This document shows positions 1 through 64,000 of a stretch of DNA of 64,000 bases, piece after piece. The stretch is from Herbiconiux sp. SALV-R1. GTDB taxonomy: Bacteria > Actinomycetota > Actinomycetes > Actinomycetales > Microbacteriaceae. A program made the translations under genes and the position numbers. Where the stretch lies: assembly GCF_013113715.1 (NCBI RefSeq), contig NZ_CP053344.1:310001-374000 (forward strand), in the 5' to 3' direction. The notes beneath the pieces were generated by a model that worked only from the letters and a program-made list of their open reading frames with translations, did not search any database and was not told the origin of the DNA. How positions within the stretch are numbered: position 1 is the first letter of the stretch; each line of letters starts with the position of its first letter.

Positions 1-1
1 C

Positions 2-1357
2 ATCCTCATCAGCCTGAACGGGGTGCTCGGCCTTATCTTCCTGGCCGCGGCCATCCCCGTCATCCTCTACAGCTTCTCGTTCGAGCGCCGGTATTCGGAT
101 GTCGCCCGCCGCAGCCAAGACCAGGCCGGCGATCTGGCCACCAGCGTCGAGGAGTCGGTGCACGGCATCCGTGTGCTGAAGGCCTTCGGCCGCAGCCGCT
201 ACGCGCTGAAGCGCTTCGAGCGCCAGGCCGAGGAGCTGCGCGGCACCGAGATCGAGAAGGCCAAGGCCATCGCCGGCATCTGGCTCTACCTCACCCTCAT
301 TCCCGACGTCGCCTTCGGCGTCTGCCTGGTCACGGGGGTGTGGCTCGCCTCCACCGGGCAGACCTCGGTGGGCCAGCTCGTGGCGTTCTTCGCCACCGGA
401 ACGGTGCTGCTGTTCCCCATCTGGTCGATGGGGTACTTCCTCGCCATGACGCTCGACGCGAAGACCGCCACGCAGCGCTTCTTCGAGGTGATGGACGAGC
501 GCAACACCATCACCGACCCCGAGTCGCCCGAGACGGTGGTCGACGGGCGCGGGGAGCTGGTGTTCGACGCGGTGCACTTCCGCTACCAGGACGCACCCGA
601 GCGCTTCCCCGACCTGCTCGACGGGGTCGACCTCACCGTGCGGCCGGGCGAGACCATGGCGCTCGTCGGCCTCACCGGTTCGGGCAAGTCGACGCTCACC
701 GCGCTCACCACCCGGCTCTACGACGTCACCGGCGGCGCCGTGCGGGTCGACGGCGTCGACGTGCGGCGGATGCGACGGGAAGAGTTGCGCTCGCGCGTCG
801 CCATGGCGTTCGAGGAGGCCACCCTGTTCAGCCAGACGGTGCGCGAGAACGTGCTGCTCGGCCGGCCCGAGGCGTCGGAGGCCGAGCTGCGCGAGGCGCT
901 CGAGATCGCCCAGGCGAGCTTCGTCGACGACCTGCCCGAGGGTCTCGACACCAGGGTCGGGGAGGAGGGACTCAGTCTCTCCGGCGGCCAGCGTCAGCGC
1001 CTCGCGCTGGCCCGTGCCATCGCGGCCAAGCCGAGCATCCTGGTGCTCGACGACCCGCTCTCGGCCCTCGACGTCGACACCGAGGCGCTGGTCGAGGCCG
1101 CGTTGCGCCGGGTGCTCGCCACCACGACGGCGCTCATCGTGGCGCACCGCCCGTCGACGGTCGCGCTCGCCGACCGGGTCGCCCTGCTGCAAGACGGGAA
1201 GGTCACGGCGGTGGGCACGCACTCGGAGCTGCTGGCGACGAACGAGCACTACCGCTTCGTGATCTCGAGCCTGGAGGCCGAGGCCGCCGCCGACGCGACC
1301 GGAGCAGCCGCCGCACAGACCGACACCGACACCGAACGAGAGGGGGTGGCACGATGA
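2..1357 (+). CDS. ABC exporter subunit A, permease-ATPase fusion (5' partial)
   Basis: This is the C-terminal 451 residues of a half-transporter; the reading frame is open to the left edge, so roughly the first 130 residues are missing. The visible part has the end of a type-1 exporter membrane domain followed by a nucleotide-binding domain with Walker A (GLTGSGKST), a normal signature ([10 protein letters not shown]) and Walker B ending LVLDDP. The residue after the Walker B aspartate is Asp rather than the catalytic Glu, so this NBD probably forms the degenerate site of a heterodimer. It overlaps the next gene by ATGA and the two surely form one complex in the membrane. The substrate is not evident; drug or lipid export is typical of the family. 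Confidence 0.93.
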
Positions 1358-3168
1358 CCGACGCATCCGTCAGCGGGGTCGAGGGCGAGGAGCGCGACGA
1401 CCTCAGCCGCGCCGAGAGCAAGCAGATCAGGGCCAGGTCGCTGCGCCTGCTCGGCTCGCTCGTGCACCCGATGCGCGGGAGCCTCGCCCTCAGTATTGTC
1501 GTGGTCGTCATCAGCACCGTGTCGCAGGTGGCGGGCCCCGCCATCATCGCCTACGGCATCGACACCGGGCTTCCTGCCCTGCTCGACGCCGACTGGATGC
1601 CCGTGGCACTCGCCGGGGTGGCCTACCTGCTCGCCGGCATCACGGGCGCCGGGCTCATCGCCTGGTTCACGGTGCTGTCGGCGCGCATCAGCCAGGCCAT
1701 CTTGTTCGACCTGCGCCGCCGGGTCTTCCTGCACACCCAGAAGCTGAGCCTCGAGTTCCACGAGAGCTACACCTCGGGCCGCATCATCTCGCGCCAGACC
1801 AGCGACCTCGACGCCATCCGGGAGCTGCTCGACTCGGGCATCAACCAGCTGGTGCAGGGCGTGCTCTACATGCTGTTCACGGCGGTCGCGCTGTTCCTGC
1901 TCGACGTCGAGAGCGGGCTCATCCTGCTCGCCTCGCTGGTGCCGCTCGCGGTGCTCACGCGCTGGTTCCAGGTGCGGTCGCAGCGCATGTTCCGGCGCAC
2001 CCGCGTGGCCTCGGCGCGGCTCATCGTGCAGTTCGTCGAGAGCATGACGGGTATCCGTGCCGTGAAGGCGTTCCGCAAGGAGCGCCGCAACGAGGCGGAG
2101 TTCGCCGAGCTGGTCGAAGACTACCGGCACTCGAACGGGCGGGTGATCAGGCTGTTCGGCATCTACGACCCGGGGCTCGTGCTCATCGGCAACATCGCCG
2201 TGGCCGTGGTGCTGCTGGTCGGCGGGTTCCGCGTCGTCGACGGCGGGCTCGAGATCGGTGTGCTGCTCGCCGCCGTGCTCTACACGCGCCGCTTCTTCGA
2301 CCCGATGGAAGACATGGCCATGTTCTACAACGGCTACCAGAGCGCCACGGCGGCACTGGAGAAGATCTCGGGCGTGCTCGAGGAGCGGCCGAGCGTGCCC
2401 GATCCCGACCGCCCCGTCGACCTCTGGGTGTCGTCGGGTGCCGTGCGGTTCGAGAACGTCGAGTTCGGCTACGACCCGAACCGGCCCATCCTTCCCGAGT
2501 TCGAGCTCGACATCCCCGCCGGGCAGACCGTCGCGCTCGTGGGTTCGACCGGCGCGGGCAAGTCGACGCTGGCGAAGCTCATCTCGCGCTTCTACGACCC
2601 CACGGCCGGCCGCATCACGCTCGACGGGCTCGATCTGCGGGAGCTGCACCCGAAAGACCTGCGCCGCGCCATCGTCATGGTGACCCAGGAGGCGTACCTG
2701 TTCTCCGGAACGGTGGCCGACAACATCGCCATCGGCAAGCCCGACGCGACTCCGGAGGAGATCGTCGCCGCCGCGAAGGCGGTCGGCGCCGACGAGTTCA
2801 TCACGGGCCTGCCGAACGGCTACGACACCGACGTGAACAAGCGCGGCGGCAGGGTGTCGGCGGGGCAGCGCCAGCTCATCTCATTCGCCCGCGCGTTCCT
2901 CGCGAACCCCGCGGTGCTCATCCTCGACGAGGCGACCGCGTCACTCGACATCCCGAGCGAGCGGCTGGTGCAGGAGGCGCTGCAGACGCTGCTCGCCGAC
3001 CGCACCGCCGTCATCATCGCGCACCGCCTCTCGACGGTGTCGATCGCCGACCGGGTGCTGGTGATGGAGCACGGGCGCATCGTCGAGAACGGGTCGCCCG
3101 CCGAGCTCATCGCGGGGGAGGGGCGGTTCGCGCAGCTGCACGCCTCCTGGCGCGGGTCGCTGGTGTAG
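1354..3168 (+). CDS. ABC exporter subunit B, permease-ATPase fusion
   Basis: This is a complete 604-residue half-transporter with an N-terminal six-helix exporter domain (about residues 40-330) and a C-terminal NBD (Walker [10 protein letters not shown], Walker [13 protein letters not shown] with the catalytic Glu). Its signature is changed to RVSAGQRQL, the complement of the defect in subunit A, so one competent and one degenerate ATP site are expected, as in BmrCD or TM287/288. The start at 1354 is chosen because its ATG overlaps the upstream stop. The frame stays open far upstream, but that stretch only shadows subunit A. Substrate unknown. Confidence 0.95.
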
Positions 3169-3237
3169 CGACCCGGCCGGGCGGTGCCGGCGCGACGGGG
3201 CGCGAGACGTCAGCGCTCCGACCGCGGGCGGTGCCCG

Positions 3238-3645
3238 CTACTTCCAGGCGTCGAACATGCCGTTGCCGGCGCCGAAGATCTTCCAGCCGTCTTGGCAGTT
3301 GATGTTCTCCACCGGCGGCAGTGTCTGGGGCCACCAGGTATCTTGCAGGGCCGGCGCAGCATCCGTGGCGCCCGCCTCGCACGCACCACCCAGCACCGCG
3401 GCTCCGGTGGTGAACTGCATGATGGTGGCTCCGGTCTCGGAGTTCTCCTTGATGCGGATCATCGTGGCGTCGTCGGGAACCCAGGAGGGGATCGGGATGC
3501 TCGCGTTCGACGCCCGGCCATCGGCGGCCGTGGGGTAGAGCTGGGCCTCGACGGGGGGAGTGATGGCGTTGGCGAGGGTGCATCCTGACAACGCGGCGAC
3601 GAGTCCGGCCGCCGCCAGGGCGGCGGGGAGCGCGCGCGTCTTCAT
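3238..3645 (-). CDS. Small secreted lipoprotein of unknown function
   Basis: This 135-residue protein begins with a lipoprotein signal peptide ending in the lipobox LSGC, with the lipidated Cys at residue 22, so it should be anchored to the outer face of the membrane. The mature part has four further Cys residues that could form disulfides and no domain I recognise. The start at 3645 is preferred over an in-frame GTG/ATG 17 codons upstream because its ATG overlaps the stop of the preceding gene (ATGA) and places the signal peptide at the N-terminus. It is the last gene of a three-gene minus-strand set with the alkyltransferase-like and GNAT genes. Confidence 0.8.
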   Translation of the reverse strand: MKTRALPAALAAAGLVAALSGCTLANAITPPVEAQLYPTAADGRASNASIPIPSWVPDDATMIRIKENSETGATIMQFTTGAAVLGGACEAGATDAAPALQDTWWPQTLPPVENINCQDGWKIFGAGNGMFDAWK

Positions 3646-4043
3646 CTGCTGTGGTCGGTCCTCTCGTCGTGGGCGTCCGGGTGCGACGGATGCCACATCG
3701 CCTTAGCGTAGTCGACCGTATACCCCGGTTCCCGCGAGATCGCTCGGAGCGGGGTGCCCTCCGCCTCGTAGTGCTCGCGCGCGCGGGCCTCGTGACCGGT
3801 GGGAGGCAGGCCCCCCGACCGCACCACCCGCCACCACGGATGCGCGTGGCCGTAGCGTCGCATCACCCCGCCGACGGCACGCGCGGCACGGGTGCCGAGC
3901 AGGGCTGCGACGTCGCCGTAGGCGAGAACGCGGCCCGGCGGGATGGAGTCGACGACCTCGAGCACGGCCTCGACGAAGGTGGGGAGCTCGTCGTCGGTGA
4001 CCGTCGGCCCCCGTTCGTCACTGTCGGGGCCGGCCCTGCGCAT
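3642..4043 (-). CDS. Alkyltransferase-like protein (MGMT family, no active-site Cys)
   Basis: This 133-residue protein has the DNA-binding fold of O6-alkylguanine-DNA alkyltransferase (PPGRVLAYGDVA, then RAVGGVMRR) but carries P-W-W-R-V-V at residues 69-74 where repair enzymes have P-C-H-R-V. Loss of the acceptor Cys is the mark of alkyltransferase-like (ATL) proteins, which bind O6-alkylguanine and hand the lesion to nucleotide excision repair. That role is known for the family and inferred here. The start lies 6 nt after the GNAT stop with no clear ribosome binding site, so translation is probably coupled. Confidence 0.88.
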   Translation of the reverse strand: MRRAGPDSDERGPTVTDDELPTFVEAVLEVVDSIPPGRVLAYGDVAALLGTRAARAVGGVMRRYGHAHPWWRVVRSGGLPPTGHEARAREHYEAEGTPLRAISREPGYTVDYAKAMWHPSHPDAHDERTDHSR

Positions 4044-4049
4044 CCGGAC

Positions 4050-4502
4050 TCAGAGGGAGAGCGCGGCGATGGTCTCGCCGTAGGGCGTCTCGCCGGTGGC
4101 AACGAAGCCGATCTTCTCGAAGAAGGCGGCGGGGCCGTCTTCACCCGGCTCGAAGATGACGGTGATCTGCTCGAAGCCGCGCTGACGCGCCTCGTCGGCG
4201 AGGGCGAGCACCGCGAAACGGCCCACGCCGTGGCCCTGGGCGTCGGCGGCGACGTTGATGCGCCAGATGCAGCTGCGGAACTCGTCTTCCTGCGCATCGG
4301 GGTCGAAGTTGCCCATGATGAAGCCGACCACCTCGTCGTCTTCGAGCACCACCCGAGGCCAGGCGGTGACGGGGTTCACGTACGCCTCGGCTATGGAGTG
4401 CGACACCGGTGCGACGTACTGCTCCTGGCCGGGCTTCAACGTCAGGGTGTTGGCCGCGACGATGTTCGACGCCGAGAGCTCGACGAGCTTCAGTTCACTC
4501 AT
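4050..4502 (-). CDS. GNAT family N-acetyltransferase
   Basis: This 150-residue protein is a single GNAT domain. The acetyl-CoA loop is seen in DAQGHGVGRFAVLAL (about residues 87-101), and the C-terminal FFEKIGFVATGE is the usual last helix-strand unit. The early part (VEAYVNP-like segment and VVGFIMGNFD) resembles polyamine/diamine acetyltransferases, but the substrate cannot be read off. It is the first gene of the minus-strand trio. A TAGCCT hexamer sits 6 nt before the ATG with no ribosome binding site, suggesting a leaderless transcript. Confidence 0.88.
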   Translation of the reverse strand: MSELKLVELSASNIVAANTLTLKPGQEQYVAPVSHSIAEAYVNPVTAWPRVVLEDDEVVGFIMGNFDPDAQEDEFRSCIWRINVAADAQGHGVGRFAVLALADEARQRGFEQITVIFEPGEDGPAAFFEKIGFVATGETPYGETIAALSL

Positions 4503-4508
4503 GGATTC

Positions 4509-4514
4509 AGGCTA
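4509..4514 (-). promoter_or_regulatory. Probable -10 box of the leaderless GNAT gene
   Basis: On the minus strand TAGCCT is followed by six bases (GAATCC) and the ATG at 4502. No Shine-Dalgarno sequence fits between, so transcription should begin at or next to the start codon. Confidence 0.5.
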
Positions 4515-4565
4515 ACGGCTGGGCGGAGGCCGCGCCACCGCTCCGGCTGGGGGTTGCGTGGGGGT

Positions 4566-4607
4566 GAACTATCTCGACGTCGAGATAGTTCCGAGAAAGG
4601 GTAAACT
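4566..4607 (+). promoter_or_regulatory. icd operator (perfect 26-bp palindrome) and -10 box
   Basis: Positions 4566-4591 are a perfect palindrome whose half-site is GAACTATCTCGAC. A TAAACT -10 hexamer follows at 4602-4607, which places the -35 region inside the right half of the palindrome. A protein dimer bound here would block or reshape the icd promoter. The regulator is not identified; no gene for it is next to the site. Confidence 0.7.
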
Positions 4608-4646
4608 GGTGGACGGCCCATTTCCGGCGGCTGTTGAGGAGCTGAA

Positions 4647-5867
4647 TTGTCCAAGATCAAGGTTGAAGGCACGGTCGTCGAGCTCGACGGCGACGAGATG
4701 ACCCGCATCATCTGGCAGGCCATCAAAGACACGCTGATCCACCCCTATCTCGACGTGAACCTCGAGTACTACGACCTCGGTATCGAGCACCGCGACGCCA
4801 CCGACGACCAGGTCACCATCGACGCGGCGCACGCCATCCAGAAGCACGGCGTCGGCGTCAAGTGCGCCACCATCACCCCCGACGAGGCCCGCGTCGAGGA
4901 GTTCGGGCTGAAGAAGATGTGGAAGTCGCCGAACGGCACCATCCGCAACATCCTGGGCGGCGTCATCTTCCGTGAACCCATCATCATCTCGAACATCCCG
5001 CGCCTCGTGCCGGGCTGGAACAAGCCGATCATCATCGGCCGTCACGCCTTCGGTGACCAGTACCGCGCCACCGACTTCGTGTTCAAGGGCAAGGGCAAGC
5101 TCACGGTCGAGTTCGCGCCCGAAGACGGCTCGGAGCCGATGAAGTTCGAGGTCTACGACGCCCCCGACGACGGCATCGCCCAGGTGCAGTACAACCAGGA
5201 TGCGTCGATCCGCGACTTCGCCCGCGCCTCGCTCAACTACGGGCTGGCCCGCAACTACCCGGTGTACCTCTCGACGAAGAACACCATCCTGAAGGCCTAC
5301 GACGGCCGGTTCAAGGACATCTTCCAGGAGATCTACGAGACCGAGTTCAAGGAGCAGTTCGACGCCGCCGGCCTCACCTACGAGCACCGCCTCATCGACG
5401 ACATGGTCGCCTCGGCCATGAAGTGGGAGGGCGGTTACGTCTGGGCCTGCAAGAACTACGACGGCGACGTGCAGAGCGACACCGTGGCGCAGGGCTTCGG
5501 CTCGCTGGGGCTCATGACCTCGGTGCTGTCGACTCCCGACGGCTCGGTCGTCGAGGCGGAGGCGGCGCACGGCACCGTCACGCGCCACTACCGCCAGCAC
5601 CAGGCGGGCAAGCCCACCTCCACGAACCCGATCGCCTCGATCTTCGCGTGGACCCGTGGGCTCGCCCACCGCGGCAAGCTCGATGGCAACCAGGAGCTCA
5701 TCGACTTCTCGCTCACCCTCGAAGACGTGGTCATCAAGACCGTCGAGTCGGGCAAGATGACGAAAGACCTCGCGCTGCTCGTCGGGCCCGACCAGGCCTA
5801 CCAGACGACCGAGGAGTTCCTCGCGACCCTCGACGCGAACCTGCAGGAGCGCATGGCGGCGGCGTAA
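4647..5867 (+). CDS. icd: Isocitrate dehydrogenase, NADP-dependent
   Basis: This enzyme oxidatively decarboxylates isocitrate to 2-oxoglutarate in the TCA cycle and supplies NADPH in the cytoplasm. At 406 residues it is the homodimeric, eukaryote-like type rather than the roughly 740-residue monomeric type of many actinobacteria. Visible hallmarks are DGDEMTR at the N-terminus, the substrate segment SPNGTIRN (about residues 94-101), YDGRFKDIF and the metal/cofactor region LIDDMVA through [12 protein letters not shown]. The start is TTG, supported by GAGGAG about 5 bases upstream and the conserved [17 protein letters not shown] opening. It stands alone behind the palindromic operator. Confidence 0.97.
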
Positions 5868-5886
5868 GCCCCGCCCGCGCGCCGCG

Positions 5887-5920
5887 CGAAGGCCCTCGCC
5901 CCTTGGGGCGGGGGCCTTCG
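5887..5920 (+). terminator. icd terminator hairpin
   Basis: A stem of about 16 bp (CGAAGGCCC and CGCCCC on the left arm, a TTGG loop, mirrored on the right) begins 20 nt after the icd stop. There is no long U tract, as is common in actinobacteria. Confidence 0.65.
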
Positions 5921-5932
5921 TCGTCTCCGCGC

Positions 5933-6021
5933 CCGCGCGAAACGACGGAGTTTGCCCGGAAACCCGGCCCGAGCATCCGTCGTTCTGCCGAAAGGCCGGG
6001 AAACTCCGTCGTTTCGCGCGG
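5933..6021. repeat. Long inverted repeat between icd and nagA
   Basis: Two 21-bp perfectly complementary arms (5933-5953 and 6001-6021), built on GCGCGAAACGACGGAGTTT, enclose a 47-nt interior with its own CCGGCC/GGCCGG pairing and an extra inverted copy of AACGACGGA near 5976. It lies between convergent icd and nagA and may terminate both. The size and nested copies exceed an ordinary terminator. Confidence 0.7.
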
Positions 6022-6028
6022 CGCGGCG

Positions 6029-7279
6029 TTAGGCGAAGACGCGGGTGACCTCGAAGACGGGGGTGAGGAGCACGAGGTGGGGGGCGGCGCCCGGGCGGAG
6101 GGTGCCGAGCTCGGGGCGGCCGAGCACTCGGGCGGGGGTCGCGGTGAGGGCGGAGACGGCGGCCACGGGGTCGACGCCGGCGGCGAGGGCGGTGCGGAGG
6201 GCGGCGTCGGCGGTGAGGGTCGATCCGGCGATGGTGTCGGTGCCGGCGAGCACCGCACGGCCCTCGGTCACCTCGACGTCGAGCGAGCCGAGGCGGTAGG
6301 CGCCGTCGGGGGCGGCGGCGGCCGCCATGGCGTCGGTGACGAGGGCGACGCGGCCGGGTGCGGCGTCGAACACGAGGGAGATGAGCGACGGATGCACGTG
6401 CACGCCGTCGGCGATGATCTCGAGCGTCACGCGAGGGTCGGCCAGTGCGGCGGCGACGGGGCCCGGGTGGCGGTGGTGCAGGCCGGGCATGGCGTTGAAG
6501 GCGTGGGTGAGCAGGGTGGCGCCGCGATCGAAGGCGGCTCGAGCCGTGTCGAAGTCGGCTTCGGTGTGCCCGACGGCGACGACGACGCCTGACGAGACGA
6601 AGGTCTCGATGGCGTCGAGGGCGTCGGGGAGCTCGGGGGCGATGGTCACCTGGGCGAGCCGGCCCTCGGAGGCGGAGAGGAGGTCGCGCACGACGTGCTT
6701 CGTGGGGTGTCCGAGGAAGAGCGGGTTGTGCGCGCCCTTGCGCTCCGGGGCGAGGAAGGGCCCTTCGAGGTGGGCGCCGAGCACGTGCGGGTCGTCGGCG
6801 GCGAGGCGGGCGACCGCGTCGAGGCTCGCCTCGAGCAGGTGCGGAGGGTTGGCGACGAGCGAGATCACCGATCCGGTGGTGCCGTGGGCGCGGTGCACCG
6901 CGAGGGCCGCCCGCATGGCGTCGACCCCGTCGTCGAACGCGAACCCACCCGCCCCGTGCGCGTGCAGGTCGATGAAGCCCGGCGTCAACCACCCGCCCGC
7001 CGCATCGACGACCTCGACGCCCGCGCCCGCCGCGCCCGCGCCGCCGTCAGCGGCCGTCCGACGCCCCGCGTCGCCCCCGGCGCTCGCCGCACCGGTCGCG
7101 CCCGCGCGGGTCGCGTCGGCGTCGCCCGCGCCCGCGCCGCCCGCGAAGCGGCGCCAGCCGGCGCCCGTGCCGGTCTCGATGATGCGGTCGGGGGAGGCGG
7201 CCACCCAGAAGTCGTCGACGATGCCGTCGGCGTCGAGTGCCCGGGCGCCGAAGACGACGAGCGACACCGGCGAGGTCAC
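6029..7279 (-). CDS. nagA: N-acetylglucosamine-6-phosphate deacetylase
   Basis: This cytoplasmic amidohydrolase converts GlcNAc-6-phosphate to glucosamine-6-phosphate and acetate, the step before NagB. The metal and active-site motifs are present: HAHG near residue 106, HLEGPFLAPERKGAHN, GHTEAD, THAFNAMPGLHHR and the catalytic Asp in LVTDAMAA. The GTG start at 7279 is chosen because AAGGAG lies 7 nt upstream and the GTG overlaps the upstream stop. Residues 45-87 are almost pure Gly/Ala/Asp/Arg, an insertion absent from usual NagA at the junction to the barrel domain. Likely regulated by the divergent ROK protein. Confidence 0.95.
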   Translation of the reverse strand: MTSPVSLVVFGARALDADGIVDDFWVAASPDRIIETGTGAGWRRFAGGAGAGDADATRAGATGAASAGGDAGRRTAADGGAGAAGAGVEVVDAAGGWLTPGFIDLHAHGAGGFAFDDGVDAMRAALAVHRAHGTTGSVISLVANPPHLLEASLDAVARLAADDPHVLGAHLEGPFLAPERKGAHNPLFLGHPTKHVVRDLLSASEGRLAQVTIAPELPDALDAIETFVSSGVVVAVGHTEADFDTARAAFDRGATLLTHAFNAMPGLHHRHPGPVAAALADPRVTLEIIADGVHVHPSLISLVFDAAPGRVALVTDAMAAAAAPDGAYRLGSLDVEVTEGRAVLAGTDTIAGSTLTADAALRTALAAGVDPVAAVSALTATPARVLGRPELGTLRPGAAPHLVLLTPVFEVTRVFA

Positions 7280-7683
7280 GAGAACTCCTTGCGGCCCGCG
7301 ATGACGCCGCTCACCACCGCCACCACGCCGAACACGAGGGCGATGAGGGACTGCTCGAGCATGAGCCAGGCGAGCGCCGCCCCTCCCATCACGACGATCT
7401 CTACCAGCGCCCGCCCGAAGGCGTCGAGGCGGATGACCGCCCGCGGCGACAGGAACAGCGCCCAGATGAGCACCGCGAACAGCGGAGTCACGATGCCGAG
7501 CACGATGTTCCACGGCAGCGGCCACGCTACGAAGCCCCAGAACCCGAAGGTGAAGAAGGCGAACAGCTCGAGCACGAAGCGCACGACGTCGTTGACGCCG
7601 ACCTTCACGTCACGCGGCGCGCGCGGGGCGCCCGAAGGACCAGGAGCGCCGGGGGCAGGGGAGTCGTCTTGCACGCAGACCAT
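7276..7683 (-). CDS. YrdB/DUF2568-type small membrane protein
   Basis: This 135-residue protein has a short Pro/Ala-rich cytoplasmic N-terminus and then four hydrophobic segments (about residues 38-60, 65-82, 92-112 and 113-130), typical of the YrdB family of unknown function. The start at 7683 (MVCVQDD) is preferred to an in-frame ORF start 37 codons earlier because the earlier one runs through the operator region and lacks a ribosome binding site. It overlaps nagA by GTGA, so it is the first gene of the nagA transcript and may serve amino sugar uptake; that link is only positional. Confidence 0.8.
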   Translation of the reverse strand: MVCVQDDSPAPGAPGPSGAPRAPRDVKVGVNDVVRFVLELFAFFTFGFWGFVAWPLPWNIVLGIVTPLFAVLIWALFLSPRAVIRLDAFGRALVEIVVMGGAALAWLMLEQSLIALVFGVVAVVSGVIAGRKEFS

Positions 7684-7712
7684 GCTACGGGCCGCGCGCA
7701 TCCGTGTTTCGA

Positions 7713-7731
7713 GTTTGTAAACCTCATGAAC
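7713..7731 (-). promoter_or_regulatory. ROK operator site 1 (nagA side)
   Basis: Read on the minus strand, this 19-bp site matches site 2 at 15 of 19 positions (GTTCATGAGGTTTACAAAC). It lies 30 nt upstream of the YrdB-nagA start and probably controls that promoter. Confidence 0.55.
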
Positions 7732-7761
7732 CAAATCACCACGGATGCTTGCGCTGGGTAT

Positions 7762-7780
7762 GTTCGTAAGCTTTACTAAC
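7762..7780 (+). promoter_or_regulatory. ROK operator site 2 (regulator side)
   Basis: GTTCGTAAGCTTTACTAAC is an imperfect palindrome (arms GTTnGTAA/TTACnAAC, 3-nt centre) ending 4 nt before the ROK gene. TAAGCT at 7767-7772 inside it could be the -10 box, giving autoregulation. Operators with TTAC/GTAA half-sites are typical of ROK repressors. Confidence 0.6.
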
Positions 7781-7784
7781 AAAC

Positions 7785-8909
7785 ATGACAGCACTGAAGC
7801 CGTTGCGGCCCTCCTCGAAAGTGCTCCCCGAGCACGCCAGGGGCCACAACCGCTCCCTCGTGCTGCAAATCCTCTACCGCGAGGGCACCCGCTCCCGCGC
7901 CGACATCGCCCGCGAGACCGGGCTCACCCGGGTCACCGTAAGCGCCCTGGTGGCCGAACTCATCGCCGACGGGCTCGTCGTCGAACTGGGTCAGCGCGAG
8001 GAGGCCCGCCCCGGCAAGCCCGCGACGCTGCTCGACCTCGACCGCAGCGCCTTCGTGATCGTGGGCCTCGACCTCTCCGACCACTCGCTCTTCACGGGCG
8101 CCCTGCTCGACCTCGACGGCACCATCATCGCCCGCGCCGAGATCGAGCTCGCCGGCAGCACGGGCGATGAGGCCGTGGCCAAGGTCGTCGCCCTCGCCCG
8201 CGAGCTCGTCGACCGGGCCACGGCGCCGGTGCTCGGCATCGGGGTGGGCTCCCCGGGCATCGTCGACCTCGACGGAGTCGTGCTCTCGGCACCCAATCTC
8301 GGCTGGCAGGGCGTCGAACTCCGGCGCGTGCTGAGCGACACCTTCGGGGTTGCGGCCCTCGTGGCCAACGACGCCAACGCGGCGGTGCTCGCCGAGCACA
8401 GCTTCGGCGGAGCCCACAGCGACGCCATGCTCATCACCATCGGCCACGGTGTCGGCGCCGGCCTCCTCGTCGGCGGCACGCCGCTGTTCGGCAGCCGCTT
8501 CGCCGCGGGCGAGATCGGCCACGTGGTGGTGGGAACCGACGGCGGCGCCGTCTGCGCCTGCGGGAAGCAGGGCTGCCTCGAGACGTGGCTCAGCATCCCG
8601 AACCTCATCGCCCGGCTCGAGGGCGCCGACGCGCGCGAACGCGACGTCGCCCTGCGCGAGGCGGGGGAGCGGCTCGGCATCGCGCTCGCACCCGTCGTGG
8701 GCGCGCTCGATCTCAGCGAGATCATTCTCAGCGGGCCCCCTGAACTCCTCGACGGGCCGCTCTCCGCGGCCACGCTCGAGACACTGCGCCGGCGCACGAT
8801 GGCCGAGTTCCACGGCTCTCTGGCGCTGCGGATGACCGCGCTCGGGCAGGACATCGTCTTGCGCGGCGCGGCCGTGATGGTCCTCTCCGGCCAGCTCGGG
8901 GTCTCGTAG
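7785..8909 (+). CDS. ROK family transcriptional regulator (NagC/XylR type)
   Basis: This 374-residue protein has an N-terminal winged helix-turn-helix (SRADIARETGLTRVTVSALVAELIADG, about residues 37-64) fused to a ROK sugar-kinase-like domain with the zinc motif CACGKQGC and GEIGHVVVG. It should sense an amino sugar or its phosphate and repress the genes on both sides; this is inferred from the family and the neighbourhood. It is divergent from YrdB-nagA with two matching 19-bp sites between, and it heads the transporter-kinase-deaminase cluster. No ribosome binding site precedes the ATG, so translation may be leaderless. Confidence 0.92.
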   Translation: MTALKPLRPSSKVLPEHARGHNRSLVLQILYREGTRSRADIARETGLTRVTVSALVAELIADGLVVELGQREEARPGKPATLLDLDRSAFVIVGLDLSDHSLFTGALLDLDGTIIARAEIELAGSTGDEAVAKVVALARELVDRATAPVLGIGVGSPGIVDLDGVVLSAPNLGWQGVELRRVLSDTFGVAALVANDANAAVLAEHSFGGAHSDAMLITIGHGVGAGLLVGGTPLFGSRFAAGEIGHVVVGTDGGAVCACGKQGCLETWLSIPNLIARLEGADARERDVALREAGERLGIALAPVVGALDLSEIILSGPPELLDGPLSAATLETLRRRTMAEFHGSLALRMTALGQDIVLRGAAVMVLSGQLGVS

Positions 8910-9013
8910 ACCGGGCCGCGGGAGCGCCGAAAGAACGCACCACACGAACGCACCACCCGCCGGTCCCAGCCGGCACCCTGCATCACCCATCGCCCTAGGA
9001 AAGGTAGAACACC

Positions 9014-10294
9014 ATGAGGAAGACGACACTCGCCGTCACAGCCCTCGGCGTGACGGCGGCCCTCGCGCTCGCCGGCTGCGCGGGCTCCGGCTCGGGAAGC
9101 GACGACGCTTCCGGCGGCGACACCGCCGACATCCGGGTCTGGCTGAACGGCACCGACACCCCTGACGAGGCTCGTGAGTACCTGAAGACGACCTTCGAGA
9201 GCGAGCACCCGGGTTCGACGCTCACCATCGAGGAGCAGTCGTGGACGGGCCTGGTCGACAAGCTCACCACCAACCTCTCGGGCTCCGACAGCCCCGACGT
9301 GGTGGAGGTGGGCAACACGCAGGCGGCGGCCTTCACCTCGGCCGGCGCCTTCCTCGACCTGAGCGACCAGTACGACGCGCTGGGCGGCGACGACCTGCTG
9401 CCCGGCTTCGTGGAGGCGGGCAGCTACGACGGCACCTTCTACGCAGCCCCCTACTACTCGGGTGCCCGCCTGGTGTTCTACAAGAAGGACCTGCTCGCGA
9501 ACGCGGGTCTCTCGGTGCCCACCACCCTCGACCAGTACGTCTCGAACGGCATCGCCCTCGCCGAGGCCAACCCGGGCGTCTCGGGCATCTACTTCCCCGG
9601 CCAGGACTGGTACAACGCCCTCCCCTACATCTGGGAGGCCGGCGGCGAGATCGCGGTGCAGGACGGCGACACCTGGACTTCGAGCTTCTCGAGCCCCGAG
9701 TCGATCACGGGCCTCGAGCAGGTGCAAGAGGTCATGACGAAAGCCTCCGTCGCCGCCAAGGACGGCAACGAGACCGACCCGCAGGTTCCCTACTGCGAGG
9801 GCGCCATCGCGAACCTGTCGGCCCCCAGCTGGGTGAAGTTCTCCATCCTCGCCCCGGCCGACGCCGACGCCCCCGGGTGCCCCGACCAGGAGGGCAACCT
9901 CGGCGTCTACGCCCTGCCCGGTGCCGACGGCGGCGCGGCCCACGTGTTCGCGGGCGGCTCGAACATCGCGGTCTCGGCCAACTCGGCGCACCCGGAGCTG
10001 GCGAAGGATGCGCTGGCCATCATGCTGAGCGACGAGTACCAGACCATCCTCGGCGAGAACGGCCTCGTTCCCGCCAAGCTCTCGCTCGCCGGCACCCTCG
10101 GAACGGATGAGGTGGCCACCGCCATCGCGGAGGCCGCGGCCAACGCGAAGCTCACGCCGGCCTCGCCGAAGTGGGCCGACGTCGAGGCCTCGGGCGCGCT
10201 GCAGGACTTCTTCGTCTCGATCGCCCAGGGCGGCGACGTGACGGAGCTGGCGAAGGCGCTCGACGAGAAGATCGACGGCATCCTCAACGGCTGA
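9014..10294 (+). CDS. Sugar ABC transporter substrate-binding lipoprotein
   Basis: This 426-residue family-1 solute-binding protein has a lipoprotein signal peptide (ALAGC, lipidated Cys22) followed by a Ser/Gly/Asp linker and a two-lobed binding domain. It should capture the sugar outside the membrane and deliver it to the two permeases downstream. GlcNAc or chitooligosaccharides are the likely ligands, because the cluster encodes a hexosaminidase, an amino sugar kinase, NagA and NagB. This is inference from context, comparable to NgcE of Streptomyces. GGAAAGG precedes the ATG. Confidence 0.93.
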   Translation: MRKTTLAVTALGVTAALALAGCAGSGSGSDDASGGDTADIRVWLNGTDTPDEAREYLKTTFESEHPGSTLTIEEQSWTGLVDKLTTNLSGSDSPDVVEVGNTQAAAFTSAGAFLDLSDQYDALGGDDLLPGFVEAGSYDGTFYAAPYYSGARLVFYKKDLLANAGLSVPTTLDQYVSNGIALAEANPGVSGIYFPGQDWYNALPYIWEAGGEIAVQDGDTWTSSFSSPESITGLEQVQEVMTKASVAAKDGNETDPQVPYCEGAIANLSAPSWVKFSILAPADADAPGCPDQEGNLGVYALPGADGGAAHVFAGGSNIAVSANSAHPELAKDALAIMLSDEYQTILGENGLVPAKLSLAGTLGTDEVATAIAEAAANAKLTPASPKWADVEASGALQDFFVSIAQGGDVTELAKALDEKIDGILNG

Positions 10295-10461
10295 CGCCGC
10301 CGGGTGCCCGAGGCCGCAGCGACGGCCCGAGGAGACCCGGCCGACAGACCCGACCAACACGGTGGGGGCCGATGCGCGAACATCGGCCTCCACCGGCCCA
10401 GATGCCCATCGCCCTAGGAGGTGAGAGGCACAAGCGCAATCGTAGTGGGAGTACCCAGACC

Positions 10462-11436
10462 ATGACTTCGTCGGTGCTGCTCGTGCGGGAGCACGAATCC
10501 GGGGGGCTGCAAGAGCTCCCCACGGGGCCCGAGCCCCGGAAGGGCCGCAAGCGCGGTGGCTTCACACCGCTGGTGCTCCTCGTGCCGGCCTGCCTCATCC
10601 TCATCGCCATCATCGGCTGGCCGCTGGTGCAGCTGTTCATCATGTCGTTCCAGGAGTTCGGCCGCGCCCAGGTGTTCGGCCGGCCCGCCCCCTTCGTCGG
10701 GCTGGAGAACTACCAGCGGGTGCTCTCCGACCCGCAGTTCTGGGCGGTGCTCGGCAGGAGCATCCTGTTCTGCCTCGTCAACGTGGTGACCGCGATGACG
10801 CTCGGCACCCTCATCGCCCTGCTCATGAACCGGGTGAACCGCTTCTTCAAGCTGCTGGTGTCGGTGGGGCTGCTGCTCGCCTGGGCGATGCCCGCGCTCA
10901 CCGCCACGATCGTCTGGGGCTGGATGTTCGACACCCAGTACGGCGTGGTGAACTACCTGCTCGAGGCGGTGAGCGGGCAGGACTTCACGAACCACTCCTG
11001 GCTCATCGACCCGTTCTCCTTCTTCGTGGTGGCGACCATCATCGTGACCTGGGGCGCCGTGCCCTTCGTCGCCTTCACCATCTACGCCGGACTCACGCAG
11101 GTGCCGGGCGAGGTGCTCGAGGCCTCGCAGCTCGACGGGGCGGGCGCCTGGCAGCGGTTCAGGCTGATCGTCTTCCCCTATCTGCGCTCGATCTTCGTGG
11201 TGGTCATCATCCTGCAGGTCATCTGGGACCTCCGGGTGTTCACCCAGATCTTCGCGCTCCAGGGCATCGGCGGCATCAAGGAGCAGACCTCCACCCTCGG
11301 CGTGTACATCTACCAGACCTCGATCGGCGGCGGCGACTACGGCACGGGCGGCGCGATCGCCGTGATCATGGTCATCCTCATGGTCGCCATCTCGGTGTTT
11401 TACGTGCGCCGCAGCCTCAAGGAGGAGGAGCAATGA
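10462..11436 (+). CDS. Sugar ABC transporter permease 1
   Basis: This 324-residue permease has six predicted membrane segments, beginning near residue 36 after a charged N-terminus, and the cytoplasmic EAA loop (EVLEASQLDGAGAWQRFRLIVFPYL) that docks the ATPase. It pairs with the next gene. The ATG at 10462 is chosen with GGGAG about 10 nt upstream; earlier in-frame starts would add a long, non-hydrophobic leader. The 167-nt gap to the binding-protein gene contains no gene but repeats the phrase CCATCGCCCTAGGA seen just before the binding protein's start. Confidence 0.93.
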   Translation: MTSSVLLVREHESGGLQELPTGPEPRKGRKRGGFTPLVLLVPACLILIAIIGWPLVQLFIMSFQEFGRAQVFGRPAPFVGLENYQRVLSDPQFWAVLGRSILFCLVNVVTAMTLGTLIALLMNRVNRFFKLLVSVGLLLAWAMPALTATIVWGWMFDTQYGVVNYLLEAVSGQDFTNHSWLIDPFSFFVVATIIVTWGAVPFVAFTIYAGLTQVPGEVLEASQLDGAGAWQRFRLIVFPYLRSIFVVVIILQVIWDLRVFTQIFALQGIGGIKEQTSTLGVYIYQTSIGGGDYGTGGAIAVIMVILMVAISVFYVRRSLKEEEQ

Positions 11437-12281
11437 CCCGCACGCGCAGCAAGCTCACCGGCATCCTGCTCGGCGCCGCGTCGATCGTGGTGTTCCTGTT
11501 CTCGGTGTTCCCGGTCTACTGGATGGTCAACACCTCCCTGCAGCCGAACAACGAGATCCGCGGCAGCGTGCCGAACTTCGTCCCCCAGCACCTCACCACG
11601 GCGAACTACGAGACCGTCATCTTCGACCCGGGGCGGGCACCGTTCCTCCCCGCCCTCGGCAACTCGCTTCTCGTCACCGTCTCGACAGTCGTCATCGCGC
11701 TGGTGTTCGCGTTCCTCGCCTCGCTCGCGGTCACGCGCTACCGGTTCAAGAGCCGCAAGTCGTTCATCTTCGCCATCCTCATCATCCAGATGATCCCGGC
11801 CGAGGCCATGATCGTCTCCACCTACCGCGTGCTCGACGGCTGGAACCTGCTCAACACCATCGCCGGCCTCACTCTCGTGTACGTCGCGACCGTGCTGCCC
11901 TTCACCATCTGGACGCTTCGCGGCTTCGTCAACGGTGTGCCCGTCGAGCTCGAGGAGTCGGCGATGATCGACGGATGCTCGCGCACCGGCGCCTTCTGGC
12001 GCATCACCTTCCCGCTCCTCGCGCCGGGCCTCGTGGCCACGGGTGTGTTCGGGTTCATCCAGGCCTGGAACGAGTTCCTCCTCGCGCTCGTGGTGAACTC
12101 GCGGCCCGAGATGATGACGCTGCCGGTGTGGCTGCGCACCTTCCAGCAGGTGACCGGCACCACGAACTGGGCCGCCATCATGGCGGGTTCGACGCTCATG
12201 GCCATCCCCGTCATCGTGTTCTTCCTCGTGGTGCAGGGCCGCATGACCTCGGGCCTCGTGAGCGGGGCGGTGAAAGGATGA
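11433..12281 (+). CDS. Sugar ABC transporter permease 2
   Basis: This 282-residue inner-membrane permease overlaps its partner by ATGA. It has six hydrophobic segments, the first at about residues 12-33, and an EAA loop (ELEESAMIDGCSRTGAFWRITFPLL, about residues 173-197). It completes the membrane channel for the amino sugar importer. No ATPase gene follows; the cluster continues with catabolic enzymes, so the ATPase must come from elsewhere, plausibly the gene at 58930-60030. Confidence 0.94.
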   Translation: MTRTRSKLTGILLGAASIVVFLFSVFPVYWMVNTSLQPNNEIRGSVPNFVPQHLTTANYETVIFDPGRAPFLPALGNSLLVTVSTVVIALVFAFLASLAVTRYRFKSRKSFIFAILIIQMIPAEAMIVSTYRVLDGWNLLNTIAGLTLVYVATVLPFTIWTLRGFVNGVPVELEESAMIDGCSRTGAFWRITFPLLAPGLVATGVFGFIQAWNEFLLALVVNSRPEMMTLPVWLRTFQQVTGTTNWAAIMAGSTLMAIPVIVFFLVVQGRMTSGLVSGAVKG

Positions 12282-13774
12282 GCCGCGCGAGCATCCTGGG
12301 CACGTTGCTGCCCGGGTTCGACGGGCCCGTGCTGCCCGAGTGGGTGGCCGCGCTGCTGCGGGAGGGGCTCGCGGGGGTGTGCCTGTTCGGCGAGAACGTG
12401 GTCTCGCCCCGGCAGCTGCGCGAGCTCACCGACGCCATCCGGGAGGCGAATCCGGATGCGCTCATCGCCATCGACGAGGAAGGCGGCGACGTCACGCGCC
12501 TGTTCTACGACCGCGGGGCGCCCTACCCGGGCAACGCCGTGCTCGGGCGGCTCGACGACGAGGCCGCGACGGCTGCCGTGGCCGAGGCCGTGGGGGCGGC
12601 GCTCGCCGCGGTGGGGGTCAACCTCGACTTCGCGCCCGACGTCGACATCAACTCGAACCCGCTGAACCCGGTGATCGGGGTGCGGAGCTTCGGCGACGCT
12701 CCCGAGCTGGTGGCGCGGCACTCCGCCGCGTGGGTGCGGGGGCTGCAGTCGCAGGGTGTCGCGGCGAGCATCAAGCACTTCCCGGGGCACGGCGACACCG
12801 CGCAGGACTCGCACCTCGCGCTGCCGACCGTCGACGTGTCGCCGGCCGAGCTGCGCGCGCGGGAGCTCATGCCGTTCGCCGCCGCCGTCGAGGCGGGTGC
12901 GCTCACGGTGATGACGAGTCACATCCTGCTGCCGCAGCTCGATCCCTCGGGGCCGGCGACGTTCTCGGCGACGCTGCTGCAGGGCGTGCTGCGCGGCGAG
13001 CTCGGATTCGAGGGGGTCGTCGTGAGCGACGCGCTCGACATGGCGGGGGCGAGCGGAACGATCGGCATCCCCGCGGCGGCGGTGCGGGCGCTCGGCGCGG
13101 GGTGCGATCTGCTCTGCATCGGCACGAAGAACACGGGGGCGCAGCTCGAGGAGATCCTGCGCGCCGTCGAGGAGGCGCTCGCCGCGGGGGAGCTCGCGGA
13201 GGCGCGGGTGGAGGACGCGGCGCAGCGGGTGCGGGAGCTCGGGGCGCGGGTGCGTGTGCCGTCGCCGACGGCGGCCCGGGACTCCATCGGGTTCGGGGGA
13301 GGGCTCGGCGCCGCGGAGGTCGCGGCGGCGTTCCGGGTGGAGGACGGGGTGGCGGATGCTGCTGCCGCCGCCCCCGGCCCGTGGGTCGTCGTGCGGCTCG
13401 ACGCCGAGGCTAACGCCGCGGTGGGGGTCGTGCCGTGGGACCCATTCGCGCCCGCCCCGGCGCAGCGCGACGGATGGCGCGAGCTGCCTGTCGTGTCGCT
13501 GTCGGAGACGACGGATGCGCGGGCTCGCGACGAGCTGACCCGTCGCATTCCCGAGGAGGCATGCGTTCTGGTGATCGGCCGCGACAACGCGAGACGGCCC
13601 TGGGTGGTCGAGCTGATCGACGCGGTGCGGGAGCGCCATGAGGTCGTCGTCACCGTCGACATGGGGTGGCCGGGCGAACCCTCGGGGTACGCGCAGGTGG
13701 CGACCTTCGGCGCATCCGCTCTCGTCGGCGAGGCGCTGCTCGGCGTGCTCGCGGGCTGGGGGGTGCTCTCATGA
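12278..13774 (+). CDS. nagZ: Glycoside hydrolase family 3 beta-N-acetylhexosaminidase
   Basis: This 498-residue enzyme should release terminal GlcNAc from imported chitooligosaccharides or muropeptides. It carries the NagZ-type motif KHFPGHGDTAQDSH (about residues 163-176), whose His-Asp pair acts as the acid/base in this branch of GH3, and VVSDALDM with the nucleophile Asp. A C-terminal domain of about 150 residues follows the barrel. There is no signal peptide, so it acts in the cytoplasm on transported oligosaccharides. The start overlaps the permease stop by ATGA. The symbol reflects the motif; the true substrate is inferred. Confidence 0.92.
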   Translation: MSRASILGTLLPGFDGPVLPEWVAALLREGLAGVCLFGENVVSPRQLRELTDAIREANPDALIAIDEEGGDVTRLFYDRGAPYPGNAVLGRLDDEAATAAVAEAVGAALAAVGVNLDFAPDVDINSNPLNPVIGVRSFGDAPELVARHSAAWVRGLQSQGVAASIKHFPGHGDTAQDSHLALPTVDVSPAELRARELMPFAAAVEAGALTVMTSHILLPQLDPSGPATFSATLLQGVLRGELGFEGVVVSDALDMAGASGTIGIPAAAVRALGAGCDLLCIGTKNTGAQLEEILRAVEEALAAGELAEARVEDAAQRVRELGARVRVPSPTAARDSIGFGGGLGAAEVAAAFRVEDGVADAAAAAPGPWVVVRLDAEANAAVGVVPWDPFAPAPAQRDGWRELPVVSLSETTDARARDELTRRIPEEACVLVIGRDNARRPWVVELIDAVRERHEVVVTVDMGWPGEPSGYAQVATFGASALVGEALLGVLAGWGVLS

Positions 13775-14766
13775 GGCTCGGGCTCGACATCGGCGGCACC
13801 AAGACGGATGCCGTGGCGGTCGACGCGGCGGGTCGCGTCGTCGACCGGGTGCGCTCGGTCACCGGGTTCGGCGCCGAGGCCGTGATCGACACGGCGCTGA
13901 CCGGTATCGCGACGATCGCGGAGCGCGCCGGCATTGCGCCGCGCGAGTTCGAGTCGATCGGCATCGGCATTCCGGGGCAGGTCGACGTGACCACGGGCAC
14001 GGTCGCGCACGCCGTGAACCTCGGGTTCGACGAGCTCGCGGTGGGCGGCAGGCTGAGCGCCCTGCTGGGCCGGGAGGTGAAGGTCGAGAACGACGTCAAG
14101 GCGGCGGCGCTCGGCGCCTACCACCTGGTCTCGGCCGAGGCGTCCAGACCCGCGCACTCCATGGCGTACCTCAACCTCGGAACCGGCCTCGCCGCCGGCC
14201 TGGTGATCGACGGCCGCCTGTGGCGCGGATCGCGCGGGGCGGCCGGTGAGATCGGGCACATCCCCGTCGACCCGGCCGGTGTGCGCTGCCCCTGCGGCCA
14301 GCGCGGGTGTCTCGAGACCGTCGCCTCGGGCTCGGCTATCGCCCGGCAATGGCCGAGCGACGATGCCGTCCCCGTGCTCTCGCTGCTCGCTGCGGCCGAG
14401 GCGGGTGACGAGCGGGCCGGGCGCATCCGCTCGCTGCTCATCGACAACGTGGCGGCAGCCGTGCGGGTGCTCGTGCTGACCGTCGACGTGGAGGTCGTGA
14501 TGATCGGCGGCGGGCTGAGTGCGCTCGGCGAACCGCTCCTGGGAGAGGTTCAGCGGGTTCTGGCATCCTGGGCCGTGGAGTCGCCGTTCCTGGCCTCGCT
14601 CGAGCTCGACAGCCGGGTGCAGCTGGTGCCGGCCGGCTTCCCCGCCGCTGCGGTGGGGGCGGCACTCGTCGGTGCTCCGACCGGGCGGCGCGACGAGGTG
14701 GAGACTGTGACCGGGATCGGCGGGAGCCGGCTCGAGAAGGAGGGTGCGTCGACGTGGCTGAAGTGA
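13771..14766 (+). CDS. ROK family sugar kinase, probable N-acetylglucosamine kinase
   Basis: This 331-residue kinase begins with the ROK phosphate-binding loop LDIGGTKTDAV and has the family zinc site CPCGQRGC after GEIGHIPVDP. It lacks the helix-turn-helix of the ROK regulator upstream, so it is an enzyme. In this cluster it probably phosphorylates GlcNAc freed by the hexosaminidase, making the substrate of NagA. Its start overlaps the hexosaminidase stop (ATGA), and its end overlaps nagB by 13 nt. Confidence 0.92.
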   Translation: MRLGLDIGGTKTDAVAVDAAGRVVDRVRSVTGFGAEAVIDTALTGIATIAERAGIAPREFESIGIGIPGQVDVTTGTVAHAVNLGFDELAVGGRLSALLGREVKVENDVKAAALGAYHLVSAEASRPAHSMAYLNLGTGLAAGLVIDGRLWRGSRGAAGEIGHIPVDPAGVRCPCGQRGCLETVASGSAIARQWPSDDAVPVLSLLAAAEAGDERAGRIRSLLIDNVAAAVRVLVLTVDVEVVMIGGGLSALGEPLLGEVQRVLASWAVESPFLASLELDSRVQLVPAGFPAAAVGAALVGAPTGRRDEVETVTGIGGSRLEKEGASTWLK

Positions 14767-15542
14767 TCGTGGTGCCCGGCCGCGACGCCGCCGGGGCGAT
14801 GGTGGCCGAGGCCGTCGAGCGGCTCGTGCAGGGCAAGCCCGATGCGGTGCTAGGGCTTGCGACGGGCGACACGCCTCTGCCCGTGTACCGCGCGCTCGCC
14901 GAGCGGGTGCGCGACGGCCTCGACCTCGCCGGCCTGCGCGGCTTCGCGCTCGACGAGTACGTCGGCATCCCGCTCGCGCACCCGCAGAGCTACCACTCCG
15001 TGATCGACCGGGAGGTGGTGAAGCCGCTGCGGCTGACGCAGGCGAACGTGCACGTTCCCGACGGGCGCCCGATCGGCATCGAGACGGCGGGGGAGCGGTA
15101 CGAAGCCGCCCTCCTCGCCGCGGGCGGGGTCGACCTGCAGATCCTCGGCATCGGCACCGACGGGCACATCGGCTTCAACGAGCCGGGGTCGTCGTTCGCC
15201 TCGCTCACCCGGGTGAAGACGCTCACCCGGCAGACCAGGGCCGACAACGCGCGATTCTTCGACTCGCCCGAGGAGGTTCCGGTGCACAGCATCACGCAGG
15301 GGCTCGGCACCATCCTGCGCGCACGCCGGCTCGTGCTGCTGGCCTTCGGGGCGGGAAAGGCGCAGGCGGTCGCGGCCGCCGTCGAGGGGCCGCTCACCGC
15401 GAGCGTGCCCGCCTCGGCGATCCAGCTCCACCCGCGGGCGACCGTCGTGGTCGACGAGGAGGCGGCGGGCGGGCTCGCCGAGCTCGACTACTACCGGCAC
15501 GCGTTCGCGAACAAGCCCCTGTGGGACCCGGTCATCCTCTGA
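14754..15542 (+). CDS. nagB: Glucosamine-6-phosphate deaminase
   Basis: This 262-residue enzyme converts glucosamine-6-phosphate to fructose-6-phosphate and ammonia, the last step into glycolysis. Family marks are GLATGDTPLPVY, the catalytic region LDEYVGIPLAHPQSYH, and LGIGTDGHIGFNEPGSSF. Translation starts at a GTG with AAGGAGG about 10 nt upstream, inside the end of the kinase gene. It closes the operon begun at the ROK regulator. No clear terminator follows. Confidence 0.96.
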   Translation: MAEVIVVPGRDAAGAMVAEAVERLVQGKPDAVLGLATGDTPLPVYRALAERVRDGLDLAGLRGFALDEYVGIPLAHPQSYHSVIDREVVKPLRLTQANVHVPDGRPIGIETAGERYEAALLAAGGVDLQILGIGTDGHIGFNEPGSSFASLTRVKTLTRQTRADNARFFDSPEEVPVHSITQGLGTILRARRLVLLAFGAGKAQAVAAAVEGPLTASVPASAIQLHPRATVVVDEEAAGGLAELDYYRHAFANKPLWDPVIL

Positions 15543-15649
15543 GGGTCGGGCGGCGCATCCTCTGACGGCCATGCACTAGCCTGACGATGACGCCGGTTCC
15601 GGGTCACGCCGCGCTCGCGGGGTGCGACGGCGTCGACTCTGGGGGAACG

Positions 15650-16840
15650 ATGACGTCACCGACCATGCGCCGCGCTGCGGCCACGACCATCGCGCTGGGT
15701 CTTGTGGCCGCGGGCTGCCTCGTCGTCGCTGCGCCGGCGAACGCCCAGCCGGGCGACGTCTCTGCAGTGGGAGCGACTGCCTCGTTCACCCTCGACGTGG
15801 GCCCGTTCCACCTCGACACCGATACGAGCCTCGGTGCGATCGCCGCCCCGGCCGGAGGGCGCGACGCGGTGGCGTTGTTCGACCAGACCCTCGTCGACGC
15901 GGGCTTCGCCGACATCACCATGGCGGGTATCGAAGGAGCTGTCGAGTCGCCCGACGGCGTCGCCGAGTCGGCGATGAACGTCGACGCCACCTCGGCGAAC
16001 CTGTTCGGCCTCAACCTCGTCACCCTCGACGACGCGGCGAGCGCGGTGATGTGCCCGAGCGACGGGCCGGCCGAGGTGTCGGTGGGCGCGACGGGGCTCA
16101 GCATCCTCGGCGTGCCGGTCGAGCTGGCCCGGGAGTCGCCCTCCGCCGCGCAGACGGCACCGCTGCCCGCCGACTACGAGGCCCCCGACGGTACCGCAGC
16201 CGACCTCAGCTCTCTCGAGGTCACCGTGCAGGTCGGTCAGGTGCGCTCCGTCGGGACCGACGGAGCCGTCGGGGTCGCGCTCGACACCATCGTCAGCATC
16301 GACGGCACGCTCGACGACGAGGTCTTCACCGACCGCGTCGTCGCGAGGCTGCTGCTGGCCGGCGCCTCCTGCCAGACCCGGTCGCAGATCGCGGCACCGA
16401 CCATCACCGGCATCTCACCGGCGGCCGGTGTGCCCGCCACGGGTGGCGACGTCGTCATCGACGGCACCGGCTTCACCGCCGACACCACCGTCGTGTTCGG
16501 CGACGACCCCGCCACCGGCGTCGTCGTCTCGGCATCGGGCACGCAGCTCACCGCGACGGCACCCGCCGGAGCGGTGGGGACCGTGACGGTGACCGTGGCG
16601 AACGCGGGCGGCAGCGCCCAGATCGCGTACGCATATCTCGCGCCGTCGCCCACCGCGACCCCGACGCCGTCACCCGCGCCGCCGGCCCCCGCCACGCCCA
16701 CGCCGTCGGTCCCGAAACCGGGCGGCACGCTCGCCGACACCGGCTCGGCGGCGGCACCCCTCGCGGGCGGCGCGATCGCCGCCGTCGTCGCGGGCGGGAT
16801 CGTCGCTCTCGTCGTCACCCTTCGCCGCCGCCGCGCCTGA
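15650..16840 (+). CDS. Cell-wall-anchored protein with TIG domain and LADTG sorting signal
   Basis: This 396-residue protein has a signal peptide (cleavage likely after APANA), a roughly 220-residue mature region of unknown fold, an IPT/TIG immunoglobulin-like domain (about residues 248-330), a Pro/Thr/Ser-rich wall-spanning linker, and a C-terminal LADTG motif followed by a hydrophobic helix and RRRR. LAxTG is the signal used by class E sortases of high-GC actinobacteria. The mature part has two Cys residues. The start at 15650 is chosen for the GGGGGAA just upstream and the correct signal peptide. No sortase gene is in the window. Confidence 0.85.
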   Translation: MTSPTMRRAAATTIALGLVAAGCLVVAAPANAQPGDVSAVGATASFTLDVGPFHLDTDTSLGAIAAPAGGRDAVALFDQTLVDAGFADITMAGIEGAVESPDGVAESAMNVDATSANLFGLNLVTLDDAASAVMCPSDGPAEVSVGATGLSILGVPVELARESPSAAQTAPLPADYEAPDGTAADLSSLEVTVQVGQVRSVGTDGAVGVALDTIVSIDGTLDDEVFTDRVVARLLLAGASCQTRSQIAAPTITGISPAAGVPATGGDVVIDGTGFTADTTVVFGDDPATGVVVSASGTQLTATAPAGAVGTVTVTVANAGGSAQIAYAYLAPSPTATPTPSPAPPAPATPTPSVPKPGGTLADTGSAAAPLAGGAIAAVVAGGIVALVVTLRRRRA

Positions 16841-16930
16841 GCGCGCCGCGCCCGAGTGCGGGCAGCGTGGGGAGCGCGGCGCGCCCGCGGCGAGGGCGCG
16901 CATCGGGAGCGACGGGTGTATGAGTGAGGG

Positions 16931-17398
16931 ATGACCGCATTCACGACCCCGCAGGGTGATGCCGGGAGTGCGTGGTTGCGGCCGCGCATCCGGAGCACCC
17001 CCGCGAAAGGCCTCTACTTGCTGCTCGGCACGCTGTGCGGTGTCGTGCTGGCGAACGCGGCGGCGGTGCCCGGGGCGCCCGACCGTCGCACGGTGCTGCT
17101 CGCCGTCGTGGTGGCGGCCTGGGTGGTCGTGGGCGCTCGGCTCTTCCGCGACGAGCACGAAGCGGTCGCGCCGCCGCGGGCGTGGTGGCGGTTCACCGGC
17201 AAGCCGACCGCGGGTTTCGTCATCGGCGGGATTCTCGTGGCCGCCGGCGGGGCGGCGGCAGTGGGCGCGGCCCTCACCGGCGGCAGCCAGGCCGCGCTCT
17301 TCGCCAGCGGTGTCGCCGCGGCGATCGGGGCCGCCTATCTGCACTCCTCGCTGCGGCTGCACGCCGGCCGCCCGCCGCGCCGCGTCCGTTTGGTATGA
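16931..17398 (+). CDS. Small four-helix membrane protein of unknown function
   Basis: This 155-residue protein has hydrophobic segments near residues 27-45, 54-70, 93-112 and 119-137, and a basic tail. I recognise no family. A GAGGG sequence directly precedes the ATG. The last codons and the stop lie inside the first copy of the 73-nt palindromic element, so the C-terminal residues VRLV and the stop are supplied by that repeat, which may have trimmed or changed an older C-terminus. Confidence 0.75.
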   Translation: MTAFTTPQGDAGSAWLRPRIRSTPAKGLYLLLGTLCGVVLANAAAVPGAPDRRTVLLAVVVAAWVVVGARLFRDEHEAVAPPRAWWRFTGKPTAGFVIGGILVAAGGAAAVGAALTGGSQAALFASGVAAAIGAAYLHSSLRLHAGRPPRRVRLV

Positions 17399-17456
17399 GA
17401 ATCACGCCGCCGAGCCTGCAGGGGGCTCGGCAGCACGATTCTCATACCGTTCGCAC
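17384..17456. repeat. 73-nt palindromic element, copy 1
   Basis: Outer arms GGTATGAGAATC (17392-17403) and GATTCTCATACC (17437-17448) pair perfectly. Inside, GCCGAGCC and GGCTCGGC form an 8-bp inner stem. The element ends in GTTCGCAC. It lies between a plus-strand membrane protein gene and minus-strand purU, and contains the stop codon of the former. A second copy of identical length is at 39980-40052. No T tract follows. Confidence 0.8.
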
Positions 17457-17506
17457 GGCCCGCGGGTGCCGCCGGTGCCCGCGGCCTACGGGAAGGCGCC
17501 CGCGCC

Positions 17507-18364
17507 CTACCGGAAGATGATGGTGCGCGCCCCGTCGAGCAGCACCCGGTCTTCGGCGAACCACTTCACCGCGGTGGTGAGCGTGCGGCTCTCCTCGTCC
17601 TGCCCGATGGCGACGAGCTCGGCCGGGGTACGCGTGTGGTCGACGCGCACGACGTTCTGCTCGATGATGGGCCCCTCGTCGAGGTCGCTCGTGACGAAGT
17701 GGGCGGTGGCACCGATGAGCTTCACCCCGCGGGCGTGCGCCTGCTTGTAGGGGTTCGCGCCCTTGAAGCCCGGGAGGAAGGAGTGGTGGATGTTGATCAT
17801 GCGGCCCTCGAGCCGGGCGCAGAGCTCGGGCGAGATGATCTGCATGTACCGCGCCAGCACGACCAGTTCGATGTCGTGCGTCTCGACCGCCTCGATGACT
17901 CGGGCCTCGAAGGCGGCCTTGGACGCCGCATCCGTCACCGGGAGCGCCTCGAAGGGCACGTCGTAGAAGCCGGCTAGGTCGCGCAGCGAGCCGTGGTTCG
18001 ACAGCACGAGGGGGATCTCGACCGGCAGCTGACCGGCGCGCTGCCGGAACAGCAGATCGTTGAGGCAGTGCGCGGCTGTCGAGACGAGCACCAGGGTGCG
18101 GAGCGGTCGGCCGACGGTGTCGAGCCGCCAGGTCATGTCGTAGCGCTCGACCACGGGGGCGAGGGCGGCCTCGAACACCTCGCGGCCCGACGGCGACTCG
18201 ACCTGCAGGCGCATGAAGAAGCGGCCCGTGTCGGCCGAGGAGAACTGCTGGCTCTCGGTGATGTTGCCGCCCGACTCCACCACGGCGCCGCTGACCGCGT
18301 GCACGATGCCGGGGAGGTCGGCGCACACGAACGTCAGCACCCAGTGGTTGTGCGGCGAAACCAT
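17507..18364 (-). CDS. purU: Formyltetrahydrofolate deformylase
   Basis: This 285-residue cytoplasmic enzyme hydrolyses 10-formyltetrahydrofolate to formate and tetrahydrofolate, balancing the one-carbon pool and feeding formate to purine synthesis. It has an N-terminal ACT domain (about residues 1-85) and a C-terminal formyltransferase domain with NHGSLRDLA, the catalytic region INIHHSFLPGFKGANPY and GATAHFVTSDLDEGPII. The ATG at 18364 has AGAGGAGAA about 5 nt upstream. Together with glyA-folD nearby it forms a one-carbon neighbourhood. Confidence 0.96.
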   Translation of the reverse strand: MVSPHNHWVLTFVCADLPGIVHAVSGAVVESGGNITESQQFSSADTGRFFMRLQVESPSGREVFEAALAPVVERYDMTWRLDTVGRPLRTLVLVSTAAHCLNDLLFRQRAGQLPVEIPLVLSNHGSLRDLAGFYDVPFEALPVTDAASKAAFEARVIEAVETHDIELVVLARYMQIISPELCARLEGRMINIHHSFLPGFKGANPYKQAHARGVKLIGATAHFVTSDLDEGPIIEQNVVRVDHTRTPAELVAIGQDEESRTLTTAVKWFAEDRVLLDGARTIIFR

Positions 18365-18376
18365 GTCATTCTCCTC

Positions 18377-18404
18377 TTGCCGGGCGGACTCCCTCCGCTA
18401 GAAT
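18377..18404 (+). promoter_or_regulatory. Promoter of the MFS gene
   Basis: TTGCCG (18377-18382) and TAGAAT (18399-18404) are separated by 16 bp, one of the best sigma-70-type promoters in the window. Transcription should start near 18411, leaving a leader of about 137 nt before the preferred ATG. Confidence 0.65.
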
Positions 18405-18547
18405 AGTCAGTGGTCGAGCGGTCATCGGTCGGCCACGGGCATGCACGAAGTCGTCGCCGTCGCGAGGTCGAGACCTGTCACGGCGCTTCAGGTCGTCAGG
18501 ATCAGTACTCGAACATCCTCTGTCCGCCGTTTTCGAGAAGTCTTCGA

Positions 18548-19897
18548 ATGGTGCGCGTCGCTGTGACCTCTACTCTGCCGTCGACCGGGTCGATCCCGGT
18601 TCACCGAACCCCTTCCGTTCCCCCTCCCGCACGCTTCCCGTGGGGCGGCCTCCTCGTTCTCGCGACCTCCGTCTTCCTGTCGGTGACCGCCGAGATGATC
18701 CCCACCGGCCTCCTCCCCGAGATGAGCCAGGGCCTCGGCGTCACCGAGTCGCAGGTGGGCCTGCTCATCAGCTTCTTCGCCTTCGCGGTCGTGCTCACGA
18801 GCGTGCCGCTCAGCCTGCTGTTCCGCGCGGTGCCACGCCATACGCTCCTCATCGGCGTGCTCGTGGTCATCTCCCTGGCCAGCGTCGCGGGTTCCCTCGC
18901 GCCGAGCTTCGAGTTCCTCGCCGTGGCCCGCATCGTGAGCGGCATGGCCCACGGTGTGTTCTGGGGTGTCGTGGGCGCCTACTCGGCACACCTCGTGCCG
19001 AAGGAGCAGCTCGGCCGCGCCGTCGCCATCACCACCGCGGGCGGCACCCTCGCCTTCGTGCTCGGCGTGCCCCTCGCCACCTTCGTCGGCCAGGCCTACG
19101 GCTGGCGCCTCCCCTTCCTCGCGGTGGGCGTGCTCACCGCGCTCGGCGCCGTGCTGCTGTACTTCCTGCTGCCGCGGGTGTCGCACCACCGGCCCGCGAA
19201 GCGGGTGAAGGGCGAGCAGGCCCCGCGCCGCCGCTTCTCGCTCGACCCCACCGTGCCGGGAGTCGCCGTCATCTGCGTGCTCGCCGCCGTCGTGATGATC
19301 GGCAACTACGGCTTCTACACCTACATCGCCCCCTACATGGTGGCGAAGATGGGTGTTCCGGATGCGCAGATCGGCACGCTGCTGTTCGTCTACGGTGTCG
19401 CAGGTGGCGTGGGTCTGTTCATCGCCGGCAGCGTCTTCGCCAAGCGCGCGACCTTCGGCCTGTTCCTCTCCCTGATCGTCACGGCGGTCTCGGTCACCGT
19501 GCTCGCGCTGTTCTCGGCCAACCCGGTCGTCGGCATCGGGGCGTTCGTCGTGTACGGCATCGTCTTCGGCATGATCCCGACGCTCATGGCCACGCAGCTC
19601 ATGCGCACGGCGTCGCCCGAGATCCGCGACTCCGCCAGCGCGTTCTACTCCACCGCCTTCAACACCGGCATCGGCTTCGGGGCCCTGGTCGGAGGCTTCT
19701 TCCTCGACGCGCTGGGCCTCGGTTCGCTCCCGTGGGTCTACCTCGTGGGGCTCGCGCTCGGTCTCGCGCTGCTCGTCGCAGCTCCCGCGATCACGCGGCG
19801 CGGTGCGGTGAACCCGGCAACCGCATCCGGGTCCACCGTCTCCCCGGTGGCCTCCCCGGTGACCCCGGCCGACCCTCGCCCCGCGACGCAGCACTGA
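18548..19897 (+). CDS. MFS transporter, DHA1-type exporter
   Basis: This 449-residue protein has twelve predicted membrane segments. It opens its first helix with [20 protein letters not shown], the hallmark of the AraJ/PbuE-like drug and nucleoside exporters. The substrate is unknown. The start at 18548 is preferred because GAGAAG precedes it and the first helix then begins about residue 33. A GTG at 18410 is also in frame and sits at the predicted transcript start, which would give a 495-residue leaderless product, so the start is uncertain. Confidence 0.88.
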
Positions 19898-19910
19898 GGT
19901 AAGCTGGCCG

Positions 19911-19992
19911 CGTCGCAACTGGCGTTCAGATGGTCACCATCGGGAAGCGACGGACAGGGATTCGGCCGCGCGCCTGGGTCGATACGAATCCC
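19911..19992 (+). ncRNA. ZTP riboswitch (pfl motif) upstream of glyA-folD
   Basis: P1 is formed by CGTCGC (19911-19916) and GCGACG (19947-19952). The conserved ACTGGCG follows the first P1 strand. P3 is an 8-bp stem GGGATTCG (19957-19964) and CGAATCCC (19985-19992) enclosing CGCGCGCCTGGGT. GGCG (19921-19924) can pair with CGCC (19971-19974) as the characteristic pseudoknot. The pfl RNA senses ZTP/ZMP, a sign of low 10-formyl-tetrahydrofolate, and commonly controls glyA and folD, exactly the genes here. The match is by eye. The glyA start is 41 nt downstream. Confidence 0.88.
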
Positions 19993-20033
19993 GTTTCACC
20001 GAACACGTCCGTCACGCCGAAAAGGAGCCCGTC

Positions 20034-21317
20034 TTGTCCGACACATCCGCCACCTTCAACGCGCCGCTCAGCGAGGTCGACCCCGAGATCGCCGAGGTGC
20101 TGCAGCAGGAGCTCAACCGCCAGCGCACCACGCTCGAGATGATCGCCAGCGAGAACTTCGTGCCGCGCGCCGTGCTCGAGTCGCAGGGCTCGGTGCTCAC
20201 CAACAAGTACGCCGAGGGCTACCCGGGCCGCCGCTACTACGGCGGCTGCGAGTTCGTCGACGTGGCCGAGGAGCTCGCCATCGCCCGCGCCAAGGCGCTG
20301 TTCGGCGCCGAGTTCGCGAACGTGCAGCCGCACTCCGGTGCGAGCGCCAATGCGGCGGTGCTCTCGGCGATCGCCGCGCCCGGCGACACCATCCTGGGCC
20401 TCGAGCTCTCGCACGGCGGGCACCTCACCCACGGCATGAAGCTCAACTTCTCGGGCAAGCTCTACAACGCGGTCGCCTACGGAGTCGACCCCGAGACCTT
20501 CCTCGTCGACATGAACGTCGTGCGCGAGAAGGCCCTCGAGCACAAGCCGCAGGTCATCATCGCGGGCTGGTCGGCCTACCCCCGTCAGCTCGACTTCGCC
20601 GCCTTCCGCGAGATCGCCGACGAGGTGGGCGCGAAGCTCTGGGTCGACATGGCGCACTTCGCCGGGCTCGTGGCGGCCGGCCTCCACCCCTCGCCCGTGC
20701 CCTTCGCCGACGTCGTGTCGTCGACCGTGCACAAGACCATCGGCGGCCCGCGCTCGGGCTTCATCCTGAGCCGCGACACCGAACTGGCCAAGAAGCTCAA
20801 CTCGAACGTCTTCCCCGGCCACCAGGGCGGCCCGCTCATGCACGTCATCGCGGCGAAGGCCACGGCGTTCAAGCTCGCCGCCACCGACGAGTTCAAAGAC
20901 CGTCAGGTGCGCACCCTCTCGGGCGCCCGCCTCCTCGCCGACCGCCTCACCGCCGACGACTCGCGCGCCGCGGGTGTCGACGTGCTCACGGGCGGCACCG
21001 ATGTGCACCTCGTGCTGGCCGACCTCCGCACCTCGGAGCTCGACGGCAAGCAGGCCGAAGACATCCTGCACGAGGTGGGCATCACGGTGAACCGCAACTC
21101 CGTGCCGTTCGACCCGCGCCCCCCGATGGTCACCTCCGGTCTCCGCATCGGCACCCCCGCCCTCGCCACCCGCGGCTTCGGCGACGTCGAGTTCACCGAG
21201 GTGGCCGACATCATCGCCACCGCGCTGCAGCCGAACCCCGACGTCGAGGCGCTGCGCGCCCGCGTCGTGTCGCTCGCCGACGGCTTCCCGCTCTACCCCG
21301 GACTCGAGCAGTGGTAG
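20034..21317 (+). CDS. glyA: Serine hydroxymethyltransferase
   Basis: This 427-residue PLP enzyme interconverts serine and glycine while charging tetrahydrofolate with a one-carbon unit. Family marks are [42 protein letters not shown] and the PLP lysine in [13 protein letters not shown] (near residue 232). The TTG start has AAAGGAG about 9 nt upstream. It forms an overlapping pair with folD, and the ZTP riboswitch in its leader should raise expression when formyl-folate is short. Confidence 0.98.
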
Positions 21318-22192
21318 CGGTGCGCCTCGACGGCGTCGCCACCGCAGCCGCACTGAAGTCGGAGATCGCCGAGCAGGTCGCCGCGCTGCGCGAGCGCGGC
21401 GTGGTGCCGGGGCTCGGCACCCTGCTCGTCGGCTCCGACCCCGGGTCGATCTCCTACGTCGCGGGCAAGCACCGCGACTGCGCCGAGGTGGGCATCGAGT
21501 CGGTGCGAGTCGACCTCCCGGGCGACGCCACCGAGCAGGACGTGCGCGACGCCATCGCCTCGCTCAACGCCAACCCCGCGGTCACGGGCTACATCGTGCA
21601 GCTGCCGCTGCCCGCGGGCATCGACGAGAACGCGATGCTCGAGCTCATCGACCCGGCCAAAGACAGCGACGGGCTGCACCCCACGAACCTCGGCCGCCTC
21701 GTGCTGGGCGTCGAGGGCGAGCTCGACTCACCGCTGCCGTGCACTCCCGCCGGCATCGTCGAGATGCTCACGCGCTACGGGGTGTCGCTCCCCGGCAAGC
21801 ACGTCGTGGTGGTCGGCCGCGGGCTCACCGTCGGCCGCCCGCTGGGGCTGCTGCTCACCCGCAAGGGCGTCGACGCCACCGTCACCCTCACCCACTCGCG
21901 CACCCTCGACCTCGAGGCGGAGGTGCGGCGAGCGGATGTGGTGGTCGCCGCCGTCGGCGTGCCCGGCCTCATCAAGGCGGAGTGGGTGAAGCCCGGTGCC
22001 GCCGTGCTCGACGTGGGAATCACGCGCGTGGTCGACGAGTCGACCGGCAAGGCCCGCCTCGTCGGCGACGTCGACCCCGCGGTGGCCGAGGTGGCCGGCT
22101 TCCTGTCGCCCGTTCCCGGTGGCGTCGGCCCCATGACCCGCGCCATGCTCCTCAAGAACGTGATCGACGAGGCCGAGCGCCGCGCATCCTGA
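21311..22192 (+). CDS. folD: Methylenetetrahydrofolate dehydrogenase/cyclohydrolase
   Basis: This 293-residue bifunctional enzyme makes 10-formyltetrahydrofolate from the 5,10-methylene form produced by GlyA. Signatures are [24 protein letters not shown] and the NADP-binding [13 protein letters not shown]. The GTG start at 21311 overlaps the glyA stop, so translation is coupled; a second in-frame GTG at 21320 is an alternative. The family's active-site lysine is seen in the tyrosine-lysine segment [10 protein letters not shown]. Confidence 0.97.
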
Positions 22193-22205
22193 GGCCCAGG
22201 CTTCT

Positions 22206-22262
22206 CGAAAGAGCGCGAAACGCCCCTTCCCGGCTCGGGAGGGGGCGTTTTGCGCTCTTTCG
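22206..22262. terminator. Bidirectional terminator after folD
   Basis: Arms 22206-22226 and 22242-22262 pair over 21 bp with a single G-U, built on CGAAAGAGCGC plus GAAACGCCCC. The loop has its own CCCG/CGGG stem. It lies between convergent folD and the ABC exporter genes and would work on both strands. Confidence 0.8.
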
Positions 22263-22315
22263 GTGGGGTGGGTGAGGGTTCGAGGGGGCGTTTTGCGCTC
22301 GTTCGGTGGGGTGGG
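22239..22315 (+). repeat. Direct repeat of the terminator's right arm
   Basis: The 34 bases at 22239-22272 recur at 22282-22315 with one difference, after a 9-nt spacer. The core is GAGGGGGCGTTTTGCGCTC. The second copy can pair with the same left arm, giving an alternative, longer hairpin. Confidence 0.75.
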
Positions 22316-22350
22316 GCCCGAAGCCGCCGAGGGGTGGGCGGGCCCGCGGG

Positions 22351-24360
22351 TCACTCCAGGGCGGCGGCGAACTGGGCGCGGTAGAGGCGGGCGTAGGCGC
22401 CCTCGGCGGCCACGAGTTCGTCGTGGGTGCCCTGCTCGACGATGCGCCCCGCCTCCATGACGAGGATGAGGTCGGCGTCGCGGATGGTCGACAGCCGGTG
22501 CGCGATGACGAAGCTCGTGCGGTCGGCCCGCAGTGCCGACATCGCGCCCTGCACGAGCCGCTCGGTGCGGGTGTCGACCGAGGAGGTCGCCTCGTCGAGG
22601 ATGAGCACGCTCGGCTTGGCCAGGAACGCCCGCGCGATCGTGATGAGCTGCTTCTCGCCCGCGCTCACGTTCGAGGCTTCGTCGTCGAGCACGGTGTCGT
22701 AGCCCTCGGGCAGCGAGTGCACGAAGCGGTCGACGAAGGTCGCCTGAGCCGCCGCCACGATCTCCTCCTCCGTGGCGTCGGGCCTGCCGTAGGCGATGTT
22801 GTCGCGGATGGTGCCCCCGAACAACCAGGTGTCCTGCAGCACCATGCCGGTGCGGGAGCGCAGCTCGTGCCTCGTCATCGAGGCGATGTCGACGCCGTCG
22901 AGGGTGATGCTGCCGGAGTCGAGCTCGTAGAAGCGCATGATGAGGTTCACCAGCGTCGTCTTGCCGGCGCCCGTCGGGCCCACGATCGCGATGGTCTGCC
23001 CGGGCTCCGCGACGAGCGAGAGCTGCTCGATGAGCGGCTTCTCGGGCAGGTAGCGGAACGAGACGTCGTCGAACACCAGGCGGCCACGCGACTCGGAGGG
23101 CCGAGCTGCGGGAGACGCATCCGGTGTCTGCTCGGGGGCGTCGAGCAGCTCGAACACGCGCTCGGCCGAGGCCACGCCCGACTGCAGCAGGTTCACCATC
23201 GAGCCGAGCTGGGTGAGCGGCTGCGTGAACTGGCGCGAGTACTGGATGAACGCCTGCACGGCACCGATCGACAGAGCGCCGATGGCCACCTGCAGCCCGC
23301 CGACCACGGCGATGATGACGTAGACGAGGTTTCCCACGAACATCATGGCGGGCATGATGATGCCCGAGACGAACTGGGCGCCGAAGCTCGCCCTGTAGAG
23401 CTGCTCGTTCTCGTCGAGGAAGCGCGCCTCGACCTCGCGCTGCCGCCCGAACACCTTCACCAGGGCGTGCCCGGTGAAGTTCTCCTCCACCTGCGCGTTG
23501 AGCGCGCCCGTGCGGGCCCACTGGGCGACGAACAGCTTCTGCGAGCGCTTGGCGATCACCGCGGTGATGCCCACGGTGAGCGGGATGGTGATGAGCGAGA
23601 TCACGGCGAGCAGCGGCGACGTGATGAACATCATCACGAGCACCCCGACGACGGTGAGGATGGAGGTGAGCATCTGCGAGAGCGTCTGCTGCAGACTCTG
23701 CGCGACGTTGTCCATGTCGTTGGTGACCCGGCTGAGCAGCTCGCCGCGCGGCATGGTGTCGAAGTACGACAGCGGCAGCCGGTTGATCGTGCCCTCGACG
23801 TCTTCGCGCAGCGAGAACACCGTGCGCTGGGTGATGGTGTTGAGCAGCCTGCCCTGCAGCCAGGAGAAGACGGATGCGAGCACATAGAGCACGAGCACGG
23901 TGCCCAGCACCATGGCGAGGGCGTCGAAGTCGATGCCCTGACCCGGCACGAGGGCGATGCCGCTCAGCAGCTCGGCCTGCGCCTCCTGCCCGGAGGAGCG
24001 GAGTCCTTCGATCACCTGCTCCTTGGTCGACCCGGCGGGCAGCGACTTCGAGATGGCTCCGGAGAAGATGAGGTTCGTGGCCTGGCCGAGGAGGTACGGG
24101 CCGAGCACGGTGAACACCACGCTCACGATGCCGAGCACGATGACGGCGACGACCGGGATGCGGTGGGGCGCCAGGCGGGCGAGGAGCCGCTTCGCGGAGG
24201 GGCCGAAGGTCATCGACTTCTCGGTGGGCATGCCGGCGCCGCCGAACGGGCCGCCGCCCTGGGCGCGGCGCATGGCGCCGGCGCGGTTGGGGTTCGCGGT
24301 GGCCGGGGCGCCCGCGTTGCCCGCGCCCGTGCCGCCCGCGCCCGTGCTGCCGCCGCTCAT
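22351..24360 (-). CDS. ABC exporter subunit, permease-ATPase fusion (second gene of pair)
   Basis: This 669-residue half-transporter starts with an unusual Gly/Ala-rich leader of about 45 residues, then a type-1 exporter membrane domain and an NBD with Walker A (GPTGAGKTT) and Walker B LILDEATSSVD with the catalytic Glu. The signature is altered to NVSAGEKQL. With its partner it makes one normal and one degenerate ATP site. The start overlaps the partner's stop by ATGA. Substrate unknown; the upstream TetR gene suggests an inducible drug or metabolite exporter. Confidence 0.94.
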   Translation of the reverse strand: MSGGSTGAGGTGAGNAGAPATANPNRAGAMRRAQGGGPFGGAGMPTEKSMTFGPSAKRLLARLAPHRIPVVAVIVLGIVSVVFTVLGPYLLGQATNLIFSGAISKSLPAGSTKEQVIEGLRSSGQEAQAELLSGIALVPGQGIDFDALAMVLGTVLVLYVLASVFSWLQGRLLNTITQRTVFSLREDVEGTINRLPLSYFDTMPRGELLSRVTNDMDNVAQSLQQTLSQMLTSILTVVGVLVMMFITSPLLAVISLITIPLTVGITAVIAKRSQKLFVAQWARTGALNAQVEENFTGHALVKVFGRQREVEARFLDENEQLYRASFGAQFVSGIIMPAMMFVGNLVYVIIAVVGGLQVAIGALSIGAVQAFIQYSRQFTQPLTQLGSMVNLLQSGVASAERVFELLDAPEQTPDASPAARPSESRGRLVFDDVSFRYLPEKPLIEQLSLVAEPGQTIAIVGPTGAGKTTLVNLIMRFYELDSGSITLDGVDIASMTRHELRSRTGMVLQDTWLFGGTIRDNIAYGRPDATEEEIVAAAQATFVDRFVHSLPEGYDTVLDDEASNVSAGEKQLITIARAFLAKPSVLILDEATSSVDTRTERLVQGAMSALRADRTSFVIAHRLSTIRDADLILVMEAGRIVEQGTHDELVAAEGAYARLYRAQFAAALE

Positions 24361-26093
24361 GCCGCCTCCTCCGCCGTGAGCTGCGAGGCGACGATCTCGG
24401 CGTAAGTCTCCGAACCGGCGAGCAGCTCGTCGTGCGTGCCGTGCCCCACGATCTCGCCGTCTTCGAGCACGACGATCTGGTCGGCGTCGACGATCGTCGA
24501 CACGCGCTGGGCGACGATGATCTGGGTGGCGCCCACGACATCCGCTCGGAGCGCCGCCCGCAGGCGAGCGTCGGTGCTGAGGTCGAGCGCCGAGAAGGAG
24601 TCGTCGAACACGTAGATCTCGGGTCTCTTCACCAGGGCTCTGGCGATGGCCAGCCGCTGTCGCTGACCGCCCGACACCGTGGTGCCGCCCTGGGCGACGG
24701 GGGCCTCGAGCCCGCCCTCCATGGCCCGCACGAAGTCGGCGGCCTGTGCCACCTCGAGGGCGTGCCAGAGCTCGTCGTCGGTGGCGTCGGGTCTGCCGTA
24801 GCGGAGGTTCGAGGCGACGGTGCCCGAGAACAGATAGGGCTTCTGCGGCACCAGCCCGATGCGGCTCCAGAGCAGGTCGGGGTCGAGCTCGCGCACGTCG
24901 ACGCCGTCGACCAGCACGGCCCCCGAGGTGACGTCGGTGAGCCGGGGGAGCAGGTTCACCAGGGTCGTCTTGCCCGCACCGGTCGAGCCGATGATGGCGA
25001 GGGTGGTGCCGCGCTCGACCCGCAGGTCGAGACCGCGCAGCACCGGCTGGTCGGCCCCGGGGTAGGCGAAGGCGGCGCCGCGCAACTCGACCGTGCCCTG
25101 CTCGGGCAGGGTCGTGACCGGATGCGCGGGCGGGGCCACCGAGGTCTCGGTCTGCAGCACCTCCGAGATGCGGTCGGCGCACACCGAGGCGCGCGGGATC
25201 ATCATCGCCATGAAGGTCGCCATCATCACCGCCATGAGGATCTGCACGAGATAGCTGAGGAAGGCGATGAGCGTTCCCACCTGCATCGATCCGTCGTCGA
25301 TGCGGAACGCGCCGAACCAGATGACGGCGACGCTCGAGACGTTGAGGATGAGCATCACCGTGGGGAACATGAGCGCCATCAGGCGCCCGGCGCGCAACGC
25401 GGAGTCGGTGACCTGCCGGTTCGCCTCAGCGAAGCGCTCGGTCTCGGTGCCCTCCTGCACGAACGCCCGCACCACCCTGATGCCGGTGAGCTGCTCGCGG
25501 AGCACCCGGTTGACCGTGTCGATGCGCCCTTGCATGCGCCGGAACTGCGGCACCATGCGCACGATCACCGCGCCGAGCGCCACCAGCAGCACCGGCACGC
25601 TCACGGCGATGATCCACGACAGCTCGAGGTCTTGCTGCAGGGCGAGCACCACCCCGCCCACGGCGAGGATGGGGGCGGAGACGAGCAGGGTGCAGGTCAT
25701 CAGCACGAGCATCTGCACCTGCTGCACGTCGTTGGTGGTGCGCGTGATGAGGGAGGGGGCGCCGAACCGCGACACCTCGCGCTCGCTGAACCCGCTCACC
25801 CGATGGAACACCGCCCGGCGCAGGTCGCGCCCGAGCGCCATCGCGACCTGGGCGCCGAACCACACGGCGGTGATCGCGGCGGCGACCTGCACGATCGTGA
25901 TGCCGAGCATCACGACCCCGGTGGAGAGGATGTACGCCGTGTCGCCCTTCGCGACGCCCTCGTCGATGATCTGCGCGTTGAGGGTGGGCAGGTAGAGGGC
26001 GGCGACCGACTGGATGAGCTGGAACACCACGACGAGCGCGAGCCGCCCGCGGTGCGGCTTGAGGAAGCTGCCGAGCAGCCGGAGCAGGGTCAT
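24357..26093 (-). CDS. ABC exporter subunit, permease-ATPase fusion (first gene of pair)
   Basis: This 578-residue half-transporter has the membrane domain at about residues 15-310 and an NBD with Walker A GSTGAGKTT, a normal signature (TTVSGGQRQR) and Walker B YVFDDSFSALD, where Asp replaces the catalytic Glu. This is the degenerate-site partner of the following gene. The start at 26093 overlaps the TetR stop by ATGA; longer frames upstream only shadow the TetR gene. The three genes form one operon. Confidence 0.94.
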   Translation of the reverse strand: MTLLRLLGSFLKPHRGRLALVVVFQLIQSVAALYLPTLNAQIIDEGVAKGDTAYILSTGVVMLGITIVQVAAAITAVWFGAQVAMALGRDLRRAVFHRVSGFSEREVSRFGAPSLITRTTNDVQQVQMLVLMTCTLLVSAPILAVGGVVLALQQDLELSWIIAVSVPVLLVALGAVIVRMVPQFRRMQGRIDTVNRVLREQLTGIRVVRAFVQEGTETERFAEANRQVTDSALRAGRLMALMFPTVMLILNVSSVAVIWFGAFRIDDGSMQVGTLIAFLSYLVQILMAVMMATFMAMMIPRASVCADRISEVLQTETSVAPPAHPVTTLPEQGTVELRGAAFAYPGADQPVLRGLDLRVERGTTLAIIGSTGAGKTTLVNLLPRLTDVTSGAVLVDGVDVRELDPDLLWSRIGLVPQKPYLFSGTVASNLRYGRPDATDDELWHALEVAQAADFVRAMEGGLEAPVAQGGTTVSGGQRQRLAIARALVKRPEIYVFDDSFSALDLSTDARLRAALRADVVGATQIIVAQRVSTIVDADQIVVLEDGEIVGHGTHDELLAGSETYAEIVASQLTAEEAA

Positions 26094-26677
26094 GCGGGTT
26101 CTCCCATCAGGCCGGGGGCGAGGATGCGCGCGAGCTCGGCCTCGCTGAACGCGGGTTCGGGGGAGCCGGCCTGGGGGATGGCGGAGCCGAACGCCATCAC
26201 CCGCAGCAGCTGGGCGAGCCGCGCCGGCGGGAGCGCCAACCGCTCGGCCTCCGCTGCGAAGATCTGCGCCATGATCTCGCCGAACTGCTGCTGCTGAGGA
26301 GGTGGGGGCGGCACGTGCCGGCCGAGCGCCGCCATCATCTGCATCACGCCGGTGAGTCGCGCCCGCAGCACCGCGATGACCTGCGCGAGCTTCGACTCGA
26401 AGGGATCGTCGGGGTCGATGCCGCGCAGCCCGGTGCGCACGTTCTCGGGGTCGAAGTGCTTCTGCACCGCGGCCTCGATGAGCGACTCCTTGTCGCCAAA
26501 CGCCCGGAACACGGTGCCCTCGGCCACCCCGGCGGCCTCCGCGATCTGCCGCGACGTGACGTCGGCCCCCTGCGCCAGAAGAAGAGGGATGACCGCGTCG
26601 AGGATCATCGCGCGCCGCTCGTCGACGGCGAGTGCGGGCGCGCGCCCCGAACGGGCGGCGGATGCGGTGGTCGGCAT
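26090..26677 (-). CDS. TetR family transcriptional repressor
   Basis: This 195-residue protein has the TetR DNA-binding domain at residues 22-70 (AEAAGVAEGTVFRAFGDKESLI is the recognition region) and a ligand domain containing a PPPPP-QQQQ stretch near residue 125. It heads the operon with the two ABC exporter genes and probably represses it. A palindrome of matching type lies 15 nt upstream of the start. A TAGCAT hexamer sits 6 nt before the ATG without a ribosome binding site, indicating a leaderless start. Confidence 0.93.
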   Translation of the reverse strand: MPTTASAARSGRAPALAVDERRAMILDAVIPLLLAQGADVTSRQIAEAAGVAEGTVFRAFGDKESLIEAAVQKHFDPENVRTGLRGIDPDDPFESKLAQVIAVLRARLTGVMQMMAALGRHVPPPPPQQQQFGEIMAQIFAAEAERLALPPARLAQLLRVMAFGSAIPQAGSPEPAFSEAELARILAPGLMGEPA

Positions 26678-26683
26678 GCGTCG

Positions 26684-26708
26684 ATGCTAACTGAGTGAGC
26701 ACTCACTC
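26684..26708 (-). promoter_or_regulatory. TetR operator and leaderless promoter
   Basis: GAGTGAG (26693-26699) and CTCACTC (26702-26708) are perfect inverted half-sites with a 2-nt centre. On the minus strand they abut the -10 hexamer TAGCAT (26684-26689), so bound repressor would cover the promoter spacer. The site also lies about 40 nt upstream of the divergent epimerase start. Confidence 0.7.
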
Positions 26709-26737
26709 GCTAGCCCGTTCGCCGGCGACCCGATCAC

Positions 26738-26743
26738 TAGACT
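26738..26743 (+). promoter_or_regulatory. -10 box of the leaderless epimerase gene
   Basis: TAGACT is followed by CGACCC and the GTG at 26750. No ribosome binding site is present. The -35 region is weak. Confidence 0.5.
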
Positions 26744-26749
26744 CGACCC

Positions 26750-27673
26750 GTGCACGCCCCCACCGGAACCCAGTACGCGCTCCACCTCGAGCACGACGGC
26801 GCCGTCGTCGACGCGATCGTCACCGAGGTGGCGGCCGGCCTCCGCTCCCTCGAGGTGAACGGCACGGCGCTCGTCGAGACCTTCCCCGAGACCTCGACCC
26901 CGCCGGGCGCCGCCGGCATCGTGCTCGTACCGTGGCCCAACCGCGTGGCCGGGGGCCGGTGGATGCTCGACGGGGCCCCGCAGCAGCTCGACGTCACGGA
27001 GGTGAAGACCGGCAACGCCATCCACGGCCTCCTCCGCTTCACCGGGTACCGGCTGGTGGAGCGCGAGGCCTCGCGGGTGCTGCAGACCGCCACCGTGTTC
27101 CCGCAGCACGGGTACCCGTTCCTGCTCGAGACGACGGTCGAGCACGCGCTCACCCCCGACGGCCTGGCCGTCACGCACACGGTGACCAACAGGTCGGCGG
27201 TGGCCGCGCCGGTCGCCGTGGGCGCGCATCCGTATCTCAGGGTCGGCGAGGTGCCCGTCGACGAGCTGGTGCTCACGCTCGACGCGAGCACCCGCTTCGT
27301 CACCGACGAGGCGCAGATCCCGGTGGGGGAGGAACCCGTCGCGGGCACCGACTTCGACCTCACCCAGGGTCGCCGCATCGGCGACCTCACGATCGACCAC
27401 GGCTACGGGGGAGTGCGGGTGACCGACGGCCGCAGCGTGCAGAGCCTCGAGGCGCCCGACGGGCGGCGGGTCGAGCTGTGGGCCGACACCTCCTTCGCGT
27501 TCGTGCAGGTGTTCACGCCGGTCGCGTTCGCCGCGCCGGAGGGGCCTCGACGCGCTGTCGCGATCGAGCCGATGACGGCGCCGGCGAACGCGCTCAACTC
27601 GGGTGAGGGGCTGCGCTGGCTCGCCCCGGGAGAGACCTGGCGACTGGCCTGGGGCATCCGCCGCGCCGCCTGA
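26750..27673 (+). CDS. Aldose 1-epimerase family protein
   Basis: This 307-residue protein is a galactose-mutarotase-like enzyme interconverting alpha and beta anomers of a sugar. It has VLVPWPNRVAGGRW, the catalytic His segments NAIHGLLRF and VGAHPYLRVG, and the late Glu in VAIEPMTAPANALNSGEGL. It resembles the bacterial YeaD/aldose epimerase branch; the sugar is unknown. It starts at a GTG, seemingly leaderless, and is divergent from the TetR gene, whose operator lies in the shared region. Confidence 0.92.
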   Translation: MHAPTGTQYALHLEHDGAVVDAIVTEVAAGLRSLEVNGTALVETFPETSTPPGAAGIVLVPWPNRVAGGRWMLDGAPQQLDVTEVKTGNAIHGLLRFTGYRLVEREASRVLQTATVFPQHGYPFLLETTVEHALTPDGLAVTHTVTNRSAVAAPVAVGAHPYLRVGEVPVDELVLTLDASTRFVTDEAQIPVGEEPVAGTDFDLTQGRRIGDLTIDHGYGGVRVTDGRSVQSLEAPDGRRVELWADTSFAFVQVFTPVAFAAPEGPRRAVAIEPMTAPANALNSGEGLRWLAPGETWRLAWGIRRAA

Positions 27674-27739
27674 CGAGGTGAACCCCGACTTCACGAATCC
27701 GGATCGGGGGGTGGATTGTCAAGCCCCAGCTGTGTGATT

Positions 27740-27768
27740 TTGGGCAGGAAAACTGCGGCGATTAGGCT
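27740..27768 (+). promoter_or_regulatory. Promoter of the DUF7882-type gene
   Basis: TTGGGC (27740-27745) and TAGGCT (27763-27768) are separated by 17 bp in a locally AT-richer stretch (27710-27790). The rest of the 142-nt gap shows nothing else. Confidence 0.55.
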
Positions 27769-27815
27769 CCAATTCGAGGGTTCATCAGGCCCGACGAGAG
27801 TGTGGAGTGTGGGGT

Positions 27816-28166
27816 TTGGGCCTATTGATCTACGGTCCGGCTGCTGCCGAGATCGAGATGGACGACCGGCTCCTCGCACACCTCCGCATCGTGATCCTCT
27901 CGAAGATGCGCAACCACGAGGCGTTCTCGCTGTCGTGGAGCGTCGACGCCAGCCAGGGCAGCGGTCGCGAGACCCTCTGGGTGCACCCGGCGATCCCGCT
28001 GCGCTTCAGGTTCTACGGCAGCCGGCCGCCCGCGATCAACCGGGCCTGGATCGACCTCATGGTGGCCGCGGCCCATCGGGGCGACCTGCGCATCATGGCC
28101 GAGCCCGTGCCGGGCGACGGCGACAGCCGGGCGGGGTACGCCGAGTCGCCGATCGTCTCTCGCTGA
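27816..28166 (+). CDS. DUF7882-type small protein
   Basis: This protein of about 116 residues has the layout of the short DUF7882 proteins that are frequent in Microbacteriaceae: an opening LIYGPAAAEIEMDDRLLAHL, a central WSVDASQGSGRETLWVHP, then FRFYGSRPPAINRAWIDLM. Function is unknown. I chose the TTG at 27816, which gives the usual M-G-x-L-I-Y-G N-terminus; a GTG at 27807 is in frame and also possible. The strong promoter just upstream supports expression. Confidence 0.75.
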   Translation: MGLLIYGPAAAEIEMDDRLLAHLRIVILSKMRNHEAFSLSWSVDASQGSGRETLWVHPAIPLRFRFYGSRPPAINRAWIDLMVAAAHRGDLRIMAEPVPGDGDSRAGYAESPIVSR

Positions 28167-28185
28167 GCGGGCGCGACCGCGCCGC

Positions 28186-28191
28186 TATGCT
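28186..28191 (+). promoter_or_regulatory. -10 box of the leaderless DUF4436-like gene
   Basis: TATGCT is followed by CGGATC and the GTG at 28198, with no ribosome binding site. Confidence 0.5.
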
Positions 28192-28197
28192 CGGATC

Positions 28198-29235
28198 GTG
28201 AGCGCGCTCGAGCCCGGGGGGACCGAAGGAGTCGACCGCGCGCCCCGTCCGCGCCGCAGACTGTGGCTGCTCATCTCGCTCGCCGCGCTGGGCATCGTGG
28301 TGTACCTGCTCGTGGTCGCGCTCTACGCCTCCTCGGGCGCGCGCAGCACCATGATCGGAGACCCGACCGCGTCGGATTCCGACGTCGACGTCACCGTCTC
28401 GCCCCTCGCCGTGAACGGCGCCGTCGAGCGTCTCTCGCTCGACATCAGCGTCGAGGCGCCCGACTCCCTCATCGAGGCCAACGGCGTCGCCATGAAGAAA
28501 CAGCTTCTCGTGCTGGTCACCCCCGTCGACGGAGCGCAGACGGTCGCGCTCGATAAGGGCAGCATCCCGCGCATCACGAAGACCACGTCGGTGGTGGCAG
28601 GCGGCTCGGTCGAGAACTGGCCCTTCGACCGGTACTCCACGGGGCTCCTGGTCGTGGCCTACACGGTCGACGCCGGCGGCAACGCCGAGGTTCAGCAGAC
28701 CAACGTGATGTGGAAGGGCTACCTCTCGGGGTGGAACTTCGCGGTGTCGGAGGTCGTCCCCGACGACCCCGTCATCTTGGAGATGCCCGACGGCAGTCAG
28801 GAAAAGGCCCCGCTACTCATGATCGAGGCGTCGCGCTCGGGCAGCACCCTCGCCTTCGGCGTGCTGCTGCTCAGCGTGCTCGTGGTCATGCCCGTGCTGG
28901 TGCTCTTCGTCGCCATCAGTGCATTCACCGGTCGCCGCAAGGTCGAGGCGACGCTCATGAGCTGGATGGGCGCCATGCTCTTCGCCACCATCCCGCTCCG
29001 CGGCTTCCTGCCGGGCTCGCCGCCCATCGGGTCGTGGATCGACTTCCTCATCGTGCTCTGGGTGATCGTCGCGCTCGTCGCGGGTCTCGCCGTGTACGTC
29101 GCAGCGTGGAGCCGCTGGGGCACGAGGGCCACCCCGAAGGAGTCCAGGGCCGGTCGCGCGCGAAGGCAGCGCAGTGATGATGAGCTATCCTCGAATCTGA
29201 GCGCCGACGAGCGGCGCCGAGGCGACGAGGTCTGA
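28198..29235 (+). CDS. DUF4436-like membrane protein
   Basis: This 345-residue protein has one N-terminal membrane helix (about residues 23-45), an extracytoplasmic beta-rich region of about 185 residues, then three C-terminal helices (about residues 218-243, 252-268 and 281-302) and a charged tail. The layout, and WPFDRYSTGL before the C-terminal helices, fits the DUF4436 family of actinobacterial membrane proteins; function unknown. It ends 2 nt before the GH8 gene, so the two are probably co-transcribed, which hints at a role at the cell surface. Confidence 0.82.
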   Translation: MSALEPGGTEGVDRAPRPRRRLWLLISLAALGIVVYLLVVALYASSGARSTMIGDPTASDSDVDVTVSPLAVNGAVERLSLDISVEAPDSLIEANGVAMKKQLLVLVTPVDGAQTVALDKGSIPRITKTTSVVAGGSVENWPFDRYSTGLLVVAYTVDAGGNAEVQQTNVMWKGYLSGWNFAVSEVVPDDPVILEMPDGSQEKAPLLMIEASRSGSTLAFGVLLLSVLVVMPVLVLFVAISAFTGRRKVEATLMSWMGAMLFATIPLRGFLPGSPPIGSWIDFLIVLWVIVALVAGLAVYVAAWSRWGTRATPKESRAGRARRQRSDDELSSNLSADERRRGDEV

Positions 29236-29237
29236 CC

Positions 29238-31451
29238 ATGAGACGACTGCTCCGGGCGGGAGCCGCGACCATCGCGGCGGCGCTGCTCGGAGTGCTGTTC
29301 GTCGCCGCCCCGGCCGCGGCATCGATCGCCGAACCGACCGAGACGGATGCGCTCGCCGCAGCTGCCACGAGACCCTTCGGTTCGCATCCGGTCGCCTCCC
29401 CGGCCGGCTCCGCCACGGCGCCCGGGGGTGCGGCGGCAGCCGACCGCGCCACCGCGGCGGCCTACGACGCGTGGAAAGCCGACTACCTCGTCGCCGGGTG
29501 CGGCACCGGCCGCTACTACGTCGACGCCGCAAGCTCCATGCCGCCCGGCTCGGGGCGGGTCGTGGTCTCCGAGGGACAGGGCTACGGCATGGTCATCACC
29601 GCGTCGATGGCGGGTCACGACCCCGACGCGCGCGCGATCTTCGACGGCCTCTACCGCTACGTGCTCGACCACCCCAGCTCGAGCCAGGCCCCCGGCACCG
29701 GCCCGAAGCCGATGGCCTGGAACCAGAGCGCCGACTGCTCGAGCCCCGCCGGCAACGACAGCTCGGCCACCGACGGCGACCTCGACATCGCCTTCGGCCT
29801 GCTGCTCGCCGACACCCAGTGGGGCTCCGCCGGCGGCATCGACTACGCCGGCGCGGCCCGCGCCCTGCTCGCCCGCATCAAGGCGACGGAGTTCGACCCC
29901 GACACGCGGCTGCCGAAGCTCGGCGACTGGGTGGGCGACGGCGCCTACCGCTTCGGTGTGCGCAGCTCCGACCTCATGCCCGACCACTTCGTCGCCTTCG
30001 AGAACGCCACCGGCGACCCGTTCTGGGGTCAGGCGGCGCGGGCTGCGGGCGAGCTGATCGCCACGACGCAGGCCGAGCACGCGCCCGACACGGGCCTGCT
30101 GCCCGACTTCGTCGTCGACACCGACACCGATCCTCAGCCCGCGCCCGGGAACTATCTCGAGTCGCCCGACGACGGCAGCTACGGCTGGAACGCCACCCGC
30201 GTGCCCTGGCGCCTCGCCGCCGCAGCCCAGCTCGTGGGCGACGCACCCTCCTGGGCCTCGGCCGACCGCATCGCCGACTGGGTGATCGCCGCCACCGACG
30301 GCGACCCCGCCGCGGTGCGCGCGGGCTACGAGCTGGGTGGCAAGGCGCTCGCCGACTACTCCGACATCGCTTTCACAGCGCCCCTCGGGGCGGCAGGCCT
30401 GCCCGACCGCGCGAAGCAGGCCTGGGTGAGCGCCGCCTGGAACAGCGTGCGCGCGGCCCCCGCGGGTGGCTACTACTCCGACTCGCTGCGCCTGCAGGTG
30501 ATGCTCCTCGCGTCGGGCAACAGCTGGCTGCCCACGACCTCGCCGGCCCCGGCCGTCACCCGCATCGGCGGCAGCGACCGCTACGCCGTCTCCGCCGCGG
30601 TCTCGGCCACCACCTTCGCCCCCGGGGCCTCCACCGTCTACGTGGCCTCGGGCGAGGTGTTCCCCGACGCGCTCTCGGCCTCGGCGGCGGCCGGCGCCGA
30701 GGGATCGCCGGTGCTGCTCGTGCGCAAGACCCAGATCCCGGATGCGGTGGCCGCCGAACTCCGTAGGCTCGCCCCCCGGAAGATCGTCTTCCTCGGCGGC
30801 CCGAACACCATCGGCACCGAGGTCGAGGCCGCCCTGAAGGCCATCGCGCCGACCACCCGCATCGGGGGCGCCGACCGTTACGCGGTGTCGGCGGCCGTCT
30901 CGGCGACGACCTTCGCGCCGGGTGCGCGTGCCGCCTACGTGCCCTCCGGCGAGGTCTTCCCCGATGCCCTCGCAGGCTCGGCCGCGGCAGGAGGGCTCGG
31001 CGCCCCCGTGCTGCTCACCCGCAAGGCCGAGGTGCCCTCCGCGATCGCCGACGAGCTCGGCCGCCTCGACCCCGCCGCCCTCCGCGTGCTGGGCGGCCAG
31101 AACACCGTGTCGACCGCCACGCAGAACGCCCTCGCCCGCATCGCCCCGACCACGCGCGTCGGTGGCGCCGACCGCTACGCGGCCGCTGCCGCGATCTCGG
31201 CCGAGGTGTTCGCCCCGGGCCGCACCCGCACCGTGTACGTGGCCTCGGGTGAGGTGTTCCCCGACGCGCTCTCGGCGTCGGCCACGGCCATCGCGAACCA
31301 CGCTCCCGTGCTGCTCGTCACGAGAGACGCCGTGCCCGCGGCGACCGCCGCCGAGATCTCGCGGCTGTCGCCCGCCCGCATCGTCGTGCTGGGCGGCGTC
31401 AACACGGTCTCGCCCGCGGTCGAGTCGGCGCTGAACGACCTCCTCCGCTGA
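29238..31451 (+). CDS. Secreted GH8 glycoside hydrolase with three CWB2 repeats
   Basis: This 737-residue protein has a signal peptide (residues 1-28), a GH8 catalytic domain (about 72-435) and three C-terminal cell-wall-binding type-2 repeats. The GH8 acid Glu112 is seen in SEGQGYGMV, and the family signature [15 protein letters not shown] lies at 177-191. GH8 enzymes cut beta-1,4-glucans, xylan or chitosan. CWB2 domains bind anionic wall polymers, so the enzyme should sit on its own cell wall. Cellulose or another exopolysaccharide is possible, but no synthase is near. Confidence 0.93.
30561..31451 (+). repeat. Three tandem 297-nt CWB2 repeats
   Basis: Units begin at 30561, 30858 and 31155, exactly 297 nt (99 codons) apart. 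Each opens with R-[IV]-G-G-[SA]-D-R-Y-A and contains SGEVFPDAL and LGG-[PQV]-NT. The first two are most alike, suggesting recent duplication. Confidence 0.85.
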
Positions 31452-31483
31452 CCGCGTTCACGAACGGGTGCCATGATGTCGGT

Positions 31484-33660
<2,177 letters not shown>

Positions 33661-33664
<4 letters not shown>

Positions 33665-34587
33665 CCGTCTTCGCTGCCGGAGCCGTCTGCTGGCGGATCG
33701 TCGACGACAAGGTGCGGGTGCTCGTCATCCACCGCACCGCCCACCGCGACGTCTCGCTGCCGAAGGGCAAGGTCGACCCCGGCGAGACCCTGCCGCAGAC
33801 CGCCGTGCGCGAGATCGCCGAGGAGACCGGGCTCTCCGTGCACCTCGGCCTCCCGCTCGGGGTCACGAACTACACCATGCCGAACGGGCGCGAGAAGGTG
33901 GTGCACTACTGGGCCGCCGAGGTGACCGAGGAGGCGGTGAACCGCTCCACCTTCCTCCCGAACGGTGAGGTGGCGGCACTCGAGTGGTTGCCCGTCAAAC
34001 GCGCCATCGCCGCGCTCACCTACGAGCGCGACGCCGAGATCGTCGAGCGGTTCCGCATGCTGGTCGAGCAGGGCATCACCCGCACCTTCGGCATCATCGC
34101 CCTCCGGCACGCCAAAGCCACCCCGCCCTACCAGTACCCGGGGCCCGACGCCGACCGGCCGCTCACCGAGCGCGGCCTCGGCGAGGCGAAGTCGATCGTG
34201 CCGACGCTGCTCGCCTTCGGCCCGCAGCGCCTCCACACCAGCACCGCCAAGCGCTGCCGTCAGACCGTCGAGCCGTTGGCGAAGCGCCTCGGCATGACAG
34301 CCAAGCCGACGGATGCGGTGAGCCAGGACGCCTGGGAGTCGGGCGTCTCCGAGGTGCGCGAGTTCGTGGGCAAGCGGGTGCGCAAGCGCGTCACCTCGGT
34401 GGTCTGCAGCCACGGCCCCGTGCTCCCCGACATCGTGCGCGAGGTCGCTCTGGCCACCGGCACCGCACCGGCGGCCACCATCTCGCGGGCCGGCGACCTG
34501 CCCGTCGCCGGTTTCTCGGTGCTTCACCTCTCGGTCGACCGACCGGGCTCCGGCATCATCACCATCGAGACGCACGTCCCCGGCTGA
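33661..34587 (+). CDS. Nudix hydrolase fused to histidine phosphatase (MutT1-like)
   Basis: This 308-residue protein has an N-terminal Nudix domain with a complete Nudix box ([20 protein letters not shown]) and a C-terminal histidine phosphatase domain starting at ALRHAKA, with the second His in CSHGP. The same fusion in mycobacteria (MutT1) degrades 8-oxo-dGTP and diadenosine polyphosphates. It overlaps ppk1 by GTGA, so both are made from one message; polyphosphate or nucleotide turnover is a reasonable joint theme. Confidence 0.94.
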
Positions 34588-34631
34588 GCGCGCATCCGCT
34601 CTCACCGTCCCTTCGCATCCGATCTCCGGCT

Positions 34632-34653
34632 GTTAACCTTCCGTTCACCCCTG
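34632..34653 (+). promoter_or_regulatory. PHO box upstream of pstS
   Basis: GTTAACCTTCC and GTTCACCCCTG are two adjacent 11-nt direct repeat units (34632-34642 and 34643-34653) matching the actinobacterial PHO box (GTTCACC every 11 nt) bound by PhoP/RegX3-type regulators. The pstS start is 85 nt downstream. Confidence 0.8.
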
Positions 34654-34738
34654 GGCGGCAGTGTCTTAAGCCGAGGCGCTTAGCGTCTAGGTCGGGCCCG
34701 CACCGGCCTGACCTGAAATCACTCGAAAGGGATTCTTC

Positions 34739-35842
34739 GTGAAGCTCAAGCGCTCTGCCGCCCCCGCGGTCATCGCCCTCTCCGCTGCCCTCGCCCTGAG
34801 CGCGTGCGCCTCGAACGAAGGCGGCTCCAGCTCCGCCGGAGCCAGCACCGGCTCGGCCGAGTCGTCCCTCACCGGAACCCTCACCGGCATCGGCGCCTCT
34901 TCGCAGGGCTCGGCCCAGGAGGCCTGGATCGCCGCGTTCCAGACGGCCAACCCCGACGTCACCATCAACTACGACCCGCAGGGCTCCGGCGCCGGCCGCG
35001 AGGCCTTCATCTCGGGTGCGGCCGCCTTCGCCGGCTCCGACTCGGCGCTGAACGACGAGGAGCTCGCGGGCACCTTCGGCACCTGCGCCCCCGACACCAA
35101 GGCCATCGACCTCCCGGTCTACATCTCGCCGATCGCCGTCGTGTTCAACGTCGAGGGAGTCGACGAGCTCAACCTCGACGCGACCACCCTCGCGAACATC
35201 TTCTCGGGCACGATCACCACCTGGAACGACCCGGCCATCGCCGCGCTCAACCCGAACGCGACGCTCCCCTCGGGTGCGATCACCGCGGTGCACCGCTCCG
35301 ACGACTCGGGCACCACCAAGAACTTCACCGACTACCTCGGCAAGGTCGCTCCCGACGCGTGGGCCGAGAAGGCTGCCGACACCTTCCCGTTCCAGTCGGG
35401 TGAGGGCGCGCAGGGCACCTCGGGTGTCATCCAGGCCGTCACCAACGGCGTGAACACCATCGGCTACGCCGACGCCTCGAAGGCCGGCGACCTCGGTGTC
35501 GCGAAGATCAAGGTCGGCGACGAGTTCGTCGAGTACACCGCCGAGGGTGCTGCCGCCGTCGTCGAGGGCTCGCCGCTGGTCGAGGGCCGTGAGGCCAACG
35601 ACATCGCGATCGCCCTCGACCGCGAGACCACCGACCCGACCCACTACCCGCTGGTGCTCGTCTCCTACGCGATCGTCTGCCAGGAGTACACCGACGCCGA
35701 GCAGGCCGAACTGGTGAAGGCCTACATCGGCTACATCGCCAGCCCCGAGGGCCAGACCGTCGCCGCCGAGTCGGCCGGTGCCGCTCCGCTGTCGTCGGCG
35801 CTGTCCGACCAGGTCGCGGCTGCCATCGAGACCATCAAGTAA
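34739..35842 (+). CDS. pstS: Phosphate ABC transporter substrate-binding lipoprotein
   Basis: This 367-residue protein captures inorganic phosphate outside the membrane. A lipoprotein signal (ALSAC, lipidated Cys23) and a Ser/Gly-rich linker precede the binding domain. Phosphate-contact motifs are GIGASSQGSAQ, FAGSDSALND and RSDDSGTTKNF. The GTG start has AAAGGG about 8 nt upstream. It is first in pstSCAB, behind a PHO box and followed by a strong hairpin. Confidence 0.97.
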   Translation: MKLKRSAAPAVIALSAALALSACASNEGGSSSAGASTGSAESSLTGTLTGIGASSQGSAQEAWIAAFQTANPDVTINYDPQGSGAGREAFISGAAAFAGSDSALNDEELAGTFGTCAPDTKAIDLPVYISPIAVVFNVEGVDELNLDATTLANIFSGTITTWNDPAIAALNPNATLPSGAITAVHRSDDSGTTKNFTDYLGKVAPDAWAEKAADTFPFQSGEGAQGTSGVIQAVTNGVNTIGYADASKAGDLGVAKIKVGDEFVEYTAEGAAAVVEGSPLVEGREANDIAIALDRETTDPTHYPLVLVSYAIVCQEYTDAEQAELVKAYIGYIASPEGQTVAAESAGAAPLSSALSDQVAAAIETIK

Positions 35843-35855
35843 CACCGCTCCACAC

Positions 35856-35901
35856 ACTCTGTCCGGCTCCGCTTCCACCCCGAAGCGGCGCCGGACAGAG
35901 T
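35856..35901 (+). terminator. Intercistronic hairpin pstS-pstC
   Basis: CTCTGTCCGGC (35857-35867) and GCCGGACAGAG (35890-35900) form an 11-bp stem with a second inner GCTTC/GAAGC stem. It may stop most transcripts or protect the pstS message, making PstS more abundant than the channel proteins. Confidence 0.65.
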
Positions 35902-35977
35902 CGGGTCCGGATCCCTCCGTACCGCCTCACCCCGATCACAGGCTCCTCACCGCAGGACGACAGGGAGAACCGCCCCT

Positions 35978-36934
35978 ATGACCACCGCCCCCGCCACGCA
36001 GGCCGCGCCGCCTCGTCTGAAGGCCAAGCAGCGCCCGGGTGACCGCATCTTCTCCACGGCGACCGTGGTCGCCGGGTCGCTCATCCTCGTGGTGCTCGCC
36101 GCCGTCACCATCTTCCTCATCGCGCAGAGCCTCCCCGCCTTCGCCGCCGGCTCCGACGACCTCAAGGGCGGTGCCGCGAACTTCTGGGAGTACGTCGGCC
36201 CCCTCGTCTTCGGCACCATCTGGGCCGCGTTCCTGGCGCTCCTCATCGCCGTGCCGCTCGCCATCGGCATCGCCCTGTTCATCTCGCACTACGCGCCGCG
36301 CCGGCTGGCGCAGGGCCTCGGCTACATCGTCGACCTGCTCGCCGCCGTGCCGAGCGTCGTGTTCGGCCTCTGGGGCATCACGGTGCTGGCGCCGTTCGTG
36401 CAGCCCTTCTGGTCGACCCTGGTCGACCTGCTCGGCTGGATCCCGCTGTTCCAGGGCCCGGTCTCGGGCACCGGCCGCACCATCCTCACCGTCGCCATCG
36501 TGCTGGCGGTCATGATCCTCCCCATCATCACCGCGCTCAGCCGTGAGATCTTCCTCCAGACGCCGAAGCTGCACGAGGAGGCCGCGCTCGCCCTCGGAGC
36601 CACCCGCTGGGAGATGATCCGCACCGCGGTGCTGCCGTTCGGGCGCCCCGGCATCGTGTCGGCCTCCATGCTGGGCCTCGGCCGCGCGCTCGGCGAGACG
36701 ATGGCGGTCGCCATGGTGCTCTCGCCCCAGGTGCTCATCTCGTTCGCGCTGCTCACCTCGACGAACCCCACCACCATCGCGGCGAACATCGCCCTCAACT
36801 TCCCTGAGGCGCACGGAGTGGGAGTCAACGTGCTCATCGCGACCGGCCTCATCCTCTTCGTCATCACCTTCGCGGTGAACTTCATCGCTCGCGCCATCGT
36901 CAACCGCCGCAAGGCCTTCTCGGGAGCCAACTAG
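35978..36934 (+). CDS. pstC: Phosphate ABC transporter permease
   Basis: This 318-residue inner-membrane protein has six hydrophobic segments, the first at about residues 27-50, and the EAA-type loop ([28 protein letters not shown], about residues 200-227). It forms the phosphate channel with PstA. It is separated from pstS by 135 nt containing a hairpin and an AGGGAGA-type ribosome binding site, and sits 3 nt upstream of pstA. Confidence 0.97.
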
Positions 36935-36937
36935 ATC

Positions 36938-38041
36938 ATGACGACGATCACCACGCCCCCGACGAACAAGCCGTCGGCGCCCATCACCAACACCCTCACC
37001 ACGGGCATCCTGCCGAAGTACGTGCCCTGGCTGCTGCTCGTGCTGAGCTGGGCCATCGTCGGCTCCGTCTTCGTCGTGCTCATGGCCGCCGGCGTCGACG
37101 AGAACTTCAACGTGGTCGGCACCGTCTTCTTCGGCACCGTGCTGTTCGTGCTGGTGCAGTACCTGGTGTCGCGCAGCTACGAGGGCCGCCGGCCGGCGAC
37201 CAATCGCTTCGTCACCTCGCTCGTGACCCTCGCGTTCATCATCGCGCTGCTGCCGCTCATCTCGCTGCTGTACACCACCATCTCGAACGGTCTGCCGCGC
37301 TTCGACCTCACCTTCCTCACCAACTCGATGCGCAACGTCGTCGGCGAGGGCGGCGGGGCGCTGCACGCGCTGGTGGGCACGCTCGAGATCACCGGCATGG
37401 CCGCGCTCATCTCGGTGCCGGTCGGTCTCCTCACCGCGATCTACCTCGTCGAGTACGGCCGCGGTCACCTCGCTCGGGCCATCACCTTCCTCGTCGACGT
37501 CATGACGGGCATCCCCTCCATCGTCGCGGGCCTGTTCGCCTTCGCGTTCTTCGCGCTCATCCTGAACCAGCCCGGCATCCGCTTCGGCTTCGGCGGCTCG
37601 GTGGCGCTGTCGGTACTCATGATCCCCGTCGTGGTGCGCTCGAGCGAAGAGATGCTGAAGCTCGTGCCCAACGAGCTTCGCGAGGCGTCGTACGCGCTCG
37701 GGGTGCCGAAGTGGCTCACCATCGTGAAGGTCGTGCTGCCGACATCCGTCGCCGGCATCACCACCGGTGTCGTGCTCGCCATCTCGCGCGTCATCGGCGA
37801 GACCGCGCCGCTGCTCATCATCGCCGGGTTCACGCAGAGCATGAACTACGACCTGTTCAAGGAGCGCATGATGACGCTCCCGGTGTTCGTGTACACGCAG
37901 TACGCGAACCAGGGCAACCCGGCCGAGGCCTACGTCGAGCGGGCCTGGGCCGGCGCACTGCTGCTCGTCGTGATCGTGATGGTGCTAAACCTCATCGCCC
38001 GCATCGTCGCCAAAGTCTTCTCGCCCAAGCTCGGCCGCTGA
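36938..38041 (+). CDS. pstA: Phosphate ABC transporter permease
   Basis: This 367-residue partner of PstC has the EAA-type loop ([24 protein letters not shown], about 246-269) and the usual six-helix core. It is longer than typical PstA because of an N-terminal extension of about 80 residues with two additional hydrophobic segments (about 25-48 and 53-72). Whether the extension matters is unknown. It follows pstC by 3 nt and precedes pstB. Confidence 0.97.
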
Positions 38042-38076
38042 CCGCGGAACCGGCACCTCACCCTAAGGATCCCGTC

Positions 38077-38856
38077 TTGTCCAAGCGCATCGAAGTCAAC
38101 GACCTCAACGTCTACTACGGCAACTTCCTCGCCGTGGAGGGCGTCTCCCTCACGATCGAGCCCCGCACAGTGACCGCGTTCATCGGCCCCTCCGGCTGCG
38201 GCAAGTCGACCTTCCTCCGCACCCTGAACCGCATGCACGAGGTCATCCCGGGCGCGCGCGTCGAGGGCGAGGTGCTGATCGACGGCAACAACCTCTACGG
38301 CGCGGGTGTCGACCCGGTGCTGGTGCGGCGGCAGGTGGGCATGGTGTTCCAGCGCCCGAACCCGTTCCCCACCATGTCGATCGGCGAGAACGTGCTGGCG
38401 GGCGTGAAGCTCAACAACAAGCGCATCTCGAAGAGCGACGCCGACGACCTGATCGAGAAGTCGCTGCGCGGGGCGAACCTCTGGAACGAGGTCAAGGACC
38501 GCCTCAACCTGCCCGGCTCGGGACTCTCCGGTGGTCAGCAGCAGCGTCTGTGCATCGCGCGGGCCATCGCGGTGGCGCCCGACGTCATCCTGATGGACGA
38601 GCCCTGCTCGGCCCTCGACCCCATCTCCACCCTCGCGATCGAAGACCTCATCGAGGAGCTGAAGACCGAGTACACGGTCGTCATCGTGACCCACAACATG
38701 CAGCAGGCCTCGCGCGTCTCCGACCGCACCGCGTTCTTCAACATCGCGGGCACCGGCAAGCCGGGCAAGCTCATCGAGTACGACGACACCACGACGATCT
38801 TCTCGAACCCGTCGGTGCAGGACACGGAGGACTACGTCTCCGGCCGCTTCGGATGA
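38077..38856 (+). CDS. pstB: Phosphate ABC transporter ATPase
   Basis: This 259-residue ATPase powers phosphate import through PstCA. It has Walker A (GPSGCGKST), signature [16 protein letters not shown], Walker [13 protein letters not shown] and the switch His in VTHNMQQ. The TTG start is supported by AAGGA about 8 nt upstream and by the usual N-terminal length. A terminator follows. No phoU is attached; phoU is at 49978-50634. Confidence 0.97.
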
Positions 38857-38898
38857 TCGTTCGAGTCGGGCGGGCATCCGCTGCCCCCGCGTGAACGA

Positions 38899-38947
38899 CG
38901 AAGCCCCCTCGCGACCTGGCTCTCAGGCCTGGTCGGAGGGGGCTTCG
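38899..38947 (+). terminator. pst operon terminator
   Basis: CGAAGCCCCCTC (38899-38910) and GAGGGGGCTTCG (38936-38947) form a 12-bp stem with an inner ACC/GGT pairing. The remaining bases to 39066 show no gene. Confidence 0.75.
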
Positions 38948-39066
38948 TGCTGAACGTCGAGGCCGGGCCGCGGAAACGCCTCTCGGCGAAAGGCCGCTCG
39001 GAGCGGCGAATATTGGAGCCCGGGGTTACCGCGACCCGACATCCTCAAGTCTACCCGCTGCTCGTC

Positions 39067-39696
39067 TCAGTCGAGACCGTCGTGCCGCCAGAGCGCTGCC
39101 GAGGAGCTCAGATCGTCGCCGATCGTCTCGAAGCGCAGGGCGCGCGTGGTGAGGGTCGAGGCGGTCTCGGGGGCGCCGATCTCCGCGTCGTCGGCGATGC
39201 TCGCGCATCCCTGCGCCATGATGCGGCAGAACGCGGCGGCCCGTTCGAGGGCGATCGCAAAGTCTCCTGTGAACAGTCCGCGGAGGATCTGATCGGCGAG
39301 ATCGGTGATCTCCTTGGGCCCCGTCGGGCTCTCCGCGCCCGCGACCACGGGATCGATGCCGGCCATCACCTCGGTGCCGCGCTCGAAGAAGTAGCTCGCC
39401 ATCTCGGCGTCCTGACGGATGAGCACGCGCAGCAGGTAGATGCGCCACAGGCTCCCGGGGAGGCTGTGAGCGGATGCTCGTGCCCAGAGCTCGGCGACGG
39501 CGTCGATGCCGTGGTCGTCGGTGTAGGCGAGCAGCCGCTCGATCACCTCAGGCTGCGGGTCGTCGCGCACCCGGCTGAGCAGGGCGCCCGCCGTCTCGTG
39601 CGCCACCCGGTTGATGGTCGCCGGATCTTCGCCGCCCTGGAAGGCCTCGAAGGCCGAGCCGTCGAAGAGTGCGGGTCGGTGGAACTCGTTCGCCAT
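39067..39696 (-). CDS. Conserved alpha-helical protein of unknown function
   Basis: This 209-residue soluble protein is predicted to be mostly helical, with no signal peptide or membrane segment. Distinct stretches are EFHRPALFDGSAFEAFQGGEDPATI at the N-terminus and RIYLLRVLIRQDAEMASYFFERG in the middle. I cannot assign a function, although the pattern looks like a conserved actinobacterial family. It stands alone: convergent with pstB across the terminator and divergent from tRNA-Lys. Confidence 0.8.
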   Translation of the reverse strand: MANEFHRPALFDGSAFEAFQGGEDPATINRVAHETAGALLSRVRDDPQPEVIERLLAYTDDHGIDAVAELWARASAHSLPGSLWRIYLLRVLIRQDAEMASYFFERGTEVMAGIDPVVAGAESPTGPKEITDLADQILRGLFTGDFAIALERAAAFCRIMAQGCASIADDAEIGAPETASTLTTRALRFETIGDDLSSSAALWRHDGLD

Positions 39697-39878
39697 GGCA
39701 TCCGTTCTCTCACGCCCTCGGGCGGATCGGGCGCGCCCCGACCGCAGACTACAACGCTACGCACCCCGGATGCTTCCCGCCCGGGTTCACGCGCACAGCG
39801 AACAGCGCCCTCTGCGCGCCGAGTTCGCGTGCCGGGCGTCGCACGTGCCCCGCGGAAGGCGATACCCTTGACCCCGTA

Positions 39879-39954
39879 GGGCCTGTAGCTCAGTTGGCAG
39901 AGCATCGGACTTTTAATCCGCGGGTCGTGGGTTCGAGCCCCACCGGGCCCACCA
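39879..39954 (+). tRNA. tRNA-Lys (TTT anticodon)
   Basis: A full cloverleaf can be drawn: acceptor GGGCCTG pairing with CGGGCCC (one G-U), D arm TAGCTCAGTTGGCAGAGC, anticodon loop CTTTTAA and T arm around GGTTCGAGCC. The 3' CCA is encoded (39952-39954). The 180 nt upstream hold no gene; TACCCT near 39865 may be its -10 box. Confidence 0.96.
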
Positions 39955-39979
39955 CGCAGCTGCTCGGGGGAGCGGCACA

Positions 39980-40052
39980 GTGCGAACGGTATGAGAATCG
40001 TGCCGCCGAGCTCCCGGGGAGCTCGACACGCCGATTCCCATACCGTTCGGAC
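39980..40052. repeat. 73-nt palindromic element, copy 2
   Basis: Outer arms GTGCGAACGGTATGAGAATC (39980-39999) and its near-complement (40033-40052) pair over 20 positions with two mismatches. The inner stem is CGAGCTCCC/GGGAGCTCG. It has the same length and outer sequence as 17384-17456, but a different inner stem. It lies between tRNA-Lys and the creatininase gene. Confidence 0.8.
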
Positions 40053-40066
40053 GGCAGGGGGAGCAC

Positions 40067-40795
40067 GTGCTCGTTGAACTCGCGGGGATGACGTGGCCCG
40101 AGGTGGGGGAGCGGCCGCTGGTGGTGGTGCCGGTGGGGTCGGTGGAGCAGCATGGGCCGCATCTGCCGATGGTGACCGACACGGTGATCGCGACGGCGGT
40201 GGCGCGGGGCGCGGCGGAGGCGATGGCGCGGGAGGTCGTGGTGGCGCCGGCGGTGGCGTACGGGTCGAGCGGGGAGCATCAGGCGTTCCCCGGGACGGTG
40301 TCGATCGGGCGGGAGGCGCTGCACGTGGTGGTGATCGAGCTGGCGCGGTCGCTCTCCACCTGGGCCGGGCGGGTGGTGCTCGTGAACGGGCACGGGGGCA
40401 ATGCGGCGACGCTCGCCTCCGCCGTCGCGCAGCTCATCGCCGAAGGGCACGACATCGCGTGGGTGCCTGTCGCGACGCTCGCGAGGGATAGCCAGAAAGG
40501 ACTCCCGGCACCGGATGCTCATGCCGGGTGGTGGGAGACGTCGCTGATGCTGCACCTGCAGCCCGCATCCGTGCGCAGCCCGCTGCCGACGGCGGGGGAC
40601 GTGCGCCCGATGAGTGAGCTGATGCCCGAGCTAAGGGTGGGCGGGGTGCGGGCGGTGTCGCCGTCGGGCATTCTGGGCGACCCGTCGGGGGCGACAGCGG
40701 CTCAGGGGGCGGTCATCTTCGAAGCGCTCGTCGACGCCCTGGTGGCGCGGATCGACGCAGCGGCCCCTGACGCGAACGGCATGCTGCGCGCCTGA
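40067..40795 (+). CDS. Creatininase family protein
   Basis: This 242-residue protein belongs to the creatininase/MftE metal-dependent amidohydrolase family. Metal ligands are visible in VGSVEQHGPHLPMVTD (Glu, His, Asp), the conserved GSSGEHQAFPGTVS and VNGHGGN. Family members hydrolyse creatinine, formamides of flavin or riboflavin precursors, or trim the mycofactocin precursor. No mycofactocin gene is nearby, so the substrate is open. The GTG start has GGGGGAG about 5 nt upstream, just after palindromic copy 2. Confidence 0.9.
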   Translation: MLVELAGMTWPEVGERPLVVVPVGSVEQHGPHLPMVTDTVIATAVARGAAEAMAREVVVAPAVAYGSSGEHQAFPGTVSIGREALHVVVIELARSLSTWAGRVVLVNGHGGNAATLASAVAQLIAEGHDIAWVPVATLARDSQKGLPAPDAHAGWWETSLMLHLQPASVRSPLPTAGDVRPMSELMPELRVGGVRAVSPSGILGDPSGATAAQGAVIFEALVDALVARIDAAAPDANGMLRA

Positions 40796-40845
40796 CGCGC
40801 AGCGCGCGCGTGACGCGCGGCACGCGCGGAGGGGCAAGCAGCGCT

Positions 40846-43836
40846 TCACCACCCCGTCGACAGCACCTCGTCGAGCGTGTCGACGAAGAAGTCCGCGCTC
40901 GAGCGCGTCAGCGTGAGCGGCGGCTTGATCTTGAGCACGCACTGCCTGTCCGACGTGGGCTGCACGATCACGCCGAGTTCGCGCATCCGCTCGCACAGCG
41001 CCGCCGTCTCCTCAGTGGCGGGTTCGAGGGTGCCGCGGTCGCGCACAAGCTCGACCCCGAGGTACAGCCCGAGACCGTGCACGGCGCCGATGAGCGGATG
41101 CTTCGGCATCAGCCCCTCCAACCGCGACTTCAGGTACCCGCCGACCACGCGCGCGTTCTCCTGCAGCCCCTCGTCGCGGATGATGTCGAGCACCGCCAGC
41201 CCCACCACCGAGCTCACCGGACTCCCGCCCGCCGACGAGAAGAAGTACCCCTGCGAGCGGTACGCATCCGCCACCGCGCGACTCGTGATGACGGCGCCGA
41301 GCGGATGCCCGTTGCCCATCGCCTTCGCCACCGTGACGATGTCGGGCACCACGCCCTGCTGCTCGAACCCCCACAGGTGCGATCCGAGCCGCCCGTACCC
41401 CACCTGCACCTCGTCGGCGATGCACAGCCCGCCCGCCGACCGCACCGCGCCGTACACCGCCTCGAGGTAACCCTCGGGGAGGGGCATGCCACCGGCGTTG
41501 CCGTAGAACGCCTCCGCGATGCAGGTCGCGGGCTCCTGTCCCGCCGCCACGAGCGCCTCGATCGCAGCGACCGCGTCGGCGGCGTACAGGTGCGCCGAGT
41601 CGTCGCCCCGATAGCGCCCGCGGTAGCTGTTGGGTGCATCGAGCGTGTGCACCCACGGCGGCCGGGTCGAGAGCGCCTGCGGGTTGTCGGCGACCGAGGT
41701 GGAGACCGCGTCGGCCGCATCCGACCAGCCGTGGTACGCCTCGCGCACCGCGACCACGTCGCGCCGCCCCGTCCACGCCCACGAGATGCGCAGCGCGAGG
41801 TCGACGGCCTCGGTGCCGCTGTTGACGAAGAACACCGTGTCGAGCGGGTCGGGCAGCATGCCCGCGAGTCGCTCCGAGAACTCGACGATCGACGCGTAGT
41901 TGAACCGCGAGTTCGTGTTGAGCAGGTTCAGTTGCCGCGTGACGGCCGAGACGATCCGCGGATGCGCGTGCCCCACCGACGCCACATTGTTCACCATGTC
42001 GAGGTACGGCCGCGCCTCGGTGTCGAACAGGTGGTGCCGCCACCCGCGCTCGATCTCGGGCGGCGCGTCGTAGTAGTGCTCCTGCACCTCAGCGAGCGAC
42101 TGCTCCCGCCGCTCCAAGAGAGACGGATGCGCGCGGCCGGCCCCCGCATGGTCGCCGGGCACCGGAGAACCGGGCACCGCAGAGCCGAGCAACGGCGTGG
42201 GGTCGGCGACGAGCGTCTCCCACCCCGGCGCGAGCTCCGAGGTCACGAACCACGGCACAGCCCCGGCCTCGACGCCGGGGCGCAGCACGCGGATCCGCAG
42301 GTGCGAGGCCTGCCCGAGCACGTCGCCCGCCGCGGCGACCGCGCCGTCGGAGCCGGCGGCGGGATCGAGCCCTTCCAGCTCGACGATCCCGACCCCGTCG
42401 ACGGCCAGCAGCATCCGCTCGCCCTCCCTCGACACGGCTCCCGCCCACGGCGCCGCCACGGTCCGGAGCTCGGCGAACCACAGCTCGACCCCGAGCGCCG
42501 CACACGGATGCGCGGTGCCCGACTCCAGGAACGACCGCGTGAGGCGGCGCTCGCCGAAGCGCGCCAGCGCCACCGTCGCGCCCGCACCCGCATCCGCATC
42601 CACCCCGCCGCGCAGCGTCTCCGCCGCCAGCTCGCCCTCCACACCCTCGTCGGCGAAGCGCCCGCCGGCGAGCCGCTCGCTCAGCGCCCCGAGGTCGACG
42701 ACCGACACCCCCGCATCCGACACACCGGGCAGGAGCGGATGCTCCACAGCGGGCAACCCGCCCGAAGCCGCCACCTCGAACCCGCACACCACCCGCACCA
42801 GCCCCGTCATCACCCGGAGCGGCACGCTCGTCGCGACCTCGAAGATGACGTGCTCGTGCTCCGCGTTCGCCCGCGTGTAGTCGTTGCCGGGATCGGTCGC
42901 CGCCGCATGGTGCGCGCTCACCACGAGGGTCGCCGCCCGCAGCACCACGAGCGGCCAGAGCGCCTCGGCCTCGGCTTCGGCGAGCGGCCGCAGCTCGTGG
43001 AACGCACGCACCGCCGGCAGCACCGACGTCGGCCCGGCGCCGTGGTGGTGCAGCACCCCCGAGCAGCTCACCGCGAGCTCGGCGACGGTCCAGCTGTGCA
43101 CCACGTCACCGAAGTCGATGATGCCGTGCGGCATCAGCCGGCCCGCCGCATCCGTCGCCCCCACCACGTTGTCGTCGGTGATGTCGCCGTGGATGACCTG
43201 CCGCGGCAGCGAGCCGTCGAGCTCGCTCACCCGCGCCCACGCCTCGTCGGCGGCCCGCCGCACCTGCTCGGCGAGCTCGGGGTCGTCGACGTAGGGGAGC
43301 AGGTCGTCGACCAGGCGGCGTGCCTGCCGCAGGTCCCACTCGAGCTCGCGGTGGGTTCCCGGATGCGCGAAGTCGGCGAGGGAGAGCACGGCGAGAGCGG
43401 CGAACCTGCCGAACTCGGCGACCACGGCGGGGGAGAGGTAGCGGTCGCCCGAGAGCGGGGTTCCCTCGACGAACTCGAGCAGGCGTGCCTGCAGCGGCCG
43501 GCCGGCGAGCTCGACCGTCTGCACGAGTGATCCGTCGGCGGCCGGCACGGTGCGCGGCACCGCGATCCCGGCTCGACGCGCATCCAAGGCGCCACCGACG
43601 TGCGCCGCCGCGAGCGACTGCGCCTCGAGCTCGGCGACCGTCGAGGAGGGGTTCGCGATCTTCAGCAGGAACCGCTGCCCTTCCTCGCCCACGACGAGGT
43701 TCGCATCCGTCTGGCTGCCGAGCGAGCGCACCGGCCCGGTGACGCCGAACATGGCGCGGGCGATCTCGGCGCCTTCGGCCTCCAACACCTCGGGCGCCGG
43801 CGTCAGCACTTCGGCGAAGGAGCGGGACGTGTTCAC
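40846..43836 (-). CDS. Fusion of APH-type kinase, degenerate M23-like domain and class III aminotransferase
   Basis: This 996-residue protein combines three parts. Residues 1-335 are an aminoglycoside-phosphotransferase-fold kinase with HGDITDDN (216-223) and DFG (241-243). Residues 370-540 are beta-rich and resemble an M23/lipoyl-like fold without intact metal ligands. Residues 560-996 are a class III PLP enzyme with VNSGTEAVDLALR, ADEVQVGYGR and PLP Lys838 in VAKAMGNG. Separate proteins of this kind phosphorylate hydroxylysine or ethanolamine and then eliminate the phosphate, so a kinase plus phospho-lyase acting in sequence is my inference; a plain aminotransferase is possible. It stands alone with a Pro/Ala-free, normal codon pattern. 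Confidence 0.92.
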   Translation of the reverse strand: MNTSRSFAEVLTPAPEVLEAEGAEIARAMFGVTGPVRSLGSQTDANLVVGEEGQRFLLKIANPSSTVAELEAQSLAAAHVGGALDARRAGIAVPRTVPAADGSLVQTVELAGRPLQARLLEFVEGTPLSGDRYLSPAVVAEFGRFAALAVLSLADFAHPGTHRELEWDLRQARRLVDDLLPYVDDPELAEQVRRAADEAWARVSELDGSLPRQVIHGDITDDNVVGATDAAGRLMPHGIIDFGDVVHSWTVAELAVSCSGVLHHHGAGPTSVLPAVRAFHELRPLAEAEAEALWPLVVLRAATLVVSAHHAAATDPGNDYTRANAEHEHVIFEVATSVPLRVMTGLVRVVCGFEVAASGGLPAVEHPLLPGVSDAGVSVVDLGALSERLAGGRFADEGVEGELAAETLRGGVDADAGAGATVALARFGERRLTRSFLESGTAHPCAALGVELWFAELRTVAAPWAGAVSREGERMLLAVDGVGIVELEGLDPAAGSDGAVAAAGDVLGQASHLRIRVLRPGVEAGAVPWFVTSELAPGWETLVADPTPLLGSAVPGSPVPGDHAGAGRAHPSLLERREQSLAEVQEHYYDAPPEIERGWRHHLFDTEARPYLDMVNNVASVGHAHPRIVSAVTRQLNLLNTNSRFNYASIVEFSERLAGMLPDPLDTVFFVNSGTEAVDLALRISWAWTGRRDVVAVREAYHGWSDAADAVSTSVADNPQALSTRPPWVHTLDAPNSYRGRYRGDDSAHLYAADAVAAIEALVAAGQEPATCIAEAFYGNAGGMPLPEGYLEAVYGAVRSAGGLCIADEVQVGYGRLGSHLWGFEQQGVVPDIVTVAKAMGNGHPLGAVITSRAVADAYRSQGYFFSSAGGSPVSSVVGLAVLDIIRDEGLQENARVVGGYLKSRLEGLMPKHPLIGAVHGLGLYLGVELVRDRGTLEPATEETAALCERMRELGVIVQPTSDRQCVLKIKPPLTLTRSSADFFVDTLDEVLSTGW

Positions 43837-43867
43837 GGAAGGGTGCCTCCTCGGCGGCGGCCGAGGC

Positions 43868-44782
43868 TCAGCGCCCGCGGTGCCGGTACTGGATGTCGAT
43901 GGTGTGGTCGGTGAAGCCGAGCGAGCGGTAGAGCGCGACCGCCCTGGTGTTCTCGCCGTCGACGTAGAGCGAGGCCTGCTCGAGCCCGCGTTCGACCAGG
44001 CGCGCGAGCCCTTGGCCCATCAGGTAGCGCCCGAGCCCCTGCCCGGCGTGCGCGTCGTCGACGCCGATCACGTAGATCTCGCCCACCCGGTCGCCCGGCT
44101 CGACCTTCAGCCAGTTGTAGCCGACCAGCGCGCCGGCGGAGTCGCGCAGCAGCAGGAAGTCGTCGGGCTCGAACCAGGCCTCCGACATGCGGAAGCCGAG
44201 GTCTTCGGCGGTCTGCCCGCCCTGCTCGGGGTGCTCGGCGAACACGCGCGCGTTGAGCCGCACCCAGTCGTCGACGTCGCGCCCGCCGCGGAACGGCATG
44301 AGCCGGAACCCGTCGGGCAGGGGCGTGCCGCCCACGGGTCCGTCGGGCAGCTCCCGGCGCAGCTGCAGCAGCGTGCGCACCGCGACGAAGCGGTGGGTGG
44401 CGGCGAGTCGCCGGGAGGCCGGGTGGTCGCCGTGCGCCCAGGCGAGCAGCTGCTCGCCGTCGGAGGAGGCGGAGACGCCCGCGCCGCCGGAGCCCGCGGA
44501 GTTCGCGAGCACGATCTCGAGCAGCTGCCGGCCGAGCCCCTCCTCCCGCCACTCCGGGTCGATGGTGAACTCGAGCTCACCCTGCCCCACGATGGCGGCG
44601 CCGACCACCGTTCCGCCGCGTTCGGCGAGCAGCAGCGAGCGTGTGCCCTTGCCCGCGTCGACGAGCGCCTGGTCGTTGAACGGATGCTGGCCGTCGACCA
44701 GCGCGGCACGGGCGGCGAGGCGGAGGAACGGCTCGCGCGCCTCGTCGGGGCTACTGACCGAGAGAGTGAGCGATCCGCTCAT
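43868..44782 (-). CDS. mshD: Mycothiol synthase
   Basis: This 304-residue enzyme acetylates Cys-GlcN-Ins to give mycothiol, the main thiol of actinobacteria. It has two GNAT domains (about 1-140 and 155-304); the C-terminal one carries the acetyl-CoA loop [15 protein letters not shown] and the ending [19 protein letters not shown] typical of MshD. GAGG lies about 9 nt before the ATG, which is inside the end of glnR (32-nt overlap). The glnR-mshD order is also found in M. tuberculosis (Rv0818-Rv0819). Confidence 0.95.
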
Positions 44783-45443
44783 TGTCGTCCTCGAAGAAGT
44801 TGAAGCGGTAGCCGACGTTGCGCACGGTGCCGATGAGCGACTCGAGGTCGCCGAGCTTCGCCCGCAGCCGCCGCACGTGCACGTCGACGGTGCGGGTGCC
44901 GCCGAAGTAGTCGTAGCCCCACACCTCGCTCAGCAACTGCTCGCGGGTGAACACCCGCGACGGGTGCATCGCGAAGAAGCGCAGCAGCTCGAACTCCTTG
45001 AAGGTGAGGTCGAGGGGGCGGCCGTGCACGCGGGCCGAGTAGCTCGCCTCGTCGATGACGACGCCGGAGGCCTGGATCTTCGAGGTCGATTGGTCTTGCA
45101 CCTGCCGGCCGATGGCGAGACGGATGCGCGTGTCGACCTCGGCGGGCCCCGCCGACTCCAGCACCACATCCGCAGCACCCCACTCGGCGCTCACGGCGGT
45201 GAGACCGCCCTCGGTGAGCACGAGCACGACGGGCACCCCGATGCCGGTGGTGCTGAGGATCTTGCAGAGCGAGCGCGCACTCGCGAGGTCGTTGCGCGCG
45301 TCGACGAAGATGAGGTCGCTGTTCGGGGTGTTGACCAGCTGCGAGGGCTCAGCCGGGATCTGACGGGTGCGGTGGCTGAGCAGCGAGAGCGCGGGAAGCA
45401 CCTCCTGATCGACCGCAGGGGTCAGGATCAACAACTGCGCCAC
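44751..45443 (-). CDS. glnR: GlnR-type response regulator
   Basis: This 230-residue OmpR-family protein has a receiver-like N-terminus that lacks the usual acidic pocket ([11 protein letters not shown]) and a C-terminal winged helix ([13 protein letters not shown] and [15 protein letters not shown]). The pattern [16 protein letters not shown] and [18 protein letters not shown] is typical of GlnR, the orphan nitrogen regulator of actinobacteria. The GTG start at 45443 is chosen because GGAGG lies 7 nt upstream; the longer frame has no support. Confidence 0.93.
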
Positions 45444-45489
45444 GTAAGATCCTCCAGAGGTCGCCTGCGCGTCAATACTATCGGGCAGA

Positions 45490-45777
45490 ATGGCGGGTAT
45501 GAGTCTGCTCATGAGAAGCGTAGTCCCGGTGTGGGTGCTCACGATCCTCGCCGTCGTCTCCGTCGGGCTCTTCGTCGCACCCGCCGATTACCTCGTCTAC
45601 CTGCCCGTCGTGCTGGGGCTGGCGCTCCTGGTGTCGTTCGCCGCGCAGCTCATCGAGCCGGTGCGCACGGGGCTCGTCAACCGCTTCTCGGCGACCCTCG
45701 GCGGGGTGTTCGTCATCCTCGCCCTGTCGACCGTCGTGCTCGGTCCCCTCGCCTTCGCGGCGGGCGCTAAGCTCTAG
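45490..45777 (+). CDS. Small membrane protein
   Basis: This 95-residue protein has three hydrophobic segments (about 13-29, 33-51 and 70-92). No family is recognised. A TACTAT hexamer (45476-45481) lies 8 nt before the ATG, so the message may be leaderless. A second in-frame ATG (residue 4) is an alternative. It is divergent from glnR and followed after 2 nt by another small membrane ORF. Confidence 0.72.
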
Positions 45778-45779
45778 GC

Positions 45780-45893
45780 ATGTCCTACGTCGCGCTAGAA
45801 CTCCTGTTCATCGGCCTGCTCGGGCTGGCGAGCCTCGCCATCGCCTGGACGGCCGGGGTGGTCGTCTACAAGCTCTACCGCGGCCAGCGCTGA
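45780..45893 (+). CDS. Very small membrane protein (37 aa)
   Basis: The ORF encodes 37 residues beginning MSYVALELLFIGLLG, one membrane helix, and the basic tail YKLYRGQR. It starts 2 nt after the preceding stop. TAAGCT (45768-45773) overlapping the end of the previous gene lies 6 nt before the ATG, so it could also be leaderless. The positive-inside tail suggests a single-span protein. Function unknown. Confidence 0.6.
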   Translation: MSYVALELLFIGLLGLASLAIAWTAGVVVYKLYRGQR

Positions 45894-45897
45894 GCTC

Positions 45898-46581
45898 GTG
45901 ATCGAGATCCCCACCGACCTTCCCGCCGAGCTCGTCCCGCTGTCGTGGCTGATCGGCGTGTGGGAGGGCACCGGGGTCATCGACTACGCCGTCGGCGACG
46001 AGCGGGTGTCGGCCGAGTTCGGTCAGCGCATCAGCTTCAGCCATGACGGCCTGCCGTACCTCAACTACAGCTCCTACACCTGGCTCACGGGTGAGGCGGT
46101 GCCCGAGGCGCCGCGCAGCGACGTGCTCCCCGCCGACGACGAGAGCGTCGACGCCGATGCCCCCGACACCTCCGAGCCCCGGGTCGCGACCCCGCTGACC
46201 GCCGAGACCGGCTTCTGGCGTCTCAAGCGCCTGCACATCGAGGGCGACCAGGGTCCCGGCATGCTCCCCGGCGTCGGCCCTCGCCCGTTCAACACCGCAC
46301 AGGCGGTCGAGACGCTCCGCAACTCCGCCGAGGGCTTCGACATCGAGGTGTCGATCGTGCACCCCACGGGTGTCAGCGAGCTCTACCTCGGTCAGGTGAA
46401 GGGCCCGCGCATCGACCTCGCCACCGACGCCGTGGTGCGCAGCCAGTCGGCCAAGGAGTACGCCGCGGCCACCCGCATCTACGGCCTGGTCGAGAACCAT
46501 CTGCTCTGGGCGTGGGACATCGCCGCCCTCGGCCAAGACCTCCGCACCCACGCCTCGGCCCGGCTCGCGAAGGTCGACTGA
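45898..46581 (+). CDS. Nitrobindin-like heme-binding protein (FABP/THAP4-type barrel)
   Basis: This 227-residue protein has the nitrobindin opening SWLIGVWEGTGVIDY (about residues 16-30) and the later FWRLKRLHIEG and SIVHPTGVSELYLGQ strands of the ten-stranded barrel. The family binds ferric heme and can isomerise peroxynitrite to nitrate. An acidic insertion of about 25 residues (near 80-100) interrupts the barrel compared with usual members. The GTG start is 4 nt after the small ORF. Confidence 0.85.
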   Translation: MIEIPTDLPAELVPLSWLIGVWEGTGVIDYAVGDERVSAEFGQRISFSHDGLPYLNYSSYTWLTGEAVPEAPRSDVLPADDESVDADAPDTSEPRVATPLTAETGFWRLKRLHIEGDQGPGMLPGVGPRPFNTAQAVETLRNSAEGFDIEVSIVHPTGVSELYLGQVKGPRIDLATDAVVRSQSAKEYAAATRIYGLVENHLLWAWDIAALGQDLRTHASARLAKVD

Positions 46582-46586
46582 CGGCC

Positions 46587-47798
46587 GTGCCGGCTGCCCG
46601 CTCGCCCCTGCTCGACCTCCCCGGTGCCGTCGCCGGCGCGGGTGCCGACGACGCGGTGGCGGCCCACTACGGCAATCCCGTCGCCGAACAGCGGATGCTC
46701 GACGCCGCCCGCGGCGGACGCCCGGTTCCCGGGTCGGCAGCAGGCGCCGTCGTCGACCTCTCGCACCGCGGGGTCATCTCCGTCTCGGGTCCCGACCGCC
46801 TCAGCTGGCTCGACTCGGTGACCAGCCAGAGCATCCGTTCGCTCGCCGCAGGCGACTCGGCCGAGACCCTGCTGCTGTCGGCGAACGGGCGCATCGAGCA
46901 CGCCATCCGGGTGCTCGACGACGGCGAGACGGCCTGGCTGCTGGTCGACGGGGAGGAGACCGCCGAGCTCGAGCAGTGGCTGCAGAAGATGCGGTTCATG
47001 CTGCGCGTCGAGATCGCCGACCGCAGCGCCGAGTTCGCCACGATGGGCTGGTTCGGCTCCTCGGTCGACGACCGCGAGCCGCCCGCGGCCCTGGCGGCTC
47101 TCGTCGCGCAGGGCGGGGGAGTGCCCCTCACTTGGAGCGACCCCTGGCCCGAGGTGGTGGCCGGCGGCGTGCAGTACGCCCCGGTCGACGAGCACCCCGG
47201 TGCCGACTGGTGGTGGCGGGAGTCGCTGGTGCTGCGGGACTCTCTCGGCGCTCTCGCCGATGCCGTGCGCGACGGTGAGCTCTCCGCCGCCGGGATCGCC
47301 GCGCTCGAGGCGCTGCGCATCGCCGCCTGGCGGCCGCGGCTCGCGACCGAGGTCGACGAGCGCACCATCCCGCACGAGCTCGACTGGATGCGCTCGGCCG
47401 TGCACCTCAGCAAGGGCTGCTACCGGGGCCAGGAGACGGTCGCGAAGGTGCACAACCTCGGCCACCCGCCCCGGCGCCTGGTCTTCCTGCACCTCGACGG
47501 CTCCGACGCCGTACTGCCGGCGCCCGGCGACGAGGTCGTTCCGGCGAGCGCGGCGAGCACCGCGGGCGACGGCGACGCCGTGGGTGTCGTCACCTCGGTG
47601 GGTGTGCACCACGAGTGGGGCCCCATCGCGCTCGCCGTGGTGAAGCGCCAGCTGCCCGAGGGCGACGCGCTCGTGGTGCGCACCGAGGGCGGCCAGGTCG
47701 CCGCGACCGCCGAGACGATCGTGTCGCCCGAGGCGGGGGCCGCCGTGGGCAGGGTTCCGCGGCTGCCGCGGCTCGGGGCGCGCACGCGCCGGAGCTGA
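46587..47798 (+). CDS. ygfZ: YgfZ/GcvT family folate-binding protein
   Basis: This 403-residue protein shows the YgfZ signature KGCYRGQETVAKVHNLG (about residues 275-291), whose Cys is needed for function, and a GcvT-like fold. YgfZ supports assembly or repair of certain iron-sulfur enzymes in a folate-dependent way. The GTG start lies 5 nt after the nitrobindin stop, so both are co-transcribed. An M. tuberculosis homologue lies near mshD as well. Confidence 0.92.
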   Translation: MPAARSPLLDLPGAVAGAGADDAVAAHYGNPVAEQRMLDAARGGRPVPGSAAGAVVDLSHRGVISVSGPDRLSWLDSVTSQSIRSLAAGDSAETLLLSANGRIEHAIRVLDDGETAWLLVDGEETAELEQWLQKMRFMLRVEIADRSAEFATMGWFGSSVDDREPPAALAALVAQGGGVPLTWSDPWPEVVAGGVQYAPVDEHPGADWWWRESLVLRDSLGALADAVRDGELSAAGIAALEALRIAAWRPRLATEVDERTIPHELDWMRSAVHLSKGCYRGQETVAKVHNLGHPPRRLVFLHLDGSDAVLPAPGDEVVPASAASTAGDGDAVGVVTSVGVHHEWGPIALAVVKRQLPEGDALVVRTEGGQVAATAETIVSPEAGAAVGRVPRLPRLGARTRRS

Positions 47799-47849
47799 AC
47801 CGAGACACGACCACCGCGCCGGCGCACACCGTGCCGCTTCGAGATTCGG

Positions 47850-47855
47850 TAAATT
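47850..47855 (+). promoter_or_regulatory. -10 box of a leaderless lipoprotein gene
   Basis: TAAATT is followed by AGAGAC and the ATG at 47862; no ribosome binding site is seen. Confidence 0.5.
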
Positions 47856-47861
47856 AGAGAC

Positions 47862-48290
47862 ATGCAGATGCGAAAGCTCCTCCCCGTCACCGTCGTCGCC
47901 GCCTTCGCATTCGCGCTGGCCGGATGCACCGTCACCGGCCCCACCGAGAACTTCTCCGGCCTGCCCGAGCTCGAGCACGGCTCGACCGAGCACCCCGAAG
48001 ACGGTGTCGACGGCATCCAGGCCTTCTGGCTGCAGGAGGGCTCGCAGATCGCCGTCTCCATCCCCGGCAGCTCGGGCTGCCCCATCATCGGCTCCGACAT
48101 CAAGGTGCTGGAGCCCCGGGGCGAGGGCAACTCGGTCGAGATCGTGACCGTGCCCATCCCCGACGACACCATCTGCACGATGGACCTGGTGCCCCACACC
48201 TCGGTGTTCTGGACCCCGGCGAACATCACCACCACCGAGCCCGTGAGCATCCTGGTCGACGGCCAGGAGATCGAGCTCGAGACCAAGTAA
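47862..48290 (+). CDS. Small lipoprotein of unknown function
   Basis: This 142-residue protein has a lipoprotein signal peptide (ALAGC, lipidated Cys22). The mature part is beta-rich by composition with two Cys residues (in SSGCPI and TICTMD) that may pair. No domain is recognised. The transcript appears leaderless. It is convergent with the methyltransferase gene 7 nt away, with no terminator between them. Confidence 0.78.
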   Translation: MQMRKLLPVTVVAAFAFALAGCTVTGPTENFSGLPELEHGSTEHPEDGVDGIQAFWLQEGSQIAVSIPGSSGCPIIGSDIKVLEPRGEGNSVEIVTVPIPDDTICTMDLVPHTSVFWTPANITTTEPVSILVDGQEIELETK

Positions 48291-48297
48291 GACCCGC

Positions 48298-49107
48298 TCA
48301 GGCGGGTCGCACCTCGTGCCACGGCACGGTGAGCTCGCCGAGGCGCAGCCTCTTCCTGGGGGTGGTGACGCTCCAGCCGGCCGCGGCCAGTGCGTCGACG
48401 GTCGCGACCCAGCGCTGCACCGGGCCGTAGGAGCCGAGCCCCGCGTTGTGCTGCCAGAAGCGGTCGAGGTCGGCGAGCAGCCGATGGATGCGCTCGCCCG
48501 GCACGTTGCGATGGATGAGCGCCTTCGGCAACCGTTCAGCCACGATCGACGGATGCTCGAGTCCGGCGAGGCGGAGCGAGACGGTGAACGACACGGGGCC
48601 CTGGGCCGTCACGCCCACCCAGCTGCCCACCCGGCCGACCTCGTTGCAGGTGCCCTCCACGAGCATCCCGCCCGGTTGCAGTCTCGACGTCATGAGCTCC
48701 CAGGCCCCCGCCACCTCCGACTCGTCGTACTGCCGCAGCACGTTGAAGGCACGGATGACCGCGGCCTTGCGCCCGGCGGGCAGCGGCACCTCGAAGCCAC
48801 CCACGGTGAAGTCGACAGCTGCGTCGGCGGCGAAGGAGCTCCGCCCGTCGCGCACCTCCTTCAGCTGCGCCGTCGCCGTGGCGACGCGCTCGGGCGAGAT
48901 CTCGAGGCCGGTGACGTGCACCTCGGGCCGTACCTTGGCCAGGCGTGCCTGCAGCTCGAACGCGGTGACCCCGCTGGCACCGTAGCCGAGGTCGACGACG
49001 AGCGGGTCTGCGGTGGTGCGCAGCACCGGGAGCGTGCCGATCCAGCGGTCGACGCGACGGAGCCGGTTGGTGTTCGTGGTTCCCCGAGTGACGGCGCCGA
49101 TGGGCAT
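48298..49107 (-). CDS. Class I SAM-dependent methyltransferase
   Basis: This 269-residue protein has a Rossmann-type methyltransferase core: motif I VVDLGYGASGVTAFEL (about 37-52), the acidic residue after strand 2 (VTGLEISPERV), and VIRAFNVLRQYD in the motif IV region. The substrate is unknown. I chose the ATG at 49107; a TTG four codons earlier is also open. It is divergent from gpmA with 44 nt between the starts. Confidence 0.82.
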   Translation of the reverse strand: MPIGAVTRGTTNTNRLRRVDRWIGTLPVLRTTADPLVVDLGYGASGVTAFELQARLAKVRPEVHVTGLEISPERVATATAQLKEVRDGRSSFAADAAVDFTVGGFEVPLPAGRKAAVIRAFNVLRQYDESEVAGAWELMTSRLQPGGMLVEGTCNEVGRVGSWVGVTAQGPVSFTVSLRLAGLEHPSIVAERLPKALIHRNVPGERIHRLLADLDRFWQHNAGLGSYGPVQRWVATVDALAAAGWSVTTPRKRLRLGELTVPWHEVRPA

Positions 49108-49139
49108 GCCCTCATCCAATCACGGCGCGCGGCGGCCCA

Positions 49140-49145
49140 TAGGAT
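49140..49145 (+). promoter_or_regulatory. -10 box of gpmA
   Basis: TAGGAT is followed by GAAGGC and the ATG at 49152. GAAGG could also serve as a ribosome binding site, so leaderless status is less sure here. Confidence 0.45.
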
Positions 49146-49151
49146 GAAGGC

Positions 49152-49907
49152 ATGCCTACTGAGCCCTACACCCTCGTTCTGCTGCGCCACGGCAACAGCG
49201 ACTGGAACCAGAAGAACCTGTTCACCGGATGGGTCGACGTGCAGCTCTCGGAGCAGGGCGTCGCCGAGGCCAAGCGTGCCGGCGAACTGCTCGCCGACTC
49301 CGGCGTGCTCCCCGATGTGCTGTACACCTCGCGCCTTACCCGCGCCATCCGCACCGCCGAGCTCGCCCTCGCCGAGGCCGACCGCTCGTGGATCGACGTG
49401 AAGCGCTCCTGGCGCCTCAACGAACGCCACTACGGCGCCCTGCAGGGGAAGGACAAGGCGCAGACCCTTGCCGAGTACGGCCCCGAGCAGTTCCAGACCT
49501 GGCGTCGCTCCTTCGACGTGCCGCCGCCCCCCATCGCCGACGACGACCCGTATTCGCAGGTGGGCGACCCGCGCTACGCCGACCTCGGCGACGCGGTGCC
49601 CCGCACCGAGTGCCTGAAAGACGTCATCGAGCGCATGCTGCCCTACTGGGAGAGCGACATCACGGGCGATCTCGCCCTCGGCAAGACCGTGCTCGTCACC
49701 GCCCACGGCAACTCGCTGCGCGCCCTGGTGAAGCACCTCGACGGCATCTCCGACGACGACATCGCCGAGCTCAACATCCCCACCGGCATCCCGCTGGTCT
49801 ACAAGCTCGACGAGTCGTTCGTGCCGATCGCCCCGGCCGAGTACCTCGACCCCGAGGCCGCTGCCGCCGGCGCCGCCGCCGTCGCGGCCCAGGGCAACAA
49901 GAAGTAG
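49152..49907 (+). CDS. gpmA: Phosphoglycerate mutase (2,3-BPG-dependent)
   Basis: This 251-residue glycolytic enzyme interconverts 3- and 2-phosphoglycerate. The phosphohistidine motif is [10 protein letters not shown] (His13), then [18 protein letters not shown] and the second His in [14 protein letters not shown]. It is adjacent to phoU/senX3/regX3, as gpm1 is next to senX3-regX3 in mycobacteria. A strong terminator follows. Confidence 0.97.
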
Positions 49908-49913
49908 CCCGCA

Positions 49914-49961
49914 CGAGAAAGGCCCCGGCCCTCCGAACAGGAGGGGCCGGGGCTTTTCTCG
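49914..49961. terminator. Bidirectional terminator between gpmA and phoU
   Basis: CGAGAAAGGCCCCGGCCC and the complementary right arm ending GGGGCTTTTCTCG form a stem of about 20 bp. A-tract and T-tract on opposite sides suit termination of both convergent genes. Confidence 0.85.
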
Positions 49962-49977
49962 TACCGCGAGGCGCGGC

Positions 49978-50634
49978 TCAGGCGTTGGTGGAGCCCACCC
50001 ACTCGCCGGTGGCGAGGTACTGAACCTTCTTGGCGATGGAGACGGCGTGGTCGGCGAAGCGCTCGTGGTAGCGGCTGGCCAGCGTCACGTCGACGGTGTC
50101 GACGGCCTCGCCCTTCCAGGTCGCGGCGAGCACGGCGTCGAAGACGCTCACGTGCAGCTCGTCGATCTTGTCGTCGTCGTTGCGCATCTCCTCGGCGATG
50201 GCGAGGTCTTCGGTCTGCAGCACGACGGTGAGCTTCTTCGCGATCTCGACGTCGAGGCGGCCCATCTCGGCGAAGGTCTGGCGAAGGCTCTTCTTCACGA
50301 CCTTGTCGGGGTAGCGGTAGCGGGCGAGCTGCGCGATGTGCTCGGCGATGTCGCCCATGCGCTCGAGCGAGGCGCTGACGCGTAGCGCGGTCACGACGAT
50401 GCGCAGGTCGCGGGCGACGGGCTGCTGCAGGGCGAGGATGCTGATGGCCAGCTCGTCGAGGCTGGCGGCGAGGGCGTCGATCTTCGGGTCTTCGGCGATG
50501 ACCGTCTCGGCGAGGGTCACGTTCGACTCGTTGAACGCGGTGGTCGCATTGGTGATCGCGACGGTGACGAGCTCGGAGATCTCGACGAGACGCTCCTGAA
50601 CCTCGCGCAGTTCTTGCTGGAATACCTCACGCAT
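49978..50634 (-). CDS. phoU: Phosphate signalling protein PhoU
   Basis: This 218-residue protein is two three-helix bundles, each with the metal-binding E/D-x-x-x-D pattern (MGDIAEHIAQLARY near 95-108 and YHERFADHAVSIAKKV near 190-205). PhoU links the Pst transporter to the sensor kinase and keeps the Pho response off when phosphate is ample. The start at 50634 is preferred; AAAGGA lies about 10 nt upstream, and the longer frame would add an unlikely leader. It is divergent from senX3 with a PHO box between. Confidence 0.96.
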   Translation of the reverse strand: MREVFQQELREVQERLVEISELVTVAITNATTAFNESNVTLAETVIAEDPKIDALAASLDELAISILALQQPVARDLRIVVTALRVSASLERMGDIAEHIAQLARYRYPDKVVKKSLRQTFAEMGRLDVEIAKKLTVVLQTEDLAIAEEMRNDDDKIDELHVSVFDAVLAATWKGEAVDTVDVTLASRYHERFADHAVSIAKKVQYLATGEWVGSTNA

Positions 50635-50742
50635 GCGTGTGGGTCCTTTCTCGGGGTACGGCGTGCGCGTCGGCGATCGGTCGCGCACGCACGGAGTCAC
50701 TGCCGCTCACGGCGGGCGACAGGTCAATCCTCTCAGGGGCTC

Positions 50743-50771
50743 GGTTAACGCGAGGTGCCCCGTAGTTGAAC
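50743..50771 (-). promoter_or_regulatory. Three-unit PHO box between phoU and senX3
   Basis: On the minus strand GTTCAAC (50765-50771), GGGCACC (50754-50760) and GTTAACC (50743-50749) are spaced exactly 11 nt apart, the PHO box period. They lie 109 nt upstream of phoU and 73 nt upstream of senX3, so RegX3 may control either or both. Confidence 0.65.
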
Positions 50772-50830
50772 AGTCGGCGAAGCGACGGCGTTGCCGGGGC
50801 TCACGCCGGTTTCCACCGATCGCGGATCAC

Positions 50831-50836
50831 TAGTGT
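50831..50836 (+). promoter_or_regulatory. -10 box of leaderless senX3
   Basis: TAGTGT is followed by seven bases (AGTTGCT) and the ATG at 50844; no ribosome binding site is present. Confidence 0.45.
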
Positions 50837-50843
50837 AGTTGCT

Positions 50844-51998
50844 ATGGAAACAGGCTGGTTGGTGCTGTTGTCTCTGGCACTCGGCCTTGTCATCGGGGCA
50901 GGATTCGTCATCCTCCTCCACGTGGCTGAACGGCGGGGAAACAACGCCGTCACGGTGGCGTCGACGGCCGTGCCCGACGGGGTCGACCAGGTGATCGACG
51001 CCGTCGAGTCGGCGGGCCTCGTGATCGACCCCTCGAACAACGTGGTGAAGGCGTCGTCGGCCGCTTACGGCTTCGGCCTGGTGGCGAACGGGATGCTGGT
51101 GCGCCAGGAGATCATCGACATGGTCGCCGAGGTACAGCGCGAGGGTGAACCCATCGTGCGCGAGGTGGTGATCGCCCGCGGCCCGTTCGGCGACGCGAAC
51201 GTGCACCTCGACGTGCGCGCCGCGCGCCTCGGCAGCCGCTACACGCTCGTGCTCGCCGACGACGTCACCGAGTCGTACCGGCTCGAGGAGATGCGGCGCG
51301 ACTTCATCGCCAACATCAGCCACGAGCTGAAGACCCCCATCGGCGCCATCGCGCTGCTCGCCGAGGCGCTCGAACCTGCCTCCGACGACCCCGAGCAGGT
51401 TCGCCGCTTCGCCAAGCGCATGGGCACCGAGGCAGCGCGGCTGTCGCAGATCACCCGCGAGATCATCGAGCTCTCGCGCCTGCAGGCCACCGACGTGCTC
51501 GCCGAGGCCAAGCGCGTCGACCTCGACGCCATCGTCTCCTCCGCCGTCGACCAGAACCACGTGGTGGCGGATGCGCGGGGCATGACGCTCGCCGTCGGCG
51601 GGTCGAAGCACGTGCACGTCGTCGGCGACGAGGCGCTGCTCACCCTCGCGGTGAACAACCTGGTCGCGAACGCCGTGCAGTACTCGCCCGACAACTCGCG
51701 CATCGGCATCGGGGTGCACCACGACGACGGAGTCGCGGAGGTGGTGGTGACCGATCAGGGCATCGGCATCCCCGAAGAAGACCTGCCCCGGGTGTTCGAG
51801 CGGTTCTTCCGCGTCGACCAGGCGCGCTCGCGCAACACCGGGGGCACGGGCCTCGGCCTCAGCATCGTGAAGCACATCGTGCAGAATCACGGCGGCGACA
51901 TCAGGGCCTGGTCGCACATCGGCCAGGGCTCGACCTTCACGATCCGGCTGCCCGAGGCCGGCACGACCACTGCGGCACCGCAAGGAGAGAAACGATGA
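50844..51998 (+). CDS. senX3: Phosphate sensor histidine kinase SenX3-like
   Basis: This 384-residue kinase has one N-terminal membrane helix (about 5-27), a PAS-like region, a HisKA domain with the phosphorylated His in FIANISHELKTPIGAIALL, and an ATPase domain with NNLVANAVQYSP, DQGIGIPEEDL and GGTGLGLSIVKHI. It resembles M. tuberculosis SenX3 along its length. The start at 50844 puts the helix at the N-terminus. It overlaps regX3 (ATGA). With PhoU and Pst it should sense phosphate status. Confidence 0.95.
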   Translation: METGWLVLLSLALGLVIGAGFVILLHVAERRGNNAVTVASTAVPDGVDQVIDAVESAGLVIDPSNNVVKASSAAYGFGLVANGMLVRQEIIDMVAEVQREGEPIVREVVIARGPFGDANVHLDVRAARLGSRYTLVLADDVTESYRLEEMRRDFIANISHELKTPIGAIALLAEALEPASDDPEQVRRFAKRMGTEAARLSQITREIIELSRLQATDVLAEAKRVDLDAIVSSAVDQNHVVADARGMTLAVGGSKHVHVVGDEALLTLAVNNLVANAVQYSPDNSRIGIGVHHDDGVAEVVVTDQGIGIPEEDLPRVFERFFRVDQARSRNTGGTGLGLSIVKHIVQNHGGDIRAWSHIGQGSTFTIRLPEAGTTTAAPQGEKR

Positions 51999-52675
51999 CC
52001 CACATCCTGCTCGTCGAGGACGAGGCGGCGCTCAGCGAGCCGCTCAGCTACCTCTTGCGCCGAGAGGGCTACGGCGTCACTGTGGCTCCCGACGGGCCGA
52101 GCGCCCTCAGCGAGTTCGACCGCGGGGGCGTCGACATCATCCTGCTCGACCTCATGATCCCGGGGATCCCGGGCACCGAGGTGTGCCGCGAGATCCGCAC
52201 CCGCTCCTCGGTGCCCATCATCATGCTCACCGCGAAGGACTCCGAGATCGACATCGTCGTGGGGCTCGAGCTCGGCGCCGACGACTACGTGACCAAGCCG
52301 TACTCCACGCGCGAGCTGCTGGCGCGCATCCGCGCGGTGATGCGACGTCAGCTCGAGGTGCTCGACGCGGCGGAGCCGATGCTCAAGGCCGGCCCGGTCT
52401 CGATGGACGTGGAGCGCCACACGGTCGCCGTGAACGGCACCGAGGTGAGTATGCCGCTGAAGGAATTCGAGCTGCTCGAGCTGCTGCTGCGGAATGCGGG
52501 GCGCGTGCTGACGCGGGGCCAGCTGATCGACCGGGTCTGGGGCTCCGACTACTTCGGCGACACCAAGACCCTCGACGTGCACATCAAGCGCATCCGCTCG
52601 AAAATCGAGACGACGCCGTCGGAGCCGACGCTGCTGGTGACGGTGCGCGGGCTCGGGTACCGCTTCGAGGGCTGA
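51995..52675 (+). CDS. regX3: Phosphate response regulator RegX3-like
   Basis: This 226-residue OmpR-family regulator has a receiver with VEDE (acidic pocket), phospho-acceptor Asp in ILLDLMIP, switch Thr in MLTAKDS and Lys in YVTKPYS. The C-terminal winged helix follows (MPLKEFELLELLLRNAGRVLTRGQLIDRVWG). It starts within the senX3 stop (ATGA). It is the likely protein binding the PHO boxes at 34632 and 50743. Confidence 0.96.
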   Translation: MTHILLVEDEAALSEPLSYLLRREGYGVTVAPDGPSALSEFDRGGVDIILLDLMIPGIPGTEVCREIRTRSSVPIIMLTAKDSEIDIVVGLELGADDYVTKPYSTRELLARIRAVMRRQLEVLDAAEPMLKAGPVSMDVERHTVAVNGTEVSMPLKEFELLELLLRNAGRVLTRGQLIDRVWGSDYFGDTKTLDVHIKRIRSKIETTPSEPTLLVTVRGLGYRFEG

Positions 52676-52715
52676 GGCCCTGGCCGGTGCCCGGCTCGCC
52701 GCCTCGGCTCAGCGC

Positions 52716-53297
52716 CTACTCGGCGGGGTCGGTGGTGGGCTCGGGCTCCGGCGTCGCGGCGGGGGTGGGAACCGGGACGGCCGTGGGGGTCGGCGTGATG
52801 ATGACGGTGGGCGTCGGCGACGGGGTCGGGGCCAGCCCGCTGTACTCGGGCAGCGAGGTGTTCAGCACGGGCACCATGAGCTGCTTGCCCTCCTCGTCGC
52901 CGTACTGGAAGTAGACGGGGAAGAGGCTGCCGGGGGCCGAGACGTTGTCGAGCAGGATCTGCTCGCCGCCCTCGGCGCCGAAGCTTGTGATGGCGCCGTT
53001 GCCGGCGGCCGAGACCTTCTGGTTCACGCGCTCACCGGTGGCGCCGTCTTCGTACTGCACGAGCACCTGCTGGGTGGAGTCGCTGGTGTTCACGAACGAC
53101 ACCAGGAGGCTCGCCAGTTCGCCGTCTTCGCTGATGAGAGTGGCGTTGCGCACGGCCACCGCGCCGAGGTCGCCGTTCACTCCGTCGGAGGCCTCGATGA
53201 TCTTGGTCGTGGCCTGCGGGGTGATGAACGCGCATCCTGCAGTACCGAAACCGACGAGTGCAACCACCAGAACGGATGCGGCGAACCGAGCTCTCAC
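52716..53297 (-). CDS. Lipoprotein, LpqE-like
   Basis: This 193-residue protein has a lipoprotein signal (TAGC, lipidated Cys22), a beta-rich domain of about 125 residues, and a Pro/Thr-rich tail ([16 protein letters not shown] onward). Position next to carD and divergent from it matches lpqE (Rv3584) in M. tuberculosis; function unknown. The GTG start at 53297 is chosen for GGAGGG 4-5 nt upstream. Confidence 0.85.
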
Positions 53298-53360
53298 AGG
53301 ACCCTCCAGAGTCGTAGACGCTTTGACGCTCAGCCTACAACGAGCCGCGCCGGGGGAGTG

Positions 53361-53378
53361 GGTAAGGGCACCCTTACC
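53361..53378. promoter_or_regulatory. Palindrome between the lpqE-like gene and carD
   Basis: GGTAAGGG (53361-53368) and CCCTTACC (53371-53378) are perfect 8-bp arms around CA. It sits in the divergent promoter region; TATCCT at 53393-53398 is a possible carD -10 box. It looks like a dimeric operator; the regulator is unknown. Confidence 0.5.
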
Positions 53379-53424
53379 AGATTGCCCCTGTGGTATCCTT
53401 GAGGTCACGGAAGGACATCCATTC

Positions 53425-53907
53425 ATGCTTTTTGAGGTTGGCGAGACCGTCGTTTACCCGCACCACGGAGCCGCGACGATCTCCGAGGTCAAGACCCGCG
53501 TGATCAAGGGCGAGGAGAAGATCTACCTCAAGCTCCGTGTCACCCAGGGCGACCTCACCATCGAGGTCCCCGCCGAGAACGTCGACCTGGTCGGCGTGCG
53601 CGACGTCATCGGCCGCGAGGGTCTCGACAAGGTGTTCGAGGTGCTCCGCGCACCCTTCACTGAAGAGCCGACGAACTGGTCGCGCCGCTACAAGGCGAAC
53701 CTCGAGAAGCTGGCCTCGGGCGATGTCATCAAGGTGAGCGAGGTCGTGCGCGACCTGTGGCGCCGCGACCAAGACCGCGGCCTCTCGGCCGGTGAGAAGC
53801 GCATGCTGGCCAAGGCCCGGCAGATCCTCATCTCCGAGCTCGCGCTCGCCGAGAAGACCGACGAGGAGAAGGCCTCGCTGGTGCTCGACGAGGTTCTGGC
53901 CTCCTAA
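53425..53907 (+). CDS. carD: RNA polymerase-binding transcription factor CarD
   Basis: This 160-residue protein stabilises open promoter complexes in actinobacteria, especially at rRNA promoters. Its N-terminal RNA-polymerase interacting domain ([18 protein letters not shown], residues 5-22) and helical DNA-binding tail ([22 protein letters not shown]) match the family. The ATG at 53425 has GGAAGGA upstream and gives the usual length. It is 14 nt upstream of ispDF. Confidence 0.97.
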
Positions 53908-53921
53908 CCGCACCCTCCTCC

Positions 53922-55118
53922 ATGTCCCTCGAGCGGCCGACGGTCGCGGTGATCGTCGTGGCCGCGGGTTCGGGCACCCGTCTCGGGCGTGCCGAGCCGA
54001 AGGCCTTCGTGCCGATCTCGGGGCGCACCGTGCTCGAACGGTCGCTCGACGCCGTCGTGGCGCTGGCCTCCTCGGGCGAGCCCGTCGAACTCGTGGTGGT
54101 CGTGCCGGTCGCGCTGGTGTCCGAGGCGATGGAGCGTGTCTCGGCCTCGGCGCCGGGGCTCACGGTGTCGGTCGTCGCCGGCGGGGAGACCCGCCAGCGA
54201 TCGGTCGCCGCCGGCTTGGCTGCGCTCGGCGACGGCGTCGACATCGTGCTCGTGCACGACGCCGCGCGGGCGTTCACCCCGGCGTCGGTGTTCGAGCGGG
54301 TGATCGCCGAGGTGCGCGCGACCGGTCATGGTGCCATTCCCGGGCTCCCGGTCACCGACACGGTGAAGCAGGTCGACGACGGACGGGTCGGCGCGACCGT
54401 CGACCGCTCGCGGCTCACCGCGGTGCAGACCCCGCAGGGCTTCCCGCGTGCCCAGCTCGTCGAGGCCTACGCCCTCGCCGCCGCCGACATGACCGACGAC
54501 GCCGCCCTCGTGAGGGAGGCCGGGCATCCGGTCGCCGTCGTGCCGGGCGACGCGCGCTCGTTCAAGATCACCACGCCCGACGACCTCGACCGGGCCGACG
54601 ACCTGCTCCGGAGGGCAGCGATGACGAGCATCCGCACCGGTGTCGGAGTCGACGCCCACGCCTTCGACGCCGAGGCCGAGCTCTGGCTCGCAGGACTGCA
54701 CTGGCCGGGGGAGGCCGGGCTCGCCGGGCACAGCGACGGCGACGTGGTGAGCCACGCCATCTGCGACGCGCTGCTCGGCGCTGCCGGGCTCGGCGACCTC
54801 GGCTCCCGCTTCGGCACCGACGACCCCGAACTCGCCGGGGCGCACGGCGAGGTGTTCCTGCGCCGCACGCTCGAGGTGCTCACGGCCGCGGGCTACTCGG
54901 TGGGCAACGTGTCGGTGCAGCTCATCGGCAACCGCCCGCGCTTCGCCCCCCGCAAGGCCGAGGCGGAGGCCGTGCTCGGCGCCGTGCTCCGGGCCCCCGT
55001 GAGCGTCTCGGCCACCACCACCGACGGCCTCGGGTATGCCGGTCGGGGCGAGGGGCTCACGGCCATCGCCACCGCGCTCGTCACGGGCGGCCCGTCATCG
55101 GCGGAGCACAGCCCGTAA
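53922..55118 (+). CDS. ispDF: Bifunctional IspD/IspF of the MEP isoprenoid pathway
   Basis: This 398-residue protein fuses two enzymes of isoprenoid precursor synthesis. Residues 1-230 are IspD (MEP cytidylyltransferase) with [17 protein letters not shown], and VHDAARAF. Residues 234-398 are IspF (ME-cPP synthase) with the zinc site [27 protein letters not shown] and [15 protein letters not shown]. In M. tuberculosis the two are separate neighbours (Rv3582c and Rv3581c). There is no frameshift between the parts; the junction is [13 protein letters not shown]. Confidence 0.97.
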
Positions 55119-55121
55119 ACT
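55116..55121 (+). promoter_or_regulatory. -10 box of leaderless cysS overlapping the ispDF stop
   Basis: TAAACT includes the ispDF stop codon TAA and is followed by GTCGCA and the GTG at 55128. Confidence 0.45.
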
Positions 55122-55127
55122 GTCGCA

Positions 55128-56552
55128 GTGACCATCCGACTGCATGACTCGAAGGAGCGCGCTCTGCGCGACTTCACGCCCCTCGTTCCCGGGCGGGTGG
55201 GCATCTACGTCTGCGGCCCCACCGTGCAGTCCTCCCCGCACATCGGGCACCTGCGTTCGGCCCTCGCCTACGACCTGCTGCGGCGCTGGCTGGCCTACAG
55301 CGGCTACACGGTCACCTTCGTGCGCAACGTCACCGACATCGACGACAAGATCCTGCTGAACGCCGACGGCACCGACGAGGAGTGGTGGGCGCTCGCCTAC
55401 CGCGTCGAGCTCGAGTTCACCGCGGCCTACAACGCCATCGGCGTGCTCCCGCCCACCTACGAGCCGCGGGCGACGGCGTCGATCCCCGAGATGCAGGCCA
55501 TCATCACCCGGCTCATCGAGTCGGGTCACGCCTACGCCACCGATGACGGCACCGGCGACGTCTACTTCGACACGGCGAGCTGGCCCGAGTACGGCGAGCT
55601 CACCCACCAGAAGCTCGACGACATGGAGCCCGCCACCGACTCCGACTCGCGCGGCAAGCGCGACGTGCGCGACTTCGCGCTGTGGAAGGGGCACAAGACC
55701 GGCGAGCCCGAGACCGCCGCCTGGGTGAGCCCCTGGGGCCGCGGCCGGCCGGGCTGGCACATCGAGTGCTCGGCCATGTCGACGAAATACCTCGGCACGC
55801 AGTTCGACATCCACGGCGGTGGGCTCGACCTGCGCTTCCCGCACCACGAGAACGAGCTCGCCCAGTCGCGCGCCGCGGGCGACGAGTTCGCGAACTACTG
55901 GCTGCACAACGGGCTGGTCTCGGTGACGGGGCAGAAGATGTCGAAGTCGCTCGGCAACTCCATCTTCGCCTCCGAGCTCATCGCCGCCGCCCGGCCCGTG
56001 GTGCTGCGCTACTACCTCGGCGCCGCCCACTACCGCTCGACCCTCGAGTACCACGACGGTGCGCTCGCGGAGGCCGAGGCCGCCGTGTCGCGCATCGAGG
56101 GGTTCCTCGAGCGCGCCCAGCGCAGGCTCGCCGACACGCGCTTCGCGGGCACCGAGGTGCTCGTCGTCCCCGACGAGTTCCGGGCGGCGATGGACGACGA
56201 TCTCGCCGTGCCGCAGGCCGTCGCCGTCATCCACGAGACGGTGCGGCGCGGCAACGCGGCGCTCGACGACGAAGACCTCGCCGAGACGGCGGCGCTCTAC
56301 GGCCAGGTGCTGGCCATGACCGACGTGCTCGGCTTCAACCCGCTCTCCCCGGAGTGGGCGGCCGGCGGCCGGCACGACGACGCCGAGGCGCGAGCACTCG
56401 CCGCCCTTGTCGAGCGCCTCATCGACGACCGGCAGACCGCGCGGGCGAACCGCGATTTCACCACAGCAGACCGCATCCGGGATGAACTCGGTCAGGCGGG
56501 TATCTCGATCGAAGACACGCCCTCGGGCGCGCACTGGAGTCTCGATGGCTAA
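55128..56552 (+). CDS. cysS: Cysteinyl-tRNA synthetase
   Basis: This 474-residue class I synthetase charges tRNA-Cys. It has the zinc-site start [15 protein letters not shown] (HIGH motif about residues 37-40) and KMSKSLGN (about 268-275), and the full C-terminal domain. The related mycothiol ligase MshC is shorter, so I call this CysS. The GTG start lies 9 nt after ispDF with a -10-like hexamer and no ribosome binding site. It overlaps rlmB by 8 nt. Confidence 0.96.
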
Positions 56553-57579
56553 ATCAGGATCGGGCCGCCCCTCGCGGGCCGGCGCCGTACGCAAGTCGAG
56601 CAAGGGCCGCACCGTCGGCTCGGGCGGCCAGGGGCGCCAGGCGCTCGAGGGCAAGAAGCCGACGCCGAAGGCCGAAGACCGGCCGTACCACCCCGCCGGC
56701 AAGGCGAAGGCCGCGCGCGAGCGCTTCATCGCCGCGGGCGGCAAGGGCCGCCCCGGTGCGAAGTCGTCGAACGAGCGGGGTCAGGATGCGGGGCGTGCGT
56801 CGGCACCGGCACGTCGCGTGAAGAAGTCCGACGACAGCGAGATGGTCACCGGGCGCAACTCGGTGGTCGAGGCGTTGCGTGCGCGCATCCCCGCCACCGC
56901 CCTGTACATGGCGTTCCGGGTCGAGGTCGACGAGCGCGTCAAGGAGGCGCTGTCGATCGCGACCAAGCGCGGCATCCCCATCCTCGAGGTGATGCGGCCC
57001 GAGCTCGACCGCCTGTCGGGCCACGACGCGGTGCACCAGGGGCTCGCGCTCAAGGTGCCGCCCTACGAGTACGCCCACCCCGAGACGCTGCTCGACGAGG
57101 TGCTGCGGAAGAAGCAGACGCCGCTGTTCGTGGCGCTCGACGGCATCACCGATCCGCGCAACCTCGGGGCGATCATCCGTTCCACCGCCGCTTTCGGCGG
57201 CCACGGCGTGATCGTGCCGCAGCGGCGCTCGGTGGGGGTCACCGCCTCGGCGTGGAAGACCTCGGCGGGGGCTGCGGCGCACACGCCCGTCGCCATGGCC
57301 TCGAACCTCACCCAGACGCTCAAGGCCTTCAAGGCGGCCGGGGTGTTCGTGGTGGGGCTCGCGGGCGACGGAGACGTGTCGCTGCCCGGACTCGAGCTCG
57401 CCGACCGGCCGATCGTCGTGGTGGTGGGCAGCGAGGGCAAGGGGCTCTCGCGCCTGGTCACCGAGACCTGCGACGCCGTCGTGTCGATTCCGATCGCGTC
57501 GAGCACGGAGTCGCTGAACGCCGGCATCGCGGCCTCGGTGACGCTGTACGAGATCGCCAGGCAAAGGGCGCTCGACTAG
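56545..57579 (+). CDS. rlmB: SpoU/TrmH family RNA 2'-O-methyltransferase, RlmB-like
   Basis: This 344-residue enzyme methylates a ribose 2'-hydroxyl in rRNA. After a basic, low-complexity N-terminus of about 95 residues comes the substrate-binding domain ([11 protein letters not shown]) and the knotted SPOUT domain with [32 protein letters not shown] and [18 protein letters not shown]. The last two are the SAM-binding knot. Same order as Rv3579c after cysS. The charged N-terminal extension may bind RNA. Confidence 0.95.
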
Positions 57580-57602
57580 ACCGGTAGGACCAGCCCGGTC
57601 GG

Positions 57603-58925
57603 CTAGACCTTGAGTCGCCAGTCCTCGTCGGAGCCCTCGGTGTCGTCGGGGTCGACGACGACCTCTGCCTCCTCGAGCATCGGGATGGCCATCGTGATGG
57701 CGCCCGTCGGCGGGGCGATCATTGTCGCCTCGTCGCGCCGGTGCCGCAGCACCGTGTCGATGTAGGACGAGAGAGCTTCGGCGAGCGGAACGTCGCGGCT
57801 CTGGTCTTGGCTCATGAACCAGCGGTGCTCGAGCAGCTGGTGGAAGATCTCGGCCGGCTCCAGCTTGCCGCGGAGTTCGCGAGGGATGGCCCTGATCACC
57901 GGCTCGAACACCTTGGCGAGCCACTCGTGCGCCACCATCTCCTCGTCGAACCCCTTGCGGCCGTACTTCGCCGTGTAGGAGTCGAGGTCGTTGAGCAGGC
58001 GCCTCGCCTGGTTCTCCTGGGCGTCGAGCCCGGTGAGCCGGAGGAGCCTGCGCTGGTGGTGGCCCGCATCCACGACCTTGGGCTGGATGCGCACGGTCGT
58101 GCCGTCTTCGGTGGTGCGGATGGCGAGCTCTTCGATGTCGAAGCCGAGGTCGTTGAGGCGGTCGACGCGCTCGTTGATGCGCCAGCGCTCCGAGGAGTTG
58201 AACGACTCGGCGCCGGTGAGCTCCTTCCAGAGCGAGCGGTAGGCGGCGACGATGCCGTTCGACACCGTGATGGGGTCGAGCTCCTCGTCGACGCGGCCGC
58301 CGGCCTCGAGGTCCATCAGCTCGCCGGCGATGTTCACGCGGGCGATCTCGAGGTCGTTCTCGCGCTGGCCGTTCGAGAGGCCGCCCTCGTAGAGCTGGCC
58401 GGTCTCGGCGTCGACGAGGTAGGCGGCGAAGGCGCCGGCGTCGCGGCGGAAGAGGGTGTTCGAGAGCGACACGTCGCCCCAGAAGAAGCCGATGACGTGC
58501 AGGCGCACGAGCAGCACGGCGAGGGCGTCGACGAGACGCGTCGCGGTGTCGGGGCGCAGCATCTGCGAGAACAGGGCGCGGTAGGGCAGCGAGAACTTCA
58601 GGTGCCGGGTGACGAGCACCGAGCGCAGCCGGTCGCCCTCCTCGTCGCTGCGGTTCGTGATGACCGCGAGCGGGTCGACGCAGGGCACGTCGAGGCGCTG
58701 CAGGGTGCGCAGCATCTCGTACTCGCGCCGGGCCATCTCGTCGGTGGTCTCCTTCACGGCGATGACGTGACCGGAGAGGTGCGCGAAGCGCACGAGGTGG
58801 CGGGAGATGCCCTTGGGGAGCGCGGCGATGTACTCGTCGGGCCATTCGTCCAACGGCAACTGCCACGGCAGATCCAGCAGAGCCGGATCTGCCGTGGCAG
58901 AGGTGATGGTGAGGGAGGTCGTCAC
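57603..58925 (-). CDS. DUF4032 family protein with kinase-like N-terminus
   Basis: This 440-residue protein has an N-terminal half like lipopolysaccharide/protein kinases (YEMLRTLQRLDVPCVDPLA, FFWGDVSLSNTLFRRDAG resembling the catalytic loop, YLVDAETGQLY as the metal loop) and a C-terminal DUF4032 domain with HEWLAKVFEPVIRAIP. Function is unknown, but the catalytic-like Asp and Asn suggest a phosphotransferase. It starts at a GTG 4 nt after the sugar ATPase gene, so they form one transcript. Confidence 0.88.
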   Translation of the reverse strand: MTTSLTITSATADPALLDLPWQLPLDEWPDEYIAALPKGISRHLVRFAHLSGHVIAVKETTDEMARREYEMLRTLQRLDVPCVDPLAVITNRSDEEGDRLRSVLVTRHLKFSLPYRALFSQMLRPDTATRLVDALAVLLVRLHVIGFFWGDVSLSNTLFRRDAGAFAAYLVDAETGQLYEGGLSNGQRENDLEIARVNIAGELMDLEAGGRVDEELDPITVSNGIVAAYRSLWKELTGAESFNSSERWRINERVDRLNDLGFDIEELAIRTTEDGTTVRIQPKVVDAGHHQRRLLRLTGLDAQENQARRLLNDLDSYTAKYGRKGFDEEMVAHEWLAKVFEPVIRAIPRELRGKLEPAEIFHQLLEHRWFMSQDQSRDVPLAEALSSYIDTVLRHRRDEATMIAPPTGAITMAIPMLEEAEVVVDPDDTEGSDEDWRLKV

Positions 58926-58929
58926 CGAA

Positions 58930-60030
58930 TCAGCTGACGACGGCCTTGTTGCCGAGGCGGTCGCCCGACTCGAGGTCGAACAGGTGCACGTGGTTCGGGG
59001 CGGCGGTGAGGTACACCTTGTCGCCCACGAAGGGGTGCGAGCGGCCGTCGACGCGTGCGACGATGTCGGTGCGCTTGCCCTCGATCTCGGAGTGGCCGTA
59101 GAGGTAGCCGTCGGCGCCGAGCTCCTCGATGAGGTCGACGGTCACCTCGAGGCCCTCGCCGGCGGCGGTGGAGACGATGATGTCTTCGGGTCGCACGCCG
59201 ATGGTGGCGCTCGTCGCGGTGGTCGAGGCGAGGGTCTCGCGGTCGACGGGCACGATCGAGGTGCCGAACTTGACACCCGTGTCGGCGAGGTCGGCGTGGA
59301 ACAGGTTCATCGCGGGCGAGCCGATGAAGCCGGCGACGAACACGTTGTTCGGCTTCTCGTAGAGGTCGCGCGGCGAACCGACCTGCTGCAGCAGGCCGTC
59401 TTTCAGCACGGCGATGCGGTCGCCCATGGTGAGCGCCTCGGTCTGGTCGTGGGTGACGTAGACCGTGGTGACGCCGAGGCGGCGCTGGAGCGACGCGATC
59501 TGGGTGCGGGTCTGCACGCGGAGCTTGGCGTCGAGGTTCGACAGCGGCTCGTCCATGAGGAACACCTGGGGCTGACGCACGATGGCGCGGCCCATGGCGA
59601 CGCGCTGACGCTGACCACCCGAGAGGGCCTTGGGCTTCCGGCTGAGGTAGGGCTCGAGGTCGAGCAGCTTGGCGGCCTCGAGCACGCGGCTGGCGCGCTC
59701 GTCTTTGCCGACGCCCGCGATCTTGAGCGCGAAGCCCATGTTCTCGGCCACCGTCATGTGCGGGTAGAGGGCGTAGTTCTGGAAGACCATCGCGATGTCA
59801 CGGTCTTTCGGGGGGATGTCGGTGACGTCGCGGTCGCCGATGAGGATGCGGCCCTCGTTGACCTCTTCGAGGCCGGCGAGCATGCGCAGCGAGGTGGATT
59901 TTCCACAGCCCGAGGGGCCGACCAAGACGAGGAATTCCCCGTCGGCGACCTGGAGGTCGAGCTTGTCGACCGAGGCGCGGGTGGCGCCCGGGTAGATGCG
60001 AGACGCCTTGTCGAATGTGACAGATGCCAT
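58930..60030 (-). CDS. Multiple sugar ABC transporter ATPase (MsiK/UgpC type)
   Basis: This 366-residue ATPase has Walker [11 protein letters not shown]-loop VFQNYALYPHMTV, signature [14 protein letters not shown], Walker B FLMDEPLSNLD and a C-terminal MalK-like regulatory domain (GVRPEDI). Proteins like this (MsiK in Streptomyces) power several sugar importers that lack their own ATPase. The amino sugar importer at 9014-12281 is such a case, so it is a likely client; this is inference. AAGGAGA lies about 9 nt before the ATG, and a CCGGCA/TGCCGG hairpin lies in the leader. Confidence 0.95.
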   Translation of the reverse strand: MASVTFDKASRIYPGATRASVDKLDLQVADGEFLVLVGPSGCGKSTSLRMLAGLEEVNEGRILIGDRDVTDIPPKDRDIAMVFQNYALYPHMTVAENMGFALKIAGVGKDERASRVLEAAKLLDLEPYLSRKPKALSGGQRQRVAMGRAIVRQPQVFLMDEPLSNLDAKLRVQTRTQIASLQRRLGVTTVYVTHDQTEALTMGDRIAVLKDGLLQQVGSPRDLYEKPNNVFVAGFIGSPAMNLFHADLADTGVKFGTSIVPVDRETLASTTATSATIGVRPEDIIVSTAAGEGLEVTVDLIEELGADGYLYGHSEIEGKRTDIVARVDGRSHPFVGDKVYLTAAPNHVHLFDLESGDRLGNKAVVS

Positions 60031-60269
60031 GGTTGTGTATCTCCTTCACCGGCAGGTACGTGCCGGACGATCCGTTGTGAATGGATGAAACCGGGCCTAC
60101 TTCGTCGGAGACCCACCGTCGATTATGACACGCGAGCAGGTTCAGGATGCGCGCGGGCAACTCCCAGACGGGCTTCCTACTATCCTTGAGTGGTCGCCCA
60201 GAGCAGGCGGCCGATCTCGCACCGCGCATCCTGCGCTGTGAAACGACTTCTCACACGGAGCTACCACGC

Positions 60270-61181
60270 ATGACCACAGGCGGATCCGACGACTCGCGTC
60301 TCAGCAAGAATCAGCGACGGGAGGCGGCCAGGGAGAAGGCGAAGCAGCTCCGTGAGCAGCAGCGCAAGAAAGAGGTGCGCAACCGCGTCATCCTCATCTC
60401 GTCGCTCGGTCTCGTGCTCGTGGCGATCGTGGTGGGGGTCACCCTCGTCATCACCTCGACGCTGAAGCCCGCCGGCCCCGGCCCGCTCAACATGGCCAGC
60501 GACGGCCTGGTCGTCGGCACCGGCCTCGTGGCCGAGACGACCCCCGCGCTCGCCGCCGGCGAAGACCCGGTGCCGACCGTCAACGACCCCACCTCGGGAG
60601 TCGTCGACATCCGCACCTACGTCGACTACATGTGCCCCTACTGCGGCCAGTTCGAGACCACCAACAACGCGCAGCTCACCGAGTGGATCAACTCGGGCGC
60701 CGCCACCGTCGAGGTGCACCCGCTGTCGATCCTCGACCGTGCCTCGCTCGGCACGAAGTACTCCACCCGCGCCGCCAACGCCGCGGCCTGCGTGGCGAAC
60801 TACTCGCCCGACCAGTTCTGGGCCTTCAACGGCCTGCTGTTCCAGAACCAGCCCGAGGAGAACAGCGAGGGCCTCGACAACGCCGCGATCAAAGACTTCG
60901 CGAGCCAGGCCGGGGTCACCGACCTCGACGCCGTGAACACGTGCATCGACGACACCGAGTTCAAGGGCTGGGTCGCCGATGCGACCTCGCGCGCCCTGCA
61001 GGGCCCGCTCCCGGGCAGCGACGAGCCCAACGTGAGCGGCACCCCCACCGTGCTCGTGAACGGCCAGAAGTACACCGGCTCGCTCACCGACCCCGACGCG
61101 TTCTCGGCCTTCGTGGTGCAGGTCGCCGGCGAGGCCTACGACACCTCGACCGCCACCCCGACCCCCACCCCCGCGGGCTGA
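60270..61181 (+). CDS. Membrane-anchored DsbA-like thioredoxin protein
   Basis: This 303-residue protein has a charged cytoplasmic N-terminus (residues 8-38, rich in Lys/Arg/Glu), one membrane helix (40-63) and an extracytoplasmic DsbA-like thioredoxin domain with the active site CPYC at residues 122-125 and a cis-Pro loop GTPTVLVNG. It probably forms disulfides in exported proteins. The start at 60270 has GGAG about 10 nt upstream. The 239-nt gap shared with the divergent ATPase gene carries TACTATCCT near 60180 as a possible -10 box. Confidence 0.92.
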   Translation: MTTGGSDDSRLSKNQRREAAREKAKQLREQQRKKEVRNRVILISSLGLVLVAIVVGVTLVITSTLKPAGPGPLNMASDGLVVGTGLVAETTPALAAGEDPVPTVNDPTSGVVDIRTYVDYMCPYCGQFETTNNAQLTEWINSGAATVEVHPLSILDRASLGTKYSTRAANAAACVANYSPDQFWAFNGLLFQNQPEENSEGLDNAAIKDFASQAGVTDLDAVNTCIDDTEFKGWVADATSRALQGPLPGSDEPNVSGTPTVLVNGQKYTGSLTDPDAFSAFVVQVAGEAYDTSTATPTPTPAG

Positions 61182-61199
61182 CCCGCTCTTCACCATGTC

Positions 61200-61230
61200 G
61201 TCACGCCCCGGCCGCGCGCCGGGGCGTGAC
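61200..61230 (+). terminator. Terminator after the DsbA-like gene
   Basis: GTCACGCCCCGGC and GCCGGGGCGTGAC form a perfect 13-bp stem with a 5-nt loop. TATGAT immediately after (61231-61236) is a good -10 box for tRNA-Thr. Confidence 0.75.
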
Positions 61231-61252
61231 TATGATGAGGTGTTCCACCCCA

Positions 61253-61328
61253 GCCGGCCTGGCGCAATTGGTAGCGCACCGCTCTTGTAAAGCGGGGGTT
61301 ACGGGTTCGAGTCCCGTGGCCGGCCCCA
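61253..61328 (+). tRNA. tRNA-Thr (TGT anticodon)
   Basis: Acceptor GCCGGCC pairs with GGCCGGC, D arm TGGCGCAATTGGTAGCGCA, anticodon loop CTTGTAA and T arm ACGGGTTCGAGTCCCGT. The tRNA body ends at 61325 and CCA is encoded at 61326-61328. Its 3' 21 bases recur at 63384-63404. Confidence 0.96.
61302..61322 (+). other. attL-like repeat in tRNA-Thr 3' end
   Basis: These 21 bases, covering the T arm and the start of the 3' acceptor strand, are repeated exactly at 63384-63404. Integration into the 3' end of a tRNA gene leaves this pattern. Confidence 0.5.
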
Positions 61329-61355
61329 TTCACGAGCTGATCTCGCGCAGCACCC

Positions 61356-61544
61356 ATGCCCATCTCGCGCGGTGACCGCGAGCACATCGCGCGCGCCGGC
61401 ACCACGGGCGTATCGACCGGCACTCACATGGCCGCACGCGGCGCCCCGTTCGGCTCGGCCTCCGCATCGGGAAGCAACGCCGCCCCTATCATCCCGGAGG
61501 AAGACATGGCCATCACCGAGGACGAGTTCGCCCGGCAGCACTGA
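61356..61544 (+). CDS. Possible small protein (62 aa or 12 aa)
   Basis: An open frame of 62 codons ends IPEEDMAITEDEFARQH. An internal ATG at 61506 has a perfect GGAGGA 4-5 nt upstream and would give a 12-residue peptide. GC content matches the chromosome, unlike the genes that follow. No family is recognised. It may be a remnant or a genuine small protein; I am not confident that it is expressed. Confidence 0.25.
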   Translation: MPISRGDREHIARAGTTGVSTGTHMAARGAPFGSASASGSNAAPIIPEEDMAITEDEFARQH

Positions 61545-61548
61545 GACG

Positions 61549-62057
61549 TCAGGCAGGTGTGTATTGGTAGGTCGCGGTGAAGACATCGGAGGTCGTTTCG
61601 ATGGTGTCGCCGATCAGTGTTGCAGTCACAAAGATGTGCCGGACCCGGTGGTGTGCGCCGTGAGCGAGTACACCACAGAGGGAAGCAATCCTCCGCTTGC
61701 AACGGTGCCCGACCAGTTCATGATGAGTGTGCGGGTGGCGTACGTGTAGCTCACGGATGACCATCCTGCAGCTGAGGACGAGCCGCTCACGCCAGCGCCG
61801 CCGGGCTCGCCGGCGATGATGAGGCGCAGCGATCCGGTGAAGTCTCGGCCGGTGTTGTTCTGCACGTTGATCAGGACGCCGCCGAGCTGAGGAATGGCGC
61901 CCGGGATCTGGCTGACGAGGTCACCGGACGTGGGCACCCATAGGAGCCCGAAGCTCCCGGTAGAGGCTGCGGCTGCGGGGGCTGCTGCCGCGATCGCTAC
62001 GACCGGCGTGGCCCAGATACCCGCCCGGAGCACGCTTCGTCTCTGTACTTCGTTCAC
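61549..62057 (-). pseudogene. Tat-exported small protein, frameshifted
   Basis: The open frame from the GTG at 62057 gives 143 residues beginning NEVQRRSVLRAGIWATP, a twin-arginine signal ending AAPAAAAS near residue 32. It stops at 61626 just before a second frame that continues as FVTATLIGDTIETTSD and ends TYQYTPA (stop at 61549). That ending matches the C-terminus of the paralogue at 63501 (FTASVFISGTTITTT, YPYTF). One base appears lost or gained near 61630-61640. Either the gene is broken or the sequence has an error; intact length would be about 168 residues. Confidence 0.65.
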
Positions 62058-62243
62058 GCGAGGAGCTTGTCACCGGCGGACGGGTGAAGCTATCCCCCTT
62101 TCGGTGGACTAGCGCTCCATTCAAATCATTGTCATCCTGTTGTCGCAGAATGGGGCTGGCCACACCAGGCTTCCACACGGCTCCAGCGGCCTCGGTCGTC
62201 CTCCTCGACGGCCGGGGCCGTCTTCTCTGCGAGGGGGGCGCTG

Positions 62244-62693
62244 ATGGCTGAGGTATCGAGACGGTCTGTCGTGACTGCGGGAGTGTGGGCTGTTCCTGTT
62301 GTCGCGGTGGCCGTGGCTGCGTCGGCTGCGGCCGCGAGTGGTGCGGTTGCGCTCGAGGTCAGCCTCGAGGTGCGTCCGCTCACCGACATCAGGGTGGTGA
62401 TTGTGCCGGTCACAGTGACTAACCCGTCGGCGGCTCCCGCGACGGTCACCTTGGTGCCGGCAATGAGCGGTGACAGTTTGCGCTTAGGTAGCATCCTGGG
62501 GACGACGTGGGTGCGTGTGGGAGAGCACATTTATCAGGCGGTCGTAGGCCCAGGTCAGTCTCTGGCGGGTGTCGTGTATGCCGTGCAGATCAGTGGTTCC
62601 TACTCGGCTCCGCTTCATCCTTACGTTCTCACGCTCACAGCGTCAGCGCCGGAACTCACATCCGGCATCGCGAGCCATTCGGGCACAGTCTGA
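62244..62693 (+). CDS. Tat-exported small protein, paralogue 2
   Basis: This 149-residue protein starts AEVSRRSVVTAGVWAVPVV, a twin-arginine signal nearly identical to its neighbours', with predicted cleavage after SAAAAS. The mature part of about 115 residues alternates hydrophobic and polar residues like an immunoglobulin-type beta sandwich (VVIVPVTVTNPSAAPATVTL). There is no lipobox, anchor or catalytic motif. GGGGGG is just upstream of the ATG. GC content is lower than the rest of the window. Confidence 0.75.
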   Translation: MAEVSRRSVVTAGVWAVPVVAVAVAASAAAASGAVALEVSLEVRPLTDIRVVIVPVTVTNPSAAPATVTLVPAMSGDSLRLGSILGTTWVRVGEHIYQAVVGPGQSLAGVVYAVQISGSYSAPLHPYVLTLTASAPELTSGIASHSGTV

Positions 62694-62838
62694 ACCCTCT
62701 GGGTCACTGCTCGGTGCCCAGGTGATCGCGCGGTACTGCGAATCCGCACAACGAGCGCACCCGCGGTGGTCGGTCGTCGGCGCTCGTGGCAGCCCAACCA
62801 TCGGCTTCGCGATCGATCACCATCCACTATTCGGTGGA

Positions 62839-62868
62839 TTGACAATCTAGGCAATTCCCTGGCACACT
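62839..62868 (+). promoter_or_regulatory. Promoter of paralogue 3 (leaderless)
   Basis: A consensus TTGACA (62839-62844) and CACACT (62863-62868) are 18 bp apart, and the ATG at 62875 follows six bases later without a ribosome binding site. Nothing else is seen in 62694-62838. Confidence 0.55.
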
Positions 62869-62874
62869 TCACGC

Positions 62875-63333
62875 ATGAGCGAAGTGACGCGTCGTGGAGT
62901 CCTCCGGGCCGGAGTGTGGGGTGTGCCGGTGGTGGCCGTGGCTGTCGCCGCGCCCGCAGCTGCGGCCAGTGATCAGCCCCGCGTGGTCATGTGGTGGTCG
63001 CCTGTGGCCATCACGATCGGCAGAGCGGAAGCGAGACTCAACTTCATCAACGACAGCCTCGTGGATGTGAACCGGCTCACTGTGATGATCTCCGGTCTCA
63101 CGGCTGGACTGAACCTCTCGTGGTCAGGCAACGACTGGCAGCTCGTCGCTTACGACCCTGCCGCAGGCACAGTGGTCTTTGCGAAGGTGGACCCACTGCC
63201 GCCGAGCGAGGCCGCAACTCTGTTTCTGACCTTCTCCTCGGAACAGTTGCCGCCGGGGACCTACTCGCTTCCCACCACTGTCTTATCTGGTGCGACCGCC
63301 TTTCCTGACGAGCTTGTGGTCAGGGCGGTCTAA
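62875..63333 (+). CDS. Tat-exported small protein, paralogue 3
   Basis: This 152-residue protein opens SEVTRRGVLRAGVWGVPVV with the same Tat signal (Ser-x-Arg-Arg, long Ala/Val core, APAAAAS). The mature domain differs strongly from the others in sequence but keeps the size and beta-strand pattern (RLTVMISGLTAGLNLSW). No function is recognised. A clear promoter places transcription at the start codon. It lies between tRNA-Thr and the 3' tRNA copy. Confidence 0.75.
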   Translation: MSEVTRRGVLRAGVWGVPVVAVAVAAPAAAASDQPRVVMWWSPVAITIGRAEARLNFINDSLVDVNRLTVMISGLTAGLNLSWSGNDWQLVAYDPAAGTVVFAKVDPLPPSEAATLFLTFSSEQLPPGTYSLPTTVLSGATAFPDELVVRAV

Positions 63334-63383
63334 GTTCGGCACAAGGTACGTGGGGTTGTCCTAGGGCGCGGGGACCTCATCTG

Positions 63384-63404
63384 CGGGTTCGAGTCCCGTG
63401 GCCG
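63384..63404 (+). other. attR-like copy of tRNA-Thr 3' end
   Basis: Exact 21-base copy of 61302-61322 followed by ACCC where the tRNA has GCCC. The sequence upstream (63334-63383) does not fold into a tRNA, so this is a 3' fragment, not a gene. Confidence 0.5.
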
Positions 63405-63500
63405 ACCCTCTCGTCGTCCCGCCCTCGCCCCCCTCTTGCCCCCGCGCTCTCCATCGACAGGGGGATGTCCGGTCGAGGTGCGCCGTGCGACACTTGTCGA

Positions 63501-63890
63501 ATGAGTGAGACGTCGAGGCGGTCTGTGCTTCAGGCCGGTGTCTGGTCCATCCCCGCGGTCGCGCTGGCGGTGGCGGCGCCCGCGGCGGCGGCGAGCGTGG
63601 CGGCACCGACCGTCACCATCACCGGAATCGTGCCGACGGGTGTACGAGATGTGCACGAACTCTCGATCAGGGTCGACGACATTCCGCCCGGCTCCAGCCT
63701 CGTCACCGGCCGAGTCACGTGGACGCCCTCCGGCGGCAGGACCATCGGGTCGAGCATCTTCCTTCCCGACTCCTCGGGCAACGCCTCGGTCACCCTCACC
63801 GAGTTCCCGCCCGGGGTGCTCTACCTCTTCACCGCATCCGTTTTCATCTCGGGCACCACCATCACCACCACCTACCCGTACACCTTCTGA
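63501..63890 (+). CDS. Tat-exported small protein, paralogue 4
   Basis: This 129-residue protein opens SETSRRSVLQAGVWSIPAV, the same Tat signal with likely cleavage after APAAAAS, followed by about 95 residues ending ITTTYPYTF. It lies just outside the tRNA 3' repeat and has the high GC of the chromosome, so it may be the resident member from which the cassette members derive or next to which they integrated. I chose the ATG at 63501 rather than the longer frame because the Tat signal then begins at residue 1. Confidence 0.78.
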   Translation: MSETSRRSVLQAGVWSIPAVALAVAAPAAAASVAAPTVTITGIVPTGVRDVHELSIRVDDIPPGSSLVTGRVTWTPSGGRTIGSSIFLPDSSGNASVTLTEFPPGVLYLFTASVFISGTTITTTYPYTF

Positions 63891-63903
63891 CCCTCGCCAA
63901 CCG

Positions 63904-64000
63904 TCAGCTGCCCACGGGGTGCTGCTTGCCGGCGTCGGGGCCGAGTTCGGCCTCGAGGGCCAGGCGGAGGCGATGTGAGCGGAGGAGCAGTGAGACGCCG
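63904..64000 (-). CDS. Unidentified protein, C-terminal end only
   Basis: A minus-strand frame open to the window edge encodes 31 residues ending LRLALEAELGPDAGKQHPVGS before a TGA. The composition is typical of coding sequence here. Too little is visible to name it. Confidence 0.4.
   Translation of the reverse strand, partial: GVSLLLRSHRLRLALEAELGPDAGKQHPVGS

What the first reader, a model, noticed from the sequence alone, without database searches (positions are those of the whole stretch)
61253..63890. Array of four Tat-exported small paralogues beside tRNA-Thr, three bounded by a tRNA 3' repeat
Four consecutive genes encode proteins of about 130-168 residues with almost the same twin-arginine signal (S-x-R-R-[SG]-V, then AGVW and a long Ala/Val stretch ending AAAAS) but very different mature domains of similar beta-rich character. 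Three lie between tRNA-Thr and an exact 21-bp copy of its 3' end, are visibly lower in GC, and have no integrase. Constant export signal plus variable domain looks like a cassette for swapping secreted binding or antigenic modules. Mobility by integration is inferred.
Basis: partly seen in the sequence, partly recalled or inferred. Interest (0 to 1): 0.72.

Follow-up and report, generated by a model that had tools for sequence, protein, structure and literature searches.

The report
Shared export tag, swappable secreted proteins
Four small secreted proteins beside a tRNA gene turn out to belong to about thirty scattered through this bacterium's genome that share one nearly constant export tag but carry very different bodies, and in related species the tag mostly comes and goes together with its own cutting enzyme, which suggests a private delivery route for a fast-changing set of secreted proteins.

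Summary
Four Tat-signal genes (143, 149, 152, 129 aa) follow tRNA-Thr; three lie inside a 21-bp tRNA 3'-end repeat with no third copy in the genome, at GC 0.644 against 0.705. But they are only part of the thing. The genome, near Herbiconiux (Microbacteriaceae), has 30 such genes, 26 elsewhere. They share a signal RR-x(6-7)-W-x-x-P...AS; mature domains have median identity 0.27. Silent sites in the signals are saturated, so selection on amino acids keeps the tag. In 16 genomes of the genus the tag class (5-30 copies) occurs in 10, and exactly those 10 carry a second type I signal peptidase, always within 4.3 kb of a tagged gene; six also have a second TatA/TatC nearby. The other six have neither tag nor peptidase, although they have TatC. 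Among 199 family genomes all 11 with the peptidase have tagged genes; 10 others have 1-5 tagged genes without it. In a sister genome the tRNA-Thr interval holds three tagged genes in the same layout with different mature domains; for one pair, DNA homology covers promoter plus signal and stops at the predicted cleavage site. I read this as an N-terminal sorting tag with dedicated processing and exchangeable cargo. Cargo function is unknown.

The parts
61253..61328 (+). tRNA-Thr (TGT); its 3' end is the likely attachment site
   Evidence: ARAGORN; repeats of 41 and 39 bp in L036 and L039, transporter gene 130 bp after the tRNA (empty site) in L035
61302..61322 (+). tRNA copy of the 21-bp repeat
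61329..63383 (.). Low-GC interval between tRNA and repeat (GC 0.644 against 0.705)
61626..62057 (-). Tagged gene 1 (143 aa; W-signal + divergent domain with conserved N..W)
62092..62336 (+). Block conserved with sister genome G015 (75%): shared upstream region plus complete signal of gene 2, ending at the predicted cleavage site
62094..62108 (+). Palindromic box CCCCCTTTCGGTGGA in the divergent gene 1 / gene 2 upstream region (-50 of gene 1)
62244..62693 (+). Tagged gene 2 (149 aa)
62824..62838 (+). Palindromic box CCACTATTCGGTGGA at -51 of gene 3
62853..62971 (+). Segment (-22..+97 of gene 3) 90% identical to distant paralogue L006, ending at the predicted cleavage site; L006's mature domain instead resembles gene 4
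62875..63333 (+). Tagged gene 3 (152 aa)
63384..63404 (+). Downstream 21-bp copy of the tRNA 3' end (att-like scar); the G015 counterpart shares 29 bp exactly
63450..63464 (-). Degenerate copy of the box (2 mismatches) at -51 of gene 4; 35 two-mismatch copies exist in the genome, so may be chance
63501..63890 (+). Tagged gene 4 (129 aa), outside the island; orthologue i4 in G015 (mature 67%)

Best explanation
The four genes are members of a genome-wide class of about 30 small exported proteins that share a sorting tag: a twin-arginine signal with an extra conserved W-x-x-P-V block and an AAAS cleavage end. The tag sends the folded protein through Tat and is read by a dedicated second type I signal peptidase (here called SPase_W), in some relatives helped by a second TatA/TatC near it. 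Because the tag is self-contained at the 5' end, different mature domains (small, beta-type by sequence, hyper-divergent) can be put behind it. Cargo is replaced at fixed sites by recombination with breakpoints in or next to the signal, by turnover at a tRNA-Thr integration site, and by gene gain and loss. The result is a fast-changing secreted repertoire, probably for the cell surface or exopolysaccharide matrix. Shown: the class, its purifying selection, co-distribution and neighbourhood with SPase_W, cargo replacement between two species. Inferred: recognition of the tag by SPase_W, Tat dependence, surface role.
For: 30 tagged genes in G000 by profile (32 tblastn places at E<=10, two not inspected). 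R-R, W, P and final A-S invariant in 30 of 30. Four-fold silent positions among signals agree at 0.369 against 0.347 expected from composition, while amino acids agree at 0.72 (18 codons, all pairs of 30); mature median identity 0.27. SPase_W (P0001) at >=72% identity in exactly the 10 of 16 genus genomes with tagged genes; the other 6 have only a 43-45% relative, taken as LepB, and no tag at E<=10 but four partial chance matches (best 0.23); TatC is in 15 of 16, missing only in the 88%-complete G009. A quick DNA tree needs >=3 changes of the label. By coordinates, SPase_W is within 4.3 kb of a tagged gene in 10 of 10 genus genomes; LepB within 10 kb of a listed one in 0 of these 10 (the list was cut). 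Family: 11 of 11 SPase_W genomes have tagged genes, 10 of 188 others do; all 8 genomes with >=8 copies have SPase_W. Second TatA+TatC near SPase_W in 6 of 10. Cargo replacement: g2/i2 homology -155..+93 only; the island, the L018 site and the L014/L017/L028 site have syntenic flanks with different tagged genes; L006 mosaic.
Against: Ten of 188 family genomes without SPase_W have 1-5 tagged genes, and 7 of those 10 show one S26 hit only, much like 9 of 10 tag-free controls, so ordinary LepB can probably process the tag. G000 itself has no second TatC. In the g8 and g45 stretches (5 genomes) I saw no tagged gene beside SPase_W. The association p-values (1.2e-4; 9.6e-13) ignore relatedness. The E<=1e-36 cut for SPase_W was set after the genus result; that the non-Herbiconiux SPase_W genomes also have a LepB was not checked, and the SPase tree held LepB of this genus only, with long branches. 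The profile surveys scored at most 40 (family) or 20 (phylum) candidates per genome. Co-inheritance of the whole locus could mimic a pairing. No structure was obtained. No experiment.
Confidence: 0.6

Rival explanations
1. An ordinary lineage-specific family of Tat substrates: paralogues from gene duplication whose signal is conserved because Tat export is needed and whose mature domains simply diverged fast. The second signal peptidase is a passenger of an exopolysaccharide locus and has no special relation to the tag.
For: Tagged genes exist without SPase_W in 10 genomes. Fifteen mature domains align on an N..W pattern, as expected for diverged homologues; a profile of them finds 33 places (15 are its own rows), 32 visibly at tagged genes. 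One cargo type (L022-like) is conserved with the tag across genera: 5 of 32 tagged mature parts from other genera match it. SPase_W in g8 and g73 sits with Wzz/ParA-type, PqqD-type and sub-cut-off nucleotidyltransferase and HprK-like genes.
Against: General Tat need does not explain an invariant W-x-x-P; another protein in the same genome has an RR signal without it (L138:17508, by eye). Six genomes with TatC lack the whole class together with SPase_W, with >=3 changes on the tree. In genus g45 SPase_W is next to ribosomal protein genes (by eye), not in such a locus, and these three genomes still have 8-20 tags. Of 32 tagged mature parts from other genera 27 match none of the 30 here at E<=1e-3.
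Confidence: 0.25
2. The array is mainly a relic integrative element at tRNA-Thr whose cargo happens to be tagged genes; the local story is mobile-element cargo and the genome-wide class is background.
For: Direct repeat of the tRNA 3' end, low GC, an integrase-family gene in the occupant of the same site in H. daphne (PF00589 3.3e-14), an empty site in L035 and probably L037, different cargo in G015.
Against: No integrase seen in the window interval or among the ORFs called in G015 (by eye, and the caller misses genes). 26 of 30 members lie elsewhere. The conserved promoter-plus-signal block inside the island suggests that the content was replaced piecewise, not as one element.
Confidence: 0.1
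3. The tagged proteins are small secreted toxins, decoys or receptors in conflict with phages or competitors, and diversity is driven by that arms race.
For: Rapid turnover: 15 of 30 G000 mature domains have no match in sister G015 at E<=1e-3, 11 of 30 have one at >=60%.
Against: No match of genes 1-4 in PHROGs, of L006 in phage records or of gene 3 in plasmids. PADLOC was not searched; immunity partners were not looked for systematically.
Confidence: 0.05

Closest known systems
PEP-CTERM / exosortase (EpsH) system (Haft 2006, PMC1569441; abstract and section list seen)
   Same: Sporadic sorting tag, many copies per genome on diverse proteins with little homology, co-distributed with one membrane partner, exopolysaccharide link, shared upstream DNA motif in a subset.
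   Different: Here the tag is N-terminal and twin-arginine, the partner is an S26 signal peptidase, the organism is an actinobacterium, and no C-terminal membrane segment is seen.
GlyGly-CTERM / rhombosortase (PMC3237569; abstract and section list seen)
   Same: Many-to-one pairing of a homology tag with a distinctive protease subfamily.
   Different: C-terminal tag, rhomboid protease, up to 13 copies; here N-terminal and up to 30 in the genus, 40 in one family genome.
SipW-dependent signals and NCBIfam 'alternate signal' families (recalled, from no call)
   Same: N-terminal signal with a dedicated signal peptidase.
   Different: No such NCBIfam model matched the six tagged proteins scanned; SPase_W matches bacterial TIGR02227 above cut-off and TIGR02228 only below it; the tag here is twin-arginine.
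Actinobacterial LepB, type I signal peptidase (TIGR02227 / PF10502)
   Same: Same family; Ser in PSGSM and Lys in VKRV present (sequence; the dyad's role is recalled).
   Different: About 36-46% identical, separate from the genus's LepB in a tree, co-located with tagged genes in the genus.
Genomic islands at tRNA 3' ends (general knowledge)
   Same: Direct repeat of the tRNA end, low GC, integrase-bearing occupant of the same site in a relative.
   Different: No integrase seen here; cargo consists of tagged genes and looks replaced piecewise.

Membership tests
Tat substrates | Twin arginine followed by a hydrophobic stretch and an AxA-type cleavage end | tested here: met
   R-R and final A-S in 30 of 30 own-genome signals
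Tat substrates | Host has a Tat translocase | tested here: met
   PF00902 in G000 (6.6e-59); TatA and TatC genes side by side in L139
Tat substrates | Export stops when tatC is removed | not testable with these tools
   needs an experiment
Type I signal peptidase (S26), for the partner | Match above curated cut-off | tested here: met
   PF10502 2e-33 (116.2 against 22.9 bits); TIGR02227 110.9 against 47 bits
SipW / alternate-signal systems | Match to an NCBIfam signal model | tested here: not met
   window genes 1-4 and two other tagged proteins: no such family
SipW / alternate-signal systems | Archaeal/ER-type peptidase | tested here: not met
   TIGR02228 21.8 bits against cut-off 51.85
PEP-CTERM or GlyGly-CTERM | C-terminal motif, membrane helix and basic tail | tested here: not met
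   most hydrophobic 18-residue stretch in the last 45 residues of 30 proteins averages at most 1.5 (Kyte-Doolittle), against 1.7-2.2 in the eight signals printed
Many-to-one tag/protease pairing (kind) | Tag and protease co-distributed over genomes | tested here: met
   10 of 10 and 0 of 6 in the genus; 11 of 11 and 10 of 188 in the family, so not perfect
Integrative element at tRNA | Direct repeat of the tRNA 3' end | tested here: met
   21 bp; 29 bp in G015
Integrative element at tRNA | Integrase inside | tested here: not met
   none seen among ORFs (by eye); present in relative L039
Ig-like / CARDB-like secreted domains | Pfam match or solved fold | tested here: inconclusive
   gene 4 Big_1 16.9 bits against 34.9; scattered single weak hits; no solved relative at E<0.1; structure prediction unavailable

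The most novel reading that the evidence does not exclude
A private export lane in actinobacteria: a Tat signal subclass serves as an address read by its own signal peptidase and, in some species, its own TatA/TatC, and this constant leader is a recombination handle behind which secreted domains are exchanged between dispersed loci, giving each species a different repertoire of surface or matrix proteins, comparable in logic to constant/variable gene systems.
Probability: 0.35. Interest if true: 0.85.

Novelty: new variant of a known kind. Interest (0 to 1): 0.7.

Why it matters
Known many-to-one sorting systems pair a tag with one enzyme; this would be one in which the tag is an N-terminal twin-arginine signal and the partner a signal peptidase, with the whole class missing from close relatives. 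It makes a clean prediction (delete one peptidase, watch about 30 proteins) and gives a natural setting in which secreted domains are swapped behind a fixed leader. It also gives a common label to about 30 genes of this genome; none of the six tagged proteins scanned reached a curated cut-off in Pfam or NCBIfam.

Tried and rejected
Family searches on the four proteins gave nothing above cut-off in Pfam or NCBIfam and nothing in PHROGs. Solved-structure profiles gave no relative. A first home-made gene caller picked antisense frames and was discarded, apart from the SPase of G005 that the later one missed; a retrained one was used, and it still misses or truncates genes (window genes 1-3 among them), so absence of a gene in its lists is weak evidence; the output was also cut. 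A shared -10 element close to the start was only marginal (15 of 54 against 5 of 48, p=0.04) and is not claimed. Recent homogenisation as cause of the constant signal was rejected. A box-based regulon for all members was rejected: the exact 15-bp box has only four copies in the genome (none with one mismatch, 35 with two; backwards control 39 in all), three at array genes or L006, one before an FAD-monooxygenase-like gene. Absence of Tat as reason for tag-free genomes was rejected. L041, first taken for an empty tRNA-Thr site, is not clearly one: 95 bp after its tRNA resemble the G015 interval and no transporter gene was found in the fetched flank. 'Unrelated' cargo in other genera was checked and is true for 27 of 32, while 5 are L022-like. 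The phylum survey scored only 20 candidates per genome (4 of 396 genomes positive, own included), so the class may be wider than shown. Literature: searches (PMC open papers, top rows only) listed no paper whose title or abstract start is on this tag or pairing; of two papers (PMC1569441, PMC3237569) the abstract and section list were seen, of the others the listing only.
Full report
What is there. Downstream of tRNA-Thr(TGT) at 61253-61328 lie four small genes: 61626-62057 (-), 62244-62693 (+), 62875-63333 (+) and 63501-63890 (+). Three are between the tRNA and a 21-bp copy of its 3' end at 63384-63404; these are the only two copies of that 21-mer in the genome. The interval has GC 0.644 against 0.705 +- 0.021 in the window before the tRNA, where no equal stretch is as low. 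I saw no integrase among the listed ORFs (by eye).

It is a genome-wide class. A search of the own genome with the signal of gene 3 gave 32 places at E<=10; the best 30 were fetched and read, the last two (E 0.23 and 0.28) were not inspected. In all 30 the arginine pair, W, P and the final A-S are invariant. A profile of these finds 30 in the own genome. Mature domains are 27% identical at the median in global alignments, with three of 435 pairs at 46% or more. They are not all unrelated: 13 of them, genes 1-3 included, align with an invariant S, N and W, 15 with N and W. A profile of these 15 finds 33 places in 7 of 16 genus genomes; 15 of the places are its own rows, 32 visibly coincide with tagged genes (whose list was cut), and none is in the six tag-free genomes, though three tag-bearing ones have none either. 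Genes 1-3 thus look like hyper-divergent members of one domain type and gene 4 of another; no fold was obtained. Their last 45 residues hold no membrane-like stretch.

Why the tag is constant. Over 18 codons from W on, four-fold silent positions agree between paralogues at 0.369, against 0.347 expected from base composition, while amino acids agree at 0.72. The silent sites are saturated. Selection on the peptide keeps the tag; recent gene conversion does not.

The partner. In 16 genus genomes the tag profile hits 10 (5 to 30 copies) and misses 6; at E<=10 the 6 show four partial matches, one in each of four genomes. TatC is found in 15 of 16, missing only in the 88%-complete G009. A type I signal peptidase found beside tagged genes in the own genome (L138:8464-9108; PF10502 2e-33, TIGR02227 above cut-off) occurs at 72% identity or more in exactly those 10 genomes, while the 6 have one relative each at 43-45%, taken as LepB. 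A quick DNA tree of the lepB region (SH-aLRT support only) requires at least three changes of this label. By the coordinates, SPase_W has a tagged gene within 4.3 kb in 10 of 10 genomes; LepB has no listed one within 10 kb in these 10 (the list was cut near its end and G009 is in about 1,110 contigs). In G001, G003, G004 and G012 the order is SPase_W-TatA-TatC; in G005 and G006 the second TatA/TatC lies about 3-6 kb away. The own genome has SPase_W and three tagged genes there, and no second TatC.

Family survey. Of 199 family genomes, 11 have SPase_W (E<=1e-36, a cut set after the genus result) and 21 have tags (E<=1e-3, at most 40 candidates scored per genome); all 11 are among the 21. The 8 genomes with 8 or more copies all have SPase_W. 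The 10 tag-bearing genomes without it have 1-5 copies, and 7 of them show a single S26 hit, as do 9 of 10 tag-free controls. This speaks against SPase_W being indispensable. Outside genus g1, SPase_W has a tagged gene within about 7.5 kb in g70 and g73, lies among Wzz/ParA-type and PqqD-type genes with sub-cut-off nucleotidyltransferase and HprK-like ones in g8 and g73, and next to ribosomal protein genes (by eye) in g45. Tags read in g2, g8, g19, g33, g45, g60, g70 and g73 look alike; of 32 such mature parts (one of them from outside the family, G295), 27 match none of the 30 here at E<=1e-3 and 5 (in g8, g45, g73) match L022. In the phylum survey 4 of 396 genomes hit, own included, with 20 candidates scored each.

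Cargo exchange. The sister genome G015 (nearby flanks about 84-95% identical) has the same tRNA-Thr with a 29-bp 3'-end repeat and, between them, three tagged genes in the same layout. Their mature domains are not orthologous to those of genes 1-3 (only gene 1 has a match among the G015 mature parts at E<=1e-3, at 29% identity); the orthologue of gene 4 lies outside the repeat (mature 67%). Homology between gene 2 and its G015 counterpart runs from -152/-155 to +93, which is the end of the signal, and stops. Gene 3 and the distant paralogue L006 are 90% identical from -22 to +97, and L006's mature domain is 47% identical to that of gene 4. Two more sites have syntenic flanks but different tagged genes: L018 against G015 3594010, and L014/L017/L028 against 1028258/1027593. 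Of the 30 own members, 11 have a G015 counterpart at 60% or more, 15 have none at E<=1e-3, 4 lie between (24 of the 25 G015 members were compared).

The tRNA-Thr site. Named relatives were found through the gene before the tRNA. Herbiconiux oxytropis (L036) and H. daphne (L039) have exact repeats of 41 and 39 bp; L039 has an integrase-family gene just inside. In L035 a transporter gene follows 130 bp after the tRNA, an empty site; L037 is probably empty; L041 is not clearly so. L038, L040 and L039 have a further 3'-end-like piece about 85 bp away; L045 has one tagged gene directly after the tRNA. So the site is a used integration site, and the window's interval is best read as an old occupant without a visible integrase.

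Regulation. A palindromic box CCMCYWTTCGGTGGA lies at -50 to -52 of genes 1 and 3, of L006 and of two G015 members, with a variant CCACCGATCGGTGG at -50 of the gene 4 orthologue and a two-mismatch copy before gene 4. Only four exact copies exist in the genome, one before an unrelated FAD-monooxygenase-like gene, so it marks a subset.

How it may work. Inferred: the tag is recognised as an address, the folded domain goes through Tat, SPase_W cuts at AAA|S, and the domain ends up on the surface or in the matrix. The parallel with PEP-CTERM and GlyGly-CTERM is in logic, not in membership. Weak points: tags without SPase_W, no structure, no experiment, no phylogeny-corrected test, and LepB not checked in the non-Herbiconiux SPase_W genomes.

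Noticed in passing
L131, L133, L134, L135, L136, L137 (G003, G004, G012, G001, G005, G006): A second TatA/TatC pair near a second signal peptidase and tagged genes; TatC of the others 84-96% identical to that of G005.
   Followed up: yes
L138:6561-7463 and neighbours; L184, L189: A kinase-like protein with a PqqD-like end, nucleotidyltransferase-like and Wzz/ParA-type genes recur near SPase_W, an exopolysaccharide-type locus.
   Followed up: partly
L147:6846-8145 (G007): A tag-free genome has an extra TatA-TatC-TatB-like set beside oligopeptide-transporter-like genes (by eye).
   Followed up: no
L142:5700-11825 (G000:C1:2556700-2562825): Tagged genes L006 and L030 lie a few kb from an endolysin-like and other phage-like genes (by eye).
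   Followed up: no
L291:1-2281 (IMGVR_UViG_3300048923_000299): A tagged gene next to a large serine recombinase (PF00239, PF07508) at the end of a viral contig.
   Followed up: partly
L038:6949-7060, L040:6932-7040, L039:8399-8530: About 85 bp after tRNA-Thr or after its repeat, a further tRNA 3'-end-like piece preceded by an inverted repeat (ACGACGCGATGCGTCGT); a small repeated element?
   Followed up: no
G000:C1:2554357-2554371: Exact copy of the palindromic box before an FAD-monooxygenase-like gene.
   Followed up: partly
L045:6950-7432 (Herbiconiux moechotypicola): A single tagged gene directly downstream of tRNA-Thr on the opposite strand, as is the window's gene 1, and before the transporter gene.
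   Followed up: partly
L138:16738-17256 and L252, L253, L259, L260, L191: The L022-like tagged protein recurs in genera g8, g45 and g73 (39-72% identical), the most widely conserved cargo seen.
   Followed up: partly
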